A DNA stretch of 64,000 bases from positions 124,001 through 188,000 of the forward strand of contig JAVBYI010000008.1 of the NCBI GenBank assembly GCA_030824115.1. The letters are read 5' to 3'. Shown piece after piece: positions 1 to 64,000 of the stretch. The DNA is from Rhodocyclaceae bacterium. Lineage in GTDB: Bacteria; Pseudomonadota; Gammaproteobacteria; Burkholderiales; Rhodocyclaceae. The notes under the pieces were generated by a model. That model saw only the letters and a program-made list of their open reading frames with translations, was not told the origin of the DNA and made no database searches. Within the stretch, counting starts at the first letter, position 1. Each line of letters starts with the position of its first letter. Made by a program: the position numbers and the translations under genes.

Positions 1-1
1 C

Positions 2-577
2 TTCTCGGACTTCATGCTGAACTGGTGGCATGCCCTGATCGGCATCATCGTCGCAGCAGTCTTTGCCTTCAAGAGCTGGACGAGTACCAAGCGCGGCAGC
101 TATCTGTGGGACAAGGCCAAGATGCGCATCCCGATCGCCGGCAAGATTGTCCAGAAAGCCACGCTGGCTCGTTTTGCGCGCAGCTTTGCACTCGCTTCGC
201 GCTCAGGCGTGCCCGTCATTCAGGCCCTCACCACCGTGGCGCAAACGGTCGATAACGAGTACATCGCCGCCAAGGTGGAACAAATGCGCAACCAGGTCGA
301 ACGCGGCGAATCCGTGCTGCGCTCGGCGATTACCTCTGGCGCTTTTACGCCGGTGGTGCTACAGATGATCGCGGTTGGCGAAGAATCCGGCTCGCTCGAC
401 GAAATGATGGAGGAAATCTCCGGCATGTACCAGAGCGAGGTTGAGTACGAGCTCAAGACTTTGGCGCAGCAGATCGAACCCATCCTGATCGTCATGCTCG
501 GCGCGATGGTGCTGGTTCTTGCCCTCGGCATCTTCCTGCCGCTGTGGGATCTGGGCAAGGTGGCGATGAAAAAGTGA
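2..577 (+). CDS. mshG: Type IV/MSHA pilus inner-membrane platform protein (MshG/PilC family), 3' part
   Basis: This is the C-terminal half of a GspF/PilC-type platform protein. The reading frame is open from base 2 and the true start lies outside the window. Families of this kind run about 400 residues and only about 190 are visible. One T2SSF domain lies between an N-terminal membrane helix (WWHALIGIIVAAVFAF) and a C-terminal one (PILIVMLGAMVLVLALGIFL). The ending LPLWDLGKVAMKK is typical of PilC/MshG. The protein would anchor the assembly ATPase and help polymerise pilins in the inner membrane. The next gene starts inside its stop codon, and three pilin-like genes follow. The choice of MSHA rather than type IVa pilus is inferred from those neighbours. 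Confidence 0.85.
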   Translation, partial: FSDFMLNWWHALIGIIVAAVFAFKSWTSTKRGSYLWDKAKMRIPIAGKIVQKATLARFARSFALASRSGVPVIQALTTVAQTVDNEYIAAKVEQMRNQVERGESVLRSAITSGAFTPVVLQMIAVGEESGSLDEMMEEISGMYQSEVEYELKTLAQQIEPILIVMLGAMVLVLALGIFLPLWDLGKVAMKK

Positions 578-1014
578 CGCACCACGCAGACCTACAGCGT
601 GGCTTCGGCAAGTTCGAATTCGCCGTGGTGTTGGTCATTTTCGGCATTCTTGCCACGCTGCTGCTGAATCGCCTCATCGCGCTGGAGCATGAAACCGAGC
701 AACTGGAAGTTTCCCTGACACTGCGCCATATCCACGTTGGCCTGAAACTGGCGATTGGCGAACACATCATGCGCGGCGAGGAAGCACGCATCCCCGAACT
801 GCTGGGTGAAAATCCCCTGAACTTTCTCGGGCAAAAAGTCGGCTCTGGCGGGACGGCAGGTCATTGGGCCTACCAACCCAACGCACGCATCCTGATCTAT
901 CGCCCCCGCCAACCGGAGGCGTTCGAAGGCCGCAAGGAGCTTCATTGGCGCTATGTTGGCCATACCGACAGCCTCGGTCGTACCGTGGGCCTGCAGCTTG
1001 AACCGCTCAAGTAA
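574..1014 (+). CDS. Pilin-like (pseudopilin) protein of the MSHA locus
   Basis: A 146-residue minor pilin-like protein. I chose the GTG at 574 because it overlaps the upstream stop (GTGA) and puts a prepilin peptidase site right at the N-terminus. Cleavage would fall between Gly and Phe in RGFGKFE, leaving glutamate at mature position 5, followed by the hydrophobic helix FAVVLVIFGILATLLL. It differs from the canonical GFTLIE motif. The C-terminal half has no recognised domain. It probably acts as a minor pseudopilin of the same pilus, comparable in position to MshB/MshO-type proteins. It carries an in-frame copy of the dispersed repeat at 833-857, which encodes KVGSGGTA. Confidence 0.65.
   Translation: MTHHADLQRGFGKFEFAVVLVIFGILATLLLNRLIALEHETEQLEVSLTLRHIHVGLKLAIGEHIMRGEEARIPELLGENPLNFLGQKVGSGGTAGHWAYQPNARILIYRPRQPEAFEGRKELHWRYVGHTDSLGRTVGLQLEPLK
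833..857 (+). repeat. Dispersed repeat copy 1
   Basis: Five A then the 20-base core with one mismatch (G to T at core position 7). It is in frame inside the pseudopilin gene and encodes KVGSGGTA. Confidence 0.85.
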
Positions 1015-1075
1015 GCCCGATGCCGGCCGTTATTTGCTTAATACTTAGGTTAGCTTGCCGTGATAAGCTGATGTT

Positions 1076-1606
1076 GTGAAAAACACCTTCCGCCCTACTC
1101 TTCCACGCCTGCATCAGGGTTTTACCCTGATCGAGTTGATCATTGTCATCACCATCATCGCCATTCTGGCAGCGGTGGCATTACCAAGGCTGATCGACGC
1201 CCAGCGCGATGCGCGTATCGCCAAGGCCAACGCCATTTACGGTTCGATTCGCTCCGCTTCTGCATTGGCCCGCTCACGCTGCGAACTGGATCTGGCCGCC
1301 GCCATCGCCACATTACCTGCCGCCAACTGCCAGGCCGCCACACCGCAAGTCAATATGGACGGCAAGGCGATTGAGATCGTCAACCGCTACCCCGCTGCCA
1401 CGACCAACGGTATTCTGGCCGCCGCCGATATCAATCTGACAGCTGATGGTATGAGCACAGGTGGTGCCGGTTGTGCCGCAGGTGCGCTTTGTCTCGATAT
1501 TTCGGGCGGCACGGCCCCGAACTGCCGAATCACATTTGAGCCTGCCACCCTTTCAGGCACCGTTATCACTGCGCCTGTCATTTCAGTTGTAACAACGGGC
1601 TGCTGA
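1076..1606 (+). CDS. Type IV pilin-like protein (MshA/MshC/MshD-type)
   Basis: A 176-residue prepilin with a textbook class III signal. The short basic leader ends in HQG, and cleavage before FTLIE leaves glutamate at mature position 5. The following hydrophobic helix is IIVITIIAILAAVALPRL. The body holds several cysteines (RCELD, NCQ, GCAAGALC, NCRI and a C-terminal TTGC) that could form disulfides. The start is GTG at 1076. It sits between the pseudopilin gene and a second pilin, so it is likely a structural or minor subunit of the same pilus. Which msh paralogue it corresponds to cannot be settled from the sequence. Confidence 0.8.
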   Translation: MKNTFRPTLPRLHQGFTLIELIIVITIIAILAAVALPRLIDAQRDARIAKANAIYGSIRSASALARSRCELDLAAAIATLPAANCQAATPQVNMDGKAIEIVNRYPAATTNGILAAADINLTADGMSTGGAGCAAGALCLDISGGTAPNCRITFEPATLSGTVITAPVISVVTTGC

Positions 1607-1657
1607 AGCGCAATTTATTTTCTATACTTTGGTCGAACCTTCTTTAAGGACAAAAAC

Positions 1658-2095
1658 ATGAAACCCACCCGCACCCAACAAGGCTTTACATTGATTGAAC
1701 TGGTTGTTGTGATTGTCATTCTGGGAATTTTGGCGGCGACGGCACTTCCAAGATTCGCAAACCTAGCAGGTGATGCGAGAACTGCTGCGCTGCAAGGGTT
1801 ACAGGGAGCAATTAGTTCTGCTGCTTCGATTGCTTATGGTGCAGCTGCTGCCAGAGGGCAAACAGGTGCAACAGGTGCAATTAGCGTTGGAAGTACAACT
1901 ATTACCCTTGTAAACGGCTACCCTGACGCTGAAACCATTAGCGACATGCTGCAAGATAATGCAGGTGCTACGGTAGCAGAGGCGGCGGCGGCCACAACCT
2001 TTACATTGCAAGCCAACTGCCTAGTTACCTACAATGAGGCCGCATCAGGAGCCTTCCCTTCAATTGCTACTACAACCAGTGGCTGCGGTAGCTGA
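1658..2095 (+). CDS. mshA: Major pilin candidate, MshA-like
   Basis: A 145-residue pilin with leader MKPTRTQQG, cleavage before FTLIE, and helix LVVVIVILGILAATALPRF. Two C-terminal cysteines (ANCLVTY and SGCGS) form the expected disulfide loop. The small Ala/Gly/Thr-rich body and GANAxA-like composition resemble MshA-type major pilins. An AAGGA ribosome-binding site lies about 9 bases before the ATG. The gene is followed by a strong terminator, which suits a highly expressed last gene. Its base composition is visibly more AT-rich than its neighbours, which is common for exchanged surface antigens. It abuts a pilin-type O-glycosyltransferase gene. Confidence 0.8.
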   Translation: MKPTRTQQGFTLIELVVVIVILGILAATALPRFANLAGDARTAALQGLQGAISSAASIAYGAAAARGQTGATGAISVGSTTITLVNGYPDAETISDMLQDNAGATVAEAAAATTFTLQANCLVTYNEAASGAFPSIATTTSGCGS

Positions 2096-2114
2096 TAACA
2101 CTAGCACTACTTTG

Positions 2115-2151
2115 ATAACGGCTCGGGATATTCCGAGCCGTTATTTTTTTG
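2115..2151 (+). terminator. Rho-independent terminator after the pilin gene
   Basis: A perfect 12-base-pair stem (ATAACGGCTCGG paired with CCGAGCCGTTAT) with a 6-base loop is followed by a T-run. It lies 20 bases after the mshA-like stop and faces the convergent glycosyltransferase gene. Confidence 0.9.
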
Positions 2152-2162
2152 TCAATTAAGTA

Positions 2163-3800
2163 CTACGGTTTTATTAACTCATTCAGACGAGCATCTTCTG
2201 TAATGATTATTGCAATCTGGGAATCTATACTACCCGGGTAATATAGTTTTAACCCTCTAAATTTATTTAGAAGGTCCTTGGCCCTATCGGTATCACCTGC
2301 TCGCCACATTAATACGATGGTATTCATTCCACGCTCGACTGTTGGCGAAAAGAGCATAGTCATATGACATACAGCAAGGCCATCCGCTAGCGTTACGCTA
2401 AGTGGATCGAGGCTCGTACAAGCCGTCGTTGCGACCCATGGAGCAAAGAGTGAGTCGGCCGGAATTTTCAGCAGCAAGGCCTGCGACTGCGCCAGCCATT
2501 CAGGTTGTTTGCCGAGTGCCAGCGCAGTTTCAAGATGGCGATAATCGCGCCGTGTCTCTGCCAACATCGTCATCCCCGCAACCACAGCGGCAAGCGTCAG
2601 CACAAATGGCAATAGCCGGCTACCCAGCGACCGGGCATAGCCAAACATACCGGCAATCACCGCCAGCGTGCCTAAGAAATAGGTATGCGCCAACGGATAT
2701 TCGATCAACGCATGCGTTGCCAATACTGCAAATAGTGTCGCCGCCCATGCGGATTCTGGTTTGGCTTCGGCGCGACGGCACCATAACCAGACGATTCCCG
2801 CACCCAGCACAAGCAACGTAGCGGGGACACCGTATGTGACGGCTAAATCAACAATCAGGTTGTGGGCACTTTCAGCAGGACCAGGATTGTGCTCTGCGGG
2901 GATCACATCGGCATGGCGTAGCGCCAGCGTCGGGTAAGCACCTACACCGTTGCCAAACCAAGGCTTCTCCACAATACCCTCCCAGCCTACGCGTAGAAGC
3001 TGCAAACGGATCGATGGTCCCTCGACTGCCTGTACCATGCGTACTGCCGCTGGTGGCTTCTGTCCGCCTCCATCGACCACTGGCCAAATCCATGCCGCCG
3101 GCTGCATGACAATAAACAACAAACCGACAGCAAGTGACATGCGTCGCCACGGTAAAAAAGAAATTATTACCAATGCGTAAAGGAAAGACGAACGTTGTCC
3201 GGCCAACGCAACGGCCAGCGTCAACAACACCGCGCCACTCCAAAACAAGCCTTTGGGCAGTCCACAGGCACCGTACAGAAAGATCAACGATGCCAGCCCA
3301 AGCCAGACATAGCTGCTGAAATGGTTAGCCTGCCCAAGCAACCCCCCATCGCGTGCGGAGAATCCAGGCCAGCCCAGCGGCGCCAGCCACGGGTGCAGTA
3401 GCGCCAGCAGCGCCAGCAGACTGGCGCCAATTGCCAAACCAGCAGCCACATGTTTTGCTAGTAAGGGAACCCCCAACTCGTCGGCTAGGAAACGGGCAGC
3501 ACAGGCGAGTAGCGCAGCCCAACATAAAGCCAGGCTCGTCATATGCGCGAGTGTCGGTAGGGGGGAGATGCCTAATAAAACCTGTAACTGGCCTGCTGTA
3601 GCCAGCACCAGCGCCAGCCACGAAATACCCGGCATGGGCAAGTTACGTGCTCGAAATAACGTTAGGCAGGTGAGCAATCCCAGCGCAATGGCCCACCACT
3701 CGGCATAAAAACTTGGGATTGGTGTGGTATGCCAAGGCAGCAGGAAAGGCACGCTCACCAACAAAGCAAGTGCATAAAGGCCAAATCGAAGGGAGATCAC
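2163..3800 (-). CDS. Pilin O-oligosaccharyltransferase / O-antigen-ligase family (PglL/TfpO-like, Wzy_C)
   Basis: A 545-residue inner-membrane protein with about 12 hydrophobic segments. The motif GGLLGQANH (residues 152-160) matches the PglL_A signature region. The Wzy_C region follows, with the conserved periplasmic ESAHN histidine (H313) and GNGVGAYP just before it. The C-terminal ~150 residues resemble Wzy_C_2. Such enzymes transfer lipid-linked glycans to serine on pilins or other periplasmic proteins. It is convergent with the MshA-like pilin gene, and the close link suggests pilin glycosylation. O-antigen ligase (WaaL) activity is the alternative. The 3' end (2163-2350) is AT-rich compared with the rest. 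Confidence 0.8.
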   Translation of the reverse strand: MISLRFGLYALALLVSVPFLLPWHTTPIPSFYAEWWAIALGLLTCLTLFRARNLPMPGISWLALVLATAGQLQVLLGISPLPTLAHMTSLALCWAALLACAARFLADELGVPLLAKHVAAGLAIGASLLALLALLHPWLAPLGWPGFSARDGGLLGQANHFSSYVWLGLASLIFLYGACGLPKGLFWSGAVLLTLAVALAGQRSSFLYALVIISFLPWRRMSLAVGLLFIVMQPAAWIWPVVDGGGQKPPAAVRMVQAVEGPSIRLQLLRVGWEGIVEKPWFGNGVGAYPTLALRHADVIPAEHNPGPAESAHNLIVDLAVTYGVPATLLVLGAGIVWLWCRRAEAKPESAWAATLFAVLATHALIEYPLAHTYFLGTLAVIAGMFGYARSLGSRLLPFVLTLAAVVAGMTMLAETRRDYRHLETALALGKQPEWLAQSQALLLKIPADSLFAPWVATTACTSLDPLSVTLADGLAVCHMTMLFSPTVERGMNTIVLMWRAGDTDRAKDLLNKFRGLKLYYPGSIDSQIAIIITEDARLNELIKP

Positions 3801-3927
3801 TGGCTAACCTCGGAATGTTGAATTGCCCTGAGTTTAGTGGACGCAGGCGAGCCAGTTGCAATATCACGCCAAATTGCAGGCCTATTCGACCATCAGAAGC
3901 GATGGGCTTACGCTACTGTTAGGACCA

Positions 3928-4902
3928 ATGATAATTTCTTCGCGCCCATTATTGATCCTGGCTATTGCAGCGCAGATGCTGGGGGGCTGCATTGCCCAAC
4001 TGCCCACGCAGCGTGCGGCCCAGCCGAATGCAACCACTGCGCAATCGAAGCCTCAAGCGCAACCCGTTACACCAAAGTGTCAGGGATTGCCAAAGAGAAA
4101 GGTGCTGGTGACAGCCTTCCCGATGCGCTACCCGGAGCAAATCAAATCCGGTGAATTCATGGGTTGGGCGCAAGTCACGGGCGAAGAGCTGAAACGAGCG
4201 ATTGAAGGTAAAGGCAGATTGCTGGCCTCGTCCGCCGCCTACCGTTTTCCCTTCGCGTCTGCCGACAAGGCCCCGGCGCTGGAGCAGGATCAGGGGGGCG
4301 TGCTGATCAGCCGCTGGGCCGCGCAGGAAAACGCACAGTACGTGATTGCCGGCGTCATCCATGACTTTGGCGTATCGAAGCTGAAAGGTGTCATTCCCGA
4401 AAGGCAAATGCACGTCGAAGCCTATCTCTACGAGGCCCATAGCACCACCCTGTTGGCCCGTCAGTCGTTTACGCGCCAGCTACCTTTCGGGGGCATACCC
4501 AAGTCTGTCGCCCCCGGCACCAGCGAATTTGCCGCCTCGCGACTGGGCGAAACCTTCAACAGCCTGATCGACGAAATGGCTCTCTGGGCGGATGACACGC
4601 TGACCTGCCTGCCATTTTCAGTCAGCGTTACCCGCGTGGATGAGCGGCGCCTGTCACTCGACCGCGGCAGCGACGCGGGTATTACGGTCGGCATGGCTCT
4701 CCAGTCCTGGCGCCCGGGTAGCGCGCCGCCGGCTCGCCATCCAAGCGTGCCGGCCACGGCAAAACCTCAGCCTACCGCCATCATCAAGCATGTCGAGGGC
4801 AAGACGAGCATCGCGGAAATTCCTCCGCAGCGTTTCCCACCGACGGTGCGCGTCGGTGACGTACTCTTCCTTGCCGATACGGACGGACGTAACAAACCGT
4901 AA
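3928..4902 (+). CDS. Putative outer-membrane lipoprotein, FlgT-like
   Basis: A 324-residue protein with a lipoprotein signal (MIISSRPLLILAIAAQ, lipobox LGGC). I preferred the ATG at 3928 over the upstream in-frame ATG at 3856 because it places the signal at the N-terminus. The region around KVLVTAFPMRYPEQ and the later RVDERRLSLDRGSDAGITVGM resembles FlgT, a flagellar assembly protein with a CsgG/TolB-like N-terminal fold. No flagellar gene is nearby, so the assignment is tentative. Its stop codon TAA uses the first two bases of a dispersed-repeat copy. The gene is divergent from the glycosyltransferase and upstream of a MacAB-type exporter. Confidence 0.55.
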   Translation: MIISSRPLLILAIAAQMLGGCIAQLPTQRAAQPNATTAQSKPQAQPVTPKCQGLPKRKVLVTAFPMRYPEQIKSGEFMGWAQVTGEELKRAIEGKGRLLASSAAYRFPFASADKAPALEQDQGGVLISRWAAQENAQYVIAGVIHDFGVSKLKGVIPERQMHVEAYLYEAHSTTLLARQSFTRQLPFGGIPKSVAPGTSEFAASRLGETFNSLIDEMALWADDTLTCLPFSVSVTRVDERRLSLDRGSDAGITVGMALQSWRPGSAPPARHPSVPATAKPQPTAIIKHVEGKTSIAEIPPQRFPPTVRVGDVLFLADTDGRNKP

Positions 4903-4924
4903 AAGTCGGCGCTGGCAGGACGGC
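4901..4924 (+). repeat. Dispersed repeat copy 2
   Basis: Four A then the core with one change (G to A at core position 13). Its first two A residues form part of the TAA stop of the preceding lipoprotein gene. The rest is intergenic, 29 bases before the macA-like start. Confidence 0.9.
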
Positions 4925-4953
4925 AATGATGGCCGTTCAGCTAGAATTTCCGC

Positions 4954-6219
4954 ATGAATTCGCGTCGCCGCAAACTGCTCATCCTCGCCGCTTCTGCGTT
5001 ACTCGCTGGTGCCGGGTATGCAGGCTATCGGCTTTTTCTTGCGGGGCCAATAGCACCCGAATTCAAACTGGCCGCCACCGAGCGCGGCCCGATTACTGCC
5101 ACGGTTGCCGCAACAGGAACGCTTAACCCGGTGACCGCCGTGCAGGTCAGTTCGCAAATCTCCGGCCAGATTCAGAAGATCTACGTCGATTTCAACAGTA
5201 TCGTCAAAGCGGGCGAGTTGATCGCCCAGATTTCCCCCGAGACCTACCAGCATCGCGTGCGTCAGGCCGAGGCCGATCTGGAGGCGGCGCGCGCCACGGT
5301 CGCCGTGCAGCAGGCCGAGATTTACCGGGCGAAGGTCAATCTCGCCGATGCCGAGCGCGACTATGCACGTAAGCAATCGCTGGTCGCCAGGAACTTCATC
5401 TCCCCGGCGGAACTCGACAAAGTACTCACGACACTGGAAGCGGCACGTGCCCAGATGCGGGTGGTCGAAGCGCAGGCCAGTAACAGTGCCGCACTGGTCA
5501 AGCAACGCGAGGCTCAACTGGGTCAGGCGCGTGTTGACCTTGGTCGCACCGAGATTCGCGCGCCCGTGGATGGAATCGTCATCAAGCGCAGTGTCGAGCC
5601 GGGGCAAACCGTTGCGGCCAGTCTGCAGGCACCGGAGATGTTCGTGATTGCCAAAAGTCTGGCTGACATGCAGGTGGAAACCTCGGTTGATGAAGCCGAC
5701 GTCGGCCGTCTGCAACCCGGGCAGGAGGCCAACTTCACGGTGGATGCCTTTCCCGGCAAGCGTTTCAAGGGCGAGGTGACCCAGGTGCGCAAGGCGGCGC
5801 TGGTGGTCTCCAATGTCGTCACCTATACGGCAGTAGTCTCCGCTGCCAACCCGGATCAACTGCTGTTGCCGGGCATGACCGCCAACGTCCGCGTCATCAC
5901 GGCACAGAAAGACAACGTCCTGAACGTCCCGAATGCCGCCCTGCGCTTTCGTCCGCCCGCCACTGGTAACGAGGAAAAGTCGGCGCTGGCCGGACGGCAA
6001 CCGGGCATGAACAAAGGCGGGGGCAAGAGCGGCGCCGGTAGCGGCAAGGTTTGGACGCTGGGCGCGGATGGCACACCCAGCGCCGTTGAACTCAAGACCG
6101 GCATCAACGATGGAAACCAGACCGAAGTGCTCGAAGGTGCGCTGCAGGAAGGCCAGCAGGTCATCGTGGGCGTGGTCACTGCCGCAGACAAGAAGACCAC
6201 CCCGCCGCGCATGTTCTGA
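4954..6219 (+). CDS. macA: Periplasmic adaptor subunit of a MacAB-type exporter (HlyD/MacA family)
   Basis: A 421-residue membrane-fusion protein. The N-terminal signal anchor is at about residues 6-25. A lipoyl half-domain follows ([19 protein letters not shown]), then a long coiled-coil hairpin at about 100-190, the second lipoyl half ([15 protein letters not shown]) and a beta-barrel at about 230-310. It would bridge the MacB-type permease to an outer-membrane channel for export of a macrolide, peptide or siderophore-like substrate. It is 5 bases from the ATPase gene, so they form an operon. A dispersed-repeat copy encodes KSALAGR (about residues 341-348), inside a flexible Gly/Lys-rich linker. 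Confidence 0.88.
5975..5998 (+). repeat. Dispersed repeat copy 3
   Basis: Four A then the core with one change (G to C at core position 13). It is in frame in the macA-like gene, read as KSALAGR within a linker of low complexity. Confidence 0.9.
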
Positions 6220-6224
6220 TCGCG

Positions 6225-6917
6225 ATGGCCAAGGAAACCGCGCCGCTGATTCGCACCGACAATCTGGCCAAGCATTACCGGTTGGGAGAAACGGATGTGC
6301 CGGCATTGCAGGGCGTCACACTGGAGATTGCCCGTGGCGAATTTGTCGCCGTCATGGGTCCCTCCGGTTCAGGCAAATCCACCTTCATGAATCTTCTTGG
6401 CTGCCTCGACCAGCCGAGTAGCGGGCGTTATTGGCTGGATGCAGAGGAAGTATCGACACTTTCGGACGATGCGCTCTCAACTTTGCGCAACCGCAAGCTT
6501 GGTTTCGTGTTCCAGCATTTCAATCTGCTGCCGCGCACCTCAGCGCTCGACAATGTCGCGCTGCCCCTGCTGTATCGCGGCCTCCCGGCTAACGAACGTC
6601 ACGCGCAGGCCGCACAGCGTCTTGGGCAGGTCGGCCTGTCGGCGCGCATGGACCACCATCCGGCACAGTTGTCTGGCGGCCAGCAGCAACGTGTCGCGAT
6701 TGCCCGCGCCCTGGTCGGCAATCCCTCGCTACTGCTCGCCGACGAGCCGACCGGCGCACTGGATACGCGTACCGGCATCGAGATCATGGCGCTGCTGCAG
6801 CAGCTCAATCAGGAAGGCATCACCATCGTGCTGGTGACCCACGAGCATGACATTGCCGCCTACGCCGACCGCATCATTCACTTTCGCGATGGTCGCGTGG
6901 TCTCGGCATCATCATGA
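6225..6917 (+). CDS. ABC transporter ATPase (MacB/LolD family)
   Basis: A 230-residue nucleotide-binding protein. It has Walker [10 protein letters not shown] (45-53), Q-loop FQHFN, signature LSGGQQQR (149-156), Walker [13 protein letters not shown] and H-loop VTHEHD. It belongs to the MacB/LolD/FtsE group that powers mechanotransmission exporters. Here the ATPase and permease are separate genes rather than the single fused MacB of E. coli. It overlaps the permease start by 4 bases (ATGA), so the two are translationally coupled and must act in one complex with the adaptor. Confidence 0.92.
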
Positions 6918-8152
6918 ACTTCCTCGCCACCTTCGCCATCGCGCTGAAGGCCCTGCGCGTCAACAAGCTGCGCTCGGCATTAACGATGCTCGGCATCATC
7001 ATCGGCGTGGCCGCCGTCATCATCATGATTGCGGTCGGCAGCGGCGCGCGCGCGCAGGTGGAGGCGCAGATTCGCAGTCTCGGCGCCAATTTGATGATGG
7101 TGTTTTCCGCCTCGCCGTCTTTTACCGGCGCCCGCAGCGCGGCGGGTTCAACGCACACGATCAGCGAAGATGATGCCTACGCGATTGCCCGCGAACTGCC
7201 GGATGTTGTCGCCGGGGCTGCGCCTGCCTTGCGTGGCAGCGGCCAGATTGTGGCCGGCAACAGCAACTGGTCGACCAGTTTCTATGGTGTCACACCCGAA
7301 TATTTCGACGTACGCGAATGGGGGCTGGCCGAGGGACGCTTCTTCGAAGCCGCCGAGATCAATGGTGCCGCAAAGGTCGTCATCCTCGGCAAGACCGTCG
7401 CCGCCAACCTGTTCGGGGACATGAGTCCGATCGACCAAGTCATCCGCATCCGTACCGTGCCGCTGACGGTCATCGGCGTATTGGCGGAAAAGGGACAAAG
7501 CCCAGGCGGCAGCGACCTCGATGACGTTGTGTTGATGCCGATCACCACGGCACGCAACCGCGTACTGGGCGCCACGGCGCTGGCCAAGTCACGTTCGGTC
7601 GGCTCGATCCAGATCAAGATTCGGGAAGGTGCCGACAGCAAGCTGGCCGAGGAACGCACACGCGAGTTGTTACGTCAGCGCCACCGTCTGCAACCCGGTC
7701 AGGACGACGACTTCACCTTACGTAACCTGACCGAAATCCTGCAAACCCGCGAAGAGTCCTCACGGGTGATGGCCCTGCTGCTCGCCGCAGTCGCCTCAGT
7801 CTCACTGCTGGTGGGCGGCATCGGCATCATGAACATCATGCTGGTTTCCGTCACCGAGCGCACCCGTGAAATCGGTCTGCGCCGCGCGGTCGGTGCCCGT
7901 TCGGGAGACATCCTGCGCCAGTTCCTCATCGAGGCGGTGACGCTGGCCCTGATCGGCGGGTTGATCGGCGTCCTGCTCGGTAGCGGCGGCGCGCAGTTGA
8001 TCGGCTATTACGCCGGCTGGCCGATCGCGCTGTCGGCCAGCGCCACCACACTGGCGGTGAGTTTTGCCGCAGCCATTGGCATTTTCTTTGGCTACTATCC
8101 GGCCCGCAAGGCAGCCCACATGTCGCCCATCGAAGCGCTCCGCCACGAGTAA
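6914..8152 (+). CDS. ABC transporter permease (MacB/FtsX family)
   Basis: A 412-residue permease. The N-terminal membrane helix is at about residues 17-40 ([25 protein letters not shown] in part). A large periplasmic MacB-type core domain follows, then three C-terminal helices of the FtsX domain, including [20 protein letters not shown] and the ending [19 protein letters not shown]. The topology and ending are classic for MacB-type permeases. It forms the exporter with the two preceding genes. The transported substrate is not predictable from sequence. Confidence 0.92.
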
Positions 8153-8225
8153 GCGCGTCGGCACTGTAATAATTCTCCGGGGGCTAGCCCCTAGAATCGG
8201 GCCGTTTGTTATACATTCGTCACCA

Positions 8226-9761
8226 ATGTCCGAAGAAATCGAACTCAAGCTGGCTTTGCCGGAAGCGGAGCATCGCAACTTTCTGCGCCATCCCTTGCTC
8301 AGAAAGGCGACCCGGCGGGAAAGCTATCAGCTGGTCAATCTCTATTACGACACCCCGGACCTGGCCTTGCGCAAGCACGGCGTGGCGTTGCGCTTGCGCG
8401 CCCAGGGCAAGGTGTGGCTACAGACCGTCAAGTGTGCCGGTCAAGCTGCCGGTGGCATCTCGGCACGCCCGGAATGGGAAACGTCTTACGCTGGCCACTT
8501 CGATTTTTCCGCCATCGACGACTTGGCCGTGCGTAACTGGCTGGATCGGCCCAAGCTACGTTCGCGCATTGCCCCAATCTTCGAAACCAACTTCCAGCGC
8601 ATGGCCTGGATTCTCGCGCCCGCCGCAGGCACCGAGCTCATTCTGGTCCTCGATCGCGGCTGGATCGCGGCGGGCGGGCGGCGCGAAGCCATTTCGGAAA
8701 TCGAGATCGAACTCCTGCGCGGCGATGCCGCCCATCTCTTTACCGTGGCTCGCACGCTGGCCGAGCGTGTGCCGGTGGCACCGGCTGCGCGCTCGAAAGC
8801 CGATCGCGGCTATCGCTTGTTCAGACAAGTGCCGCTGGCACCCGTCAAGGCAGGGCCCCTGGCACTGGCGGCCGCCGATGATCCGGCAGCGGCTTTCTCG
8901 CGCATCGCCTTGTCCTGCCTCGACCACCTACAGCAAAACCACGTCGGCGCCATTTCAACGGATGACCCCGAGTACATCCACCAGATGCGTGTCGCCACAC
9001 GCCGTCTGCGCGCCGCCCTGCGTTTGTTTGCGCCGCTGTTGCCCGTCGACTTTGCAACGCAGATAGTGGCCGCCCTGCGTGACATGATGGCCGTACTGGG
9101 CCAAGCGCGCGACCTCGATGTCCTCCTCGCAGAAATCGCCGAGCCGGTCTTGCACGCCCTGCCGGATGAACCGCGTCTGGCGGCATTGATCGGCATCATC
9201 ACGGACCGGCGCTTCGAGCGTCGTCGCGCCGCCGTCGAATTTCTGCGTTCGCCCCGCTATGGCCTGATCACGCTTGAAACCCTGTCTGATCTACACGGCC
9301 ATGCCGAAAAAGTCGGCGCTGGCGGGACGGCAACTGAAGCCGACGCCCTGACACAACACCTGCTCGAATTTGCTACCGACCGCCTGCACCGCCTGCGCAA
9401 GAAAGTGCTGATGCTGGCCCACCGCGCCCGCATCGACGATCCCCCCTCGCTGCATGCCCTACGCATCGCCATCAAGCGCTTGCGCTATGCACTGGAGTTT
9501 TTCTCGCCCCTCGCTTCACCCGTTGCCATGCGCCGGATCTTGAGTCATCTTGTCACCCTGCAGGAAACACTCGGCCAGATCAACGACCTTGCCAATGCGG
9601 GAGCGCTGCTGATGGACTGCGCCGATAACGAAGCGCCTTTGCGGGAAGCGGTTACCCTGATCGGCGGCTGGCACGGCCCACGCCACCAGACCCTGTTGTT
9701 GGCGATTAAGCCAGGACTGAAACAACTCGGTAAACTTCATCTGCCAAAATTACGCCCCTGA
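8226..9761 (+). CDS. CYTH-CHAD domain protein (inorganic triphosphatase-like)
   Basis: A 511-residue two-domain protein. The N-terminal CYTH domain begins with the metal/triphosphate ExExK motif (EIELK, residues 4-8). The C-terminal CHAD domain (about 215-490) is helical and rich in conserved His/Arg (HQMRVATRRLRAALRLF, HALRIAIKRLRYALEFF), which bind polyphosphate. Related proteins hydrolyse tripolyphosphate or associate with polyphosphate granules. I took the ATG at 8226, since the longer frame overlaps the permease gene. A SixA phosphatase gene follows 16 bases later, a pairing often seen with CHAD genes. A dispersed-repeat copy encodes KVGAGGTA at about residues 361-369. Confidence 0.88.
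   Translation: MSEEIELKLALPEAEHRNFLRHPLLRKATRRESYQLVNLYYDTPDLALRKHGVALRLRAQGKVWLQTVKCAGQAAGGISARPEWETSYAGHFDFSAIDDLAVRNWLDRPKLRSRIAPIFETNFQRMAWILAPAAGTELILVLDRGWIAAGGRREAISEIEIELLRGDAAHLFTVARTLAERVPVAPAARSKADRGYRLFRQVPLAPVKAGPLALAAADDPAAAFSRIALSCLDHLQQNHVGAISTDDPEYIHQMRVATRRLRAALRLFAPLLPVDFATQIVAALRDMMAVLGQARDLDVLLAEIAEPVLHALPDEPRLAALIGIITDRRFERRRAAVEFLRSPRYGLITLETLSDLHGHAEKVGAGGTATEADALTQHLLEFATDRLHRLRKKVLMLAHRARIDDPPSLHALRIAIKRLRYALEFFSPLASPVAMRRILSHLVTLQETLGQINDLANAGALLMDCADNEAPLREAVTLIGGWHGPRHQTLLLAIKPGLKQLGKLHLPKLRP
9307..9331 (+). repeat. Dispersed repeat copy 4
   Basis: Five A and a perfect 20-base core. It is in frame inside the CHAD domain, read as KVGAGGTA between two predicted helices. 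Confidence 0.93.
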
Positions 9762-9777
9762 TCTAACAGGGAATCTC

Positions 9778-10245
9778 ATGATGGACCTCATTTTGTGGCG
9801 GCATGCAGAAGCGGAAGAAGGCGGGGCCGGCATGCCCGACAGCAAGCGCCGCCTGACCGCACGTGGCGAAAAACAGGCGCACGACATGGCCAAGTGGCTG
9901 CGCTCGCAGTTACCAAAAAAGACCAAAATCCTCGTCAGCCCGGCCGTCCGCACCCAGCAGACCGCCCATGCGCTAGCCCTGCCCTTTGAGGTAGAGCCAA
10001 AAATTGCCGTGGGCGCCGATGTCGCCGATCTCATTTCGGCCGTCGACTGGCCATCACAATCCGGTGCCGTTCTCCTGGTCGGCCATCAGCCAAGCCTGGG
10101 TCGTCTGGCTGCCCTTCTGCTCTCGGGCACAGAGGCTGACTGGAGCGTCAAGAAAGGCGGGGTCTGGTGGTTCGCCCGGCGTAGCCGCGAAGGGCACGAC
10201 CAGACGGTGTTGCGGGCGGTCATGAATTCGGAGATGCTGCGGTAA
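9778..10245 (+). CDS. sixA: Phosphohistidine phosphatase SixA
   Basis: A 155-residue histidine-phosphatase-superfamily protein. The RHG-type catalytic motif is RHAEAE (R8-H9) and the second catalytic histidine lies in LLVGHQPSLG (H103). SixA removes phosphate from phosphohistidine in HPt domains or in PTS-Ntr proteins. It starts 16 bases after the CYTH-CHAD gene, so the two may be co-transcribed. Length and motifs are normal for the family. Confidence 0.88.
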   Translation: MMDLILWRHAEAEEGGAGMPDSKRRLTARGEKQAHDMAKWLRSQLPKKTKILVSPAVRTQQTAHALALPFEVEPKIAVGADVADLISAVDWPSQSGAVLLVGHQPSLGRLAALLLSGTEADWSVKKGGVWWFARRSREGHDQTVLRAVMNSEMLR

Positions 10246-10251
10246 CAGCAG

Positions 10252-10803
10252 TCAGCTTGCCGGTCGCTGTGCCGACTTTGGCCGGAACGCCTTGACGACG
10301 TTCTCGTGCGTTTCGATGTAAGGGCCACCAATCAGGTCGATGCAGTAAGGCACGGCAGTGAAGACGCCGTCGAGCGTTTCCTTAATCGCCTTGGGTTGTC
10401 CCGGCAGATTCAGGATCAGTGACTTTCCACGCACGACCCCAAGCTGGCGCGACAGGATGGCCGTTGGCACGTATTTGAGGCTGACAGCGCGCATCTGCTC
10501 ACCGAAACCCGGCATGACCTTGTCAGCCACCGCGAGCGTTGCTTCGGGCGTCACGTCGCGCGGGGCCGGGCCGGTGCCGCCGGTGGTCAGCACCAGATGG
10601 CAACCGGCGACATCGCACAGCTCGATCAGGGTGGCTTCGATGACCGGCTGTTCGTCGGGAATCAGGCGGGATTCGAGTTGCCACGGCGAGGCCAGTGCCG
10701 CAGAGAACCATTTCTGTAGCGCCGGGATACCTTTGTCCTCATATACACCCGACGAGGCACGGTCGGAGATCGAGACCAAGCCGATTTTCAGTTCATTCGT
10801 CAT
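10252..10803 (-). CDS. mogA: Molybdopterin adenylyltransferase MogA
   Basis: A 183-residue MoCF-fold protein. The molybdopterin-binding motif TTGGTGPAPRDVTPE is at residues 73-87, with the later NLPGQPKAIKE. It adenylates molybdopterin before molybdenum insertion. The start ATG at 10803 overlaps the end of the upstream darP gene by 11 bases. A longer in-frame ORF upstream lies wholly inside darP and was discarded. moaC at 16.5 kb is another cofactor gene in this window, but not linked in an operon. Confidence 0.9.
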   Translation of the reverse strand: MTNELKIGLVSISDRASSGVYEDKGIPALQKWFSAALASPWQLESRLIPDEQPVIEATLIELCDVAGCHLVLTTGGTGPAPRDVTPEATLAVADKVMPGFGEQMRAVSLKYVPTAILSRQLGVVRGKSLILNLPGQPKAIKETLDGVFTAVPYCIDLIGGPYIETHENVVKAFRPKSAQRPAS

Positions 10804-11332
10804 GGTCGATTGCGTCACTTTCATTTGCCTCATCGGCATTTCCATCCAGTTCGCGCAAGCGGCGATACAGCTCCCGGAAGGCCCGCGGCGGTTTGCCTTG
10901 TTCTTTTTCCCGCAGCGCATTGCGGCGCAACTGGCGCAAATACTGAATATCCGCCCCCGGATGTGCATCGGCAATTTCACCGATGACCTTCTCATCTTCG
11001 AGAAAACGGGTGCGCAGACGTTCCAATGCATGCATGCGCGCATTGGCGGCAGCAGAGAGGCCATTGATCTCATCCAGCGCCGCCTGAATCGGTGCCGGAT
11101 CGATATTGCGCATCAGCTTGCCGATGTACTGCAACTGGCGGCGATGGGCGCCGTGCTGGGTGAAGCGCTGGCAATCGCGCACGGCTTCGCGCAAGTCGTC
11201 GGGCAGGTCAACTTTCTTGAGCTGGTCGGTCGACAGCGCCACGAGTTCGGCGCCGATTGACTGCAGGTCGAGCATCTCGCGTTTTTTCGCGGATTTACTG
11301 GGCCTATCGTAGGGGTTGTCTTCGGTTTCCAC
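10793..11332 (-). CDS. darP: Ribosome biogenesis factor DarP (YjgA, DUF615)
   Basis: A 179-residue highly charged helical protein of the YjgA family (for example KSAKKREMLDLQSIGAELVAL, then DLPDDLREAV and RRQLQYIGKLMR). In E. coli it associates with late 50S assembly intermediates. It is divergent from pmbA, the usual gene pairing in proteobacteria. It overlaps mogA, so they probably share a transcript. Confidence 0.9.
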   Translation of the reverse strand: METEDNPYDRPSKSAKKREMLDLQSIGAELVALSTDQLKKVDLPDDLREAVRDCQRFTQHGAHRRQLQYIGKLMRNIDPAPIQAALDEINGLSAAANARMHALERLRTRFLEDEKVIGEIADAHPGADIQYLRQLRRNALREKEQGKPPRAFRELYRRLRELDGNADEANESDAIDHDE

Positions 11333-11370
11333 GGGTAAGATTATAGCTTTCGACTTTTAGATAATCGCCC

Positions 11371-12723
11371 ATGTCCGCCATATCCGATTTTTCCTTTACG
11401 CCTGACCAGTTTCGCCAACTTGCCAGCGATGTACTGCGCCATGCCGAACGCTGCGGGGCCACGGCCTGTGAGACGGATGTGTCCGAGGGGATTGGCCAGT
11501 CGGTGACGGTGCGCAAGGGGGAAGTCGAAACCATCGAATTCAATCGCGACAAGGGTATTGGCGTGAGTGTCTATCTCGGCCAGCGCCGCGGCCATGCCAG
11601 CACTTCCGACTTTTCACCCGCCTCACTGCGGGCGACGGTCGAAGCCGCACTGTCGATCGCCCGCTTTACCGCCGAAGATGATTGTGCCGGCTTGCCCGAT
11701 CCGGCCCTGCTGGCGCGCGGCACGATGGATCTCGATCTGTATCACCCGTGGCCCCTGTCCGTCGAGGACGCGATCGACATTGCCAGCCGCAGTGAAGCCG
11801 CCGCGTTTGCCGTCGATCCGCGCATCAGCAACAGCGAAGGGGCGACGGTATCCACCCATGCGGCCCATTTCATGTCGGCCAACAGCCTTGGCTTCATGGG
11901 TGGCTTTCCGACCACGCGGCATTACATATCCTGTGTGCCGATTGCCACGCAGGGCAAGGACATGCAGCGCGATGACTGGTATTCCGGCTGGCGCGATCCG
12001 GCACAACTGTCGGCCCCGGAGATCATCGGCGACTACGCGGCACGGCGCACCTTGTCGCGCCTCGGGGCGCGCAAGCTCAAGACGCGTCAGTGCAAGATCA
12101 TGCTGGAGGCGCCGCTGGCCACCATGCTGATCGGCAGCTTTGTGCATGCCGTCAGCGGCGGTAGTCTTTACCGCAAGTCGAGCTTTCTGGTCGATTCGCT
12201 CGGCCAGTGCCTCTTCCCCGAATGGATGAACATCGAGGAGCGCCCGCACCTGCGTAACGCACTTGCTTCTACGCCATTTGATGACGATGGCGTGGCAACG
12301 CACGACCGCACCGTGGTGGATCGTGGCGTGTTGCAGGGTTACTTCCTGTCCACCTACACGGCGCGCAAGCTGGGCATGCCGACCACGGGCAACGCCGGGG
12401 GCAGCCACAATCTGTTGATTGCCCCCAGCCCGGATGCGCCGGCCGACTTTGCCGGTCTGCTCAAGCAAATGGGCACAGGCCTGCTGGTCACTGAACTGCT
12501 CGGCCACGGCATCAACTATGTGACCGGCGACTACTCACGCGGTGCCGCCGGCTACTGGGTCGAGAATGGTGAAATTGCCTATCCGGTCCATGAGGTGACG
12601 GTGGCAGGCAACCTGCGTGACATGTTTGCCGGTATCGAAGCCATCGGCCGCGACACGGTCACCCGCGGGTCGCGTACCGTCGGTTCGATCGTCATCGACC
12701 GCATGACCGTGGCCGGCAGCTAA
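11371..12723 (+). CDS. pmbA: Metalloprotease PmbA/TldE
   Basis: A 450-residue TldE-type subunit. Family regions include the N-terminal TACETDVSEGIGQSVTVRKG, YRKSSFLVDSLGQ, and the C-terminal TGLLVTELLGHGINYVTGDYSRGAAGYWVENG. With TldD (not in the window) it forms a heterodimeric protease that degrades unfolded peptides and matures microcin-like products. TldE itself lacks the zinc HExxxH of TldD, as expected. It is divergent from darP with a 38-base gap. Confidence 0.92.
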   Translation: MSAISDFSFTPDQFRQLASDVLRHAERCGATACETDVSEGIGQSVTVRKGEVETIEFNRDKGIGVSVYLGQRRGHASTSDFSPASLRATVEAALSIARFTAEDDCAGLPDPALLARGTMDLDLYHPWPLSVEDAIDIASRSEAAAFAVDPRISNSEGATVSTHAAHFMSANSLGFMGGFPTTRHYISCVPIATQGKDMQRDDWYSGWRDPAQLSAPEIIGDYAARRTLSRLGARKLKTRQCKIMLEAPLATMLIGSFVHAVSGGSLYRKSSFLVDSLGQCLFPEWMNIEERPHLRNALASTPFDDDGVATHDRTVVDRGVLQGYFLSTYTARKLGMPTTGNAGGSHNLLIAPSPDAPADFAGLLKQMGTGLLVTELLGHGINYVTGDYSRGAAGYWVENGEIAYPVHEVTVAGNLRDMFAGIEAIGRDTVTRGSRTVGSIVIDRMTVAGS

Positions 12724-12753
12724 GCCCAATAACTTTCTCGATGATTCCGTTTT

Positions 12754-12779
12754 GCCGTCCTGCCAGCACCGACTTTTTT
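12754..12779 (-). repeat. Dispersed repeat copy 5
   Basis: Minus orientation, six A, with two core changes. It is intergenic between pmbA and dctP, 30 bases after the pmbA stop. Confidence 0.88.
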
Positions 12780-12847
12780 GGGTGTAGGATTACGCGCACG
12801 TCCTGTCAACAGGATGCCCAAAAACAACCCCACTGAGGAGTGACCAC

Positions 12848-13936
12848 ATGGAACGTCGCAAGTTTTTACAGAACGCCGCCGGTACTGGATTGGCCGGCAT
12901 CCTGGCGGCTGGTGCTGCACCGGCTGTTGTCCATGCACAAACTGCGGTTCGCTGGCGCCTGACCTCCAGCTTCCCGAAGAGTCTGGATACCATCTACGGC
13001 GGTGCCGAGGTGTTGTCCAATCGCCTCAAGGCGATGACCGGCGGCAAGTTTGAAGTACAGGTCTTCGCAGCGGGTGAAATCGCGCCCGGTCTGCAAGCAC
13101 TGGATGTCACACAGAACGGCACGGTCGAGTGCTGCCATACCTGTTCGTACTACTACGTTGGCAAGGACAAGACCTTTGGTTTCGGTACTTCCGTGCCCTT
13201 CGGACTGAACAATCGTCAACTCAATGCGTGGGTTTACTATGGCGGTGGCGACAAGTTGTTGAATGAGTTCTACTCGAACTACAACGTCGTGCACTTCCTC
13301 GGCGGCAACACAGGCGTGCAAATGGGCGGCTGGTTCCGCAAGGAGATCAAGACCCTCAAGGATGTCAAAGGCTTGAAAATGCGTATCGCCGGCCTCGGTG
13401 GTGCGGTGTTTGCCGGTCTGGGTGCTGTACCACAACAGATTGCCGGTTCCGATATCTACCCGGCGCTGGAAAAAGGCACGATTGATGCCGCCGAATGGGT
13501 CGGCCCGTACGACGACGAGAAGCTGGGCTTCTACAAGGTCGCCAAGAACTACTACTTTCCGGGTTGGTGGGAGCCGGGTCCCGGCATCAATTTCTTCATC
13601 AACAAGGATGCCTGGGCTAAGCTGCCGAAGGAATACCAGGAAGCCTTCCAGGCGGCCGCCTACGAGGCCAACGTCACCATGATGGCCGAGTACGACCACA
13701 AGAACCCAATCGCCCTGCGCAATCTGGTCAAGCAAGGCGTCAAGCTGCGCAGCTACTCGCAGGAAATCCTCAAGGCCGCCTACAAGGGAGCACAGGCGCT
13801 GTATGCCGACGAGTCGGCCAAGAACCCGCACTTCAAGAAAATTGCCGAGCACTATTTTGCTTACCAGAAGAGCCAGAACCAGTGGTTTGGCGTGGCCGAG
13901 GCCAGCCTGGATCGATTCCTGCAAACGATCAAGTAA
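12848..13936 (+). CDS. dctP: TRAP transporter substrate-binding protein (DctP family)
   Basis: A 362-residue periplasmic binding protein with a twin-arginine-like leader (ERRKFLQNAAGTGLAGILAAG) and a likely cleavage after VVHAQ. The family core includes GGAEVLSNRLKAMTGGKFEVQVF, the arginine-bearing MRIAGLGGAVFAGLGAVPQQ and DAAEWVGPYDDEKLGF. These features resemble TakP-like (alpha-keto acid or carboxylate) receptors. GAGGAGTG is a good ribosome-binding site. The permease genes dctM and dctQ lie convergently on the other strand beyond a shared terminator, an unusual split arrangement. The substrate is inferred only as an organic acid. Confidence 0.9.
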   Translation: MERRKFLQNAAGTGLAGILAAGAAPAVVHAQTAVRWRLTSSFPKSLDTIYGGAEVLSNRLKAMTGGKFEVQVFAAGEIAPGLQALDVTQNGTVECCHTCSYYYVGKDKTFGFGTSVPFGLNNRQLNAWVYYGGGDKLLNEFYSNYNVVHFLGGNTGVQMGGWFRKEIKTLKDVKGLKMRIAGLGGAVFAGLGAVPQQIAGSDIYPALEKGTIDAAEWVGPYDDEKLGFYKVAKNYYFPGWWEPGPGINFFINKDAWAKLPKEYQEAFQAAAYEANVTMMAEYDHKNPIALRNLVKQGVKLRSYSQEILKAAYKGAQALYADESAKNPHFKKIAEHYFAYQKSQNQWFGVAEASLDRFLQTIK

Positions 13937-13956
13937 TCCGATCTTCCAGGCTGCAA

Positions 13957-13994
13957 TAAAAAATCCCCGGCAGGTAACTGTCGGGGATTTTTGT
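13957..13994. terminator. Bidirectional terminator between dctP and dctM
   Basis: An A-run, the inverted repeat ATCCCCGGCAG / CTGTCGGGGAT (one G:U pair) with a GTAA loop, then a T-run. It can serve both convergent genes. Confidence 0.9.
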
Positions 13995-14004
13995 TTGGGC
14001 CGCG

Positions 14005-15732
14005 CTATTTCTTTTTCGCGTCCTTATCTTCTTCTTCGAAGGATTTGTTGAGAGCATCGTCTTCGGCATCCTCGTCGGTGGTGGCGTCTTCCTTTGCAGA
14101 TTCGTCGGCTGCCGCATCCTGTTCGATCATCTGGTTGATATCGATTTCCGGCCCTCCTGCCGTGTCCGGTGTGGGATCATGTCCTACCAGTTGCGGGAAG
14201 GTGATGACCAGCGCCACCATGATGATCTGGATGACCACAAAGGGAATCGCGCCCCAATAGATTTGCCCGGTAGTGACCGGCTCGGTCGTCTTGCCGGTCA
14301 CATGATCCTTGTAGGGTGAACTGGGTGCCACCGAGCGCAGGTAGAACAGTGCAAAACCAAAGGGCGGATGCATGAAGGAAGTCTGCATATTCACCGCCAT
14401 CAGGATGCCAAACCAGATCAGGTCGATACCCAATGCTTCGGCGGCAGGGGCCAGCAGCGGCAGCACGATGAAGGCCAGTTCGAAGAAGTCGAGAAAGAAG
14501 GCAAGCAGGAAAACCAGAATGTTCACCACAATCAGGAAGCCGGTTTCACCACCAGGTAGATTCGCGAGCAGATGCTCGACCCACTTGTGGCCATCCACGC
14601 CATAGAACGTCAACGAAAAGACACGGGCGCCGATCAGGATGAAGATGACAAAGGTGGTGAGCTTGGCGGTCGAATCCATCGCCTGCTTGAGCAAACTGAC
14701 ATTGAGACGTCTGCGCGATATTGCCATGATGAGCGCACCGGCAGCACCCATGGCACCACCCTCGGTTGGGGTGGCGATACCGATGAAGATGGTGCCCAAA
14801 ACGAGGAAAATCAGCGCCAGCGGCGGGATCAGGACAAAGGTCACTTTCTCGGCCATCTTCGACAGCAAGCCAAGCTTGGTCACTCGGTTGGCAACGGCAG
14901 CGACGAAGGCGACGGCCATGCCGATACACATGGCAATGACGATCAGTTCGTCTGTCGGCTTGTCATCAGGTTGTGTCGAGACCCAATAGAAGGCGGCCGC
15001 CGCTGAGAGTGCCGTCAGTATCAGCAGGGACAGCACCCCGGTCTTGCCGCTCGGTTCCCTGAAAACGCGCGCTTCAGGGGGAAGCGCTGGCGCCGACTTG
15101 GGGTAAAGCATGGCCATGCCGACGACGTAGAGCAGATACAGTCCGGTCAGTACAAAGCCCGGCACGAATGCGCCCTTGTACATGTCGCCCACCGACTTGC
15201 CGAGTTGGTCGGCAATGATGATCAGTACCAGCGAGGGCGGGATAATCTGCGCCAGCGTGCCAGAGGCAGCAATAACGCCCGAGGCCAGCCGTCGGTCGTA
15301 GCCGTAGCGCAGCATGATCGGCAGCGAAATCAGGCCCATCGAAATCACGGAGGCGGCGACGACACCGGTGGTGGCCGCCAGCATGGCGCCAACGAAGATG
15401 ACGGCAATGGCCAGGCCGCCACGGATCGGGCCGAACAACTGGCCGATGGTTTCGAGCAGATCCTCGGCCATGCCCGAACGTTCGAGAATCAGCCCCATGA
15501 AGGTAAAGAAGGGGATGGCCAGTAGCGTGTCGTTGTTCATGATGCCGCCGAAGATGCGTTCCGGCAGCGCCTGGAAGAAGGACGGATTGAACAAGCCAAG
15601 CTCAATGCCGATCCAGCCAAAGATGACGCCATTGGCGGCCAGCGCAAATGCCACCGGGAAACCGAGCAGCAGGAAGATAACCAGCGAGCCGAAGATGATC
15701 GGCGCCATATTGGCAATCAGGAACTCGGTCAT
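14005..15732 (-). CDS. dctM: TRAP transporter large permease DctM
   Basis: A 575-residue polytopic membrane protein with about 12 helices. TRAP signatures include FTFMGLILERSGMAEDLLETIG, ATTGVVAASVISMGLISLPIML and GTIFIGIATPTEGGAMGAAGALI. It is longer than the usual ~430-residue DctM, with an internal extension around residues 230-290. It also has a highly acidic/lysine-rich C-terminal tail (EDATTDEDAEDDALNKS onward), as seen in some betaproteobacterial TRAP permeases. It overlaps dctQ by 4 bases and works with DctQ and DctP in Na+-driven uptake. Confidence 0.92.
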   Translation of the reverse strand: MTEFLIANMAPIIFGSLVIFLLLGFPVAFALAANGVIFGWIGIELGLFNPSFFQALPERIFGGIMNNDTLLAIPFFTFMGLILERSGMAEDLLETIGQLFGPIRGGLAIAVIFVGAMLAATTGVVAASVISMGLISLPIMLRYGYDRRLASGVIAASGTLAQIIPPSLVLIIIADQLGKSVGDMYKGAFVPGFVLTGLYLLYVVGMAMLYPKSAPALPPEARVFREPSGKTGVLSLLILTALSAAAAFYWVSTQPDDKPTDELIVIAMCIGMAVAFVAAVANRVTKLGLLSKMAEKVTFVLIPPLALIFLVLGTIFIGIATPTEGGAMGAAGALIMAISRRRLNVSLLKQAMDSTAKLTTFVIFILIGARVFSLTFYGVDGHKWVEHLLANLPGGETGFLIVVNILVFLLAFFLDFFELAFIVLPLLAPAAEALGIDLIWFGILMAVNMQTSFMHPPFGFALFYLRSVAPSSPYKDHVTGKTTEPVTTGQIYWGAIPFVVIQIIMVALVITFPQLVGHDPTPDTAGGPEIDINQMIEQDAAADESAKEDATTDEDAEDDALNKSFEEEDKDAKKK

Positions 15733-16388
15733 TTCGCATCTCCCGGTTCGGTCTTGGCCACCGCCATGTCATGGTTCATATTGACAATGTCGGCCACCTC
15801 CGGGGCGACCTGATGCTTTTTGATCGCTGCCGCCAGTTCTTCCTCGGCACTGGCCCCTGACTCTTTGGCCAGCACATTGGGACCCGCACCGGTCAGGAAG
15901 GCCAGTCGCTTGATCAGTTCGGAAAACGCCTGCAGGATCAGTAGAGCGAAACCAATTGGCAGCAATAGTCGAACTGGCCAGCGTATCAAACCACCCGGAC
16001 TAGGCGAGCCTTCACCGGAATTCCATGCGTTCATGAATACCGGCCAGGAAAGGTAGGCAATCATCAGGGCCATCGGCAACAGGAAAACCAGAATGCCGAA
16101 TACGTCGATCCAGTTCTGGGCGCGCTCCGAAAGCCGGCCGGCGATGACGTCGATGCGAATATGCTCGTTTTTCTTCAGCACATACGCTGCACAGAAAAGA
16201 AAAATCGCTGAAAACAGGTACCACTGAATTTCCAGCATTGCGTTGGAACTCAGATTGAAGGCAAATCGAGATATCGCATTACCGGCAGAAATCAACACCA
16301 CCACCATGACCAGCCAGATGGCTGCGCGACCGACCGTTTCACTGATGGCATCAATTAGACGTGAGAATTGCAAGAGCATATTCATCAA
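15729..16388 (-). CDS. dctQ: TRAP transporter small permease DctQ
   Basis: A 219-residue protein with four membrane helices (AIWLVMVVVLISAGNAISRF, YLFSAIFLFCAAYVLKKNEHIRIDV, LVFLLPMALMIAYLSWPVF, LLLPIGFALLILQAFSELI). The KKNEHIRIDVI motif is the DctQ hallmark. Its C-terminal ~50 residues are a charged cytoplasmic extension beyond the family core. Its stop overlaps the dctM start. It is the first gene of the minus-strand dctQM unit. Confidence 0.9.
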   Translation of the reverse strand: MMNMLLQFSRLIDAISETVGRAAIWLVMVVVLISAGNAISRFAFNLSSNAMLEIQWYLFSAIFLFCAAYVLKKNEHIRIDVIAGRLSERAQNWIDVFGILVFLLPMALMIAYLSWPVFMNAWNSGEGSPSPGGLIRWPVRLLLPIGFALLILQAFSELIKRLAFLTGAGPNVLAKESGASAEEELAAAIKKHQVAPEVADIVNMNHDMAVAKTEPGDAK

Positions 16389-16520
16389 CTTCTCTCCTCT
16401 GGGCGAGTGGCTATACAGTAAGGATTCACTGCTCGAGCTGCTTGCTTGTAGGCCAACCTGTTTTTATCTGCGGCACCGATCTTAGCGGCTGCGCACAGGT
16501 TTTACCACCGGATACGTGAT

Positions 16521-17018
16521 TCATCTGAGCTTCCAGTGTCCGGACTTCCCCCCCGCCTTTTCGAGCAGGCAAATCTCCTCAATGACCATGCCACGATCTG
16601 CTGCTTTGCACATGTCGTAAATCGTCAGCAGTCCGGTGCTGCAGGCAGTCAGGGCTTCCATCTCGACACCGGTGCGCCCGAAAGTCTCGGCGGTCGTGGT
16701 GCAGGTCACGCAGGACGTTGGCTCATCAAGCACAAATTCGACGGCAACACGGGTGAGGGCAATGGGATGGCAAAGCGGGATCAGGTCGCTGGTGCGCTTG
16801 GCGGCCTGGATGGCGGCGATGCGGGCGATGCCGAGGACGTCGCCTTTTTTGGCACTACCGGACTGGACTAGTGCGAAGGTCGCGGGCTGCATGCGAATCC
16901 GGCCGCTGGCACGGGCAAGACGGGCGGTTTCGGATTTTGCGCCGACATCGACCATGTGGGCCTGGCCGGTGGCATCAAAGTGGGTGAGGGGGGATGCGGT
17001 GGCTTCGTCTGGTGACAT
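16521..17018 (-). CDS. moaC: Cyclic pyranopterin monophosphate synthase MoaC
   Basis: A 165-residue MoaC. Conserved stretches are [46 protein letters not shown] (split by family alignment) and [28 protein letters not shown]. It acts with MoaA in the first step of molybdenum cofactor synthesis. I used the ATG at 17018, because the longer ORF runs into the bepA promoter and lacks family sequence. It is divergent from bepA with a 53-base gap. Confidence 0.92.
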
Positions 17019-17071
17019 TTGCTTGCAACTCCGATAACCGGGCAGTTGGGGGGAGCCGGTATCATAGCCGT

Positions 17072-18511
17072 ATGAGATTACGCGGGTGGCTGATTCTGGC
17101 ATTCCTTTTTGCGCCGACGCTGGCGTACACCGACGGTCTGCCCGATCTGGGCGAACTGGAGCGCGGTGGCCTGTCCCTGACGAACGAGCGCCGCCTTGGC
17201 GAGCAGATCATGCTGGATATCCGGCGCGATCCGGCTTATCTGGATGATCCGGAGGTGGCCGGTTACATCGGTCAGTTGGGGCAACGCGTGGCCAGCCATG
17301 CCGAGGGGACACGTCATCCCTTTGAATTTTTCGTCGTCAAGGATGCCATGCTGAACGCCTTTGCCTTGCCCGGTGGCTACATTGGCGTGCATAGCGGGCT
17401 GGTACTGGCGGCGCGCTCCGAGTCTGAACTGGCGGGCGTGCTGGCGCATGAGGTGTCTCACGTCACGCAGAGCCATCTGGCGCGAATATTTGGCAAGCAA
17501 AGTCAAGCTCAACTGGTGTCTTTGTTATCGCTTGCAGTCGCCGTGCTGGCGTCGCGTAGTGCGCCGGATCTGGCCGTCGGTGCGGCGATGACCGGTCAGG
17601 CGGCGGCAGTGCAGAACCAGTTGAACTATTCGCGGGATTTTGAGCGCGAAGCGGATCGGCTCGGCCTTGATCTGCTGGAACGTGCGGGCTTTGATACGCG
17701 CGGGATGGGCAGTTTTTTCGAGCGCATGTTGCAGTTTGGCCGTCTCTATGAAAACAACGCACCGGGTTATCTGCGGACCCACCCGCTGACCACCGAGCGG
17801 ATTACCGACATGGAGAACCGCATTGCTCAGCGGCCCTACAAACAGGTGCCGGACAGCGTTGAGTTTGGGCTGGTGCGGGCGAAGCTGAAGGCCTACGATG
17901 GCACACCGGGCGATGCGGTGGCGGATTTCACAGCCCAGCTCAAGTCGGGCAAGTTTGCGCGCGAAACGGATGTGCGCTTTGGCTATGCCCATGCCTTGTT
18001 GCGTGACAACAGGGTGGCGGCTGCGGCTACGGAAGTGACGACCTTGCGGCGGCTCAAACTGGAATCCCCCATGCTGGAAACCCTGACCGCGCAAGTACAG
18101 TTACGTCGGAAGGAAGTGAGCGAGGCCTTGCAGACCTTGCAGCAGGCGCAGCAACGCTATCCCCATGTGCGGGCGCTAACGTATGTGTTGATCGACACAA
18201 AAGTCGGCGCTGGTGGGACGGCACATCTTGCCGATGCTTTGAACCTGATTGAGCGGGAATTGTTGCTGACGCCGGGGGATGCCCGTTTGCATCGCCTTCA
18301 GGCCAAAGTGTATGCCGCCCTGGGCAAGCGCTTGCTTCAGCATCGCGCACAGGCAGAGGCGTATCTGGTTGAAGGTCAGTTGGACCCGGCCATCGAGCAG
18401 TTTGAACTGGCCCGAAAAGCGGGTGATGGCAATTTCTACGAGCAATCCGAAGTGGATGCCCGTTTGCGCGAATTGAAGCAGCGCAAGATGGAGGAAATGC
18501 GCCGCCGCTAG
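17072..18511 (+). CDS. bepA: Periplasmic M48 metalloprotease/chaperone BepA (YfgC)
   Basis: A 479-residue protein with a signal peptide ([20 protein letters not shown]). The peptidase M48 domain has the zinc motif HEVSH (H126, H130) and the downstream glutamate in FEREADRLG (about 191-193). The C-terminal half has TPR repeats. BepA promotes or degrades stalled outer-membrane proteins such as LptD. A dispersed-repeat copy encodes KVGAGGTA at about residues 376-384, between two TPR helices. The start at 17072 was chosen for the signal peptide. Confidence 0.92.
18199..18222 (+). repeat. Dispersed repeat copy 6
   Basis: Four A and the core with one change (C to T at core position 12). It is in frame in bepA, encoding KVGAGGTA in a TPR loop. 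Confidence 0.9.
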
Positions 18512-18520
18512 GATGGCGCT

Positions 18521-18550
18521 ACCGGCTGCAGTATGAATGCCGCAGCCGGT
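18521..18550. terminator. Inverted repeat between convergent bepA and sat
   Basis: ACCGGCTGC and GCAGCCGGT form a perfect 9-base-pair stem around a 12-base loop. There is no clear T-run, so it is only a probable transcription-end hairpin. Confidence 0.5.
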
Positions 18551-18558
18551 TGGCTTGC

Positions 18559-19740
18559 TTAGAGACTTTGGTAGTACACCGAGAGAATCTTGGCGACTTC
18601 AGGACGGGAGAACTCTGGCGGCGGGGCTTCGCCACGACCGAGCATTTCGCGTACCTTGGTGCCGGACAGGGTGATGAAGTCTTCCGGCGTGTGGCCGGGG
18701 GCCTCGCGCATCATCACGACCTTGCCAAGCTTCTTCGACCAAGCCGTGTTGTCGGCCATGAACATTTCGATCAGCAACGCGCCCTTGGGTACGTCGTCGA
18801 AGATGGTCTGTGCGTCGAAGGGACCGTAGTAGTCGCCCACGCCGGCATGGTCGCGGCCGATGATGAAATGGGTAGCGCCCATGTTCTGGCGGAACACAGC
18901 ATGCAGCACGGCTTCGCGCGGGCCGGCGTAGAGCATGTCGAAGCCGTAACCGGTGACCATTGCGCTATTCGGCTTAAAGTACAACTCGACCATTTTGCGG
19001 ATGCAGGCATCACGCACAGGTGCGGGGATATCGCCTTCCTTCAGCTTGCCGAGCAGCATGTGGATGACCAGGCCATCGGCGCCCAGACGATCCATCGCCA
19101 TGTGGCAGAGTTCTTCATGGGCGCGGTGCATCGGGTTGCGGGTCTGGAATGCGACGACTTTTTTCCAGCCGCGCTCGGCGATCTCGTTGCGGATCTCGAC
19201 GGCGGTGCGGAAGGTGTCCGGGAATTCGCTCTGGAAATAGCTGAAGCTCAAGACCTTGATCGAACCGGAAACGGCAAAGCGGCCGGCGCCATTGAAGGCG
19301 GCCACGCCGGGGTGCTTCGGGTCGGTGGTGCGATAGACTTTCTCGGTCATGAGGCGCATCTGGTCTTCGCTGACCTCTTCGATGGCTGCTACGTCCATGA
19401 CGGCCAGGATCGGGTTCCCCTCGACATTAGGGTCACGCAGGGCAATGCGTTTCTGGCCCTTGATGGCGCTGATGTCGCTGGTGAGGTTCATGACCGGTAC
19501 CGGCCAGAACAGGCCGCTGGTGGTCTTCATGTTTTCGGCCACGCTGAGGGCATCGGCCAGATTCATGTAGCCGGTCAGCGGGTTGAAGTAACCTGAGCCC
19601 ATCATCACTGCGTTGGCCGCAGCGGCTGAGGAGAGCATCATCGAAGGCAGCGACGCCGCTTCGTGTGTGAGCGCACGATGCTGGTCGGGGTCGTACACGA
19701 ACAACGGTTGCAGTTGATCGGAACCGTGTGGCTTAATCAC
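18559..19740 (-). CDS. sat: Dissimilatory-type ATP sulfurylase (sulfate adenylyltransferase)
   Basis: A 393-residue homomeric sulfate adenylyltransferase. The nucleotide-binding motif QTRNPMHRAHE and the later GRDHAGVGDYYGPFDAQ match Sat. In a sulfur oxidiser it runs APS plus pyrophosphate to ATP plus sulfate, completing the AprBA reaction. I prefer the GTG at 19740, since GGAGGA lies 6 bases upstream with ideal spacing. The ATG at 19755 precedes that ribosome site and would add five residues. It is divergent from aprBA, sharing a 379-base regulatory region with an FNR-type site. Confidence 0.92.
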   Translation of the reverse strand: MIKPHGSDQLQPLFVYDPDQHRALTHEAASLPSMMLSSAAAANAVMMGSGYFNPLTGYMNLADALSVAENMKTTSGLFWPVPVMNLTSDISAIKGQKRIALRDPNVEGNPILAVMDVAAIEEVSEDQMRLMTEKVYRTTDPKHPGVAAFNGAGRFAVSGSIKVLSFSYFQSEFPDTFRTAVEIRNEIAERGWKKVVAFQTRNPMHRAHEELCHMAMDRLGADGLVIHMLLGKLKEGDIPAPVRDACIRKMVELYFKPNSAMVTGYGFDMLYAGPREAVLHAVFRQNMGATHFIIGRDHAGVGDYYGPFDAQTIFDDVPKGALLIEMFMADNTAWSKKLGKVVMMREAPGHTPEDFITLSGTKVREMLGRGEAPPPEFSRPEVAKILSVYYQSL

Positions 19741-20119
19741 TGGTGATCCTCCCATTTGAGTTTGATTTCGGACCGCGAAAAATACAATAAGCCCAAGGGC
19801 GTTTCGATCAATAATTCTTCTTCAACCGTGCCAATGACTAATTGCTGATGTCAGGGGCATAACGCGGGAAAACCGGGCATTTGATCTAGATCAAATATTC
19901 CGCGAAAACAATTGGCGGGGCTTATTCCTCAATCAAAAATCGGGATTATCTCGCCGCGCGTAAGGTGATAGCCTCCGTCGGCTTTATAAAGGATTTGAAA
20001 GCTCTGTGCTCCGCCGGAAGCGGACTCGCGATACGCCACGGCCAAGGTAGGGCACGGAAGTCAAATGGACCGCTGCTACGAAAGAACAGCGGATTGTTAG
20101 CTAGCAAGGAGAGTAAGTA
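19741..20119. promoter_or_regulatory. Divergent sat / aprBA control region
   Basis: This gene-free stretch of 379 bases separates sat (minus) from aprB (plus). It holds the FNR-type palindrome at 19880-19895 and an AT-rich segment around 19900-19940, including CTTATT (19921-19926) as a possible -10 for apr. A leader of nearly 190 bases precedes a strong ribosome site (AAGGAGAG) ahead of aprB. No ORF or dispersed-repeat copy is seen in it. Confidence 0.7.
19880..19895. promoter_or_regulatory. FNR/Anr-family binding site
   Basis: TTTGATCTAGATCAAA is a perfect 16-base palindrome containing the FNR consensus TTGAT-N4-ATCAA. Its centre is 147 bases from the sat GTG and 232 from the aprB ATG. Anaerobic or nitrogen-oxide control of sulfite oxidation is inferred. 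The target promoter is not certain. Confidence 0.75.
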
Positions 20120-20593
20120 ATGCCTACCTTTGTTCGTACCGAGAAGTGCGATGGCTGCAAGGGTCAAGATAAGACCGCTTGCATGTACATCTGCCCGCAC
20201 AACCTGATGAAGCTCGACAAGGACGGTACCGATACCGGCCACGCCATGAAGGCGTACAACCAAGAGCCGGAGCAGTGCTGGGAGTGCTATTCCTGCGTCA
20301 AGATCTGCCCGCAAGGCGCCATTGAGTGCCGTCACTACGCCGACGTCGTGCCGTTGGGTGGTTCCGTGCAGCCGCTGCGTGGTTCCGACTCGATCATGTG
20401 GACCATCAAGTTCCGCAATGGCAACATGAAGCGTTTCAAGTTCCCGATCCGCACCACACCCGAGGGTTCGATCGACCCGTTCGGTGGCAAGCCGATGCCC
20501 AAGCTGGCTGACATCGCCGCTGTCGGTTCGTTCACCCGCGACATGATGGGTGGTTTCCGTGCCGGCAACCCCGCCGAACTGATCCGCAAGTAA
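20120..20593 (+). CDS. aprB: Adenylylsulfate reductase beta subunit AprB
   Basis: A 157-residue iron-sulfur protein. The first cysteine set is CDGCKGQDKTACMYICPHNL and the second is CWECYSCVKICPQGAIEC, giving two [4Fe-4S] clusters. The long C-terminal tail (about residues 85-157) wraps AprA in known structures. It transfers electrons from the AprA flavin. An AAGGAG ribosome site precedes the ATG. aprA follows after 21 bases. Confidence 0.96.
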   Translation: MPTFVRTEKCDGCKGQDKTACMYICPHNLMKLDKDGTDTGHAMKAYNQEPEQCWECYSCVKICPQGAIECRHYADVVPLGGSVQPLRGSDSIMWTIKFRNGNMKRFKFPIRTTPEGSIDPFGGKPMPKLADIAAVGSFTRDMMGGFRAGNPAELIRK

Positions 20594-20614
20594 TTTTTGA
20601 CCGAGGAATAAAAA

Positions 20615-22642
20615 ATGGCTGGAACTTTTGACAAACCAGAAGTCGTTCAAGAAGAACTCGATGTTCTGATGATCGGTGGCGGCATGGCCTGTTGCGGCAC
20701 TGCCTACGAAATGATGCGCTGGGCCGAAGCTCTCAAGGCTGAGACCGGCAAGGAACTCAAGATCAAGCTGGTCGACAAGGCCGCGATGGACCGTTCGGGC
20801 GCTGTTGCCCAGGGCCTGTCCGCGATTAACACCTACATCGGCACCCGTCAGGACCCCGCCGATTACGCCCGTATGGTCTCCAACGACCTGATGGGTATCA
20901 CCCGCGACGACCTGGCTTACGACGTGGGCCGCAACGTGGATGACTCCGTGCATCTGTTTGAAGAGTGGGGCCTGCCGATCTGGAAGACCGCTCCCGATGG
21001 CGTGCGTCATGATGGCGCCGATGCGATCAAGGAAGGCCTGCCCCTCCTGAAGGACGGCGGCGAGCCGGTCCGTTCGGGCAAGTGGCAGATCATGATCAAC
21101 GGCGAATCCTACAAGTGGATCGTTGCTGAAGCCGCCAAGAAGGCACTCGGCCTCGACCGCATCCAGGAGCGCGTGTTCATCGTCAAGCTGATCAACGACA
21201 AGAACGACCCCTCCAAGATCGCTGGCGCCGTGGGTTTCTCAGTGCGCGAGAACAAGATCTACGTTTACAAGGCCAAGGCCATCATGCTGGCTGCCGGCGG
21301 CTGTGTGAACCTGTTCCGTCCCCGCTCCGTCGGTGAAGGTACGGGCCGCGCCTGGTACCCGGTGTGGAACGCAGGTTCCACCTACTCGATGGCGGCAGAA
21401 GCCGGCGCCGAGCTGACCATGATGGAAAACCGTTTCGTGCCCGCCCGCTTCAAGGACGGTTACGGCCCGGTTGGCGCCTGGTTCCTCCTGTTCAAGGCCC
21501 GTGCAGCCAACGCCTACGGCGAAGACTACATGACCAAGAACAAGGACATGCTGAACGACTACCCGCCCTATGGTCAGGCTGCCGTTCCCGCTTCCTGCCT
21601 GCGTAACCACCTGATGCTCAAGGAGATGAAGGAAGGTCGCGGCCCGATCTACATGGACACCGTCACCGCCCTGGCCAAGCTGGCCGAGACCCTGACGCCG
21701 AAGGAAGTGAAGCACCTCGAAGCCGAAGCCTGGGAAGACTTCCTGGATATGTGTATCGGCCAGTGCGGCATCTGGGTTGGCGAGAACATCGAGCCCGAGA
21801 AGAAGATGTCCGAGCTGATGCCGACCGAGCCCTACCTGCTCGGCTCGCACTCCGGCTGCTGCGGTATCTGGGCATCCGGCCCGACCGACGTCGGCGCACC
21901 GACCACCGAAGAACTGCCGGGCGTCCCCGCTCACCTGCCGTCAGGCTGGAACTGGGGCTACCGTGGCATGACGACGGTCAAGGGCTTGTTCACCGCCGGC
22001 GATGGCGTGGGCGCTGCCGGCCACAAGTTCTCCTCCGGTTCGCATACCGAAGGTCGTCTGGCTGCCAAGGCCATGGTCAAGTACTGCATGGACAATGCCG
22101 ACTTCACGCCGGAACTCGACACCGCACCCGAAGTGCTGGCCGAAGAGATCTGGAAGCCGGTCCGCAACTTCCTGCAGTTCAAGGATTACTCGACCGCGAT
22201 CGACGTCAACCCCAACTACATCACCCCGAAGATGCTGCAGTTCCGTCTGCAGAAGATCATGGACGAGTACGTTGCAGGCGTGGCGACCTACTACAACACC
22301 AACGACAAGATGTTGGCCGTTGCAGAAGAGAAGCTGGGCATGCTGAAGGAAGACGCCGAGAAGATGCGCGCGAAGGACCTGCACGAGCTGCTGCGTGCCT
22401 GGGAAAACTACCATCGCATCCTGACGGCCGAAGCCCACATGAAGCACATCCAGTTCCGTGAAGAGAGCCGTTACCCCGGCTTCTACTATCGCACCGACAA
22501 GAACTTCGTCGATGAGACCAACTGGCATTGCTTCGTGAACTCGATCTACGACAAGAAGACCAAGACCTGGACTTGCTTCAAGCGCAAGCACGTGGATCTG
22601 GTCGACAAGTCCAAGCTGTTCAAGGCTGCTGCACCGCACTAA
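20615..22642 (+). CDS. aprA: Adenylylsulfate reductase alpha subunit AprA
   Basis: A 675-residue flavoprotein of the fumarate reductase/succinate dehydrogenase superfamily. The FAD dinucleotide motif is LMIGGGMACCGTAYE, and MDRSGAVAQGLSAINTYIG follows. The C-terminal region includes RWENYHRILTAEAH-like and YPGFYYRTDKNFVDE stretches typical of AprA. It oxidises sulfite plus AMP to APS in the cytoplasm, in the oxidative direction inferred from context (sat neighbour, no qmo or dsr genes in the window). Ribosome site GAGGAA. A terminator-like hairpin follows. Confidence 0.96.
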   Translation: MAGTFDKPEVVQEELDVLMIGGGMACCGTAYEMMRWAEALKAETGKELKIKLVDKAAMDRSGAVAQGLSAINTYIGTRQDPADYARMVSNDLMGITRDDLAYDVGRNVDDSVHLFEEWGLPIWKTAPDGVRHDGADAIKEGLPLLKDGGEPVRSGKWQIMINGESYKWIVAEAAKKALGLDRIQERVFIVKLINDKNDPSKIAGAVGFSVRENKIYVYKAKAIMLAAGGCVNLFRPRSVGEGTGRAWYPVWNAGSTYSMAAEAGAELTMMENRFVPARFKDGYGPVGAWFLLFKARAANAYGEDYMTKNKDMLNDYPPYGQAAVPASCLRNHLMLKEMKEGRGPIYMDTVTALAKLAETLTPKEVKHLEAEAWEDFLDMCIGQCGIWVGENIEPEKKMSELMPTEPYLLGSHSGCCGIWASGPTDVGAPTTEELPGVPAHLPSGWNWGYRGMTTVKGLFTAGDGVGAAGHKFSSGSHTEGRLAAKAMVKYCMDNADFTPELDTAPEVLAEEIWKPVRNFLQFKDYSTAIDVNPNYITPKMLQFRLQKIMDEYVAGVATYYNTNDKMLAVAEEKLGMLKEDAEKMRAKDLHELLRAWENYHRILTAEAHMKHIQFREESRYPGFYYRTDKNFVDETNWHCFVNSIYDKKTKTWTCFKRKHVDLVDKSKLFKAAAPH

Positions 22643-22662
22643 GCACGGCAAGCTGTAACATG

Positions 22663-22692
22663 CAGGCCGGACGCCCTCGGGCTTCCGGCCTG
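22663..22692 (+). terminator. Terminator-like hairpin after aprA
   Basis: CAGGCCGGA pairs with TCCGGCCTG around a short GC-rich loop, followed by the weak T-stretch TTTCATTT, 20 bases after the aprA stop. Confidence 0.7.
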
Positions 22693-22738
22693 TTTCATTT
22701 ATAAAGTCCTAACCCCCTAGCTGTTACGAGGTTTTTCA

Positions 22739-23692
22739 ATGTCGACGCCAGAAAACAATATGCCCGTGAGCCCCGTGGTTCCCACCATGTACGATGAGAG
22801 CAAGGAAATTCAGTTTTCCTGCCACAAGGGTATTGGTTGCTGGAACGCCTGTTGCGCCAACATCGACATTTCCCTGACCCCCTACGACATCATCCGCCTC
22901 AAGAAACGCCTTGGCATGACCTCGACGCAGTTCCTGCGCGACTACACCGTGCCCTACGAGATGGAAAAGGACGGCATCGCCGGCGTGAAATTCCGCCCGG
23001 TCGATAATGGCACCGCCTGTCGCTTCATGCAGCCTGAAGGCTGTGCGGTCTATGAAGACCGTCCCACCGCCTGCCGCTATTACCCGGTGGCGCTGCTGTC
23101 GATGCGCAAGCAGGACGAATACACCGATACCCAGTCCTACGCACTGGTCGAGGAAGAGCACTGTAAGGGCCATCAGGTCGCACGCCGTCTTACCATCGCC
23201 GACTATCGAAAGGAGCAGGGCGTTATCGAATACGACGACCTGGCGCGCGGCTGGCGACAGCTGGTCCTGAAGAAAAAATCCTCCGGCCCCACCATCGGTT
23301 CGCTGTCGCTGAAGAGCCGCCAGCTCTTCTTCATGGCCTGCTACGACATTGATACCTTCCACAACTTCGTCGAGAGCGAAGCCTTCGGCAAGCTGTTCAA
23401 GCTCGGTGCCGACGAAAAGGCCATGCTGATGGCCGACGATGTCGAGCTGATGCAGTTCTCTTTCCGCTTCCTCAAGCAGGTGCTGTTTGGCGAGCAGAGC
23501 ATCGCGCTCGACGAGCAGGCTGCACAGGAGCGCCTCACCAAGTGGCAGGCGCGTCAGGCTGAAATCGAGAAGGAAGCCGCCGACAAACGTGCCGAATACG
23601 AGCGCAAGATGCTCGAAGAGGGCATCGATGAAGATGCGTCCGGCCTCGGCTTCTGTGACGACGAAGCGGGCGGCTGCGGCGGCAAAGGCTGA
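22739..23692 (+). CDS. YkgJ-family cysteine cluster protein
   Basis: A 317-residue protein of the UPF0153/YkgJ (CxxxxCxxCC) zinc/iron-chelating family. The cysteine set includes CHKGIGCWNACC, ACRFMQPEGCAVYEDRPTAC and later EHCKGH. The C-terminal third is a charged coiled coil (residues about 255-300) ending in a Gly/Cys-rich tail (CDDEAGGCGGKG). The biochemical role of this family is unknown. It lies just downstream of aprBA but behind a hairpin, so a functional link is only suggested. Its TGA directly abuts the UGDH stop of the opposite strand (TGATCA, zero gap). Confidence 0.75.
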   Translation: MSTPENNMPVSPVVPTMYDESKEIQFSCHKGIGCWNACCANIDISLTPYDIIRLKKRLGMTSTQFLRDYTVPYEMEKDGIAGVKFRPVDNGTACRFMQPEGCAVYEDRPTACRYYPVALLSMRKQDEYTDTQSYALVEEEHCKGHQVARRLTIADYRKEQGVIEYDDLARGWRQLVLKKKSSGPTIGSLSLKSRQLFFMACYDIDTFHNFVESEAFGKLFKLGADEKAMLMADDVELMQFSFRFLKQVLFGEQSIALDEQAAQERLTKWQARQAEIEKEAADKRAEYERKMLEEGIDEDASGLGFCDDEAGGCGGKG

Positions 23693-25000
23693 TCAGAGCC
23701 GCCAGTGCGGGTGGTCGCCGGCATCGCCATCGCGAATCACCGATTTCACATCAATGACAATGCCTGCAGGCTGCAGATTGGCTAGCAGTTTCGCTGGCGG
23801 CATCTCGCGGTACGCCTGATGCGCAACGGCAAGCACCAGCGCAGCGGCCGACTGCGGTAAGTCGGCCCACGGTATCAGCGTCACGCCGTATTCGTGCCAT
23901 GCCGCGGCCGGATCGGCGAGTGGGTCATGCACGACCACTGAGCAACCATAATTCTGCAGTTCGCGGATGACATCGATCACCTTGCTGTTGCGTAGGTCCG
24001 GGCAGTCCTCCTTGAAGGTCAGCCCCAGCAGGATGACCTGCGCGCCCTTGATCGGCAAGCCTTGCCGGATCATCTGCTGGATGGTTTTCTCGGCGATGAA
24101 TTTGCCCATGCCATCGTTGATGCGCCGCCCCGCCAGGATGACCTGCGGCTGATAACCGAGTTGTTCGGCCTTGTGCGTCAGGTAGTAGGGATCGACGCCG
24201 ATGCAGTGGCCGCCGACCAGCCCGGGCTTGAATTTCAGGAAATTCCACTTAGTACCGGCCGCGGCGAGTACCTCGCCGGTGTCGATGCCCATGCGATCGA
24301 AGATGATCGCCAGTTCGTTCATCAGGGCAATATTCAGGTCGCGTTGGGTGTTCTCGATCACCTTGGCGGCTTCGGCCACCTTAATCGAATTGGCTCGATG
24401 GACACCTGCCGTGACGATGGCCTCATAGAGCGCGGCGACCTTGTCGAGCGTCGCTGGACTGTCGCCGGCAACCACCTTGGTAATTTTGGTCAGCGTGTGT
24501 TCGCGATCGCCCGGATTGATCCGCTCCGGGCTGTAGCCGACATGGAAATCTTCGCGCCACTTCAAACCGGAATGCTGTTCCAGCACCGGGATGCAGATTT
24601 CCTCCGTAGCACCCGGATAGACGGTGGATTCGTAGATCACCGTGGCGCCGCGTTTCAGGTGCTGGCCGGCCGTGATGCTGGCGGCGATCAGCGGACCGAA
24701 ATCCGGCAGGTTGGCGGCATCGACGGGCGTCGGGATGGCCAGAATCAAAAAGTCGGCGCTGGCGAGACGGCATGGATCGGTGGTGCATTCGAGCTGCGTG
24801 GCAGCACGCAATTCCGCAGAAGAGATTTCGCCGGTCGGGTCGCTAAATGACTGATAAGCGACGACCTTGGCGGCGGATAAATCGTAGCCGATGGTCTTGA
24901 AGCGCTGGCCAAACGCGACGGCCAGCGGCAGGCCGACATAGCCCAGGCCGATCACAGCAACCGTGGTGGCAACTGAGGCGTCAGCAATGACTGATGACAT
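23693..25000 (-). CDS. Nucleotide sugar dehydrogenase (TviB/WbpA-like UDP-HexNAc 6-dehydrogenase)
   Basis: A 435-residue UDP-glucose/GDP-mannose dehydrogenase-family protein. The NAD motif VAVIGLGYVGLPLA is near residue 14. The catalytic-cysteine motif GGHCIGVDPYYL and the C-terminal LGLTFKEDCPDLRNSKV are present. These match the Vi-antigen TviB / WbpA branch that makes UDP-HexNAc uronic acids. It is the last gene of a four-gene overlapping set (20-base overlap with the CapK-like gene). A dispersed-repeat copy encodes RLASADFL at about residues 77-85, within the Rossmann fold just before the conserved IPTPVD. Confidence 0.9.
   Translation of the reverse strand: MSSVIADASVATTVAVIGLGYVGLPLAVAFGQRFKTIGYDLSAAKVVAYQSFSDPTGEISSAELRAATQLECTTDPCRLASADFLILAIPTPVDAANLPDFGPLIAASITAGQHLKRGATVIYESTVYPGATEEICIPVLEQHSGLKWREDFHVGYSPERINPGDREHTLTKITKVVAGDSPATLDKVAALYEAIVTAGVHRANSIKVAEAAKVIENTQRDLNIALMNELAIIFDRMGIDTGEVLAAAGTKWNFLKFKPGLVGGHCIGVDPYYLTHKAEQLGYQPQVILAGRRINDGMGKFIAEKTIQQMIRQGLPIKGAQVILLGLTFKEDCPDLRNSKVIDVIRELQNYGCSVVVHDPLADPAAAWHEYGVTLIPWADLPQSAAALVLAVAHQAYREMPPAKLLANLQPAGIVIDVKSVIRDGDAGDHPHWRL
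24747..24771 (+). repeat. Dispersed repeat copy 7
   Basis: Five A and the core with one change (G to A at core position 14). It is antisense to the sugar dehydrogenase gene, where it encodes RLASADF. Confidence 0.9.
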
Positions 25001-26270
25001 AGCGATGTTTTCCCGAGGCGGTGCGGTCGATGGCGGTGACGCATTTAACCGTCAAATCGAGGGTTGCTCCAAGTTCGCGCTGAAGCTTTTGCTGCAGATC
25101 CCTTTCTTCGGATGGTTCAGCGACCACGTGCAGTTCGATCTTGCCGGGCATATGCTGGATGAACTGGTAATGCGCGATCTGCGTCTGGCCATACAGCAGC
25201 CGGTTGAGGAAGGATGGATGAAGACGCCGCCCATCCGTGGTGACAATGAAATCATTCTTGCGGCACAAGCCCATCGCCATCAGCGGGAAGGGCAGACCGC
25301 AGTCGCATGTCTCGTCCAGCAATTCGCCTGAATCACCATTCTCGTAGCGGATCATTGGCATCAGCCGGTTGGTCAGCGAGGTGACGAGCAGAGCGCCCTC
25401 ATTTTCTCCCTGTTGCGACTCCAGCCAGACCATGTCGGTAAATACGTGCATGCGGCCGTGGCGACACTCGCAGGCGATGTTGGGGATCTCGCGGCTGCCA
25501 TACTGGTTGAACACCTTGCAGCCAAAGGCCTCTTCCATCAGATGACGTTGCGTGTCGTCGAGCATCTCGGCGGTGGAATAGACGCCGATTAGGCTGGCGG
25601 GCATGTTCAGTCGCCGGTCGATAACGAAGCGCGCCAGCGCGGCGAGAATCGAGGCGTAGCCTTGCAGCAGGACAGGGCGGTAGCGCTGGATGCAACGCGC
25701 CCAATCCTGCAAGTTGTGTTCGGAAACTTCATGCGCGGGCAGCGTCTTTTCGGCGGCGATGAAGTCGCCGAGGCGTTCGCCGCCAAAGACGCCACCCACC
25801 ACGGTGTCCTGCCGTGCGCCCCAGAAATTCAGGATCTTCTGCCCCGGTCGCCAGCCTGAGAGCATGTAGCTGCGCATCATGCCGGCGCGCATCAGCTCAT
25901 GTTTGGCCGCGTTGTAATAGAAGGCGAGCGGCTTGCCGGTCGAGCCGCCGGTGTGGCCGATCGGTGTGGTGTGGGGATTATGGTCACGGGCCAGCAGGTC
26001 GGGCAGGCGGGTGCGCACCTCGTCCTTCGTCAGGATCGGCAGGTCGCCGATCTGCCAGTCATCCGGCAAGCTTGCAAAGCGTTCGCCGTAATAAACGGTG
26101 TTGGCACGGGCGAAGTCGACCATGGCGCGCAGGTCATCCTGCTGCTTGCGGTGTAGTTGATCGGGCGTCAGCGCCTGGGTGGCGAGCAGGCCGTCGAGCA
26201 GTTGATAACGCAGCGGCTGCCGGCGACGGTGCAGCCAGGCTTTCAGTGCGGACAAAGTGCTGACTCCCAA
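24981..26270 (-). CDS. CapK/PaaK-like adenylate-forming ligase
   Basis: A 429-residue member of the phenylacetate-CoA-ligase-like branch named after the capsule protein CapK. The nucleotide motif HTGGSTGKPLAFY, QYGSREIPNIACEC and MIRYENGDSGELLDETCDCGL are typical. The last includes cysteines that may bind zinc. Such proteins activate carboxylates and occur in polysaccharide clusters with an unclear acylation role. It overlaps the upstream glycosyltransferase gene by 28 bases and the downstream dehydrogenase by 20. The start at 26270 is the first ATG of the frame. Confidence 0.8.
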   Translation of the reverse strand: MGVSTLSALKAWLHRRRQPLRYQLLDGLLATQALTPDQLHRKQQDDLRAMVDFARANTVYYGERFASLPDDWQIGDLPILTKDEVRTRLPDLLARDHNPHTTPIGHTGGSTGKPLAFYYNAAKHELMRAGMMRSYMLSGWRPGQKILNFWGARQDTVVGGVFGGERLGDFIAAEKTLPAHEVSEHNLQDWARCIQRYRPVLLQGYASILAALARFVIDRRLNMPASLIGVYSTAEMLDDTQRHLMEEAFGCKVFNQYGSREIPNIACECRHGRMHVFTDMVWLESQQGENEGALLVTSLTNRLMPMIRYENGDSGELLDETCDCGLPFPLMAMGLCRKNDFIVTTDGRRLHPSFLNRLLYGQTQIAHYQFIQHMPGKIELHVVAEPSEERDLQQKLQRELGATLDLTVKCVTAIDRTASGKHRYVISHC

Positions 26271-27733
26271 GCCGCACGTTCGGCCGGGTAGCGCTCGATG
26301 GCGGCGAGCAGGTCGCTACGCCACTGCTGCCAGCGCGCAGGATCGTTGATGCGCGCATGGCCTGAGGATTCGGCGCCAAAATTGCGCCGCACATTGGCGC
26401 AGAAGTGGCGGAAGTGCTCGGTAGCAGGCTTATCTTGCCACCAACGGGTGGGATCGTTCAGCAGGGATTCGACCGCGTCCAGCCGCTGCAGAATTGCCTG
26501 CTGTCGTGTGTTGTACTTGCCGAGCATTTCTTTACGTACTGCGTCGAGCAACGAAACGTCGGCGCTGGCGGGACGGCGTTCCGTGGTGAATAACATCACG
26601 TCGCCATAGAACTGGCGCTCGAATTCGCCGCTCATATCAATCGTCTCGGCCTGCGTCTCGATGCCGGGGCGGAACTCCGACTGGCCGCCGCTTTCGACCG
26701 TGCGCTTGTGCAGCATCGGCAGATTGGCCGAGACGAAGCGCGGGCCGAGTTCGGACTTGACGATGCGCCCGAGCGTGGGGCCGGACATGCGCAGGCGCAG
26801 TGCTGCGAAGGGGATGAAATACTTCAGCGCTGCCGGCTTGAACACATAGTTGCCGGCATAGACAGTGCGCGCTGCCTGCACAGTGGAAAACAGCTCGGCC
26901 GGTTCGTAGCAGGAAATGCGTGTTGGATGCTCGCCGTAGAAGAAGCTGTTCACCCGGCTGGCGAAGTGGACGAAGCAGTCGGCCTCGCTGTGCAGGCTGG
27001 TGAGCGGACAGGGGTAGGCGTAGCGTGCATCCGGCTGGAAGCCAAACAGGTCGGCCATGTCGTGATAGGCGGCATCGCCGCTGCGCTGCGTGGTGCTGTG
27101 ATGGCTGCATGGCGCCTGCGCGTCGCGCGTCGCCATGTCCTGCAGAAAGCCTTCTACATCGGCGAGAAAGTTGGCTGTCATCACCGCAGGCGAGACGGGT
27201 GGGTCGCCCACCACCTTGCCGGTCAGCACCAGCGCATCGGTGCGCGAGAAGATCGCATCGAGGCCGCCGAAGTAATCGACCGCATAGTCGATGCGGCCAT
27301 CGGCGAGCTTGACGCAGAACTCCTGATCGCTGTCGAGCGACCAGATCAGGACATCATCAGGCTCGTCTTGCAACATCGCGGCGACCTTGAGATAGGCGAT
27401 GTTGCGCATCACGCCTTGTCCCTTATGGCCGAAAGCGTCGCGCGGTTTGTTGCCCACCACGCCGGGTAGCGATGCCCGCAGCGGTGCGCTCAGCGTCCAC
27501 TGTTCCTCCGGTCCGAAGTGGATGACCTGCAAGCCTGGCGTGCAGTACTGCGCGGCGATTGCGCGGTTGGCGGTGACATTGGCCGCGTCAGCGCTGTCGT
27601 CGGCGATCAATACGCGAACTGTGTGCGGATACGGATAGCGGCGCAGCAGTTCATGCAGGCTATCCAGACAGGCCTGAATGTGGCGCGGCCGGTCGGCGAC
27701 CGGCACGACGATGATGAAACGGTGCTGGCTCAT
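26243..27733 (-). CDS. Glycosyltransferase-like protein (GT-A fold, family 2-like)
   Basis: A 496-residue protein that opens with a GT2-like nucleotide-sugar fold: IIVVPVADRPRHIQACLDSL, then RVLIADDSADA, and LIWSLDSDQEF as a DxD-like metal site. The C-terminal ~170 residues are helical and charged, without a family I recognise. I used the ATG at 27733, which overlaps the upstream TPP-enzyme stop (ATGA). The longer frame reads through that gene and was discarded. The acceptor is unknown. A dispersed-repeat copy encodes RRPASADVS at about residues 385-393. Confidence 0.75.
   Translation of the reverse strand: MSQHRFIIVVPVADRPRHIQACLDSLHELLRRYPYPHTVRVLIADDSADAANVTANRAIAAQYCTPGLQVIHFGPEEQWTLSAPLRASLPGVVGNKPRDAFGHKGQGVMRNIAYLKVAAMLQDEPDDVLIWSLDSDQEFCVKLADGRIDYAVDYFGGLDAIFSRTDALVLTGKVVGDPPVSPAVMTANFLADVEGFLQDMATRDAQAPCSHHSTTQRSGDAAYHDMADLFGFQPDARYAYPCPLTSLHSEADCFVHFASRVNSFFYGEHPTRISCYEPAELFSTVQAARTVYAGNYVFKPAALKYFIPFAALRLRMSGPTLGRIVKSELGPRFVSANLPMLHKRTVESGGQSEFRPGIETQAETIDMSGEFERQFYGDVMLFTTERRPASADVSLLDAVRKEMLGKYNTRQQAILQRLDAVESLLNDPTRWWQDKPATEHFRHFCANVRRNFGAESSGHARINDPARWQQWRSDLLAAIERYPAERAAWESALCPH
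26554..26577 (+). repeat. Dispersed repeat copy 8
   Basis: AAAC followed by a perfect core, antisense to the glycosyltransferase gene, where it encodes RRPASADV near the C-terminal helical part. Confidence 0.9.
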
Positions 27734-29349
27734 CGGTCGGAGCGATAGGCAGGGAACACGTTCTTGTCCCACATCACTTCGATGAGGTTGATGCCGTCCT
27801 TGAGGTCGGCGTGCTCGAACAGCGCATCTACATCCGCCGGTGTTTCGACGCGCCAGTGGGCGATGCCGAAACTTTGCGCCAGCAGCGCGTAATCGGGATT
27901 CTGAAAATCGCAGTCGATGTAGCGCTCCTGATACAGCTGGAACTGGTTCTTGCGAATCAGGCCGAGTGTGCCGTTGTTGATCATCACGACATTCAGCGGA
28001 ACCTTGTAATTGACGGCCGTCATCAGCTCCATGCAGGCCATCTGAAAGCCGCCGTCGCCGGTGACGGCAAAGGTCGGCGTTGCGATGGCACAGCGCGCAC
28101 CGATGGCGGCCGGGATCGCATGGCCGAGGGCCGAGACGCCGGAATTCGGAAAGTAGCGATGTTGTGGCGAGGCCTTGAGATAGGTTTGCGCGAGGATGAT
28201 GTTGTCGTCGAACACCATGGCATTCGGCAGGTTGTCGACCAGCCGGTCGAACAGGTGGGCGATGGCGGTGAAGTGGGGCGCCACCGGTGGCCGTGAAAAT
28301 GTCGGCGCTGGCGGGACGGCATCGTTGCCCAGGCATTCGAGCAGATCCTCCAGCACGGCGCGGATGTCGCCGTGGATCGCGAGGTCGGCGCGAAACACCT
28401 TTTCCAGTTGCGCCGCATCGTGGTCGACCTGAATGACCCGCTTGCCGGCCATCAGCTTGGCATCCCACAGATAGCTGGTGCGCTCGTTGAAGGTGGCGCC
28501 GAGCACGATCACCAGATCGGCATGTGCGACAATGTGACGATAGGCGCTGCCATCCGAAGTGACACCGAGGCAGCCGAGTGCGCGCGGGCTGCTCTCGGCG
28601 ATCAGTCCCTTGCCTTTGAGGGTGGTCGCCACGCGCACGGCGTGGCGCTCGCCGAGTCGTTCCAAGGCATTCTGCGCGCCGGCGATGAAGCAGCCATGAC
28701 CGGCGACAATCACCGGATGTTTCGACGCGCGCAGCATCTGCGCCATGTCGTCGGTGGCGGCAAAGCGGTGACAGACTGGTGGTTGTTCTTTGACGAAGCG
28801 AATGTCGTCGAGCAGCGTTTCCTCGACCAGTTCCTTTTGGATGTTGTAGGGGAACGAGAGCAGCACCGGCCCGGCATTTGGCGACAAAAGAATCCGGGTG
28901 GACTGACGCAACACCTGCAGGAGATAGTCGGTGCGCTCGACAATCTTGTGATAGCGCGTGATGCCGCGAAACAGATCGGTCTGGTCGATGCTGCCACCTT
29001 CGCCCGAGCTTTCCTGCAGGCCGCCCTTGCCGAAGATCGCGGTCGAGGTTTCGCCGGTGATGATCAGGATCGGGAGTTTATCGGCATAGGCATTGGCGAT
29101 GCCGGTGACGAGATTGGTCGCCCCCGGCCCGGCCGTGGTAATGCACGCCGCTATTCCTCTCGTCGCCCGCACTTCGCCGCAGGCCATGAAGGCGGCACCC
29201 TGCTCATGCTTGACCAGCACCGTTTTGATCGGCGAGTCGTAAAGCTGGTCATACACCGGCAGGATGTGCGAGCCTGGCATGCCGTAGGCACGGGCAATGC
29301 CGAGGCGCTCCATGAAGCGGACGATAAGGGCGGCGACGGTGATCTGCAT
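27730..29349 (-). CDS. Thiamine-diphosphate enzyme, acetolactate-synthase-like
   Basis: A 539-residue TPP enzyme with the three usual domains. The catalytic glutamate is in LVKHEQGAAFMACG, followed by TTAGPGATNLVTGIANAYAD, a central domain and the TPP motif GDGGFQMACMELMTAVNYK. It looks like IlvB but sits with polysaccharide-type genes and has no small subunit nearby. It may therefore make a modified sugar or acyl precursor rather than branched-chain amino acids. The start at 29349 (MQITVAALIVRF) fits the family. A dispersed repeat encodes AVPPAPTF at about residues 343-351, exactly in the linker to the C-terminal domain. Confidence 0.82.
   Translation of the reverse strand: MQITVAALIVRFMERLGIARAYGMPGSHILPVYDQLYDSPIKTVLVKHEQGAAFMACGEVRATRGIAACITTAGPGATNLVTGIANAYADKLPILIITGETSTAIFGKGGLQESSGEGGSIDQTDLFRGITRYHKIVERTDYLLQVLRQSTRILLSPNAGPVLLSFPYNIQKELVEETLLDDIRFVKEQPPVCHRFAATDDMAQMLRASKHPVIVAGHGCFIAGAQNALERLGERHAVRVATTLKGKGLIAESSPRALGCLGVTSDGSAYRHIVAHADLVIVLGATFNERTSYLWDAKLMAGKRVIQVDHDAAQLEKVFRADLAIHGDIRAVLEDLLECLGNDAVPPAPTFSRPPVAPHFTAIAHLFDRLVDNLPNAMVFDDNIILAQTYLKASPQHRYFPNSGVSALGHAIPAAIGARCAIATPTFAVTGDGGFQMACMELMTAVNYKVPLNVVMINNGTLGLIRKNQFQLYQERYIDCDFQNPDYALLAQSFGIAHWRVETPADVDALFEHADLKDGINLIEVMWDKNVFPAYRSDR
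28296..28320 (+). repeat. Dispersed repeat copy 9
   Basis: AAAAT followed by a perfect core, antisense to the TPP-enzyme gene. It encodes AVPPAPTF in the interdomain linker. Confidence 0.92.
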
Positions 29350-29360
29350 ACGAACGAATT

Positions 29361-31370
29361 CTAGCTTTGGCGCGTGTCCCGCTGTGCTGTTTGCTCCAAC
29401 CACTTCAACAAGGTTTGGTAGAGCACATCCGGGTTGACCGGCTTTGCGATGAAGTCGTCCATCCCGGCATCGAAGCAGCGCGTCCGGTCTTCCACAAAGG
29501 CGTTGGCGGTCATCGCCAGGATGGGGATGACGGCCCCGCCGGGCAGTTGGCGGATCTGGCGCGTGGCTTCCATGCCGTCCATCTTTGGCATCTGCATGTC
29601 CATCAGAATGACGTCGTAGCGGTTGTGCGTGGCGAGTTCGACGGCCGCGACGCCATCTTCCGCAATATCGACGATCAGTCCCGTATCGTTCAGCAGATCG
29701 CGGGCGACTTCCCGATTGATGATTTCGTCCTCGACCAACAGGATGCGGCGGCTGCCGTGGTCGCGGGTCAGGATGGCTTCGGCCGCTTCTGTCGTGCGGG
29801 CGGTCGGCCCGGCAAGGGCATGTTCGCCCTTTCTGAAACGCGCGGTGAACCAGAAGGTGCTGCCGACGCCCACCGTGCTGTCCACCCCGGCATCCCCGCC
29901 CATCAACTGGGCGAGCTTGCGGGTGATGGCCAGGCCAAGGCCGGTGCCGCCATATTTGCGGGTCGTCGAGTTATCGGCCTGCTCAAAGGAGGTGAAGAGT
30001 CGGGAAAGCACCTCCGGCGCGATGCCGACGCCCGTGTCCTGCACCTCGAAACGGATCAGCAGACTATCGCCAAAATCCTCCAGCGGCGTGGCCCGCAAAG
30101 TGACCGTGCCGTTTTCGGCGTATTTGATCGCGTTGGTGGCGTAATTCAGCAGTGCCTGTTGCAGTCGGGTCGGGTCGCCCAGCAGGTTACGGGGGATATG
30201 CTCGGTCTCGACGAGCAACTTCAGGTTCTGGGCACGGGCGCGTTCGTGGAGGATCGAGACGACATTGGCCATGACGCTGCCGATGCCGACCTCGGTTTCT
30301 TCGAGAGAAAACTTGCCGGCTTCGATCTTCGACAGGTCGAGAACGGCATTGATGATTTCCAGCAGGTGATTGCCTGCAGTATCGATTTTTTCGAGCCGCT
30401 CGGTTTGTTGCGGCGTGACGCCGGAACGCTTGATCAGGTGTGCCAGACCGAGAATGCCGTTGAGCGGCGTGCGGATTTCGTGCGACATGTTGGCGAGGAA
30501 CGCGCTTTTGCTCACGCTGGCGGCTACGGCGGCCTCCCTGGCTTCTGCCAGTTGCTGCGTGCGCTGCTCGATCAGTGCTTCCAGATGCTGACGGAGCCCG
30601 GCCAGCTCCGCTTCGGTATGCTTTTGTTCGGTCAGCCGCCGCTCCAGTTCCTCGCCCATCTCCTTCAATGACGCGACGGCGGTGACCAGTTTTCCGGCGA
30701 TATGATCGAGCGTCCAATCCACGGCATCGAGTTCGTCGATGTGCCGGGGCAGTACTTGCGGCAGCGTATGCGCAGACTGGGGCAAGGTGTCGGGCACCAG
30801 CGTTCTGATCTTCTGTTCGAGCTTTTCCAGTCGCCCTGTCACGACCCGACGAATCAGGACAATCATGAACAGTGCGACGAGAAAGGTTTTCAGGCCGTTG
30901 CTGAGCACGATGGCGAGCGCGCTCGTCGCCACTTGATGATAGATGCCCTCAAGACTCGCTACGACAGTCAGAACGCCGATTTCCTTGTCCTCGCCGCGAA
31001 CGGTGTAACGCAGCGAATAGGCTTTTTCCATGAAGTTGTCGGCGACGCGCTTGCCTGCTTCCCGCTGCAGGCCGGTATCGGTGGTGGCGATGCGGGCCTG
31101 GACAACGTTGGGCAGCAGGATCAGGGCATCGAGCGCCCGCTGCACCTGCTGCTGGTCGAAATCCCAGACGCTGCTGGCAATGCTCGGTACATAGATCGAA
31201 ACGCCTTCGAGCTGCTGGTCGAGCGCGCTGCGCAAGCTGCGGTATTCGGCAAACAACTGGACCACGGAAATGCACAGCGTGATCAGCGAACTGAACGCAA
31301 TGATGAAGACGATCAGGTGGCGCCCGACCCGCGGCCTTTCCCCGAGCAGCCAGGTTTTCAGGTTCGGCAC
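29361..31370 (-). CDS. Hybrid sensor histidine kinase / response regulator
   Basis: A 669-residue membrane kinase. It has an N-terminal helix (about 18-40), a periplasmic sensor region of about 130 residues ([24 protein letters not shown]), a second helix near 180-200 and a coiled coil. HisKA follows with [18 protein letters not shown], then HATPase ([33 protein letters not shown]) and a C-terminal receiver ([18 protein letters not shown]). It lacks an HPt domain. It starts 31 bases after a gene for a periplasmic binding protein that may present its ligand. The next gene begins 11 bases after its stop. Confidence 0.88.
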
Positions 31371-31401
31371 TTATCCCCCGCAGCGTGAGGGCCGCCGGCC
31401 G

Positions 31402-32220
31402 CTAGTTCGTCCATCCGAGGTCTCGCTCCACTTGTCGCCGGTAAGCCTCGATCAGGCCCTCCGCCTTCATCTGCTTGATGACCGCCGCCATGCGCGGCGC
31501 CAGGGCAGTATGCTTTTTGTGCAGATAGGGATAGGTGGGCACGGCATTGCCGACACCGATGGCCTTGCGCACTGTTGTGCCCTTGAATTCCGGCGACTCA
31601 AGTTCTTGCCGGACATAGGCCTCAAGATCGCAATACAGATCGGTGCGGCCGGCCAACAGCTTCTTCAAGCCCTGTTGCTGGGTGGGTACATCGGAAATCC
31701 GCTCGGCGGGAACCGCCTGCTTCAGCGTGTTCTCGCATAGCAGAATGCCGCGTCGGTATTCCACCAGATACGTGGTGGCGCGCAAGTCTTCCAGCCGTTC
31801 GAGGCGTACCGCCGGGTTCGCCGTATACAGCGCGAAGCTCAGGTCGATCAGAGATTCCTCCACGCGCACCAGCTGGGGACGGTTGTTGCCATAGGCGTAA
31901 ACGCGCGAGGTTTCGCCATCGGCCGCGCCTTCTTCCACCAAGGCGGCGCGGCGGGCCAGGGTGTAGTGCTCCAGTTGGAGCGGCATGCCCAGGCGCTTGA
32001 AAACCTCGGTATAGATCAGCGTAACCCAGCGGCTGCCATAGGTGGTCGGTTCGCCGTCGACCGTCATGATGAACGGCTTGACCGTTTCGGCCGCCGTCTG
32101 GCTCAGGGCCGGTGCGGCGGGAACCAGCAGGGCAAGGAGCAGCCCGATCCGGCGCAGCCAGGGCGCGGCCGGCACACGCGCCCGGGCGAATGAGGCGGGG
32201 GCCTCGACTGGATGGCACAT
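31402..32220 (-). CDS. Periplasmic substrate-binding protein (family 3-like), tandem copy B
   Basis: A 272-residue secreted protein with signal peptide core RRIGLLLALLVPAAPALSQ, cleaved near TAAETV. It resembles ABC-type amino-acid-binding family 3 folds (PBPb), with motifs such as LEHYTLARRAALVEEGAADGE and RISDVPTQQQGLKKLLAGRTDL. No ABC permease or ATPase is adjacent, so a ligand-presenting role for the neighbouring histidine kinase is likely. It is a close duplicate of the gene just upstream, separated by 2 bases. I took the ATG at 32220. The longer frame runs inside the paralogue. Confidence 0.75.
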   Translation of the reverse strand: MCHPVEAPASFARARVPAAPWLRRIGLLLALLVPAAPALSQTAAETVKPFIMTVDGEPTTYGSRWVTLIYTEVFKRLGMPLQLEHYTLARRAALVEEGAADGETSRVYAYGNNRPQLVRVEESLIDLSFALYTANPAVRLERLEDLRATTYLVEYRRGILLCENTLKQAVPAERISDVPTQQQGLKKLLAGRTDLYCDLEAYVRQELESPEFKGTTVRKAIGVGNAVPTYPYLHKKHTALAPRMAAVIKQMKAEGLIEAYRRQVERDLGWTN

Positions 32221-32222
32221 CA

Positions 32223-33020
32223 CTAATGCGTCCACCCGAGATCCCGTTCCACTTGCTGTCGGTAAGCCTCGATCAGGCCTTCTGCCCTCATTTGCCTGAG
32301 GACGGCGGCCATGCGTGGCGCCAGGGCAGCATGCTTCTTGTTCAGATAGGGATAGGTGGGCACGGCATTGCCGACAGCGATGACCTTGCGTATCGCGGCA
32401 CCCTTGAATTCGGGCGACTGCAGTTCCTGGCGAACAAAGACATCGAGGTCGCAATACAGATCCGTGCGGCCAGCCTGTAGTTTTTTCAGCCCCTGCTGCG
32501 GGGTTAGCACGTCAGAGATCCGTTCGGCGGGAAGCCATTTCTTCAGCGTGTTCTCGCACAGCAGGATGCCGCGTCGATATTCCACCAGATGAGAAGAGGT
32601 GCGCAGATCTTCCAGCCGCTCGAGACGCACGCCCGGATTTGCCGCAAACAGTGCGAAGCTGAAGTCGAGCACGGGCTCCTCCACGCGCACCAGATGGGGA
32701 CGGTCGTTGCCATAGGCGTACACACGCGAGGCCTCGCCATCGGTCATGCCTTCTTCCGTCAGGGCGGTGCGGCGGGCCAGGGTGTAGTGCTCCAGTTGGA
32801 GCGGCAAACCCAGACGCTTGAAAACCTCGATGTGAACCAGTGTGCCCCAGCGGTTGCCGTAGGTGGTCGGATCGCCGTCGAGCAGCATGATGAACGGTTT
32901 GACCGTTTCGGCTGTCGTCTGGCTCAGGGCAGGTGCGGTCGGAACCAGCAGGGCGAGGAGCAGCCCGACGCGCCGTAGCCGAGCCAGCAGGGTGGAAGCA
33001 CGGACCAACGGGGACTTCAT
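32223..33020 (-). CDS. Periplasmic substrate-binding protein (family 3-like), tandem copy A
   Basis: A 265-residue secreted protein with signal peptide core RRVGLLLALLVPTAPALSQ. It aligns along its whole length with the downstream paralogue (for example LPLQLEHYTLARR, SRVYAYGN, VEYRRGILLCENTLK, ALAPRMAAV, EAYR-QVERDLGWT). Differences concentrate around residues 60-130, as expected if ligand preference diverged. It is probably the first gene of the minus-strand run that continues to 23693. The upstream 138 bases to cbbQ are divergent, and I see no firm promoter there. Confidence 0.75.
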   Translation of the reverse strand: MKSPLVRASTLLARLRRVGLLLALLVPTAPALSQTTAETVKPFIMLLDGDPTTYGNRWGTLVHIEVFKRLGLPLQLEHYTLARRTALTEEGMTDGEASRVYAYGNDRPHLVRVEEPVLDFSFALFAANPGVRLERLEDLRTSSHLVEYRRGILLCENTLKKWLPAERISDVLTPQQGLKKLQAGRTDLYCDLDVFVRQELQSPEFKGAAIRKVIAVGNAVPTYPYLNKKHAALAPRMAAVLRQMRAEGLIEAYRQQVERDLGWTH

Positions 33021-33158
33021 GGGCGTCTCGCATAGGGGAAGGTTGCGCTGTCCATGTTCCGACGATGCGCTGCCGCAGTATACCTATTTCGTTTGTGGTA
33101 TTTGACAGCGATGGATGCCTGTTAGAGACTTCTCCAAAATGTCTGCAACCGGCCTGCC

Positions 33159-33980
33159 ATGACCTCATCCAAGCTCCGCACCATCACCCCCGAACTCGAA
33201 TCGCTCGGCACCGAGCCTTATTACCAATCTGTCGCCGACGAGGTGGAGCTGTTCGAGGCGGCCGCCACCAAACATCTGCCGGTATTGTTGAAAGGCCCTA
33301 CGGGTTGCGGCAAGACGCGCTTTGTCGAATACATGGCGTGGAAGCTCCAGCGCCCGCTGGTGACGGTGGCCTGCCATGACGACCTCACCACTGCCGATCT
33401 GGTCGGCCGCTACCTGATCGTCGGTGATGAAACCGTGTGGCTCGACGGGCCGCTTACGGCGGCGGTGCGCGGTGGGGCGATCTGCTATCTCGATGAGATT
33501 GTCGAGGCGCGCAAGGACACCACCGTGGTGATTCATCCGCTTGCCGACACGCGCCGTGCGCTGGCGGTGGATAAGCGCGGTGAGCTGATTCCCGCGCCGC
33601 CCGACTTCATGCTGGTAATTTCCTACAACCCCGGCTATCAGAGCGTGCTCAAGGAGATCAAGCCAAGCACAAGGCAAAGATTCGTTGCGATGGAGTTTGA
33701 TTACCCTGGCGCAGAAGTCGAGGCGCAGATCGTCACCATGGAAGGCGGTATCGATGTCGACACTGCGAAGAAGCTGGTCAAGCTCGGCGAACTGACGCGC
33801 AACCTCAAAGGTGCCGGCCTCGACGAAGGCGCCAGCACGCGCCTGCTGGTGCATGCCGCCCAACTTATCGGTGCGGGCGTGCCGGCCGCTGCGGCCAGTA
33901 CCGCCGCCATCGCGCGGGCGCTGACCGACGATCCCGATATGACGCAGACGCTGGACGATCTGGTTCGTGCCGTCTTCTGA
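33159..33980 (+). CDS. cbbQ: MoxR-type AAA+ ATPase CbbQ (NorQ family)
   Basis: A 273-residue AAA+ ATPase. Walker A is [10 protein letters not shown] (about residues 45-54), Walker B is [11 protein letters not shown], and the C-terminal CbbQ_C region ends with a Thr/Asp-rich tail. With CbbO it forms a Rubisco activase in chemoautotrophs, and related NorQ activates nitric oxide reductase. Given the sulfur/hydrogen lithotrophy genes around, I favour CbbQ, but no Rubisco or nor gene is in the window. Its end overlaps the next gene by 14 bases. Confidence 0.85.
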
Positions 33981-36057
33981 TTCGCCGTCCCGCCAGCGCC
34001 GACTTTTCGAGCACGAGCTCGCAGAGAAGCTCGACGCGCTGCTGTTTGCCTCGCCCTCGCACCGCTCCATCGAACGGCTGGCGACCTTGCTCGAAGCCTT
34101 GCCGCGTCATCATCAGGATCTCGTGTTGCACTGGACGGGTGTGGCGGCGCAGACCAATACCGAGATGGGGCATATGGTTTCGATGCTGGCCCCTCAGGCA
34201 CTGGGGGCGCTGAATGACCAGGCGTTCGAGGGCTGGGTATTGGCCGGTCTCGATACCTACGACAAGGAAGGGCTGCGCGCGGCGATAGAAGTGTTGCGCG
34301 ATCTCGATGGTTTCATGGCCATCAAGGAAGGCCGGCTGTTTGCGCGCTTCGGTGAGGTCGAGCAGCGGCTGGTGCGTTTCGTCCAGGGTCTGTCAGGTCG
34401 CCCCTTGGCTCTGAAAGCAGGTGCTTACCCCTGGACGGATACCGAGACGATTTTCCTGCCCGAGCGCATTGCGCATTTCACGGCAGCGGCAGACAACCGC
34501 CAGCTCTACAAGGGACTGGCGGTGCAGTTGTGGGCACAGACGCGCTATGGCACGTTTGCGGTGGATCTGGAAAGCGAACTGGCGCGTTGGCCGGAGCGCG
34601 AGACCGCGCTGACCTGGCTGGCTCATCTCGAAGCGGTACGTCTCGAAGCCTGCATCGCGCGTGAGCTGCCCGGGCTGGCCGGTATGCTGGCGCAGTTGCG
34701 CGGCGCTTGGCCGGTGGAGATGGAGGAAGCGCTGGCCGATCTGCAGGCGCCGGGTGCCGATGTGCGCGTCACCCTCGCGTGGCTGGGCCGCTTTATGGAG
34801 AAACTTGCCGTCCCGCCAGCGCCGACTTTTTGCGGGCGGCTGGAACCGGGTATTGCCGGCCGCGTGCGTGCCGAGCGTATCACGCGCGATACCGATGTTC
34901 TGAAAAAAGCATTGGCGGCGCTGAAGGGCGTGGGCGGCAAGAAGGCGGCTGCACCGAATGAGTTTGCGGCGGAGCTGAATGCAGAGACTGGTGCGATGGA
35001 AATCCGTCTCGATGGCGAAGCCGTGCAACTCCATCACGAGGCGCAGGCGGCGGTGCAGTCACTGCTGCAGGACCTCGGCGAAGTGCCGCCCGAGGCGCTG
35101 ACGGCGGCGGGCGACGGCATGTGGACGCCGGTCGATCCGAACCATCTGCCGGAGACAGCGCCCGAACTGGCCAGCGACCGCAAAGCGGATTTTCGCTACG
35201 ATGAGTGGGACTATCACCGTAATGCCTATCGGCGCGGCTGGTGCCACGTCTACGAGATGGAGGTGAAGCCGGGCAGCGGCGCGTTCGTGCGGGATACCAA
35301 ACAGCGCTACGCACCATTTATCCAGCAGTTGAAACGCCGCTTCGAAGCGGTGCGCGGCGAAGACCGCATCATTGGCCGCCAGCCCGAAGGCGAGGAGATC
35401 GATCTCGATGCGCTGGTCGAGGCGGTGAATGATCGGAAGAGCGGGGCGGAACCTTCGCCCCGGCTATTCAGCCGCCGGGTGCGCAATGACCGCAGCTTGG
35501 CCGCCATGTTCATGGTCGACATGAGCGGCTCGACCAAAGGCTGGATCAACGATGCCGAGCGTGAGGCGCTGGTGATGCTGTGCGAGGCGCTGGAAAAACT
35601 TGGTGATCGTTATGCCATCTACGGCTTCAGCGGCTGGACGCGCACGCGCTGCGATATCTATCGCATCAAGCGTTTTGACGAGACTTACAGTGAAAGCGTC
35701 CGGGGCCGCATCGACGCCATCGAGGCGAAGGATTACACGCGCATGGGCGTGGCAATTCGTCATCTGTCGAAACTGCTGGCCGAACAGCCGGCACGCCACA
35801 AGCTGCTGGTGACGCTCTCTGATGGTCGCCCCGACGATTTCGGTGATGAGTATCGTGGCACCTACGGCATTGAAGACACCCGGCGTGCCTTGCTGGAAGC
35901 GCACCAACAAGGCATTCGCAGCTACTGCATCACGATTGATCGCCACGGCGCCGACTACCTTAGGCACATGGTCGGCCCGGCGAGTTATACGGTGCTGGAC
36001 GATGTGAAAAAGCTACCGCTCAAGGTCGCTGATATTTATCGCAAGCTGACGGTGTAA
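33967..36057 (+). CDS. cbbO: VWA-domain activator CbbO (NorD family)
   Basis: A 696-residue protein. The C-terminal von Willebrand A domain carries an intact MIDAS motif ([11 protein letters not shown], with [11 protein letters not shown] later). The N-terminal part is helical. The start is a GTG at 33967 inside cbbQ. Another start cannot be excluded, because residues 7-14 (PSRQRRLF) are encoded by a dispersed-repeat copy rather than family sequence. A second copy encodes AVPPAPTF at about 281-289, between helical parts. Together with CbbQ it would remodel Rubisco using the MIDAS site as an anchor. Confidence 0.83.
33984..34007 (-). repeat. Dispersed repeat copy 10
   Basis: Minus orientation, perfect core with four A. 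It begins 3 bases after the cbbQ stop and lies in the first codons of cbbO, encoding PSRQRRLF. Confidence 0.93.
34807..34831 (-). repeat. Dispersed repeat copy 11
   Basis: Minus orientation, perfect core with five A. It is in frame in cbbO, encoding AVPPAPTF. Confidence 0.93.
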
Positions 36058-36072
36058 GGGCTGATCAGGGTG

Positions 36073-38589
36073 CTAGGCGCGGCCGAGTGCTCTCTCGATA
36101 TCGGCCACGAATACGGGTAACTGTTTTGTGAGCTGCTCGGATAACTTGACGGCAGCCGCAGTATCTTGCTGCTTCAGCAACAACTCAAGGTGAGTTGCCA
36201 ATTGATGAATTTCTGCAGCACCCAGGGTGCTGGCCGATCCTTTGAGTGCATGGGCCTGTTGGGCTGCAGCCGACAACTCACCCTTAGACAGATGGTTGGC
36301 AATTTGTGCTGCGTCATCGCCCTGCGTCAGTACAAACATCTTCAATAGCTTTGCGTACTTGGCGAGATCTCCGCGTACTGCTATCAATCCAGTTGTGACA
36401 TCAAGTCCGGCAATCCTGTCCAGGCGCTCCCGGAAGTCATGTACCTCGCATGGCTGGATTCGCGTGTCGCCTTGAGGCTGCCGGGAAGAGGGTTCCGTGT
36501 CGGCAGGTTGAGGTGGTAGCCACTTGGCTAACGTCGCGTAAAGTGCATCCGGGGTGACTGGTTTGGCGATGTGATCGTTCATGCCGGCATCGATACAACG
36601 CTGGCGATCTTCGTCAAACGCATTTGCGGTAAAGGCGATGATGGGGATGGTGTTCCAGCCAGACAACGCCCGTATGCGCAGCGTTGCCTCGGGCCCATCC
36701 AGATTGGGCATTTGCATATCCATCAGCACGAGATCATAAGAATGTTGCCGAGCCAGTTCTTCGGCTTCGCTGCCATCCTTGGCCACATCGACGGTCAGAC
36801 CCACGCCGTACAACAACTCTAGCGCTACCTCACAGTTGATCGGGTTGTCTTCAGCCAACAGGATATGTCGCGCGGCAAAACGGCGACGCAGACCAGCCTC
36901 ATCAGGAGGCGTATTGACTTGCACCGGCATGACGCCATGCCCCCGGCGGATTTTCGCGGTAAACCAGAAGCGGCTGCCCTGGCCGAGGCGACTCTCGACC
37001 CCTGTTGTTCCGCCCATCAGTTCCGCAATCCGTGACGTGATGGCGAGGCCAAGCCCGGTCCCGCCCGAGATGCGGCTGGTCGAGGTATCGGCCTGCTCGA
37101 ATGCCTTGAAGATGCGTTCCTGTGCCTCCGGGGCGATGCCTTGACCGGTATCCTCGACCTCAAAGCGGACGAACAAGTTGCCGTTGCTTTCTTCCAGCAA
37201 CTGGGAGCGCAGCCAGATCGTGCCATGATCCGTAAATTTGACCGCATTGCTGGCCAGATTCAGCAGTGCCTGGCGCAAACGCACGGCATCGCCGTGCAGC
37301 CAGATTGGCACGGAATCACTATCCACTTCGACCGTCAGCCCCTTGGCACGCGCGGTATCGGCGATCAGCGATCGCGTGTGATCCAGTACCACGCTCAGTT
37401 CGAAGTCCTGATGCGCCAACTCGAACTTGCCCGCCTCGATTTTTGACAGGTCGAGAATGTCGTTGATGACTTGTAGCAAGTGACGGGCCGCCGTATCGAT
37501 CTTGTCGAGACGCTCAAGGCTTGCCGGCTCGGCCAACTCGCGCCGCATCAAATGAGATAGTCCGATGATGGCATTCATCGGGGTGCGAATCTCATGGCTC
37601 ATGTTGGACAGGAAAGCACTTTTTGCCCTGCTGGCGGATTCGGCGGTTTGACGGGCAGACTCTAATTCGTGCGTGCGCAGCCGGACTTCCTCCTCAAGCT
37701 TGTCACGATGACGCTCCAGTTCATTTCGACTGTCTTCAAGGGCATGCTGACGATCCGCCACCATGTTGGCCATATAGTTGAACTCACGGGTCAGTTCGCC
37801 CAACTCATCGCTTCCTCCATCCTGAACCTGCGGGGCAAGCCCTCTTGCTACTTCGCCAGATCCCACACGCAGCAACTCGATACGATGCAGGATGAAGCGC
37901 TCCATAAACCAACCGAGTACGATGAATAGCGCCAGAAAAGCAACCAGATCGCTGATCAGCCGGGTCTGAAACCTTTCCCATACTTCGGCATCGTAACGTT
38001 CCAGCGGCAGCTTGATGCTCATGACGCCGCGCAAGTCACCTTCCTGATAGTCATATGAAACGCCGGGATAGGCTTTGCGGATACTTTCCGGTGCCTCTTC
38101 TTCGGTGCCGTGACAGCGCAAGCAGTAACCTTCAATCCATATCGGCGCGGTGTAATGAAACCAGCGCTTGCCCTGATCGTCCTGAATCGGCGTCATCCGC
38201 TCCTTGGCCTGCGGGGCTGTGCGGAAGTAATCCATGGCCGCCAGTTCAAACCTGTCGGCCATGTTGGCGGGATTGCGAGGCCGATCGGAAACGTTGTTGA
38301 ACAGATAGCCGTTATCGTTCCACTCCTTGTAGTCTGCCGAAATGCGTGACATGGAATGGGCCGGCAGAAAGCCCACCGTTTTATTGTTAACCGGCAGACC
38401 GCTATCGATGAATTGCCGGTGATAGACGCGCCGCGTCGCCATGAGGATGCCGCGTATCGTGTGCACATCGACTTCAAGTTCAGCACGCTGGTCGTGACGA
38501 ATCTTTTGCCAAGTCAGCGCCATGTCGAGGGCAAACACAAGTAGAAGCGTCAGCCCGAGAACCAGCCACATCTTTGTGCGCAGTTTCAT
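36073..38589 (-). CDS. Haem-motif hybrid histidine kinase (Tll0287-like sensor, HAMP, HisKA, receiver, HPt)
   Basis: An 838-residue kinase. It has an N-terminal helix (about 8-25) and a periplasmic Tll0287-like/DUF3365 domain with a c-type haem motif CLRCH (156-160). A second helix and HAMP follow, then a coiled coil and HisKA with [21 protein letters not shown]. HATPase follows ([18 protein letters not shown]), then a receiver ([13 protein letters not shown]) and a C-terminal HPt ([16 protein letters not shown]). A periplasmic haem suggests redox or gas sensing. It is divergent from the hydrogenase operon across 185 bases, which suggests a regulatory relation but does not prove one. Confidence 0.88.
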
Positions 38590-38699
38590 TGGCGTGCCTC
38601 TCTACCTGATTAACATACCGTGGCTCATTCTAATCACGGCTGCCTTATCAGACAATGCGGTTGTCGTGAACGTTGCCCTCAGGGTAAATCAAACGCAAG

Positions 38700-38713
38700 T
38701 TGACTAAGATCAA
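38700..38713. promoter_or_regulatory. FNR-like site upstream of the hydrogenase operon
   Basis: TTGACTAAGATCAA differs from TTGAT-N4-ATCAA at one base. It is centred about 68 bases before the hyaA ATG. A GATAAC near 38734-38739 would place the start of transcription about 40 bases from the site centre, a class II arrangement (inference). Confidence 0.5.
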
Positions 38714-38774
38714 CAATCAGAAATTGGTATGCGGATAACTTACCCGCTGTTGACAACATCATAAGTGGTTAAGA

Positions 38775-39893
38775 ATGAAAAAGGGAGAAACCTTCTTTGA
38801 GGCAATCAAAGGCAGGGGGGTGTCGCGCCGGGACTTTCTCGGCTTCTGCGGTGTGATGGCAACCTATATGGGGCTTGGCCCTGACGGTGTTGGCCTTGTG
38901 GCACACGCCCTTGAAACCAAACCACGTATTCCGGTCCTCTGGTTGCACGGCCTCGAATGCACCTGTTGTTCCGAGAGTTTTTTGCGTTCGGGCCATCCTC
39001 TGGCCAGCGATATCGTCATGACCATGATATCGCTCGATTACGACGACACGATCATGGCGGCGGCGGGACATCAGGCCGAGCAGATCGTCGAAGACATCAT
39101 TCGCGATTACAAGGGTAATTACCTGCTGGCCGTGGAAGGCAATGTGCCGCTGGCTGGCGATGGCATGGCCTGTATCGTGGGTGGCCGGCCGTTCAAGGAT
39201 CAGTTTCATGAGGCGGCACGTCATGCCAAGGCCATCATTGCGTGGGGCACCTGTGCGTCGTCCGGGTGTGTCCAGGCCGCCAAGCCGAATCCGACCAAGG
39301 CGACGCCTATCCACAAGCTGGTGACGCATGTGCCGGTGGTGAATGTGCCGGGCTGCCCACCGATTGCCGAGGTGATGACGGGCGTGATTACCTACATGCT
39401 GACCTACGACCGTATCCCGGAACTGGATCGCCTGCGGCGTCCCAAAATGTTTTATTCACAGCGTGTCCATGACAAGTGCTATCGCCGCGCCCACTTTGAC
39501 GCCGGCCAGTTTGTCGAAAGCTGGGATGACGAGGGCGCGCGGCAAGGGTGGTGTCTGTACAAGATGGGTTGTCGCGGCCCCACGACCTACAACGCGTGTG
39601 CCGCGATGGAGTGGAATGAGGGGGTGAGTTTCCCGATCAAGTCCGGCCATGGCTGTATTGGCTGCTCCGAAGAGGGTTTCTGGGATCGCGGTCCCTTCTA
39701 TGAACGTCTGCCTAACATGATGCAGTGGGGGGTCGAGTCGAATGCCGATAAAGTCGGTTTGGCGGCTGGTGCTGCACTCGCCGGCGGCATCGCCGTGCAG
39801 GCCGGTGCCACGCTGCTTAAGCGCATTGTCACCGGCCGCAAGCTCGATGCCGGTCTTGACCGCAAACCTGAATCCGAAGAAGAGTTCAAATGA
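38775..39893 (+). CDS. hyaA: Membrane-bound [NiFe] hydrogenase small subunit (O2-tolerant, group 1d-like)
   Basis: A 372-residue precursor with a twin-arginine signal (SRRDFLGF, 17-24). The proximal-cluster region reads LECTCCSES (C62, C64, C65), with C160, C165 and C194 further on. The extra cysteines at C64 and C165 are the hallmark of the oxygen-tolerant [4Fe-3S] cluster. The medial/distal cluster region includes [12 protein letters not shown] and [15 protein letters not shown]-terminal helix anchors it in the membrane. It closely matches HoxK-type subunits. It passes electrons from the large subunit to cytochrome b. The ATG at 38775 is preceded by a weak ribosome site. Confidence 0.95.
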
Positions 39894-41692
39894 GTCGCAT
39901 CGTTACCCCCAACGGCTTTGAGCTGGATAACTCCGGCCGACGTATTGCTATCGATCCCGTCACCCGTATCGAGGGCCATCTGCGCATTGAGGTGAATGTC
40001 GATGATGCCAACGTGATCCGCAATGCCGTGTCGGTGGGCACCATGTGGCGTGGCCTTGAAATCATCATGAAGGATCGCGATCCGCGCGATGCCTGGGCGT
40101 TCGTGCAGCGTATCTGCGGCGTGTGTACCGGCGTGCATGCACTGGCGTCGATCCGGGCCGTCGAGGATGCACTGAAGATCGAGATTCCACGTAATGCGAA
40201 CATCATCCGCAACATCATGCACTTCACACTGTACGCGCATGATCATCTGGTGCATTTCTATCACCTGCATGCGCTCGATTGGGTGGACATTGTCTCTGCG
40301 CTGAAAGCCGATCCCAAGGCCACCTCCGATCTGGCGCAATCGCTGTCGCCGTGGCCAAAATCGTCGGTCGGCTACTTCAAGGACATTCAGGGACGCGTCA
40401 AGAAACTGGTCGGCTCGGGCCAGCTGGGTCCCTTCCGCAATGGTTACTGGGGACATCCGGCCTACAAGCTGCCACCGGAAGCCAATCTGATGGCGGTAGC
40501 GCATTACATCGAGGCACTCGATTTTCAGCGTGAGATCGTCAAGATCCATGCAGTGTTTGGCGGCAAGAATCCTCATCCGAACTGGCTGGTCGGCGGTGTG
40601 CCGGCGACGATCAATGTGCACTCGGCCGGCGCTGTCGGGGCGATCAACGTTGAGCGCCTGAATCTGGTGCTGAAGATTGCCCAGATGACGCAGACCTTTA
40701 TCTCGCAGGTGTATATCCCCGACCTGATGGCGATTGCGTCCTTCTACAAGGATTGGACGAAGTGGGGCGGCGGCCTGTCGGGCAAAAATCTGTTGTGCTA
40801 CGGTGATTTTCCTTCTCGCGCCAACGACGACAGCAACGATAGCCTGATGCTGCCGCGCGGTGCGATTCTCAATGGCGACTTGAGTACGATCCATCCGGTC
40901 GATCTCCGGGATCCGACTCACATTCAGGAGTTTGTGCCGCACTCGTGGTATCGCTATCCAGACGAGAAGGCCGGCTTGCATCCGTGGGATGGTATTACCG
41001 AACTCGATTTCCGGCTCGGTGCCAAGACACAGGGTGGCAAGAATGGCAGTGCGATTGATGCCTTCGACGAAAACGAAAAATACAGTTATGTGAAAGCCCC
41101 GCGCTGGAAGGGCCATGCCATGGAAACCGGGCCGTTGCCGCGTCTGGTGCTGGCGTATGCCATGGGGCGCAGGGACATCAAAGAGTTGGTCGATGGCGCA
41201 CTGCGCAAGCTCGATCTGCCCTTGCCGGCCCTGTTCTCAACGCTCGGACGGACGGCTGCGCGCGGCCTGGAGGCGCAATGGGCGGCCGATCGACTGGTCG
41301 AAGAAGTGCATCACCTGATTGACCAGGTGAAGGCCGGCAACCTGGATACCGCGAATACCGAAAAGTGGAGTCCGACCACTTGGCCGGCTGAAGCCAAGGG
41401 TGTCGGCTATGCCGAGGCCCCGCGTGGTGCCCTGGGCCACTGGATTGTCATCCGTGACCAGAAAATCGCCAACTACCAGGCGGTGGTGCCCACGACCTGG
41501 AATGCCAGCCCGCGTGATAACGCCGGGGCTATCGGTGCTTATGAGGCCGCCCTACTGGGAACTCCGATGGCCGATCCGAAGCAGCCGCTGGAAATCCTGC
41601 GCACCATCCATAGCTTCGATCCCTGCCTGGCCTGTGCCACCCACGTGGTGGGGCCGGACGGCGGGCCATTGACGACTGTCCAGGTACTCTGA
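39890..41692 (+). CDS. hyaB: Membrane-bound [NiFe] hydrogenase large subunit
   Basis: A 600-residue catalytic subunit. Nickel ligands are in [10 protein letters not shown] (C76, C79) and DPCLACATH (C579, C582). The 15 residues after H585 ([15 protein letters not shown]) are the tail removed by the maturation protease. It oxidises H2 in the periplasm and is co-exported with the small subunit's Tat signal. Its start overlaps hyaA by 4 bases, as usual. Confidence 0.96.
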
Positions 41693-41695
41693 GTC

Positions 41696-42397
41696 ATGCA
41701 GCCCCGTCTGCCTTATACGATCCTGCCCGATACCGGGCCGTTGCCCGATGTGCAGATGTATGGCACCGGCATTCGATTCTGGCACTGGAGCAATGCGCTG
41801 ATGGTGGTGGTTCTGTCGGTGACCGGTTATTTCATCGGCACACCGCCACCCTCATCGATTGGCGATACCTCGGTGCTTTACTGGATGGGCTGGATTCGCT
41901 TTATCCATCTGGCTGCCGGCTATATCTTCGGGGTGTTGTTCCTGATGCGCATCTGGCTTGCCCTGACGGCGGGGGGCGTTGCCCATCAACTGTTTGTGCC
42001 TGCCATCTGGCGTGCCAGTTGGCTACGTGGATTTATGAAACAGATTGAGTGGAATCTGCTGCTGACCAATCGGCCGATGCGTTATATCGGGCTGAATCCG
42101 CTCGGCAACATCGTTATGTTGCTGATGTTCGTCATTCCTTCGGTGGTGCTTGTGCTGACCGGGTTCGCCATGTATGCCGAGGTAACGGGCCATGAAAGTT
42201 GGCAATACCTGTTGTTTGGCTGGATGAGCGCGCTGTTTGGTAATACCCTCGACATGCACATCCTGCACCGGCTGGCCATGTGGGTCGTCCTCAGCTTTGC
42301 CATGGCGCATATCTATATTGCCGTGCGCGAGGATATTCTTTCCCGTCAAACGACCGTCAGCGCGATGCTGTCGGGCGACCGCCTCTACCGGGATTGA
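41696..42397 (+). CDS. hyaC: Hydrogenase cytochrome b subunit
   Basis: A 233-residue membrane protein with four helices and haem-ligating histidines (for example RFWHWSNALMVVVLSVTGYFIG and MHILHRLAMWVVLSFAMAHIYIA). It anchors the HyaAB dimer and passes electrons to quinone. It lies 3 bases after hyaB and its stop overlaps the protease gene. Confidence 0.93.
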   Translation: MQPRLPYTILPDTGPLPDVQMYGTGIRFWHWSNALMVVVLSVTGYFIGTPPPSSIGDTSVLYWMGWIRFIHLAAGYIFGVLFLMRIWLALTAGGVAHQLFVPAIWRASWLRGFMKQIEWNLLLTNRPMRYIGLNPLGNIVMLLMFVIPSVVLVLTGFAMYAEVTGHESWQYLLFGWMSALFGNTLDMHILHRLAMWVVLSFAMAHIYIAVREDILSRQTTVSAMLSGDRLYRD

Positions 42398-42888
42398 TGA
42401 TGACGGTGACGGTCACGGTTCTTGGCATTGGCAACCGACTTTGGGCCGATGAGGGTTTTGGCCCCTCGGTGATCGATCGCCTGATGGCCGAAGGTGTGTT
42501 GCCGGCTGAAGTCGAGGCGCTCGATGGGGGTACGCTCGGACTCTATCTGCTGCCTTGCATTCAACAGGCGCGCCGGCTACTGGTGTTTGATGCCGTGGAT
42601 TTCGGCCATGCGCCCGGCGAGATCGTTGTCCTGCGTGATGGTGAAATTCCGGCATTCTTCGGTCAGCGTCCGCTTAGCCTGCACCAGACGGGGTTCACCG
42701 ATGTGCTGGCCGCCGCCGAATTGACCGGCGCAGTGCCCGACATGATTACGCTGATCGGCGTGCAGCCGGAATCGATTGATGAGTGGGGCGGCAGCCTGAC
42801 GCATACGGTGGCGGCGGCCATCCCGCACGCCATCGCACTTGGCCTTGCCGAACTATCCGCATGGCAGACAGAAGGAAAGCCACAATGA
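42397..42888 (+). CDS. hyaD: Hydrogenase maturation protease (HyaD/HoxM)
   Basis: A 163-residue protease. The family signature is [21 protein letters not shown] with the Asp/Glu nickel-sensing residues, and [10 protein letters not shown] follows. It cleaves the C-terminal tail of the large subunit after nickel insertion. The ATG at 42397 shares a base with the hyaC stop (TGATG). No hyaE, hyaF or hyp genes follow. The next gene is a chemoreceptor. Confidence 0.92.
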
Positions 42889-44519
42889 ACGCATATACCC
42901 ATGCTGCGCGTGAAGAGGATCTGAACGCGCTCGGCAAACTGGCGGTCTGGATGTTCCGAGTGATCGACAATGTGCGTCTCGCGCGCGTCGGTCACGTCAT
43001 CACGATCATGACCATCATGCTGCTGGCGGCAGGCGCGTTGGCGACGGCGGTGACCTTTCATTCGGTCGGCAGTATCGCCAGCGTCTGGCGCGATTTTGAT
43101 AGCAATCTGGCGCGACGGATCGACTTGCTCGGCCAGTTTCAGCACTACATGGGGTATGGTGGATTGGCCCAGCATTGGCCTGCAGCGGTGAATGGCGATG
43201 CAGCAGCAAAACAGGCGGTTCAAGGCGATATCACCAAGGTGCGTGAGGCATTTGCAGCCTACCTGCAGACCGAACCGAATGAATCAGAGCGCGCTGCCCT
43301 GAAGACCCTTGAAGGTACGCTGAGCGAATACGAGCGTGGCACGACAGCGATTGATCCGAATACTGCGATTAGCGCACTGACCAGCCTGCGCGACTTGCTG
43401 CAAAAGCAGCGCCTCGAAGGGGCCAATGCGGTTGAGGATGCGGTCTGGCGTTTGTCCGCCACGGTGGGGGGCGTGATGATGGGCATCTTCGTTTTTCTGC
43501 TGTTCTTCGGCCTGTTCTTTTTCTGGTTCCTGCGCTTTCGTATTGCCAAGCCGCTTGAGTTGATGGATTCAACCATGCAGCGGCTGGTGAAAGGCGATAC
43601 GGCGGTGCCGATCGGCTATACCGACAAGACGGACGAGATCGGGGAAATGGCGCGTGCGGTCAGTGTGTTTAAAGACAATGCCATTGCCAAGGCCGGGATG
43701 GAGGAACAGAAAGCGCACATTACCGAGAGTGTGCGCAAGACGACCACCGAGTTGGTGGAGCAATCCCGTCAGGTGCGTCAGGCAATGAGTGATCAGTCCG
43801 CAGCGACGACGGCCATGTCGGCTGCTGCAGAAGAGTTGTCGGTCAGCATCGATCAGGTTGCGCAGAATGCGGGCAGTGCATTGACGCTGACCCGCGAGAC
43901 GGCCGATGCGGTGACGGCTGGCCGAGGGGTTGTACACCAGACGATTACAGCAATGGAGGAAACCTCCAGCCTGGTCGCCCAGGCGGCAGGCAAAGTGCAT
44001 GATCTTGGCCAGCAGAGCCAGGAAATTCAGACCATCGTGGCGACGATTCAGGGCATCGCCAAACAGACCGACTTACTGGCCCTGAATGCCACCATTGAGG
44101 CTGCCCGCGCCGGAGAAACGGGGCGAGGATTTGCCGTCGTTGCCGATGATGTGCGAAAGCTGGCGGAACGCAGCAATCAGTCTGCCCACGATATCCACAG
44201 CATTTTGTCGACCATTAATGAACAGGTGATGCGGGTGACGGAGAACGTTGTTTCTGCCGCCGATAAAGCCCAGGAGAGCGCGAGTGGCTCGCGTCAGGTC
44301 GAGCAGGCACTCATTACTATTTCCAAGCGATCTGAGCAGGTGGTTGCCGCGGTCAGCGATATTGCCAATGCAGCGCAGGAGCAAAGCAGTTCTGGCCACG
44401 AAATCGCGCGCCAGGTAGAACATGTGGCCGCGAATGCCGAATCCACTTTGCGGTCGATCAAACAGGTCGACCAACTGGCCGCCGACCTTAATCGCTTGAT
44501 GGCGTCGCTAGGCCGGTAA
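42885..44519 (+). CDS. Methyl-accepting chemotaxis protein encoded in the hydrogenase operon
   Basis: A 544-residue chemoreceptor. Two helices (about 37-58 and 205-228) flank a periplasmic four-helix-type sensor of about 140 residues. HAMP follows, then the signalling domain with the conserved tip [24 protein letters not shown] (across the tip) and [18 protein letters not shown]. Its ATG overlaps the hyaD stop (ATGA), so it is translationally coupled to the hydrogenase genes. That suggests energy taxis or H2-related taxis, an inference from position. No C-terminal CheR pentapeptide is present. Confidence 0.9.
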
Positions 44520-44592
44520 CGGATAGATTATCGGCGGTGCTCCAGACGGTATAAAGCGGAGTGGCGACGGGACGAGACAGGCCGCGCAAAGC

Positions 44593-45210
44593 TCAGACGT
44601 TATCCTGGGCGAGCAGGCCTTCGATTTCGCTGAAGGTGGCGCCGACGTCAAAGGTCTGGATGGCAGCGCCAAGCTGGCGGCCGATCTGCGTGGCGGAGAA
44701 AACGCCGCGAATGCGCACTTTGCCGCTGACGGGATCGCGCTCACCGGCGAGCATGTGCTGGCGTTTGAAGTGCTTCATGGTCTCGACGACGTCACTGACC
44801 TTGGCGGTGAGCACGTCACGCGTATCGATCAGGTCAATGCGCTCACGCGGCACCATCAGGTCACTGACAAGCAGGTCGTTGAACTTGCCGCCACGTTCCT
44901 GAATCAGCTTGATCGGTTTTTCACCGCTGGTATCGCGCGAGGTAATCAGACCGAGCACTTCGTCGTTACGGTTGACCACCAGCAGCAAACGCACGCCGCG
45001 CGAGATCATGGTCTGGTTGGCCTGTGCCAGTGTGGCATCCGGGGCAATAGTGGCGACCGAGACTGACTTGAAATCGGTCATGACGCACATCGCGGGCGAA
45101 TCGGCTCGCACCAGCGTGAAGGTGCTTGGTTCACTATAGCCGGTACTTTCCGGAGCCTTGAAGGTGGTGAGGGCTTGGGGGGCGGCAACTTCTTTATGAA
45201 TGGCTGACAT
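44593..45210 (-). CDS. CBS-domain-pair protein
   Basis: A 205-residue cytoplasmic protein with two CBS motifs (FKSVSVATIAPDATLAQANQTMIS and VLTAKVSDVVETMKHFKRQHMLAGE), which usually bind adenine nucleotides. A short N-terminal extension and no fused enzyme domain are seen. It is not close enough to the neighbouring genes for a confident operon. The function is regulatory in a general sense only. Confidence 0.8.
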   Translation of the reverse strand: MSAIHKEVAAPQALTTFKAPESTGYSEPSTFTLVRADSPAMCVMTDFKSVSVATIAPDATLAQANQTMISRGVRLLLVVNRNDEVLGLITSRDTSGEKPIKLIQERGGKFNDLLVSDLMVPRERIDLIDTRDVLTAKVSDVVETMKHFKRQHMLAGERDPVSGKVRIRGVFSATQIGRQLGAAIQTFDVGATFSEIEGLLAQDNV

Positions 45211-45243
45211 ACTGATGTTCCTCCACTGTTGTTGTTCGTTATC

Positions 45244-46224
45244 TTAAACGAATGCGCCCGATCCCGCAGCCGCACGTTTGAGCCGGTCATAAATCGCCTG
45301 CCAGGGCTGGCCGACCGGTTTCTGCACATAGATGCGGTCGCAGCCGAGCGCATCCAGCGCACGCAGGTTGGCATAGAGTTCGTGGGCGTAGCCGCTCGGA
45401 TCGGCCGGCGCGACCTGCCAGATCACCTGCGGCATCTCGAACGGTGCCGGATGGGTGGCGAGGACGGCGATGCGCTCCTGCTGCACGATGGCATTGCGCA
45501 GCGCAATCGGCAGGCTGTCATCGGGCATCAGCACCAGCGGCGTGCGAGGGGCGTAATGGGCCTCCAGTGTGCCCGAGGCTCTCACTGCCGGTGGTGCCAA
45601 CGGATCGTCGGGACTCAGTGGCACACGCCCGAGCACCTTGCCGATGTCGATGGCCGAGATCATGCCGGGACGCAGCAGCATGGCGCGCTTGCCGGATAAA
45701 TCCACTATGGTCGATTCGATGCCGACCTGGCAGGGGCCACCATCGAGAATCAGGGATACCGCATCGCCAAGATCGTCGCGTACATGCTGGGCTGTTGTCG
45801 GGCTGATGCGTCCGAAGCGATTGGCTGACGGTGCGGCAATGCCGCCATCGAAGGCACGCAACAACGCCAGTGCGACCGGATGATTGGGGACTCGCAGCCC
45901 AACGGTGTCCTGCCCGCCGGTGACGGCATCGGGGACCTGTGGCTGGCGTTTGAGGATCAGGGTCAGTGCGCCGGGCCAAAAGGCCTTGGCCAGTGCATGC
46001 GCCTCGGCAGGGATATCGCATGCCCAGCGCTCCAGGTGCGAGGCGTCGGGAATGTGAACGATCAGTGGATGATCGGCCGGCCGTCCCTTGGCGGTGAAAA
46101 TTTTGGCAACGGCTGCGGGATTCGCCGCGTCTGCACCGAGGCCATAGACAGTTTCAGTGGGCAGGGCAACTAACTCGCCCTGCCTGAGCAGATCAACAGC
46201 TTGCTGTATATCTGTAGACATCAA
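45244..46224 (-). CDS. tsaC: Threonylcarbamoyl-AMP synthase (Sua5/TsaC)
   Basis: A 326-residue Sua5-type enzyme with the YrdC domain (LPTETVYGLGADAANPAAVAKIFTAKGRP region) and a C-terminal Sua5 domain, longer than the ~190-residue TsaC of E. coli. It makes threonylcarbamoyl-AMP for the t6A37 tRNA modification. Its start overlaps the purE stop by 4 bases, so it is part of the minus-strand run ior-folD-purE-sua5. Confidence 0.9.
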   Translation of the reverse strand: MMSTDIQQAVDLLRQGELVALPTETVYGLGADAANPAAVAKIFTAKGRPADHPLIVHIPDASHLERWACDIPAEAHALAKAFWPGALTLILKRQPQVPDAVTGGQDTVGLRVPNHPVALALLRAFDGGIAAPSANRFGRISPTTAQHVRDDLGDAVSLILDGGPCQVGIESTIVDLSGKRAMLLRPGMISAIDIGKVLGRVPLSPDDPLAPPAVRASGTLEAHYAPRTPLVLMPDDSLPIALRNAIVQQERIAVLATHPAPFEMPQVIWQVAPADPSGYAHELYANLRALDALGCDRIYVQKPVGQPWQAIYDRLKRAAAGSGAFV

Positions 46225-46712
46225 ACCTCGGGCAGCGTCTTGGACAGCACCTTTTCGGTCTGCTTCAGACGGAAGTCGCTGAGCTTTTTGGCCATCGAGG
46301 CATCGCTTAGCGCCATCATCGACACGGCGAACAGTGCCGCGTTGGTGGCGCCGGCTTCACCGATGGCAAAGGTGGCGACGGGAATGCCGCCGGGCATCTG
46401 CACCATCGCCAGCAGCGAATCAAAGCCGCCGAGATGCTTGGAAGGCATCGGCACGGCGAGCACCGGCAATTCGGTTTTTGCGGCCAGCACGCCGGCCAGA
46501 TGCGCCGCACCGCCGGCCGCACCGATCAGCACTTTCATGCCGCGGCTTTGTGCCGTGGCGGCGTAGTCGAGCGCGGCATCGGGGGTGCGGTGGGCCGACA
46601 GCACCTTGGCTTCGTAGGGAACGCCGAACTGTTTGAGCGTTTCGGCGCAGGCTTTCATGATGGGCCAGTCGGAATCCGAGCCCATGACAATACCGACGAG
46701 AGGATGGGTCAT
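46221..46712 (-). CDS. purE: N5-carboxyaminoimidazole ribonucleotide mutase PurE
   Basis: A 163-residue class I PurE. It has the [13 protein letters not shown] motif near the N-terminus, SAHRTPD and [13 protein letters not shown]. It converts N5-CAIR to CAIR in purine synthesis. No purK is adjacent in this window. It overlaps folD and sua5 by 4 bases each. Confidence 0.93.
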
Positions 46713-47563
46713 TTCAAAGTCCTTTCAGCAGATTCGAGGGTGTTGGCCAGCAGCATGGTGATGGTCATCGGGCCGACGCCGCCGGGTACGGGCGTGATCG
46801 CGCCAGCCACTTCCTTGCAGGAGTCGAAGTCGACGTCGCCGCACAGCTTGCCATCGGCGGTGCGGTTGATGCCAACGTCGATGACGGTGGCGCCCGGCTT
46901 GATCATGTCGCCGGTGATCATCTTGGCGCGACCCACGGCGGCGACCAGGATGTCGGCGCGTTTCGTATGGAAGGCAAGATCCTTCGATTGCGAGTGGCAG
47001 ACGGTGACCGTGCAGCTCTGGGCCAGCAAGAGCATCGCCATCGGCTTACCGACGATATTGCTGCGGCCGACGATGACCGCCTCGGCACCTTTGAGCGGGA
47101 CGTTGGCGGATTCGAGCATCTTCATCACGCCATACGGTGTGCAGGGGATGAAACGCGGATTGCCCTGCATCAGCGCGCCGACGTTCTCGGCATGGAAACC
47201 GTCCACATCTTTCTCGGGTACGATGGCTTCGAGTACGGCATCGGCATCGAATTGCTTGGGCAGCGGCAGTTGCACGAGGATGCCATGCACGTCCGGGTCG
47301 GCATTCAGCGCGGCGATCTTGCCGAGTACCACGGCGGGTTCGACGTCGGCCGGGTAAACCTCCTTGATCGAGCGGAAGCCGGCTTTTTCACAGGCCGATA
47401 CCTTGTTGCGCACGTAAACCGCCGAGGCCGGATCTTCGCCGACGAGAATGACGGCGAGGCAGGGCGTGATGCCGCGCGAGGCCTTGAGTGCGGCGGCTTT
47501 TTCGGCCAGTTCGGTGCGGACGGTTTGCGCCAGGGCGTTGCCGTCAATAATTTGCGCGCTCAT
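46709..47563 (-). CDS. folD: Methylenetetrahydrofolate dehydrogenase/cyclohydrolase FolD
   Basis: A 284-residue bifunctional enzyme. It has [14 protein letters not shown] with the catalytic lysine region, QLPLPKQFD, and the NADP-binding [17 protein letters not shown]. It interconverts 5,10-methylene- and 10-formyl-THF. It overlaps iorB and purE, so C1 and purine genes share a transcript with indolepyruvate oxidoreductase. Confidence 0.94.
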
Positions 47564-48180
47564 GCCACGGCCTCCTCGGCTGCCATTTTCGCAGCAGCCC
47601 GGCCTGCTTCAAAAGCCTTGCGGTTCACTTCCACCATGTGCGGCTTGCGTGCGCCAAAGCGCTTGAGGATGGCGTCGAGCAGCACCTCGGCAGGGAAGGG
47701 CAGGTGGTCGGCCATGGCGCCGAGCATCACGGTGTTGCCAAGACGCACGTCGCCGAGTTCCAGCGCGATGGCCATGGCGTCGAAGGCATGCACCTGATAG
47801 CCACGCGCCTTGATTTCGGCGAGCGGATCGTCTGGATATTCATAGAGGCCGATGTCGACCACGGGCGGCACGAGACGCGCGGTGTTCATCAGCACCAGCC
47901 CGCCCGGGCGCAGCATGTGGCACCAGCGCATGGCTTCGGCGGATTCAAAACCGACCAGCAGGTCGGCGGTGCCGGCCATGATCTGCGGCGAGAGCACCTT
48001 GGGGCCGAAGCGCAGGTGCGAGGAGACGACCCCGCCGCGCTGCGCCATGCCGGCGACTTCGGTTTTCTTGGCGTCGTGGCCGAGGGCGATGGCGGCTTCC
48101 GCGAGGATTTCCGTGGCGGTCATCACGCCCTGGCCGCCGATGCCGACGACGAGGATATTGGTTACGTTGTTATCAGGCAT
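47560..48180 (-). CDS. iorB: Indolepyruvate oxidoreductase subunit beta
   Basis: A 206-residue gamma-type 2-oxoacid oxidoreductase subunit ([36 protein letters not shown]). With IorA it oxidises aryl pyruvates, or aryl-acetates in reverse, to acyl-CoA with ferredoxin. It sits 9 bases after iorA. Confidence 0.9.
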
Positions 48181-48189
48181 GGCGCTCTC

Positions 48190-50049
48190 TCAATGCTTTA
48201 CCAAACGAATCGGCTTGGTCAGGTCGGCGTGCACAATCGCTTCGGGCGCACAGGGCTGCACGCAGAGGTTGCAGCCGGTGCAGGCCGAGGTCTCGATGCG
48301 GACAAACTGCAGTTCGACTTCCTTGCCGCTCGGCTTGACGACTTTCTCGCGGCGCGTGACATGGATCGCCGGGCAGCCGACGTCGACGCAGTTGCCGCAG
48401 CCGGTGCACTTCTCGTCGAGGACTTCGAAGGGCTTCTGTTTCTTGTAGTCATCGACCAGCACGCAGGGCTGGTCGGTGATGATGACCGAGACTTCGGGAA
48501 TCTTGATCTCGTCGCGGATGGTCTTGAACAGCTTGGGCAGCACGTAGGGATCGACGACGTGAATGCGCTCCTTCTTGACGCCGAGCGATTCGACCAGCTT
48601 GGCGAAATCGACACGCGGCGCTTCCTGACCATGAATGTCGCGGCCGGTCCCCGGATTCGACTGGCCGCCGGTCATGCCGACGGCGCGGTTGTCGAGCAGC
48701 AACACGGTGACGTTGCCACCGTTGTAAACCATGTCGAGCAGGCCCTGCATACCCATGTGCAGGAAGGTCGAATCGCCGATCACGGCGAGGATGCGCTTGT
48801 CCTTGTCGGCCTCGGCACGGCCCTTGTCGAGACCCAGTGCGATGCCCATCGAGGCGCCCATCGAGATGGTCGTGTCGAGGGCATTCCACGGATGGCCGGC
48901 GCCGAGCGTGTAGCAGCCGATGTCGCCGGAGATGGTAATGTTCTTGATCTGCGCCAGCGTGTAATAAACGCCGAGGTGCGGGCAGGCCACGCACATCGTC
49001 GGCGGACGCGGGAAAACCTGTGCCGGGGTGGCGGGCATTTCCGGGATTGGTTCGCCGAGCAGTTTGGCGATGGCGGGCCTGAGCACATTCGGCGCGAGTT
49101 CGCCCTGTTTCGGCAGGATGTCCTTGCCAAGACATTCAATACCGGCGGCCTTGAGTTCGGTTTCGACCAGCGGCTCGACTTCTTCGGCGACCACCAGTTT
49201 TTCAACCGTCTTGGCAAAGGCGCGGATCTTTTCGAGCGGAATCGGGCAGGAGAAGCCGAGCTTCAGCACCGGCGCATCCGGGAAACTCTCGCGCACGTGC
49301 ATGTAGGCGGGGCCAGAGGTTACAAAGCCGACACGTTTGTCCTTGCCGTTTTCGATGGTGTTGAGCGGCGAGATTTCGGCTTCGGCGCGCAGGGTCTTGT
49401 CGCGCTCGAACATCAGCGGGATACGCTTGCCGGCACCGGCCGGCGTCATCACCCAGCGCGCAGGTTCTTTCTTGAAGCCGCTCGCAGCGTGTGCCATGCG
49501 CTCACCGACGGTGACGAGTGCTTTGACGTGATTGATGCGCGTCGTCATGCGCAGGATCACCGGCACCTGATGTTTCTCGGAGAAGTCGAAGGCGATCTTC
49601 GTCATCTCGTAGGCTTCCTGCGAGTCGGCCGGCTCGAACAGCGGGATATGCGCGAAGCGGCCCCAGTAGCGCGAGTCCTGTTCGTTTTGCGACGATGACA
49701 GTCCCACATCGTCGGCAATCGCGATCACCAGACCGCCGATCACACCGGTCAGCGTCAGCGTCATCAGCGCATCCGAGGCGACGTTCATGCCGACATGCTT
49801 CATGCAGCAGAACGAACGCGAACCGGCGAAGGCAGCGCCGATGGCGACCTCCAGCGAGACCTTCTCGTTAACCGACCATTCTGTGTAGATGTCCGGGTAG
49901 GTCGAGAGGACCTCAAGCATTTCGGTGGAGGGCGTGCCGGGGTAGGCGGCAGCGACTTTGCAGCCGGATTCCCAGACGGCGCGGGCAACGGCTTCGTTGC
50001 CGGAGAGGAGCAGGCGGGAATTGCTGGGCGCGGGCAGGATGGCGGCCAT
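48190..50049 (-). CDS. iorA: Indolepyruvate:ferredoxin oxidoreductase subunit alpha
   Basis: A 619-residue protein. It has an N-terminal pyrimidine-binding domain (ESGCKVAAAYPGTPSTEML), the TPP motif (AVIGDSTFLHMGMQGLLDMVYNGG), and two C-terminal [4Fe-4S] motifs (CTGCGNCVDVGCPAI and CTGCNLCVQPCAPEAI). It catalyses ferredoxin-linked oxidation of indolepyruvate or related 2-oxoacids. It is the first gene of the iorAB-folD-purE-sua5 run. Confidence 0.92.
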   Translation of the reverse strand: MAAILPAPSNSRLLLSGNEAVARAVWESGCKVAAAYPGTPSTEMLEVLSTYPDIYTEWSVNEKVSLEVAIGAAFAGSRSFCCMKHVGMNVASDALMTLTLTGVIGGLVIAIADDVGLSSSQNEQDSRYWGRFAHIPLFEPADSQEAYEMTKIAFDFSEKHQVPVILRMTTRINHVKALVTVGERMAHAASGFKKEPARWVMTPAGAGKRIPLMFERDKTLRAEAEISPLNTIENGKDKRVGFVTSGPAYMHVRESFPDAPVLKLGFSCPIPLEKIRAFAKTVEKLVVAEEVEPLVETELKAAGIECLGKDILPKQGELAPNVLRPAIAKLLGEPIPEMPATPAQVFPRPPTMCVACPHLGVYYTLAQIKNITISGDIGCYTLGAGHPWNALDTTISMGASMGIALGLDKGRAEADKDKRILAVIGDSTFLHMGMQGLLDMVYNGGNVTVLLLDNRAVGMTGGQSNPGTGRDIHGQEAPRVDFAKLVESLGVKKERIHVVDPYVLPKLFKTIRDEIKIPEVSVIITDQPCVLVDDYKKQKPFEVLDEKCTGCGNCVDVGCPAIHVTRREKVVKPSGKEVELQFVRIETSACTGCNLCVQPCAPEAIVHADLTKPIRLVKH

Positions 50050-50179
50050 GAATGATCTCGTGAAAAAGGAAACAAAAAAATTAACCCGCGTCCAAGTGGG
50101 GCTTTGGCGCAGGTCATGAGGACGTGATTATCCGGATTCGGCGGGGGTGCGTCTATATGGAGGTTAATATGCCGACCCC

Positions 50180-51217
50180 ATGCACATTCAACAACTCCGT
50201 GAGCGTCTGCGGGCGCTCGGCGCCAAGCCCTGTCATGAGGCGCGTGTGCTGCGCGCCTGGCTGCAGGCCAAACCGCTCGATAGCGGCCGGGTGACGGCTG
50301 GCGATTTCCTGCCCGCTCCCTTGCGCGACGAACTGCCCATCATGGCAGACGAGCTCGCCGCGCTGGCGCGTCTACGCTCTGCGCATCCGGGGGCGGACGG
50401 TTCTTCCCGCCTGCTGGTCAGCCTGAATGACGGGCAGACCGTTGAGAGTGTCCTGCTGCTACGCGATGGGCTGTGCGTTTCTTCGCAGGTGGGCTGCGCG
50501 GTGGGCTGCACTTTCTGCATGACCGGACGTGACGGGCTACTGCGCCAACTGACCAGTGGCGAAATCGTCGCCCAGGTGGTGCTGGGGCGCAGCCTGCGCC
50601 CGGTGAAAAAAGTCGTGTTCATGGGCATGGGTGAGCCGGCGCATAACCTTAATAATGTGCTTGAAGCCATTGAACTGCTGGGCACGCTCGGCAACATCGG
50701 TCACAAGAATCTGGTGTTCTCCACGGTGGGCGATGCGCGGGTGTTTGAGCGACTGCCGCTTGGTACCGTCAAGCCGGCCTTGGCCCTGTCGCTCCACTCG
50801 TCGCGGGCCGAGGTGCGTGCGCAACTGCTGCCGAAGGCGCCACGCATCGATCCGGCCGAACTGGTGGCGCAGGCCGATGCCTACGGGCGCGCGACCGGCT
50901 ACCCGATCCAGTACCAATGGACGCTGATCGAAGGCATCAACGACACGGACGAGGAAATCGATGGCCTCGTGCGCCTGCTCAAGGGCCGTTACGGGCTGAT
51001 GAACTTCATTCCCTACAACGAGACCGAATCACCCGGTGCGACTGCCTTTCGTCGCCCGCCGCCGCAACGCATTGCTGACATCGCGCAGCAACTCAAACAA
51101 CACGGCATCCTGACCAAACTGCGCCAGTCGGCCGGACAGGATGTCGAGGGCGGTTGCGGTCAGCTAAGGGCGCGCAGCACCGAGCTGCTTGGGGCGCGCC
51201 ATCTCGCACCACGCTGA
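50180..51217 (+). CDS. Radical SAM rRNA methyltransferase, RlmN/Cfr family
   Basis: A 345-residue radical SAM protein. The cluster motif is CAVGCTFC (C106, C110, C113), and the C-terminal mechanistic cysteine is in DVEGGCGQL. It methylates C2 of adenine in 23S rRNA or tRNA in this family. It may be the second, divergent RlmN paralogue seen in some betaproteobacteria rather than the housekeeping copy, so I leave the symbol open. Its TGA stop shares its last A with a dispersed-repeat copy. Confidence 0.83.
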   Translation: MHIQQLRERLRALGAKPCHEARVLRAWLQAKPLDSGRVTAGDFLPAPLRDELPIMADELAALARLRSAHPGADGSSRLLVSLNDGQTVESVLLLRDGLCVSSQVGCAVGCTFCMTGRDGLLRQLTSGEIVAQVVLGRSLRPVKKVVFMGMGEPAHNLNNVLEAIELLGTLGNIGHKNLVFSTVGDARVFERLPLGTVKPALALSLHSSRAEVRAQLLPKAPRIDPAELVAQADAYGRATGYPIQYQWTLIEGINDTDEEIDGLVRLLKGRYGLMNFIPYNETESPGATAFRRPPPQRIADIAQQLKQHGILTKLRQSAGQDVEGGCGQLRARSTELLGARHLAPR

Positions 51218-51240
51218 AATGTCGGCGCTGGCAGGACGGC
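51217..51240 (+). repeat. Dispersed repeat copy 12
   Basis: AAAT plus the core with one change (G to A at core position 13). It starts on the last base of the rlmN-like stop, then runs intergenic up to 13 bases before the convergent thioredoxin-like gene end. Confidence 0.9.
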
Positions 51241-51253
51241 GTTACCGGGGTTT

Positions 51254-51484
51254 TTAGAACCAGCCTTCGACCTTCGTACGCGCCGGCACGCCGCCGGCAT
51301 GCACCACTTTGCCGTCAATGACAACACCGGGCGTGCTCATCACACCGTAGCTCATGATGTCCTTGAGCTCTTCCACTTTTTCGAGTTGTACTTCCACGCC
51401 CTTGGCGGCAGCAACTTCTTCGATAAGCTTGAGGGTGATTTTGCAGTTGGTACAGCCGGTGCCAAGAACCTTGATGTTTTTCAT
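51254..51484 (-). CDS. Small thioredoxin-like (CxxC) protein
   Basis: A 76-residue thioredoxin-fold protein of the redox-active disulfide/TM0996 group, with motif GTGCTNCK (C11, C14) and VMSTPGVVIDGKVVHAG. Such proteins often sit with permeases of the DUF318 type and with ars genes. It starts 60 bases after the upstream permease gene, with which it is probably co-transcribed. I used the ATG at 51484 and ignored the longer frame. Confidence 0.85.
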   Translation of the reverse strand: MKNIKVLGTGCTNCKITLKLIEEVAAAKGVEVQLEKVEELKDIMSYGVMSTPGVVIDGKVVHAGGVPARTKVEGWF

Positions 51485-51544
51485 GAGGTGACTCCAGAGT
51501 GGGTGATGCCGAGGGAGACGAACCGGCAAGAGAAAGGATGCAGC

Positions 51545-52987
51545 TCAATGTGCTTCTTCGATACGCTGCCGACGCCCCAAGACAGTCGCTACCAGGACCA
51601 GCAAGGTGATGAAACTGCCAATCGCTAGCGCTAGCATCGCCAGCGACATGCCATCCACCCAGGAGCCATACGCCAGACCGGCCAGGGTCGAGAACAGTGC
51701 CACCAGACCGACATAGGTCCAGGCCTTGAACTTGCCGATGATGGCGGCGGTGATGAGGATGCTTTGCAGTGACAACTCTGGATCTGCCATCAGGTAGGCA
51801 ATCAGCGGGCCGGGGTGCATGCCGAGCGAAAGGAACATCTTGGCAATCGGTACTTCAACCAGCGTCGGGAAATACATGAAGACGCCAAACACCACGCCCG
51901 CCAGATTCGCTTGCACCGTGTTGCTGCCTGCGATCGCCTGAATCCACGCCGGTTGGATGAAACTGCGAATTACGCCAACGAGAAACACCCCGACCACCAG
52001 CAACGGAAAAATCATTTTTACGAAGCGCCAGGTTTCCCAGAGCCACTGCTGCATGTCCCAAAGTTCAAAGCGTCGCGCCAACGGAAAAATGGCCAGGCAC
52101 AGCGCGGTGACCGCCACGGTACGCCCCGTCACCGTAATGCGGATGCCCGTATCGCTGACCACGATTTTCAGGGCGGCAAAGGCCAGCGTCGCCACGACCA
52201 GACCGATGACTATGGCGGTCTGGCGATTGAAACCGTCCAGAATGGTTTCCAATCCACGCCAGGCGGCCACACCCATCAATGCCAGCAAACCGATCAGGAC
52301 GAGTCCATGCAGGCTGAGTCCCTCTTCGCCCTTGAGTTCATTGACGGGAACCAGCAGATTGAGGGCGGTCTGAAGGCTGACGGCGGAAGGGTTCGGCCAT
52401 TCGACGGTCAGCAGTTGGGCAGTCAGCCAATCCATTTTCAGCGTGCCGGCAATCAGCAGGGCCACAAGTGTTCCCAGAAAAACGAGATTGCGCCGAGGTA
52501 TTCCGCCGCTGTCGGCAAAGATGTCGTTCTCCGAAATGCGTACCGCTTCGTCCCGGGCAAAGATGATCGCCATCAACAGACCGATACCGATACCAAAGGC
52601 CAGCGACAGCAGAATCCGGGCGATGGCGAACTCGGCCCCCAGGGCGACACCGGTATAGGACAAGGCAAGGATGTTGGCTGCCGGCGCGAAAAACAGAAAT
52701 GTGATGGCCGGCCCGAGTCCCGCGCCCTTGCTGTAGATGCCGGCAAACAGCGGTTGAATGGTGCAGGAGCAAACCGCTAATAGACTGCCAGCGCCGGCAG
52801 CGGCCGGATAGGACACATACTTCGGTGCATTCGGGCCGAGAAAGCGGACGATCGATTGCTGGGGAACCAAAGCCGACAAGGCCCCGGCGATGAAGAAAGC
52901 CGGCACCAGGCACAACAACACATGGGCGGCCAGATAGGCAGCCAGACTGGCCAGGCCGCTTTGCAACGCATTGATGATGAAATCCAT
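51545..52987 (-). CDS. DUF318-family permease (ArsP-like)
   Basis: A 480-residue membrane protein of the PF03773 permease family with about 10 helices. It includes AVCSCTIQPLFAGIYSKGAGLGPAITF, the cysteine pair typical of this family. It may export organoarsenicals or other metal(loid) species, inferred from its place between acr3 and the thioredoxin-like gene. The substrate is not certain. Confidence 0.8.
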   Translation of the reverse strand: MDFIINALQSGLASLAAYLAAHVLLCLVPAFFIAGALSALVPQQSIVRFLGPNAPKYVSYPAAAGAGSLLAVCSCTIQPLFAGIYSKGAGLGPAITFLFFAPAANILALSYTGVALGAEFAIARILLSLAFGIGIGLLMAIIFARDEAVRISENDIFADSGGIPRRNLVFLGTLVALLIAGTLKMDWLTAQLLTVEWPNPSAVSLQTALNLLVPVNELKGEEGLSLHGLVLIGLLALMGVAAWRGLETILDGFNRQTAIVIGLVVATLAFAALKIVVSDTGIRITVTGRTVAVTALCLAIFPLARRFELWDMQQWLWETWRFVKMIFPLLVVGVFLVGVIRSFIQPAWIQAIAGSNTVQANLAGVVFGVFMYFPTLVEVPIAKMFLSLGMHPGPLIAYLMADPELSLQSILITAAIIGKFKAWTYVGLVALFSTLAGLAYGSWVDGMSLAMLALAIGSFITLLVLVATVLGRRQRIEEAH

Positions 52988-52990
52988 GGC

Positions 52991-54073
52991 TTATTGTTCC
53001 TGCGTGGCTCTTCTTTCGTACCACGCTTTGCTGTAATTCACCATGCGCACCAGCCACAGCATCACCGGCACTTCGATCAGCACGCCGACCACGGTGGCCA
53101 GCGCAGCGCCGGACTCAAAGCCGTAGAGCACGATGGCGACCGCCACCGCGAGTTCGAAGAAGTTGCTGGCGCCGATCATGGTCGACGGGCCGGCGATGTT
53201 GTGGGCGACGCAGAATTTCCGATTAAGCCAATAGCCCAGCGCGGCGATGAACAGGCCCTGCAACAGGATGGGCACCGCCAGCATGGCGATGATCAGCGGC
53301 TGGGCGATGATGGCCTCGCCCTGGAAGGCGAACAGCAGCACCAGCGTGGCGAGTAGCGCCGTGATGGTCCAGGGACCGATCTTCGCCATTGCCGCGTCGA
53401 AATGCGCCTGGCCCTGTTTCAGCAGCAGCTTGCGCCAGAGCTGGGCCAGCGCGAGGGGGATGACGATGTACATCACCACCGAGAGAAACAGCGTGTCCCA
53501 GGGGATCGGAATGGCCGAGACGCCGAGCAGGAAGGCGACGATGGGCGCGAAGGCGAAGACCATCACCAGATCGTTCAGCGCCACTTGCGAAATGGTGAAG
53601 TTGGCATCGCCCTTGCACAGGTTGCTCCAGACGAAGACCATGGCCGTGCAGGGCGCCGCGCCGAGCAGGATGAGGCCGGCGATGTAGCTGTCGAGTTGCT
53701 CGGCAGGCAAATAAGGAGCGAAGATGTGGCGGATGAAGAGCCAGCCCAGCGCCGCCATGGTGAAGGGCTTGACCGCCCAGTTCACGAACAGCGTGATGCC
53801 GATGCCGGCTTTCTGCTGGCGGACTTCATGCAGCGAACTGAAGTCGATCTTCATCAGCATCGGGATGATCATGACCCAGATCAGCAGGCCGACCGGAATG
53901 TTGACGTGGGCGATTTCCATGCGCCCCACAGCCTGGGCGACGGCCGGCAGCGCCACACCCAGCGCCGTGCCGCCGAGGATGCAGAGGAAGACCCAGAGCG
54001 TCAGCCAGCGCTCGAAAAAACCGATGGGTGCACCGGCGATCTGCTTGGCCGCGACTTCACATTGCACTGACAT
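52991..54073 (-). CDS. acr3: Arsenite efflux transporter Acr3
   Basis: A 360-residue arsenite permease of the BASS/ACR3 family with about 10 helices. The conserved LLGAAPCTAMVFVWSNL carries the essential cysteine. It exports As(III) after ArsC reduction. It sits 3 bases before the ArsP-like permease gene and 1 base after arsC. Confidence 0.92.
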   Translation of the reverse strand: MSVQCEVAAKQIAGAPIGFFERWLTLWVFLCILGGTALGVALPAVAQAVGRMEIAHVNIPVGLLIWVMIIPMLMKIDFSSLHEVRQQKAGIGITLFVNWAVKPFTMAALGWLFIRHIFAPYLPAEQLDSYIAGLILLGAAPCTAMVFVWSNLCKGDANFTISQVALNDLVMVFAFAPIVAFLLGVSAIPIPWDTLFLSVVMYIVIPLALAQLWRKLLLKQGQAHFDAAMAKIGPWTITALLATLVLLFAFQGEAIIAQPLIIAMLAVPILLQGLFIAALGYWLNRKFCVAHNIAGPSTMIGASNFFELAVAVAIVLYGFESGAALATVVGVLIEVPVMLWLVRMVNYSKAWYERRATQEQ

Positions 54074-54074
54074 C

Positions 54075-54560
54075 TCAAGCCTCCTCGTGAATCTTGCGCG
54101 CGGCAGCCATCGCCTCCTCGCCGCTCATGCTTTCCAGCGGCAGGGCGAGGAAGGCTTCGATGCGTTTCTTCAGCGACTGGTAGGCGGTTTCGAACGCTTC
54201 GCGCCGCGCTGCCATCGGCTCGACGTGGGCCGGGTCGGGGATCGTCCAATGGGCGGTCGTAGGATGGCCGGGCCAGACCGGGCAGACTTCGTTGGCGGCG
54301 TTGCTGCAAACGGTAAAGATGAAATCGAACTGCGGTGCATCCGCTTGGCCGAACTCATCCCACGACTTGCTGCACGCCCCTTCAGATGGGATGCCATGCT
54401 TTTGCAGCGTTTCGATGGCAACCGGATTCACCACACCGCCCGGCTTGCTGCCGGCCGAATACGCATTCACGCGCCCCTGACCGAGATGTTTGAACAACAT
54501 TTCGCCAAGAATGGAGCGGGCGGAATTACCGGTGCAAAGCACCAGAACATTGAAGCTCAT
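54075..54560 (-). CDS. arsC: Arsenate reductase ArsC (LMW-phosphatase type)
   Basis: A 161-residue low-molecular-weight-phosphatase-like ArsC. The catalytic loop is CTGNSAR (C9-R15), and the family region is SWDEFGQADAPQFDFIFTVCSNAANE with the second redox cysteine. It reduces arsenate to arsenite for Acr3. It overlaps arsR by 4 bases. Confidence 0.9.
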   Translation of the reverse strand: MSFNVLVLCTGNSARSILGEMLFKHLGQGRVNAYSAGSKPGGVVNPVAIETLQKHGIPSEGACSKSWDEFGQADAPQFDFIFTVCSNAANEVCPVWPGHPTTAHWTIPDPAHVEPMAARREAFETAYQSLKKRIEAFLALPLESMSGEEAMAAARKIHEEA

Positions 54561-54922
54561 GCGGTTTTCTCCTTGCCGAGTTTGGCGCGGCGCTGGGTGG
54601 TAGTGGCCACGGCGGCCGTCTTGGGCAAACAGGCGCTGCCGCCTTTGCAGCAGTTGTCGGTCAGAAAGGCGATCAGGTCGTCCATCGCCGCGAAACTGGC
54701 CGCGTAATAGATAAAGCGGCTTTCCTGCCGCGCGGTGACGAGGCCGGCTCGCACCAGATGGGCGATGTGAAACGACAAGGTGGCCGGCGCCAATACCAGC
54801 GTCTCGGCAATTGCCCCGGCGTTCATGCCCGCCGGCCCGGCGGTGACGAGCAGGCGAAAGACGCGGAGGCGGGTTTCCTGCGCCAGCGCGGCAAGTTTGT
54901 CGACAGCGTTTGTAGTTTCCAT
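54557..54922 (-). CDS. arsR: ArsR-family transcriptional repressor
   Basis: A 121-residue winged-helix protein (LAALAQETRLRVFRLLVTAG, then the recognition helix ATLSFHIAHLVRAGLV). The C-terminal NCCKGGSAC cysteines may bind As(III) at a non-classical site. I chose the ATG at 54922. The longer frame starts in the putative operator. It is the first gene of arsR-arsC-acr3-permease-trx. Confidence 0.92.
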   Translation of the reverse strand: METTNAVDKLAALAQETRLRVFRLLVTAGPAGMNAGAIAETLVLAPATLSFHIAHLVRAGLVTARQESRFIYYAASFAAMDDLIAFLTDNCCKGGSACLPKTAAVATTTQRRAKLGKEKTA

Positions 54923-54942
54923 ATTTCTAATAATATCGAAAT
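54923..54942. promoter_or_regulatory. Candidate ArsR operator
   Basis: ATTTC (54923-54927) and GAAAT (54938-54942) form an inverted repeat around an AT-rich centre. It lies directly upstream of the arsR start, a usual operator position. Confidence 0.45.
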
Positions 54943-55010
54943 GATGGACGGCACACAAGCTCGTCGTGCCCTGATCCTTGATTTCCCTTATCCGGCCCGC
55001 ATCAGTCCGG

Positions 55011-56402
55011 CTAGTTCCCCAGATATACCGTCGGCCCCGGTGCGTTGCCCAGGTTCAAGGTCCTTAGCGCGTGTCGTTTTCCGTCGCGGCAGATGAGACT
55101 GCTTTCCAGCTTGACCGAGCCGCAAGCTTTGTCGAAAAGGAAGGTCATGGGTGTGCCGGGAGAGGGAGTGTTGCTGACGAACTTGAGTTGTGTTTGGTAG
55201 GTCATCCGCCCACATGCAAGCTTGATCTGCGCAGCGGCATATTCCTGGCACTGCGGGTCGATCGCCGCTGGTGCGAGAAAGTCCGGCGACAGGTGCAGCG
55301 AGGTGACAAATGGCGGTAGCACGGTAACTGGCGTGTCGTGGATCAACAGGGCGGTCGTGCCGGAGAATTTTTCCTGACGGGTGCCCATGGTGAACTGCCC
55401 GTCGATCTTGAGCTTGTAGTCCGCCAGATGTGTGCCGGTTTCTTTGGCGTAATCGGCAAGCCCCTTGACCGGGAAGAGAATGAAGGGGCGTGGTCTGCGG
55501 TTCTTGTCCGTCCAGCCAGGTGTGTCAGCAGTTGCTTTCCATGACACGGTCTCGGCGCGGAACCCGGGAACCTGCCTGCCATCGGGGGCGAGCAGGGTGA
55601 CCATATAGTCGACCTGCTTGGCGCCGGAGCTTGCATAAATCGGCGGCAGGCGGAAAAAAGCAGTGTTGAACTCACCCGGTGGAACGATGGCAATGGACTG
55701 GTCCTGCATTGCTTTGGGATACCCCGCCAACCCGATGGAGCCGGCTATCTGACCACCAATGGAAACCCGGGCAGGCTGGCCGTCGGGCTTGGGCGTGGCG
55801 GCAACATAGTTGAACTCAAGCTGGACCTTGAGCCCCTGCGATTGCAGCTTCTGGACTATGTCGGGACCAACGCCGGACAGGGGCAGCGTGAATTGCAGCG
55901 CGGTGGCTGGAATGGGTAAACCGAAGCCCTCGTCTGGTGCGGCTTCGGCACGGATTTCGGGCAGTTTCAGCTTGATATCCTGCAGGGCGATTTCCTCAAG
56001 GAGGATGTCCTTGGCGGCGGCTTTGGCATCCTGCATGGGCTTGAGCTGAGCGATGGCGCTGGTCAGTTGGGCGAGCGTGGCCGCCTCCGGGGTGAGACCC
56101 AGCGTGAAGAAAAGGAAGGCGTTGTCCACCAGTCGGGTCTTATCGGCGGGGCTGGGGGCTTGGTATTTGAGCAGGGCAAGTTCCGGGACGGGCTTGTCAG
56201 CCTGGTGCTTGCGCTCGACCAGCCGAGCCGCTGCTGGCACGTAGTACCAGCGCAGTGGATTCTGGTGATCCTGCAACACGGTCCAGGAAGCGCCGCCGGC
56301 GGAAATGACCTGTTTCTGTCCCGCATGCGGGTAGGCGAAGGCCGGTGGTGCCGAGAGGCAGGCGGCCAGTGTTGCGAGCGCAAAAAAGTGCGTCTTACTC
56401 AT
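55011..56402 (-). CDS. Uncharacterised secreted protein
   Basis: A 463-residue protein with a clear signal peptide (MSKTHFFALATLAACLSAPPAFA). I do not recognise a domain. It starts with a possible helical N-terminal part, then is rich in beta-prone segments with several cysteines in the last 70 residues (DPQCQEYAAAQIKLACGRM, DKACGSVKLESSLICRDG), suggesting a periplasmic or surface disulfide-bonded fold. It ends in TVYLGN. It lies directly downstream of the GltD-like gene (1 base gap) on the same strand, so co-transcription with the oxidoreductase is possible, but functional linkage is unproven. Confidence 0.7.
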   Translation of the reverse strand: MSKTHFFALATLAACLSAPPAFAYPHAGQKQVISAGGASWTVLQDHQNPLRWYYVPAAARLVERKHQADKPVPELALLKYQAPSPADKTRLVDNAFLFFTLGLTPEAATLAQLTSAIAQLKPMQDAKAAAKDILLEEIALQDIKLKLPEIRAEAAPDEGFGLPIPATALQFTLPLSGVGPDIVQKLQSQGLKVQLEFNYVAATPKPDGQPARVSIGGQIAGSIGLAGYPKAMQDQSIAIVPPGEFNTAFFRLPPIYASSGAKQVDYMVTLLAPDGRQVPGFRAETVSWKATADTPGWTDKNRRPRPFILFPVKGLADYAKETGTHLADYKLKIDGQFTMGTRQEKFSGTTALLIHDTPVTVLPPFVTSLHLSPDFLAPAAIDPQCQEYAAAQIKLACGRMTYQTQLKFVSNTPSPGTPMTFLFDKACGSVKLESSLICRDGKRHALRTLNLGNAPGPTVYLGN

Positions 56403-56403
56403 G

Positions 56404-58035
56404 TCAATTCTCCTCCGGTACCATCTTGATCGCCCCGCAGGGACACTCGGCGACGCAGACGCCACAGCCCTTGCAGTAGTCGTAGTTGAATGAAAAGCGC
56501 TTGCCAGGACCGAGCTTGATCACTGCATTGTCGGGACAGACGCCATAGCAGTTGTCACACTCGAAGCAGTTGCCGCATGAGAGACAGCGGCGCGCCTCGA
56601 ACAGGGCATTGCTTTCGTCGAGTCCGCCGACGACTTCCTCGAAGGTGGATTGGCGGCGCAGAATGTCGAGCGTTGGGCGCACGACGTGCGGCGCTTCCGA
56701 GTAGTACCAGGTGTTGAGCTTCTCGAAGGCGGCGACTTCGTGCTTGGGCGGCGGTGCGTAGGTTTCACCCTTGAGCCAGGCGTCGATGTGGCGCGCGGCT
56801 TTCTTACCGTGGCCGACGCCGACGGTGACGGTGCGCTCCGAAGGCACCATGTCGCCACCGGCGAAGATGCCGGCGTGGCCGGTCATCATGTTGGGGCCGA
56901 CCTGCACCGTGCCGTCTTTCACGTCGAGGCCGGGTACGCCGTCGAGCAGGCCGAGGTCGACATCCTGGCCGAGCGCCAGCACCACCGAGTCGGCGGCGAG
57001 GGTTTCGAATTCGCCGGTCGGCTGCGGGAAGCCCTTGTCGTCGAGCGCCATCTTCTCGATGGTGATCTCGCCTTCTTCGGCTTGCTTGATGGTGGATAGC
57101 CACTTGACCATCACGCCTTCCTGCAGCGCCTCCTCGATCTCGAAATCGTGAGCGGGTGCTTTGTCGCGCGTGCGGCGATAGACGATGATCGGTTCGGCGC
57201 CCATGCGCTTGACCGAGCGCGCGACGTCGATGGCCGTGTTGCCGCCGCCGTAAACGACGACGCGGCGGCCGAGCATCGGCTTCTCTTCGCCTTCCATCGA
57301 ACGTAGCACCGAAATCGCGTCGACGACCTTGGCGGCCGTGCCGGCGGGAATGTAGGCACGCTTGCCGATGTGTGCGCCGACGGCGAGGAAGGCGGCATCA
57401 AACTTGCCGGCCTGCATCGACGCTTCGATGTTCGATACCTTGGTATTCAGCGTGATGGTGACGCCGAGATTGACGATGCGCTGCACCTCGGCCTCGATCA
57501 CCTCGCGTGGCAGGCGATACTTGGGAATGCCGAAGCGCATCATGCCGCCGGCGAACGGGCCGGCTTCCTGAATCTCGACCGTGTGGCCGAGGCGGGCCAG
57601 ATGGTAGGCGGCGGAAAGTCCCGAGGGGCCGGCACCGACCACCAGTACGCGCTTGCCGGATTGCGTCGCCGGCTTGACGAATTGCCAGTTACGCTTGATC
57701 GCCTCGTCACCGAGGAAACGTTCGATGGAATTGATGCCGACTGCCGAGTCCACATGCTGGCGGTTGCAGGCGCCTTCACAGGGGTGATAGCAGACGCGGC
57801 CCATGATCGCGGGCAGCGGATTGTTCTCGGTCAGTGAGCGCCAGGCGGCTTCGTAGTCGCCGCTCTCGGCGTGGAACAGCCAGCCCTGTATGTTCTCTCC
57901 CGCCGGGCAGGTGGCATTGCAGGGCGGCAGACGATCCAGATAAATCGGCTTGTAGGTGCGCCAGGAACCGGTGCGGTTGGCGAGCGACGAACCGGGGTCG
58001 AGGGTAATGGCAAAGGGTTTGTCCATCATCGTCAT
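56404..58035 (-). CDS. GltD-like FAD/NAD(P) oxidoreductase with ferredoxin domain
   Basis: A 543-residue flavoprotein. The N-terminal cysteine region is PPCNATCPAGENIQGW and CYHPCEGACNR. The FAD motif is VLVVGAGPSGLSAAYHLARLG (near 130-150), and a second dinucleotide motif is VVVYGGGNTAIDVARSVKRMG. The C-terminal ferredoxin part has CLSCGNCFECDNCYGVCPDNA and CKGCGVCVAECPCGAIKM. It probably connects the PorABG-type complex to NAD(P)H, as PadH does in phenylglyoxylate dehydrogenase. The start at 58035 shares a base with the upstream stop (TGATG). Confidence 0.85.
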   Translation of the reverse strand: MTMMDKPFAITLDPGSSLANRTGSWRTYKPIYLDRLPPCNATCPAGENIQGWLFHAESGDYEAAWRSLTENNPLPAIMGRVCYHPCEGACNRQHVDSAVGINSIERFLGDEAIKRNWQFVKPATQSGKRVLVVGAGPSGLSAAYHLARLGHTVEIQEAGPFAGGMMRFGIPKYRLPREVIEAEVQRIVNLGVTITLNTKVSNIEASMQAGKFDAAFLAVGAHIGKRAYIPAGTAAKVVDAISVLRSMEGEEKPMLGRRVVVYGGGNTAIDVARSVKRMGAEPIIVYRRTRDKAPAHDFEIEEALQEGVMVKWLSTIKQAEEGEITIEKMALDDKGFPQPTGEFETLAADSVVLALGQDVDLGLLDGVPGLDVKDGTVQVGPNMMTGHAGIFAGGDMVPSERTVTVGVGHGKKAARHIDAWLKGETYAPPPKHEVAAFEKLNTWYYSEAPHVVRPTLDILRRQSTFEEVVGGLDESNALFEARRCLSCGNCFECDNCYGVCPDNAVIKLGPGKRFSFNYDYCKGCGVCVAECPCGAIKMVPEEN

Positions 58036-59045
58036 CACACACCCTCCAACAATTTGTATTTGCGGATATTGCGGTCGGCGAGCGCCTGCAGTTTGGCGAT
58101 GACTGCGACATTCGGCTGTTTGCCGAACAGGTGGGCGTAGCGTTTCTGTGGCTTGAGATAGTCTTCCACGGGCAGTTGGCGCCGTATCGCCAGCGCCGAC
58201 TTTATCTCGCCATGTTCGGCTTCGAATACCGGGAAGATGCCGGTCTCCTTGGCGAGGCGCGCCATTTTGATTGTCTCGCTCGAATAGGTGCCCCAGCCGA
58301 GGGGACACGGAACGAGGATGTGGATGTAGCGTGCGCCGCGGAATTCCATCGCGCGCCGCACCTTGGCTTCGAGGTCGCGCAGGTCGGCGACGGTGGCGGT
58401 GGCGACGTAGGGAATCTCGTGGGCCATGGCGATGGCCGGCACGAACTTGCCCTGGCCGAAGACGTTACCGGGCTCCGGCCCGACGGCCATGGTCGTCGCG
58501 GTGCGTGCCGCCGGTGGCGTGGCGCTGGAGCGCTGCACGCCGGTGTTCATGTAGCCGCCGTTGTCGTAGCAGATGTAGAGCACGTCGTCGTTGCGTTCGA
58601 ACATGCCGGAGAGGCAGCCGAAACCGATATCGGTCGTGCCGCCGTCACCGCCCTGCGCGATGACGCGGATTTCCTGCGCGCGCGGGTTCTTCTTCTGCTT
58701 GATCTTCAGCGCTGCGGCGACGCCAGTGGCGACCGCCGCGGTATTGCCGAACAGCGAGTGAATCCACGGAATCTGCCAGCTCGTCTCGGGGTAGGGCGTC
58801 GAGAACACTTCAAGACAGCCGGTGGCGTTGGCACAAATCAGCTGGCCCTGCGTCGCCTCCATGGCGGCGTCGATGGCGTAGCGCGCGCCGAGTGCTTCGC
58901 CGCAGCCCTGACAGGCGCGGTGGCCAGAGTTGATCGAGTTGAAGCGTTTGCCGCTGGCCTGCACGCTGCGTTCTTCGGGCGCGAGCAGGCGGTTGCCGAC
59001 GGTGAAGGTGCCGGTCTGGTAGAACTTGACGGGTTGGAAACTCAT
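58035..59045 (-). CDS. 2-oxoacid:acceptor oxidoreductase beta subunit (TPP-binding)
   Basis: A 336-residue PorB-like subunit. Conserved segments are HRACQGCGEALGARY, the TPP motif GGDGGTTDIGFG and the end PVEDYLKPQKRYAHLF. With the alpha and gamma genes next to it, it would oxidise a 2-oxoacid such as pyruvate or phenylglyoxylate to acyl-CoA. The substrate is not decidable from the sequence. A dispersed repeat encodes KSALAIRR at about residues 281-288, close to the conserved C-terminal motif. Start at 59045. Confidence 0.85.
   Translation of the reverse strand: MSFQPVKFYQTGTFTVGNRLLAPEERSVQASGKRFNSINSGHRACQGCGEALGARYAIDAAMEATQGQLICANATGCLEVFSTPYPETSWQIPWIHSLFGNTAAVATGVAAALKIKQKKNPRAQEIRVIAQGGDGGTTDIGFGCLSGMFERNDDVLYICYDNGGYMNTGVQRSSATPPAARTATTMAVGPEPGNVFGQGKFVPAIAMAHEIPYVATATVADLRDLEAKVRRAMEFRGARYIHILVPCPLGWGTYSSETIKMARLAKETGIFPVFEAEHGEIKSALAIRRQLPVEDYLKPQKRYAHLFGKQPNVAVIAKLQALADRNIRKYKLLEGV
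58181..58203 (-). repeat. Dispersed repeat copy 13
   Basis: Minus orientation, A-run of three, with two core changes (positions 14 and 15). It is in frame in the PorB-like gene, where it encodes KSALAIR. Confidence 0.75.
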
Positions 59046-59061
59046 GCTGGTCTCCTCGTGA

Positions 59062-60315
59062 TCAATAGTTGCGCGCGCCGACAATGCCGGCATCGCGTAA
59101 CAGGGCTTCGGCCACCGGGCCGGTCTTGCGGTGGGTTTTTTCGCGCTCGATCTGCTTGTTGACCGCTTTCCAATCGAGGTCGAGGAAGGTCACCAGTTCC
59201 AGTTCGTCGCGGCCGGCCTTGTCGAGCATGGCGGTGAGCGACTTCATCGTGATGGCGCGGCCGCCGAGGCCGGCGATGACGGTGTAGCCCTTCAGCCCCA
59301 TGCCGGTGACGGCCATGCGCACGTTGGTGGCGACGATGCCGCCGATGCCGACGGCGAGGCTCTTTTCCAGCACGACAAAACGTTTGCAGTACTTCAGCGC
59401 AGCAGCGACGGCAACGAGCGGGAAGGGGCGGAAACTGATGATGCCAAGCACGCCAATTTTGTGTCCTGCCTCACGCATTTCGTCGACCGTGTCTTTCAGC
59501 GTGCCGAGCACCGAGCCCATCGCAATCACGATGGTGTCGGCATCTTCGCAGCGGTAGGGGCGGATCAGGCCGCCGGAGTCGCGACCGAAAATTTCCTTGA
59601 ACTCGGCGGCGAGTTGCGGGATGCGTTCGAGTGCCTGCACTTGCCGCGCGTGGGCGAGATAGCGCACTTCCATGAAGGCCTCGGGGCCGACCATCGCGCC
59701 GATCGACACCGGCTCGGCCGGATCGAGCACCTGGCGCGGCTCGTAGGGCGGCAGGAAGGCGTCCACCTGTGCCTGCGTCGGCACATCGACGCGCTCGTAG
59801 GCGTGGGTGAGGATGAAGCCGTCCATGCACACCATCACTGGCAGCGAGATTTCCTCGGCGAGCTTGAATGCCTGAATGTGCAGGTCGAGCGCTTCCTGGT
59901 TGGTCTCGGCGAACAGTTGCAGCCAGCCACAGTCGCGCATCGAGAGCGAATCGGAATGATCGTTCCAGATGTTGATCGGCGCACCGATGGCACGGTTGGC
60001 CACCGTCATGACGATCGGCAGGCCGAGGCCGGAAGCGTTGAATACCGCCTCGGCCATGAACAGCAGACCCTGCGAGGCGGTGGCCGTGTAGGTACGCGCG
60101 CCAGCGGCCGAAGAGCCGATGGCGACGGACATCGCGGCGAATTCCGATTCGACGTTGATGAACTCGCAGTCCTGCAGCGTTTCGTCCTTGACCATCTCGC
60201 CGAGCCCTTCGACGATATGCGTCTGCGGCGAGATTGGATAGGCGCAGATCACTTCCGGCCGGCACAGGGCGACCGCTTCGGCGACGGCGTGGGAACCTTC
60301 ACACTGTTTCAGCAT
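59062..60315 (-). CDS. 2-oxoacid:acceptor oxidoreductase alpha subunit
   Basis: A 417-residue PorA-like subunit. Characteristic stretches are ICAYPISPQTHIVEGLGEMV, FINVESEFAAMSVAIGSSAAGARTYTATASQGL and PINIWNDHSDSLSMRDCGW, with the substrate-binding threonine/arginine regions. It combines with the gamma and beta subunits encoded on either side. Overlap with the gamma gene is 17 bases, so it is translationally coupled. Confidence 0.88.
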   Translation of the reverse strand: MLKQCEGSHAVAEAVALCRPEVICAYPISPQTHIVEGLGEMVKDETLQDCEFINVESEFAAMSVAIGSSAAGARTYTATASQGLLFMAEAVFNASGLGLPIVMTVANRAIGAPINIWNDHSDSLSMRDCGWLQLFAETNQEALDLHIQAFKLAEEISLPVMVCMDGFILTHAYERVDVPTQAQVDAFLPPYEPRQVLDPAEPVSIGAMVGPEAFMEVRYLAHARQVQALERIPQLAAEFKEIFGRDSGGLIRPYRCEDADTIVIAMGSVLGTLKDTVDEMREAGHKIGVLGIISFRPFPLVAVAAALKYCKRFVVLEKSLAVGIGGIVATNVRMAVTGMGLKGYTVIAGLGGRAITMKSLTAMLDKAGRDELELVTFLDLDWKAVNKQIEREKTHRKTGPVAEALLRDAGIVGARNY

Positions 60316-60886
60316 GGGCGGCCTCCATTTCCTGCTTGACGGTGTTGTAAGCCTCGGTGGCCGCGGCGATGTTGCCGGTGGCGACCTTGCCGGAGAACTT
60401 CTCCTCGATGGCCTTGATCACCGACTCCAGCCGGATCAGGCCCGAGATGGCGGCAAAGCCGCCGAGCAGCGGCACGTTGGGCACCGGGCGGCCGACATGC
60501 TTGAGCGCGATTTCGGTGGCGGCGACGGTGCACAGTCGGTCGGCACGATGGCTCTTGACGAAATCCGCCAGCCCGAGTTGCTCGAAAGTCTTGTTGGTGT
60601 TGATCAGGATGTAGCCGTCGGGCTTGAGCCCGGCGAAGCAATCGACCTGATGCAGCAGCGTCGGGTCCTGAATGATCAGCGCGTCGGGCGCCATGATCGG
60701 CTCGCGCAGACGGATTTCCTTGTCGTCGATGCGACAGAAGGCGACCACCGGCGCGCCGGTGCGTTCAGAACCAAAGCTGGGAAAGGCCTGCGCGTGACGA
60801 CCTTCGTCGAAAGCGGCGATGGACAGCATCTCGGTCGCCGTAACGACGCCCTGACCGCCCCGGCCGTGAATACGGACCTGGAACAT
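60299..60886 (-). CDS. 2-oxoacid:acceptor oxidoreductase gamma subunit
   Basis: A 195-residue PorG-like subunit (FQVRIHGRGGQGVVTATEMLS, FPSFGSERTGAPVVAFCRI). It is the first gene of the gamma-alpha-beta-GltD-like run. Phenylglyoxylate dehydrogenase (Pad) and pyruvate oxidoreductase (Por) clusters share this order, so the name is left open. Confidence 0.87.
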   Translation of the reverse strand: MFQVRIHGRGGQGVVTATEMLSIAAFDEGRHAQAFPSFGSERTGAPVVAFCRIDDKEIRLREPIMAPDALIIQDPTLLHQVDCFAGLKPDGYILINTNKTFEQLGLADFVKSHRADRLCTVAATEIALKHVGRPVPNVPLLGGFAAISGLIRLESVIKAIEEKFSGKVATGNIAAATEAYNTVKQEMEAAHAETV

Positions 60887-60936
60887 TGCTTCCTCCTTTT
60901 ATGTTTCGGGTCATTCTGGCCGGCACATGCATGTGC

Positions 60937-60954
60937 GTTGCAGCGCCCGATTGC
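60937..60954 (+). repeat. Short secondary repeat, copy 1
   Basis: An 18-base word, GTTGCAGCGCCCGATTGC, shares 17 positions with one at 63893-63910. Each lies within 90 bases of a dispersed-repeat copy. Its origin is unknown. Confidence 0.4.
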
Positions 60955-60999
60955 AGCGCACAGTGTAGCGCTTTGGCGAATCGCTGCGCGGTGCGCTGG

Positions 61000-61023
61000 A
61001 AAAGTCGGCGCTGGCGAGACGGC
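61000..61023 (+). repeat. Dispersed repeat copy 14
   Basis: Four A and the core with one change (G to A at core position 14), intergenic between the porG-like gene and a small basic-protein gene. Confidence 0.92.
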
Positions 61024-61091
61024 GTCATGGCAAAATCCATCAGCATCAATCCGGCCGCCTTCGTGCCGACATGAGTCAAAGGAGTCATACG

Positions 61092-61289
61092 ATGAAACCC
61101 AAAATCAAGCCACGAAACCCCTTCGTGGCCCTCGCCAAGTTCCGCAAAGCGGGTGCCCACGAGAAGCCGGCAAAAGCCCTGCGCCGGAAGGAAAAGCAAA
61201 CCCTGGCGAAGACCGCCAAGCAATCGCCGGAGTCATGGCACAACTGTATTCCCGGTGGATGCAGTTATGCGATGGCTTCGGTTGGTTGA
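61092..61289 (+). CDS. Small basic conserved hypothetical protein
   Basis: A 65-residue lysine/arginine-rich protein beginning KPRNPFVALAKFRKAGAHEKPAKALRRKEK, a pattern I know from short uncharacterised proteobacterial proteins of about 45-50 residues. The start at 61092 follows an AAAGGAG-like site. The C-terminal part (from about residue 40) looks less conserved. Its function is unknown. It precedes a toxin-antitoxin pair but is separated by about 145 bases. Confidence 0.6.
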   Translation: MKPKIKPRNPFVALAKFRKAGAHEKPAKALRRKEKQTLAKTAKQSPESWHNCIPGGCSYAMASVG

Positions 61290-61433
61290 ATCCAAGAGAT
61301 GAAGCTGCTGTTCGGTCATGGGATATTGAACGCTGCTTTCGGCTAGAAGCGACTGTCGATAACTTTGCCCTGCAGCGGACAATCGGCAGTGCTGCGGTTT
61401 TGCAATAGTGTAAATAATAGGATACAGTTCTGC

Positions 61434-61724
61434 ATGGGCGTGATTTTCACCACCGAGCAATTCGACACATGGCATGCCGCTCTGCGCGACGCGCGCGCGA
61501 AGGCAGCTATCAGGGTGCGCATGCGCCGTGCCGAGGAAGGAAACTTCGGCGATTGCGCGCCGGTGGGCGAAGGTGTGTCGGAGATGCGGATTCACTACGG
61601 CCCCGGCTACCGCGTTTATTTCAAACGCACCGGCATGGAGGTGGTGATTCTGCTGGCGGGCGGAGAAAAGAGCACGCAGACGAAGGACATCAGAATGGCG
61701 CTGAAATTGGCGCGCGAAATTTAG
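61434..61724 (+). CDS. RelE/HigB-type toxin of a type II toxin-antitoxin module
   Basis: A 96-residue RelE/ParE-superfamily protein (FDTWHAALRDARAKAAIRVRMRRAEEGNFGD, then VGEGVSEMRIHYGPGYRVYFKRTG). This is the family of the addiction module killer protein (HI1419-like). It likely cleaves mRNA at the ribosome. The antitoxin gene starts 19 bases downstream (toxin-first order). I used the ATG at 61434 at the family N-terminus, MGVIFTTEQFD. Confidence 0.88.
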   Translation: MGVIFTTEQFDTWHAALRDARAKAAIRVRMRRAEEGNFGDCAPVGEGVSEMRIHYGPGYRVYFKRTGMEVVILLAGGEKSTQTKDIRMALKLAREI

Positions 61725-61743
61725 ACGGATGGAGGAGATGGCG

Positions 61744-62100
61744 ATGGCACTGAAACTGCGCAAATGGGATGTGGTCGAGGAACTGAAGACCAATGAGGAC
61801 ATGGCCCTTTACCTCGAAGCAGCAATGGAAGAGGCCGGCGACGACGCAGCCTTTATCGCAAAAGTGATCGGCGACATCGCCCGCGCCAGGGGTATGACGC
61901 AGCTCGCCCGCGACACCGGCATTGGACGCGAAAGCCTCTACAAGGCGCTATCCGGCGAAGGCAACCCCAGTTTCGCCACCATCCTCAAGGTCGTCCACGC
62001 CCTTGGCGTAAAACTCCACGCCGCGCCGGCAACCATTCCCGCCAAGCCGGCGCGGACATCCCGAAGAAAGCCCGCCGGTGAACTAGCCGTAGCACAATGA
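61744..62100 (+). CDS. Antitoxin of the module (HigA-like, HTH, TIGR02684-type)
   Basis: A 118-residue putative addiction-module antidote with a helix-turn-helix (ARARGMTQLARDTGIGRESLYKALSGEGNPSFATILKV). I chose the ATG at 61744 because GGAGGAG lies 6 bases upstream. Earlier ATGs at 61729 and 61738 precede or touch that site. It would neutralise the toxin and repress the pair. The C-terminal tail is Lys/Ala/Pro-rich. A dispersed repeat begins 17 bases after its stop. Confidence 0.87.
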   Translation: MALKLRKWDVVEELKTNEDMALYLEAAMEEAGDDAAFIAKVIGDIARARGMTQLARDTGIGRESLYKALSGEGNPSFATILKVVHALGVKLHAAPATIPAKPARTSRRKPAGELAVAQ

Positions 62101-62116
62101 TTGTCGCGACCGGTTG

Positions 62117-62140
62117 AAATGTCGGCGCTGGGGTGACGGC
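62117..62140 (+). repeat. Dispersed repeat copy 15
   Basis: AAAT then a more diverged core (three differences, at core positions 12, 14 and nearby). It is intergenic after the antitoxin gene and is the most degenerate copy. Confidence 0.7.
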
Positions 62141-62241
62141 CGGGATCGGCCAACTGCAGCCATTGCCGTTTGCAAGATCTACGACAGCACCAAACCTTGA
62201 ACGGTCATTAGCAATACCCAAAACTCATATTATGAATGTGC

Positions 62242-62269
62242 TTGTCCATGCTTTTATCGCGCCTATAAT
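62242..62269 (+). promoter_or_regulatory. Sigma-70-type promoter of the autotransporter-like gene
   Basis: TTGTCC and a perfect TATAAT are separated by 16 bases. The -10 ends 117 bases before the start codon of the following gene. Confidence 0.6.
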
Positions 62270-62386
62270 CAGCTTGCTTTGGTATGGAGTGCCGCCAAAC
62301 CTCATATCACTACCAAGTAACGTTATAACCCCGTAAGCACGAACTGGATACAGGGCAGGTTGAAACCACTAAGGGGCAATCAAGCA

Positions 62387-63670
62387 ATGAAACACAAACT
62401 CATGTTGCATCTATATGCGGTAGCTGCTCTGTTTCTACTGTCAGGTTCTGCGCATGCATCGCTGACGGCATCCGTTAGTAACTGCAGTGGCACCCCCCAA
62501 GTTTCGTCAAGCGGAATTACTGGATCAGTTTCTTGTACGGTCACTTGTAGCGATGGAGACAGCACAGGCAGTTCTACAGTCACGTTCAGCGGGTCTTTTT
62601 CCGGTTCGTTGTCAGGAACCGTCAATGGTGGTTGTTCTGGCGGTAGCAGCAGCTTTTCCTCTTCTGGTTCATTTCAAGGGGCTGCATGGAATTGCTACGG
62701 CTCAAGCAATGCTGGAAACATCACAGGTTCATGCTCAGTCGCGCTAGGTGGTGTAAGTGGCGGTGGTTCATCAGCAGGTGCTGAGGCCCAAGTGCAGGCC
62801 ACCGTTGCGCAACAGGTATCAGCGATTTCCGCGTCCATAGGATCCAGAATGCTGTCAGGAGGAAGTGGTCCGCAATCCACGAAGCAAGCATCCATCAGCA
62901 CTGGTATGGCTGCAGGAGATATAGCAAAGCGTTGGAACGCATGGGCCTCGCTATCCGAAAACTCAAATAAATACTCACCGACCGACGCTGGCAAAAAACG
63001 TTCAGCAACAATCAATAACGCCGTGGTTGGGGCAGACTACCAATTTGGCCCAAGAGTGGTTGCCGGACTTTCGGCGGCTTTTGATCGAGGCCATGGTTCA
63101 GTAAGCGCAGCGGCAACGGGCACTAATACCGAGGGTTACTCAATTGCTCCGTATATGGGATTGCAGCTTAGTTCAAACATGGCCCTTGATCTATCTCTCG
63201 GCTTGGGGCAAGGCATAGCCAGGCAAGTAGGTGGCCTTGAGGCAAAATCCGACCGCGAGTTCCTTGCCACTAACCTGAACTACGGTCAGTGGATCGACAA
63301 TATCCAGATTTCAGGCAAGGCCGGGTATCTAGTGTCTAAGGAAACCTATAAGGACTCAACGACGTATGGCCAAATCAATGCAGGGACTGCCACCAAAAAC
63401 CAGATTCAACAGTTGAATATTGGCATTGAGGCGGGTTACTGGATGAGCGGTGTAATGCCATATGTCGGTGTGGCATACACTAAAGACATTCGGATAAAAG
63501 TTGCGGTGACAGATAACAGTTGGGACAGGGATGCGATTGTTCTGAAGGCTGGCGCAAACTTTTTCTCTATCGCCAGTCAGATAACCGGGGGAATTGGCTA
63601 CACGGAGGAGCTCAGTCGTCGTAGCGCTAGGAACGCCACCCTTATGGGCAACCTTAACTTCAAGTTCTGA
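62387..63670 (+). CDS. Secreted Ser/Gly-rich protein with C-terminal autotransporter beta-barrel
   Basis: A 427-residue protein. A signal peptide (MKHKLMLHLYAVAALFLLSGSAHAS) is followed by about 110 residues of Ser/Gly/Thr-rich sequence with several cysteines. From about residue 180 a beta-barrel with autotransporter-domain features begins (VVGADYQFGPRVVAGLSAAFDRGHG, then YSIAPYMGLQLSSNMALDLSLG). It ends in aromatic F (NLNFKF), as for BAM substrates. The passenger is unusually short for a classical autotransporter. Ribosome site AAGGGGC, start at 62387. Confidence 0.78.
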   Translation: MKHKLMLHLYAVAALFLLSGSAHASLTASVSNCSGTPQVSSSGITGSVSCTVTCSDGDSTGSSTVTFSGSFSGSLSGTVNGGCSGGSSSFSSSGSFQGAAWNCYGSSNAGNITGSCSVALGGVSGGGSSAGAEAQVQATVAQQVSAISASIGSRMLSGGSGPQSTKQASISTGMAAGDIAKRWNAWASLSENSNKYSPTDAGKKRSATINNAVVGADYQFGPRVVAGLSAAFDRGHGSVSAAATGTNTEGYSIAPYMGLQLSSNMALDLSLGLGQGIARQVGGLEAKSDREFLATNLNYGQWIDNIQISGKAGYLVSKETYKDSTTYGQINAGTATKNQIQQLNIGIEAGYWMSGVMPYVGVAYTKDIRIKVAVTDNSWDRDAIVLKAGANFFSIASQITGGIGYTEELSRRSARNATLMGNLNFKF

Positions 63671-63811
63671 ACTGATAGCTGCCCGACTACTGCGCGAGGT
63701 GACAGACCGCTTCGGGTCGGTAGTCCACATTCGCTTGCTGACTGTTGATCATCCGCTTCGTTCGAGAGGCGAGAGTCCAAGCCGCCCAGCCTGACCAGCA
63801 GCCCGTCAGCC

Positions 63812-63836
63812 AAAAAGTCGGCGCTGGCGAGACGGC
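63812..63836 (+). repeat. Dispersed repeat copy 16
   Basis: Five A and the core with one change (G to A at core position 14), intergenic. Confidence 0.92.
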
Positions 63837-63892
63837 AACATCCTGGCACTGCGCCTATTTTCACTCCGCTTTTCCGGCAATGCATCGGACAT

Positions 63893-63910
63893 GTTGCAGT
63901 GCCCGATTGC
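63893..63910 (+). repeat. Short secondary repeat, copy 2
   Basis: GTTGCAGTGCCCGATTGC, 17 of 18 bases identical to 60937-60954. Confidence 0.4.
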
Positions 63911-64000
63911 GGGGGGCTGTGTAACCCTTTACCATGCGATACGTCCGCCTACCCGGCAGACGCATTCCGCGTGCTGCATGTCACCCGTGCCGCACACCCA

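Follow-up and report, generated by a model that had tools for sequence, protein, structure and literature searches.

Hydrogen taxis has been reported as a behavior, reportedly by Brileya et al. in 2013 for Methanococcus maripaludis, i.e., the same behavior as is proposed below, in an archaeon. The energy-taxis receptors Aer, TlpD, and CetAB have PAS-FAD or cytoplasmic sensors, and the HupUV/HoxBC proteins are cytoplasmic and signal to a histidine kinase in the control of genes. The uptake hydrogenase HyaABC oxidizes H2 at the periplasmic face of the membrane, and electrons pass via cytochrome b to quinone.

In HydDB, group C2 of the [FeFe] hydrogenases is labeled "chemotactic (putative)" (PMC5037454), and a review classes both HoxBC and energy taxis as forms of activity sensing (PMC6978683). 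For Oleidesulfovibrio, a potential chemotaxis to H2 is reported (PMC12004927). A 2025 neighborhood survey of [NiFe] hydrogenases includes an MCP cluster of 87 genes, as its table reads, and in the available part of the survey the term occurs once, in that table (PMC12727194). In Dechloromonas aromatica, the genes stand in a hoxKGZMLOQR-type order, hoxM is followed by accessory genes, and the table of that paper has no MCP (PMC2907700). In the literature searched, coverage of which was partial, we found neither a named receptor for H2 taxis nor any account that places an MCP in a [NiFe] uptake-hydrogenase operon.

Here we describe an MCP as the fifth gene of such an operon in a 64,000-nt stretch of DNA from a Rhodocyclaceae bacterium, hereafter called the window. 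As proposed for [FeFe] group C2 in HydDB, a hydrogenase would inform an MCP about H2; unlike those putative sensory [FeFe] enzymes, the partner here is a respiratory-type [NiFe] uptake hydrogenase (PF00374) with a TAT signal and a cytochrome b. H2-dependent signaling is a likeness to HupUV/HoxBC with their HupT/HoxJ kinases, and HupUV-like genes adjoin 3/15 of the blocks described below. However, HupUV/HoxBC have no TAT signal and are coupled to a PAS kinase, whereas our hyaA has a TAT signal and is followed, four genes on, by an MCP without PAS. Like Aer, TlpD, and CetAB, the receptor is proposed to report energy state or respiration while binding no nutrient; unlike them, it has a predicted periplasmic four-helix sensor, no cofactor motif, and no PAS domain. 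With Tar, Tsr, MCP2201, and NarQ it shares a predicted TM-4HB-TM-HAMP topology and perhaps the overall fold, but it lacks a Pfam 4HB or TarH hit, has a conserved N-terminal cytoplasmic extension, and was found in this work only beside hydrogenase genes.

Results

The features of the locus are collected in Table 1. The genes hyaA to hyaD encode a membrane-bound [NiFe] uptake hydrogenase of the Hya/Hox-MBH type, consisting of a TAT small subunit, a large subunit, and a cytochrome b, together with a HyaD protease; upstream of the MCP, Pfam gave HycI protease, cytochrome b561, NiFeSe_Hases, and hydrogenase small subunit. The motifs CTCC and WGTCASSGC in hyaA fit what we take to be the six-cysteine proximal-cluster signature of [NiFe] group 1d, which is O2-tolerant. 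Consecutive genes overlap by 4 nt (hyaA/hyaB, ATGA, 39890-39893), are 3 nt apart (hyaB-hyaC), overlap by 1 nt (hyaC/hyaD, with ATG 42397 as our choice of hyaD start), and overlap by 4 nt (hyaD/MCP). The sequence-only reading had described an MCP whose start overlaps the hyaD stop, and this was borne out both by Pfam and by direct reading, which puts the MCP ATG at 42885, the hyaD stop TGA at 42886-42888, the end of the MCP stop at 44519, and a ribosome-binding-like AAGGAA 7 nt upstream of the ATG. Downstream of the MCP, the next gene codes for a CBS-domain protein and lies on the opposite strand. A promoter and terminator scan returned nothing above chance, with no plus-strand promoter-like site upstream of hyaA. 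Divergent from hyaA, a hybrid histidine kinase (36073-38589, minus strand) carries a Tll0287-like sensor and a CLRCHG heme-type motif; tblastn gave only partial kinase matches to it in the loci of relatives.

Table 1. Coordinates, in the window, of the hydrogenase-receptor operon and of the parts of the receptor.
Feature	Coordinates	Strand	Basis
hyaA, [NiFe] hydrogenase small subunit, TAT signal RRDFLGF	38775..39893	+	NCBIfam hydA 9e-154, TAT_signal_seq; Pfam
hyaB, [NiFe] hydrogenase large subunit	39890..41692	+	PF00374, about 1e-230
hyaC, b-type cytochrome subunit (quinone link)	41696..42397	+	TIGR02125 7e-52, above cut-off
hyaD, hydrogenase maturation protease	42397..42888	+	TIGR00140 5e-47, above cut-off
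ATGA, hyaD stop overlapping MCP start	42885..42888	+	Direct reading
MCP, 544 aa, fifth gene of the hyaABCD-MCP operon	42885..44519	+	PF00015, PF00672; hyaD-MCP order in 15/15 orthologs
N-terminal cytoplasmic extension, about residues 1-36	42885..42992	+	Invariant LN..G, DNVR; 15-sequence alignment, boundaries by eye
Periplasmic four-helix sensor, about residues 59-188	43059..43448	+	Alignment, AlphaFold2 model, fold matches; boundaries by eye

The window's MCP matched MCPsignal (PF00015, 1.6e-39, 136 bits) and HAMP (PF00672, 9.5e-07, 29.5 bits), both over cut-off. No further Pfam domain was found in it at E 0.01, PAS included, and a PAS/FAD energy sensor was therefore rejected. In the alignment of 15 orthologs, a cytoplasmic stretch is followed by a transmembrane helix, the periplasmic domain, and an intact signaling tip, LLALNA.IE.ARAGE.G.GF.VVAD.VR.LAE, which is invariant. 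A CheA-type domain (PF02895) was over cut-off in 16/16 genomes searched, i.e., the 15 carriers and that of the distant relative G1413. With MCPsignal, HAMP, a conserved hairpin tip, and CheA in the genome, the protein has the predicted make-up of an MCP. The window's genome holds four CheA-type matches, and one CheA has FlhB and FlhA as neighbors (flagellar genes were sought only beside its CheA genes). Taxis is therefore possible, and, in view of the four CheA-type matches, flagellar taxis was assumed as the output.

To find relatives without drawing on the common signaling domain, we used profile A1, built from the N-terminal ~217 residues of five orthologs, which are themselves among the hits. 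At E < 1e-80 there were 15 distinct orthologs, ten from the window's family, four from that of G716, and one from that of G428; the latter are two more families of the window's order. By genomes searched, A1 matched 10/395 in the window's family, 4/399 in its order (two of them already counted), 4/22 in the family of G716, and 1/4 in that of G428. Searches of the class gave 3/369, where the window's own genome was the only strong match and the other two were partial (~1e-7), and searches of the phylum gave 6/299, of which one was the window's genome, one was G1413 (1e-35), and four were weak. Two orthologs lie in named records: L040, from a Rhodocyclaceae MAG, is the contig of G014, and L041, from a Sulfuricella MAG, is that of G1146. 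A scan of named genomes, which detects close relatives only, gave 3 loci; L042, from an Anaerobiospirillum MAG, matched in the signaling domain alone and was dropped. The weaker hits of the profiles, with E from 7e-15 to 2e-6, match a wider GYGG-type sensor in part and were left out of the count; two of them gave no hya match by tblastn. Spread by plasmids was likewise rejected, as the 2089 matching plasmid records were each <60% identical and the ten listed were 29-32% identical. No relative was found among viral contigs by a method that detects close relatives only.

The gene directly before the MCP was hyaD in all 15 orthologs, at a spacing of -28 to +9 nt (where several start codons were possible, one of those listed was taken), and the two frames overlap in 10/15, namely the ten of the window's family. 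Upstream, hyaA, hyaB, and hyaC were on the same contig in 13/15; the contigs of the other two begin inside hyaA (G177) and inside hyaC (G1147). Thus the hyaABCD-MCP order that the sequence-only reading had suggested looking for does occur in other genomes, and the arrangement is not unique to one strain, which that reading would have taken as refutation, but extends over three families. Its retention in 15/15 orthologs suggests more than a chance pairing.

A more distant relative was found in G1413, a genome of the same phylum but of a different class. This MCP is 30% identical and has a similar N-terminal extension. It begins at base 2 of contig C177, and downstream of it, in the same orientation, lies hypD (PF01924, 1e-119). 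Contig C124 of this genome carries hyaA, hyaB (with a broken frame), and hyaD but lacks a hyaC among them, and it ends inside hyaD. The two contig ends would be compatible with a hyaD-MCP order, with the genes on separate contigs. The G1413 hyaB matches in more than one frame (L127, about 4574-6370), so that either the assembly is faulty or the gene is broken. A wider profile, A3, which includes the G1413 sequence, matched 8/167 genomes of that class, with G1413 as the one strong match.

Among 249 genomes of the window's family that were searched, 83 carry a close hyaB. The hyaB genes >=74% identical to that of the window were those of the seven carriers in this draw and of G201, where MCP presence cannot be read since the contig ends inside hyaC. 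At 22 loci with hyaB <71% identical, no MCP was seen in the flank, but only 4/22 were read past the end of hyaD, so this set is a weak control. We relied instead on longer loci of non-carrier hyaB genes, with 4.5 to 12.8 kb of downstream sequence; in 9/9 of these there was no downstream MCP, G201 being left aside because of its contig end. For the 22 genomes with hyaB <71%, we infer that there is no match to the receptor profile anywhere. Since other hyaB loci were read without an MCP, the hydrogenase does not need it. In a maximum-likelihood tree, from which G1147 is absent as its hyaB is missing, the hyaB of 14 carriers and of G201 form one clade (support 0.999), and the G1413 hyaB falls outside it. 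The MCP tree has the same three main groups as the hyaB tree, with G070 placed differently. Synteny in 15/15 orthologs and the one matching hyaB clade argue strongly for the functional link between receptor and hydrogenase that had been put forward from the window. HyaC has 32 clade-specific residues; they were read as ordinary clade divergence, and no interface is claimed. In G199, whose locus is one of the nine longer ones (L144, 2839-4539), and in G169 (L145, 4553-6253), a different MCP lies ~1 kb upstream of hyaA; that of G199 has an sCache sensor, and its counterpart is absent from the region read in G126, of the same genus. These upstream MCPs are possibly a second, independent pairing.

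An ordinary MCP might also have become stuck behind hyaD with no functional link. The carriers belong to one hyaB clade, which would be compatible with a single origin of the arrangement, and MCPs are plentiful in the window's genome, which has at least 23 matches. However, the order was kept at dS 0.75 to 1.6, with dN/dS of about 0.1 (0.05-0.13, four MCP pairs), while the genes flanking the block mostly differ among carrier genomes (by eye), and the G1413 relative in another class also adjoins a hydrogenase gene. We consider such hitch-hiking most improbable; at the sequence level the receptor is evidently under purifying selection.

The usual accessory genes had been noted as absent after hyaD. 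For the window this holds: queries for HypA, HypB, HypD, HypF, a HypX-like protein, and NicO, taken from relatives, together with the frames that come after hyaB in G098, a non-carrier, matched no gene in it other than hyaC and hyaD. It does not hold generally among relatives, since hypD (G716), a hypX-like gene (G1148), and a NicO nickel permease gene (G123) lie near the block; HypA, HypB, and HypF near these three blocks were named by eye only. The NicO gene, downstream of the MCP, would suit a receptor for nickel or another hydrogenase metal. This reading is highly unlikely, however, as NicO occurs at that 1 locus only, 9/15 orthologs (the window's included) have no cysteine, and the periplasmic domain has a single near-conserved histidine, His87 (14/15).

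Besides hyaB, the window's genome encodes three further [NiFe] large subunits. Two belong to a Hyb-like and a HoxFUH-like enzyme on contig C9, close to HypF and a HypX-like gene, and the third to a HupUV-like enzyme on contig C5 that is accompanied by a hybrid kinase; these sub-type names are our own. The MCP signaling profile found no MCP in 44 kb around these other hydrogenases and a single one in the window. HupUV-like genes adjoin the hyaABCD-MCP block in G021, G146, and G221 (by Pfam in G021 and G146), where kinase matches stand beside them (L045, 684-5742; L061; L062); in L045, the one checked, the kinase has a PAS domain. The G146 hyaB contains one in-frame TAG (L062, about 6999-7001), which reflects either a mistake in the assembly or a gene that is broken. 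A protein that by eye is GGDEF-EAL-like lies near the operon of G004 (L044, 14733-17294) and carries the heme-type motif CMRCHD.

Although chemoreceptor sensors usually vary faster, mean conservation over the 15 orthologs was 0.74 in the sensor, compared with 0.71 and 0.66 in the signaling arms, 0.78 in HAMP, and 0.86 in the tip, and a 13-residue stretch of sensor helix 1 is invariant in the 15 aligned orthologs. His97 is present in 12/15, and no histidine or cysteine of the sensor is invariant. Structure prediction of the sensor, a check proposed from the window, gave a four-helix bundle in a moderate AlphaFold2 model (pLDDT 68.9, pTM 0.45, three sequences). NarQ took Foldseek ranks 1-5 (E 4e-3), with no match below 0.001. 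Among the families listed by VIA-align, Z was 12.9 for QseE, 11.9 for NarQ, and 11.6 for Tar and Tsr, all within the stated background of helical bundles; MCP2201 and Vc1313 were also among the fold matches. Against Pfam, the sensor region alone gave HBM (0.048) and two DUFs at up to E 1, all under cut-off, and no sequence match to 4HB_MCP_1 or TarH.

The window's sensor is weakly related to a wider periplasmic sensor in MCPs, kinases, and other proteins, marked by GYGG, GFGG, or GYVG followed by I-H-x-F-K-N. This GYGG-type sensor was seen at L135, L136, L138, L142, L143, L058, and L116, with two copies in L135 and L143; four such proteins that were scanned had no Pfam match over cut-off in the sensor region. 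Since four-helix sensors usually bind small ligands, an unrelated ligand is possible for the receptor too: it could sense an electron acceptor such as nitrate, or another anion, relevant during life on H2, and its place in the operon would reflect co-expression. Such a reading draws on the ligand-binding four-helix sensors among the fold matches (NarQ, Tar, Tsr, MCP2201, and Vc1313) and on the weak kinship to the GYGG-type sensor, six loci of which have no hydrogenase gene by eye in their short flanks. However, the NarQ match is weak, the Z values of 11 to 13 are those of helical bundles in general, and a receptor for a general ligand should turn up in other settings as well, whereas 15/15 orthologs stand behind the same hydrogenase operon. 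We therefore regard a small ligand as possible but doubtful.

Discussion

The genomic data are best read as pointing to taxis in response to H2, or to the redox state that results from hydrogenase turnover, as the sequence-only reading had suggested. The MCP is probably a dedicated transmembrane chemoreceptor that is co-expressed with HyaABC and reports its activity indirectly, through contact or through the quinol or proton-motive state. Direct sensing of H2 by the receptor was judged unlikely, given the orthologs that lack cysteine and the lack of an invariant histidine or cysteine in the sensor. Since the receptor has no cofactor signature and would thus be unlikely to bind H2, its likeliest input is the enzyme or what the enzyme produces.

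In the proposed mechanism, H2 would be oxidized by HyaABC and its electrons would pass to cytochrome b and on to quinone. The periplasmic four-helix sensor might detect this turnover by touching the enzyme or its cytochrome b; alternatively, its input could be the local quinol or proton-motive state. The signal would then be relayed through HAMP to CheA, and cells would gather where H2 and an acceptor are available for oxidation. In a bolder and rather unlikely version, HyaABC would act as the ligand-binding part of the receptor by docking on the cysteine-free bundle and the N-terminal extension; H2 oxidation would be read by direct contact, and a respiratory enzyme would itself be the sensor for H2 taxis, perhaps across two classes of the phylum.

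A receptor that stands regularly within an uptake-hydrogenase operon offers a direct genetic handle on H2 taxis. If the proposed role is true, it would bear on how H2-oxidizing bacteria locate narrow zones of contact between H2 and an acceptor, as well as on the behavior of microbes in H2 storage sites.
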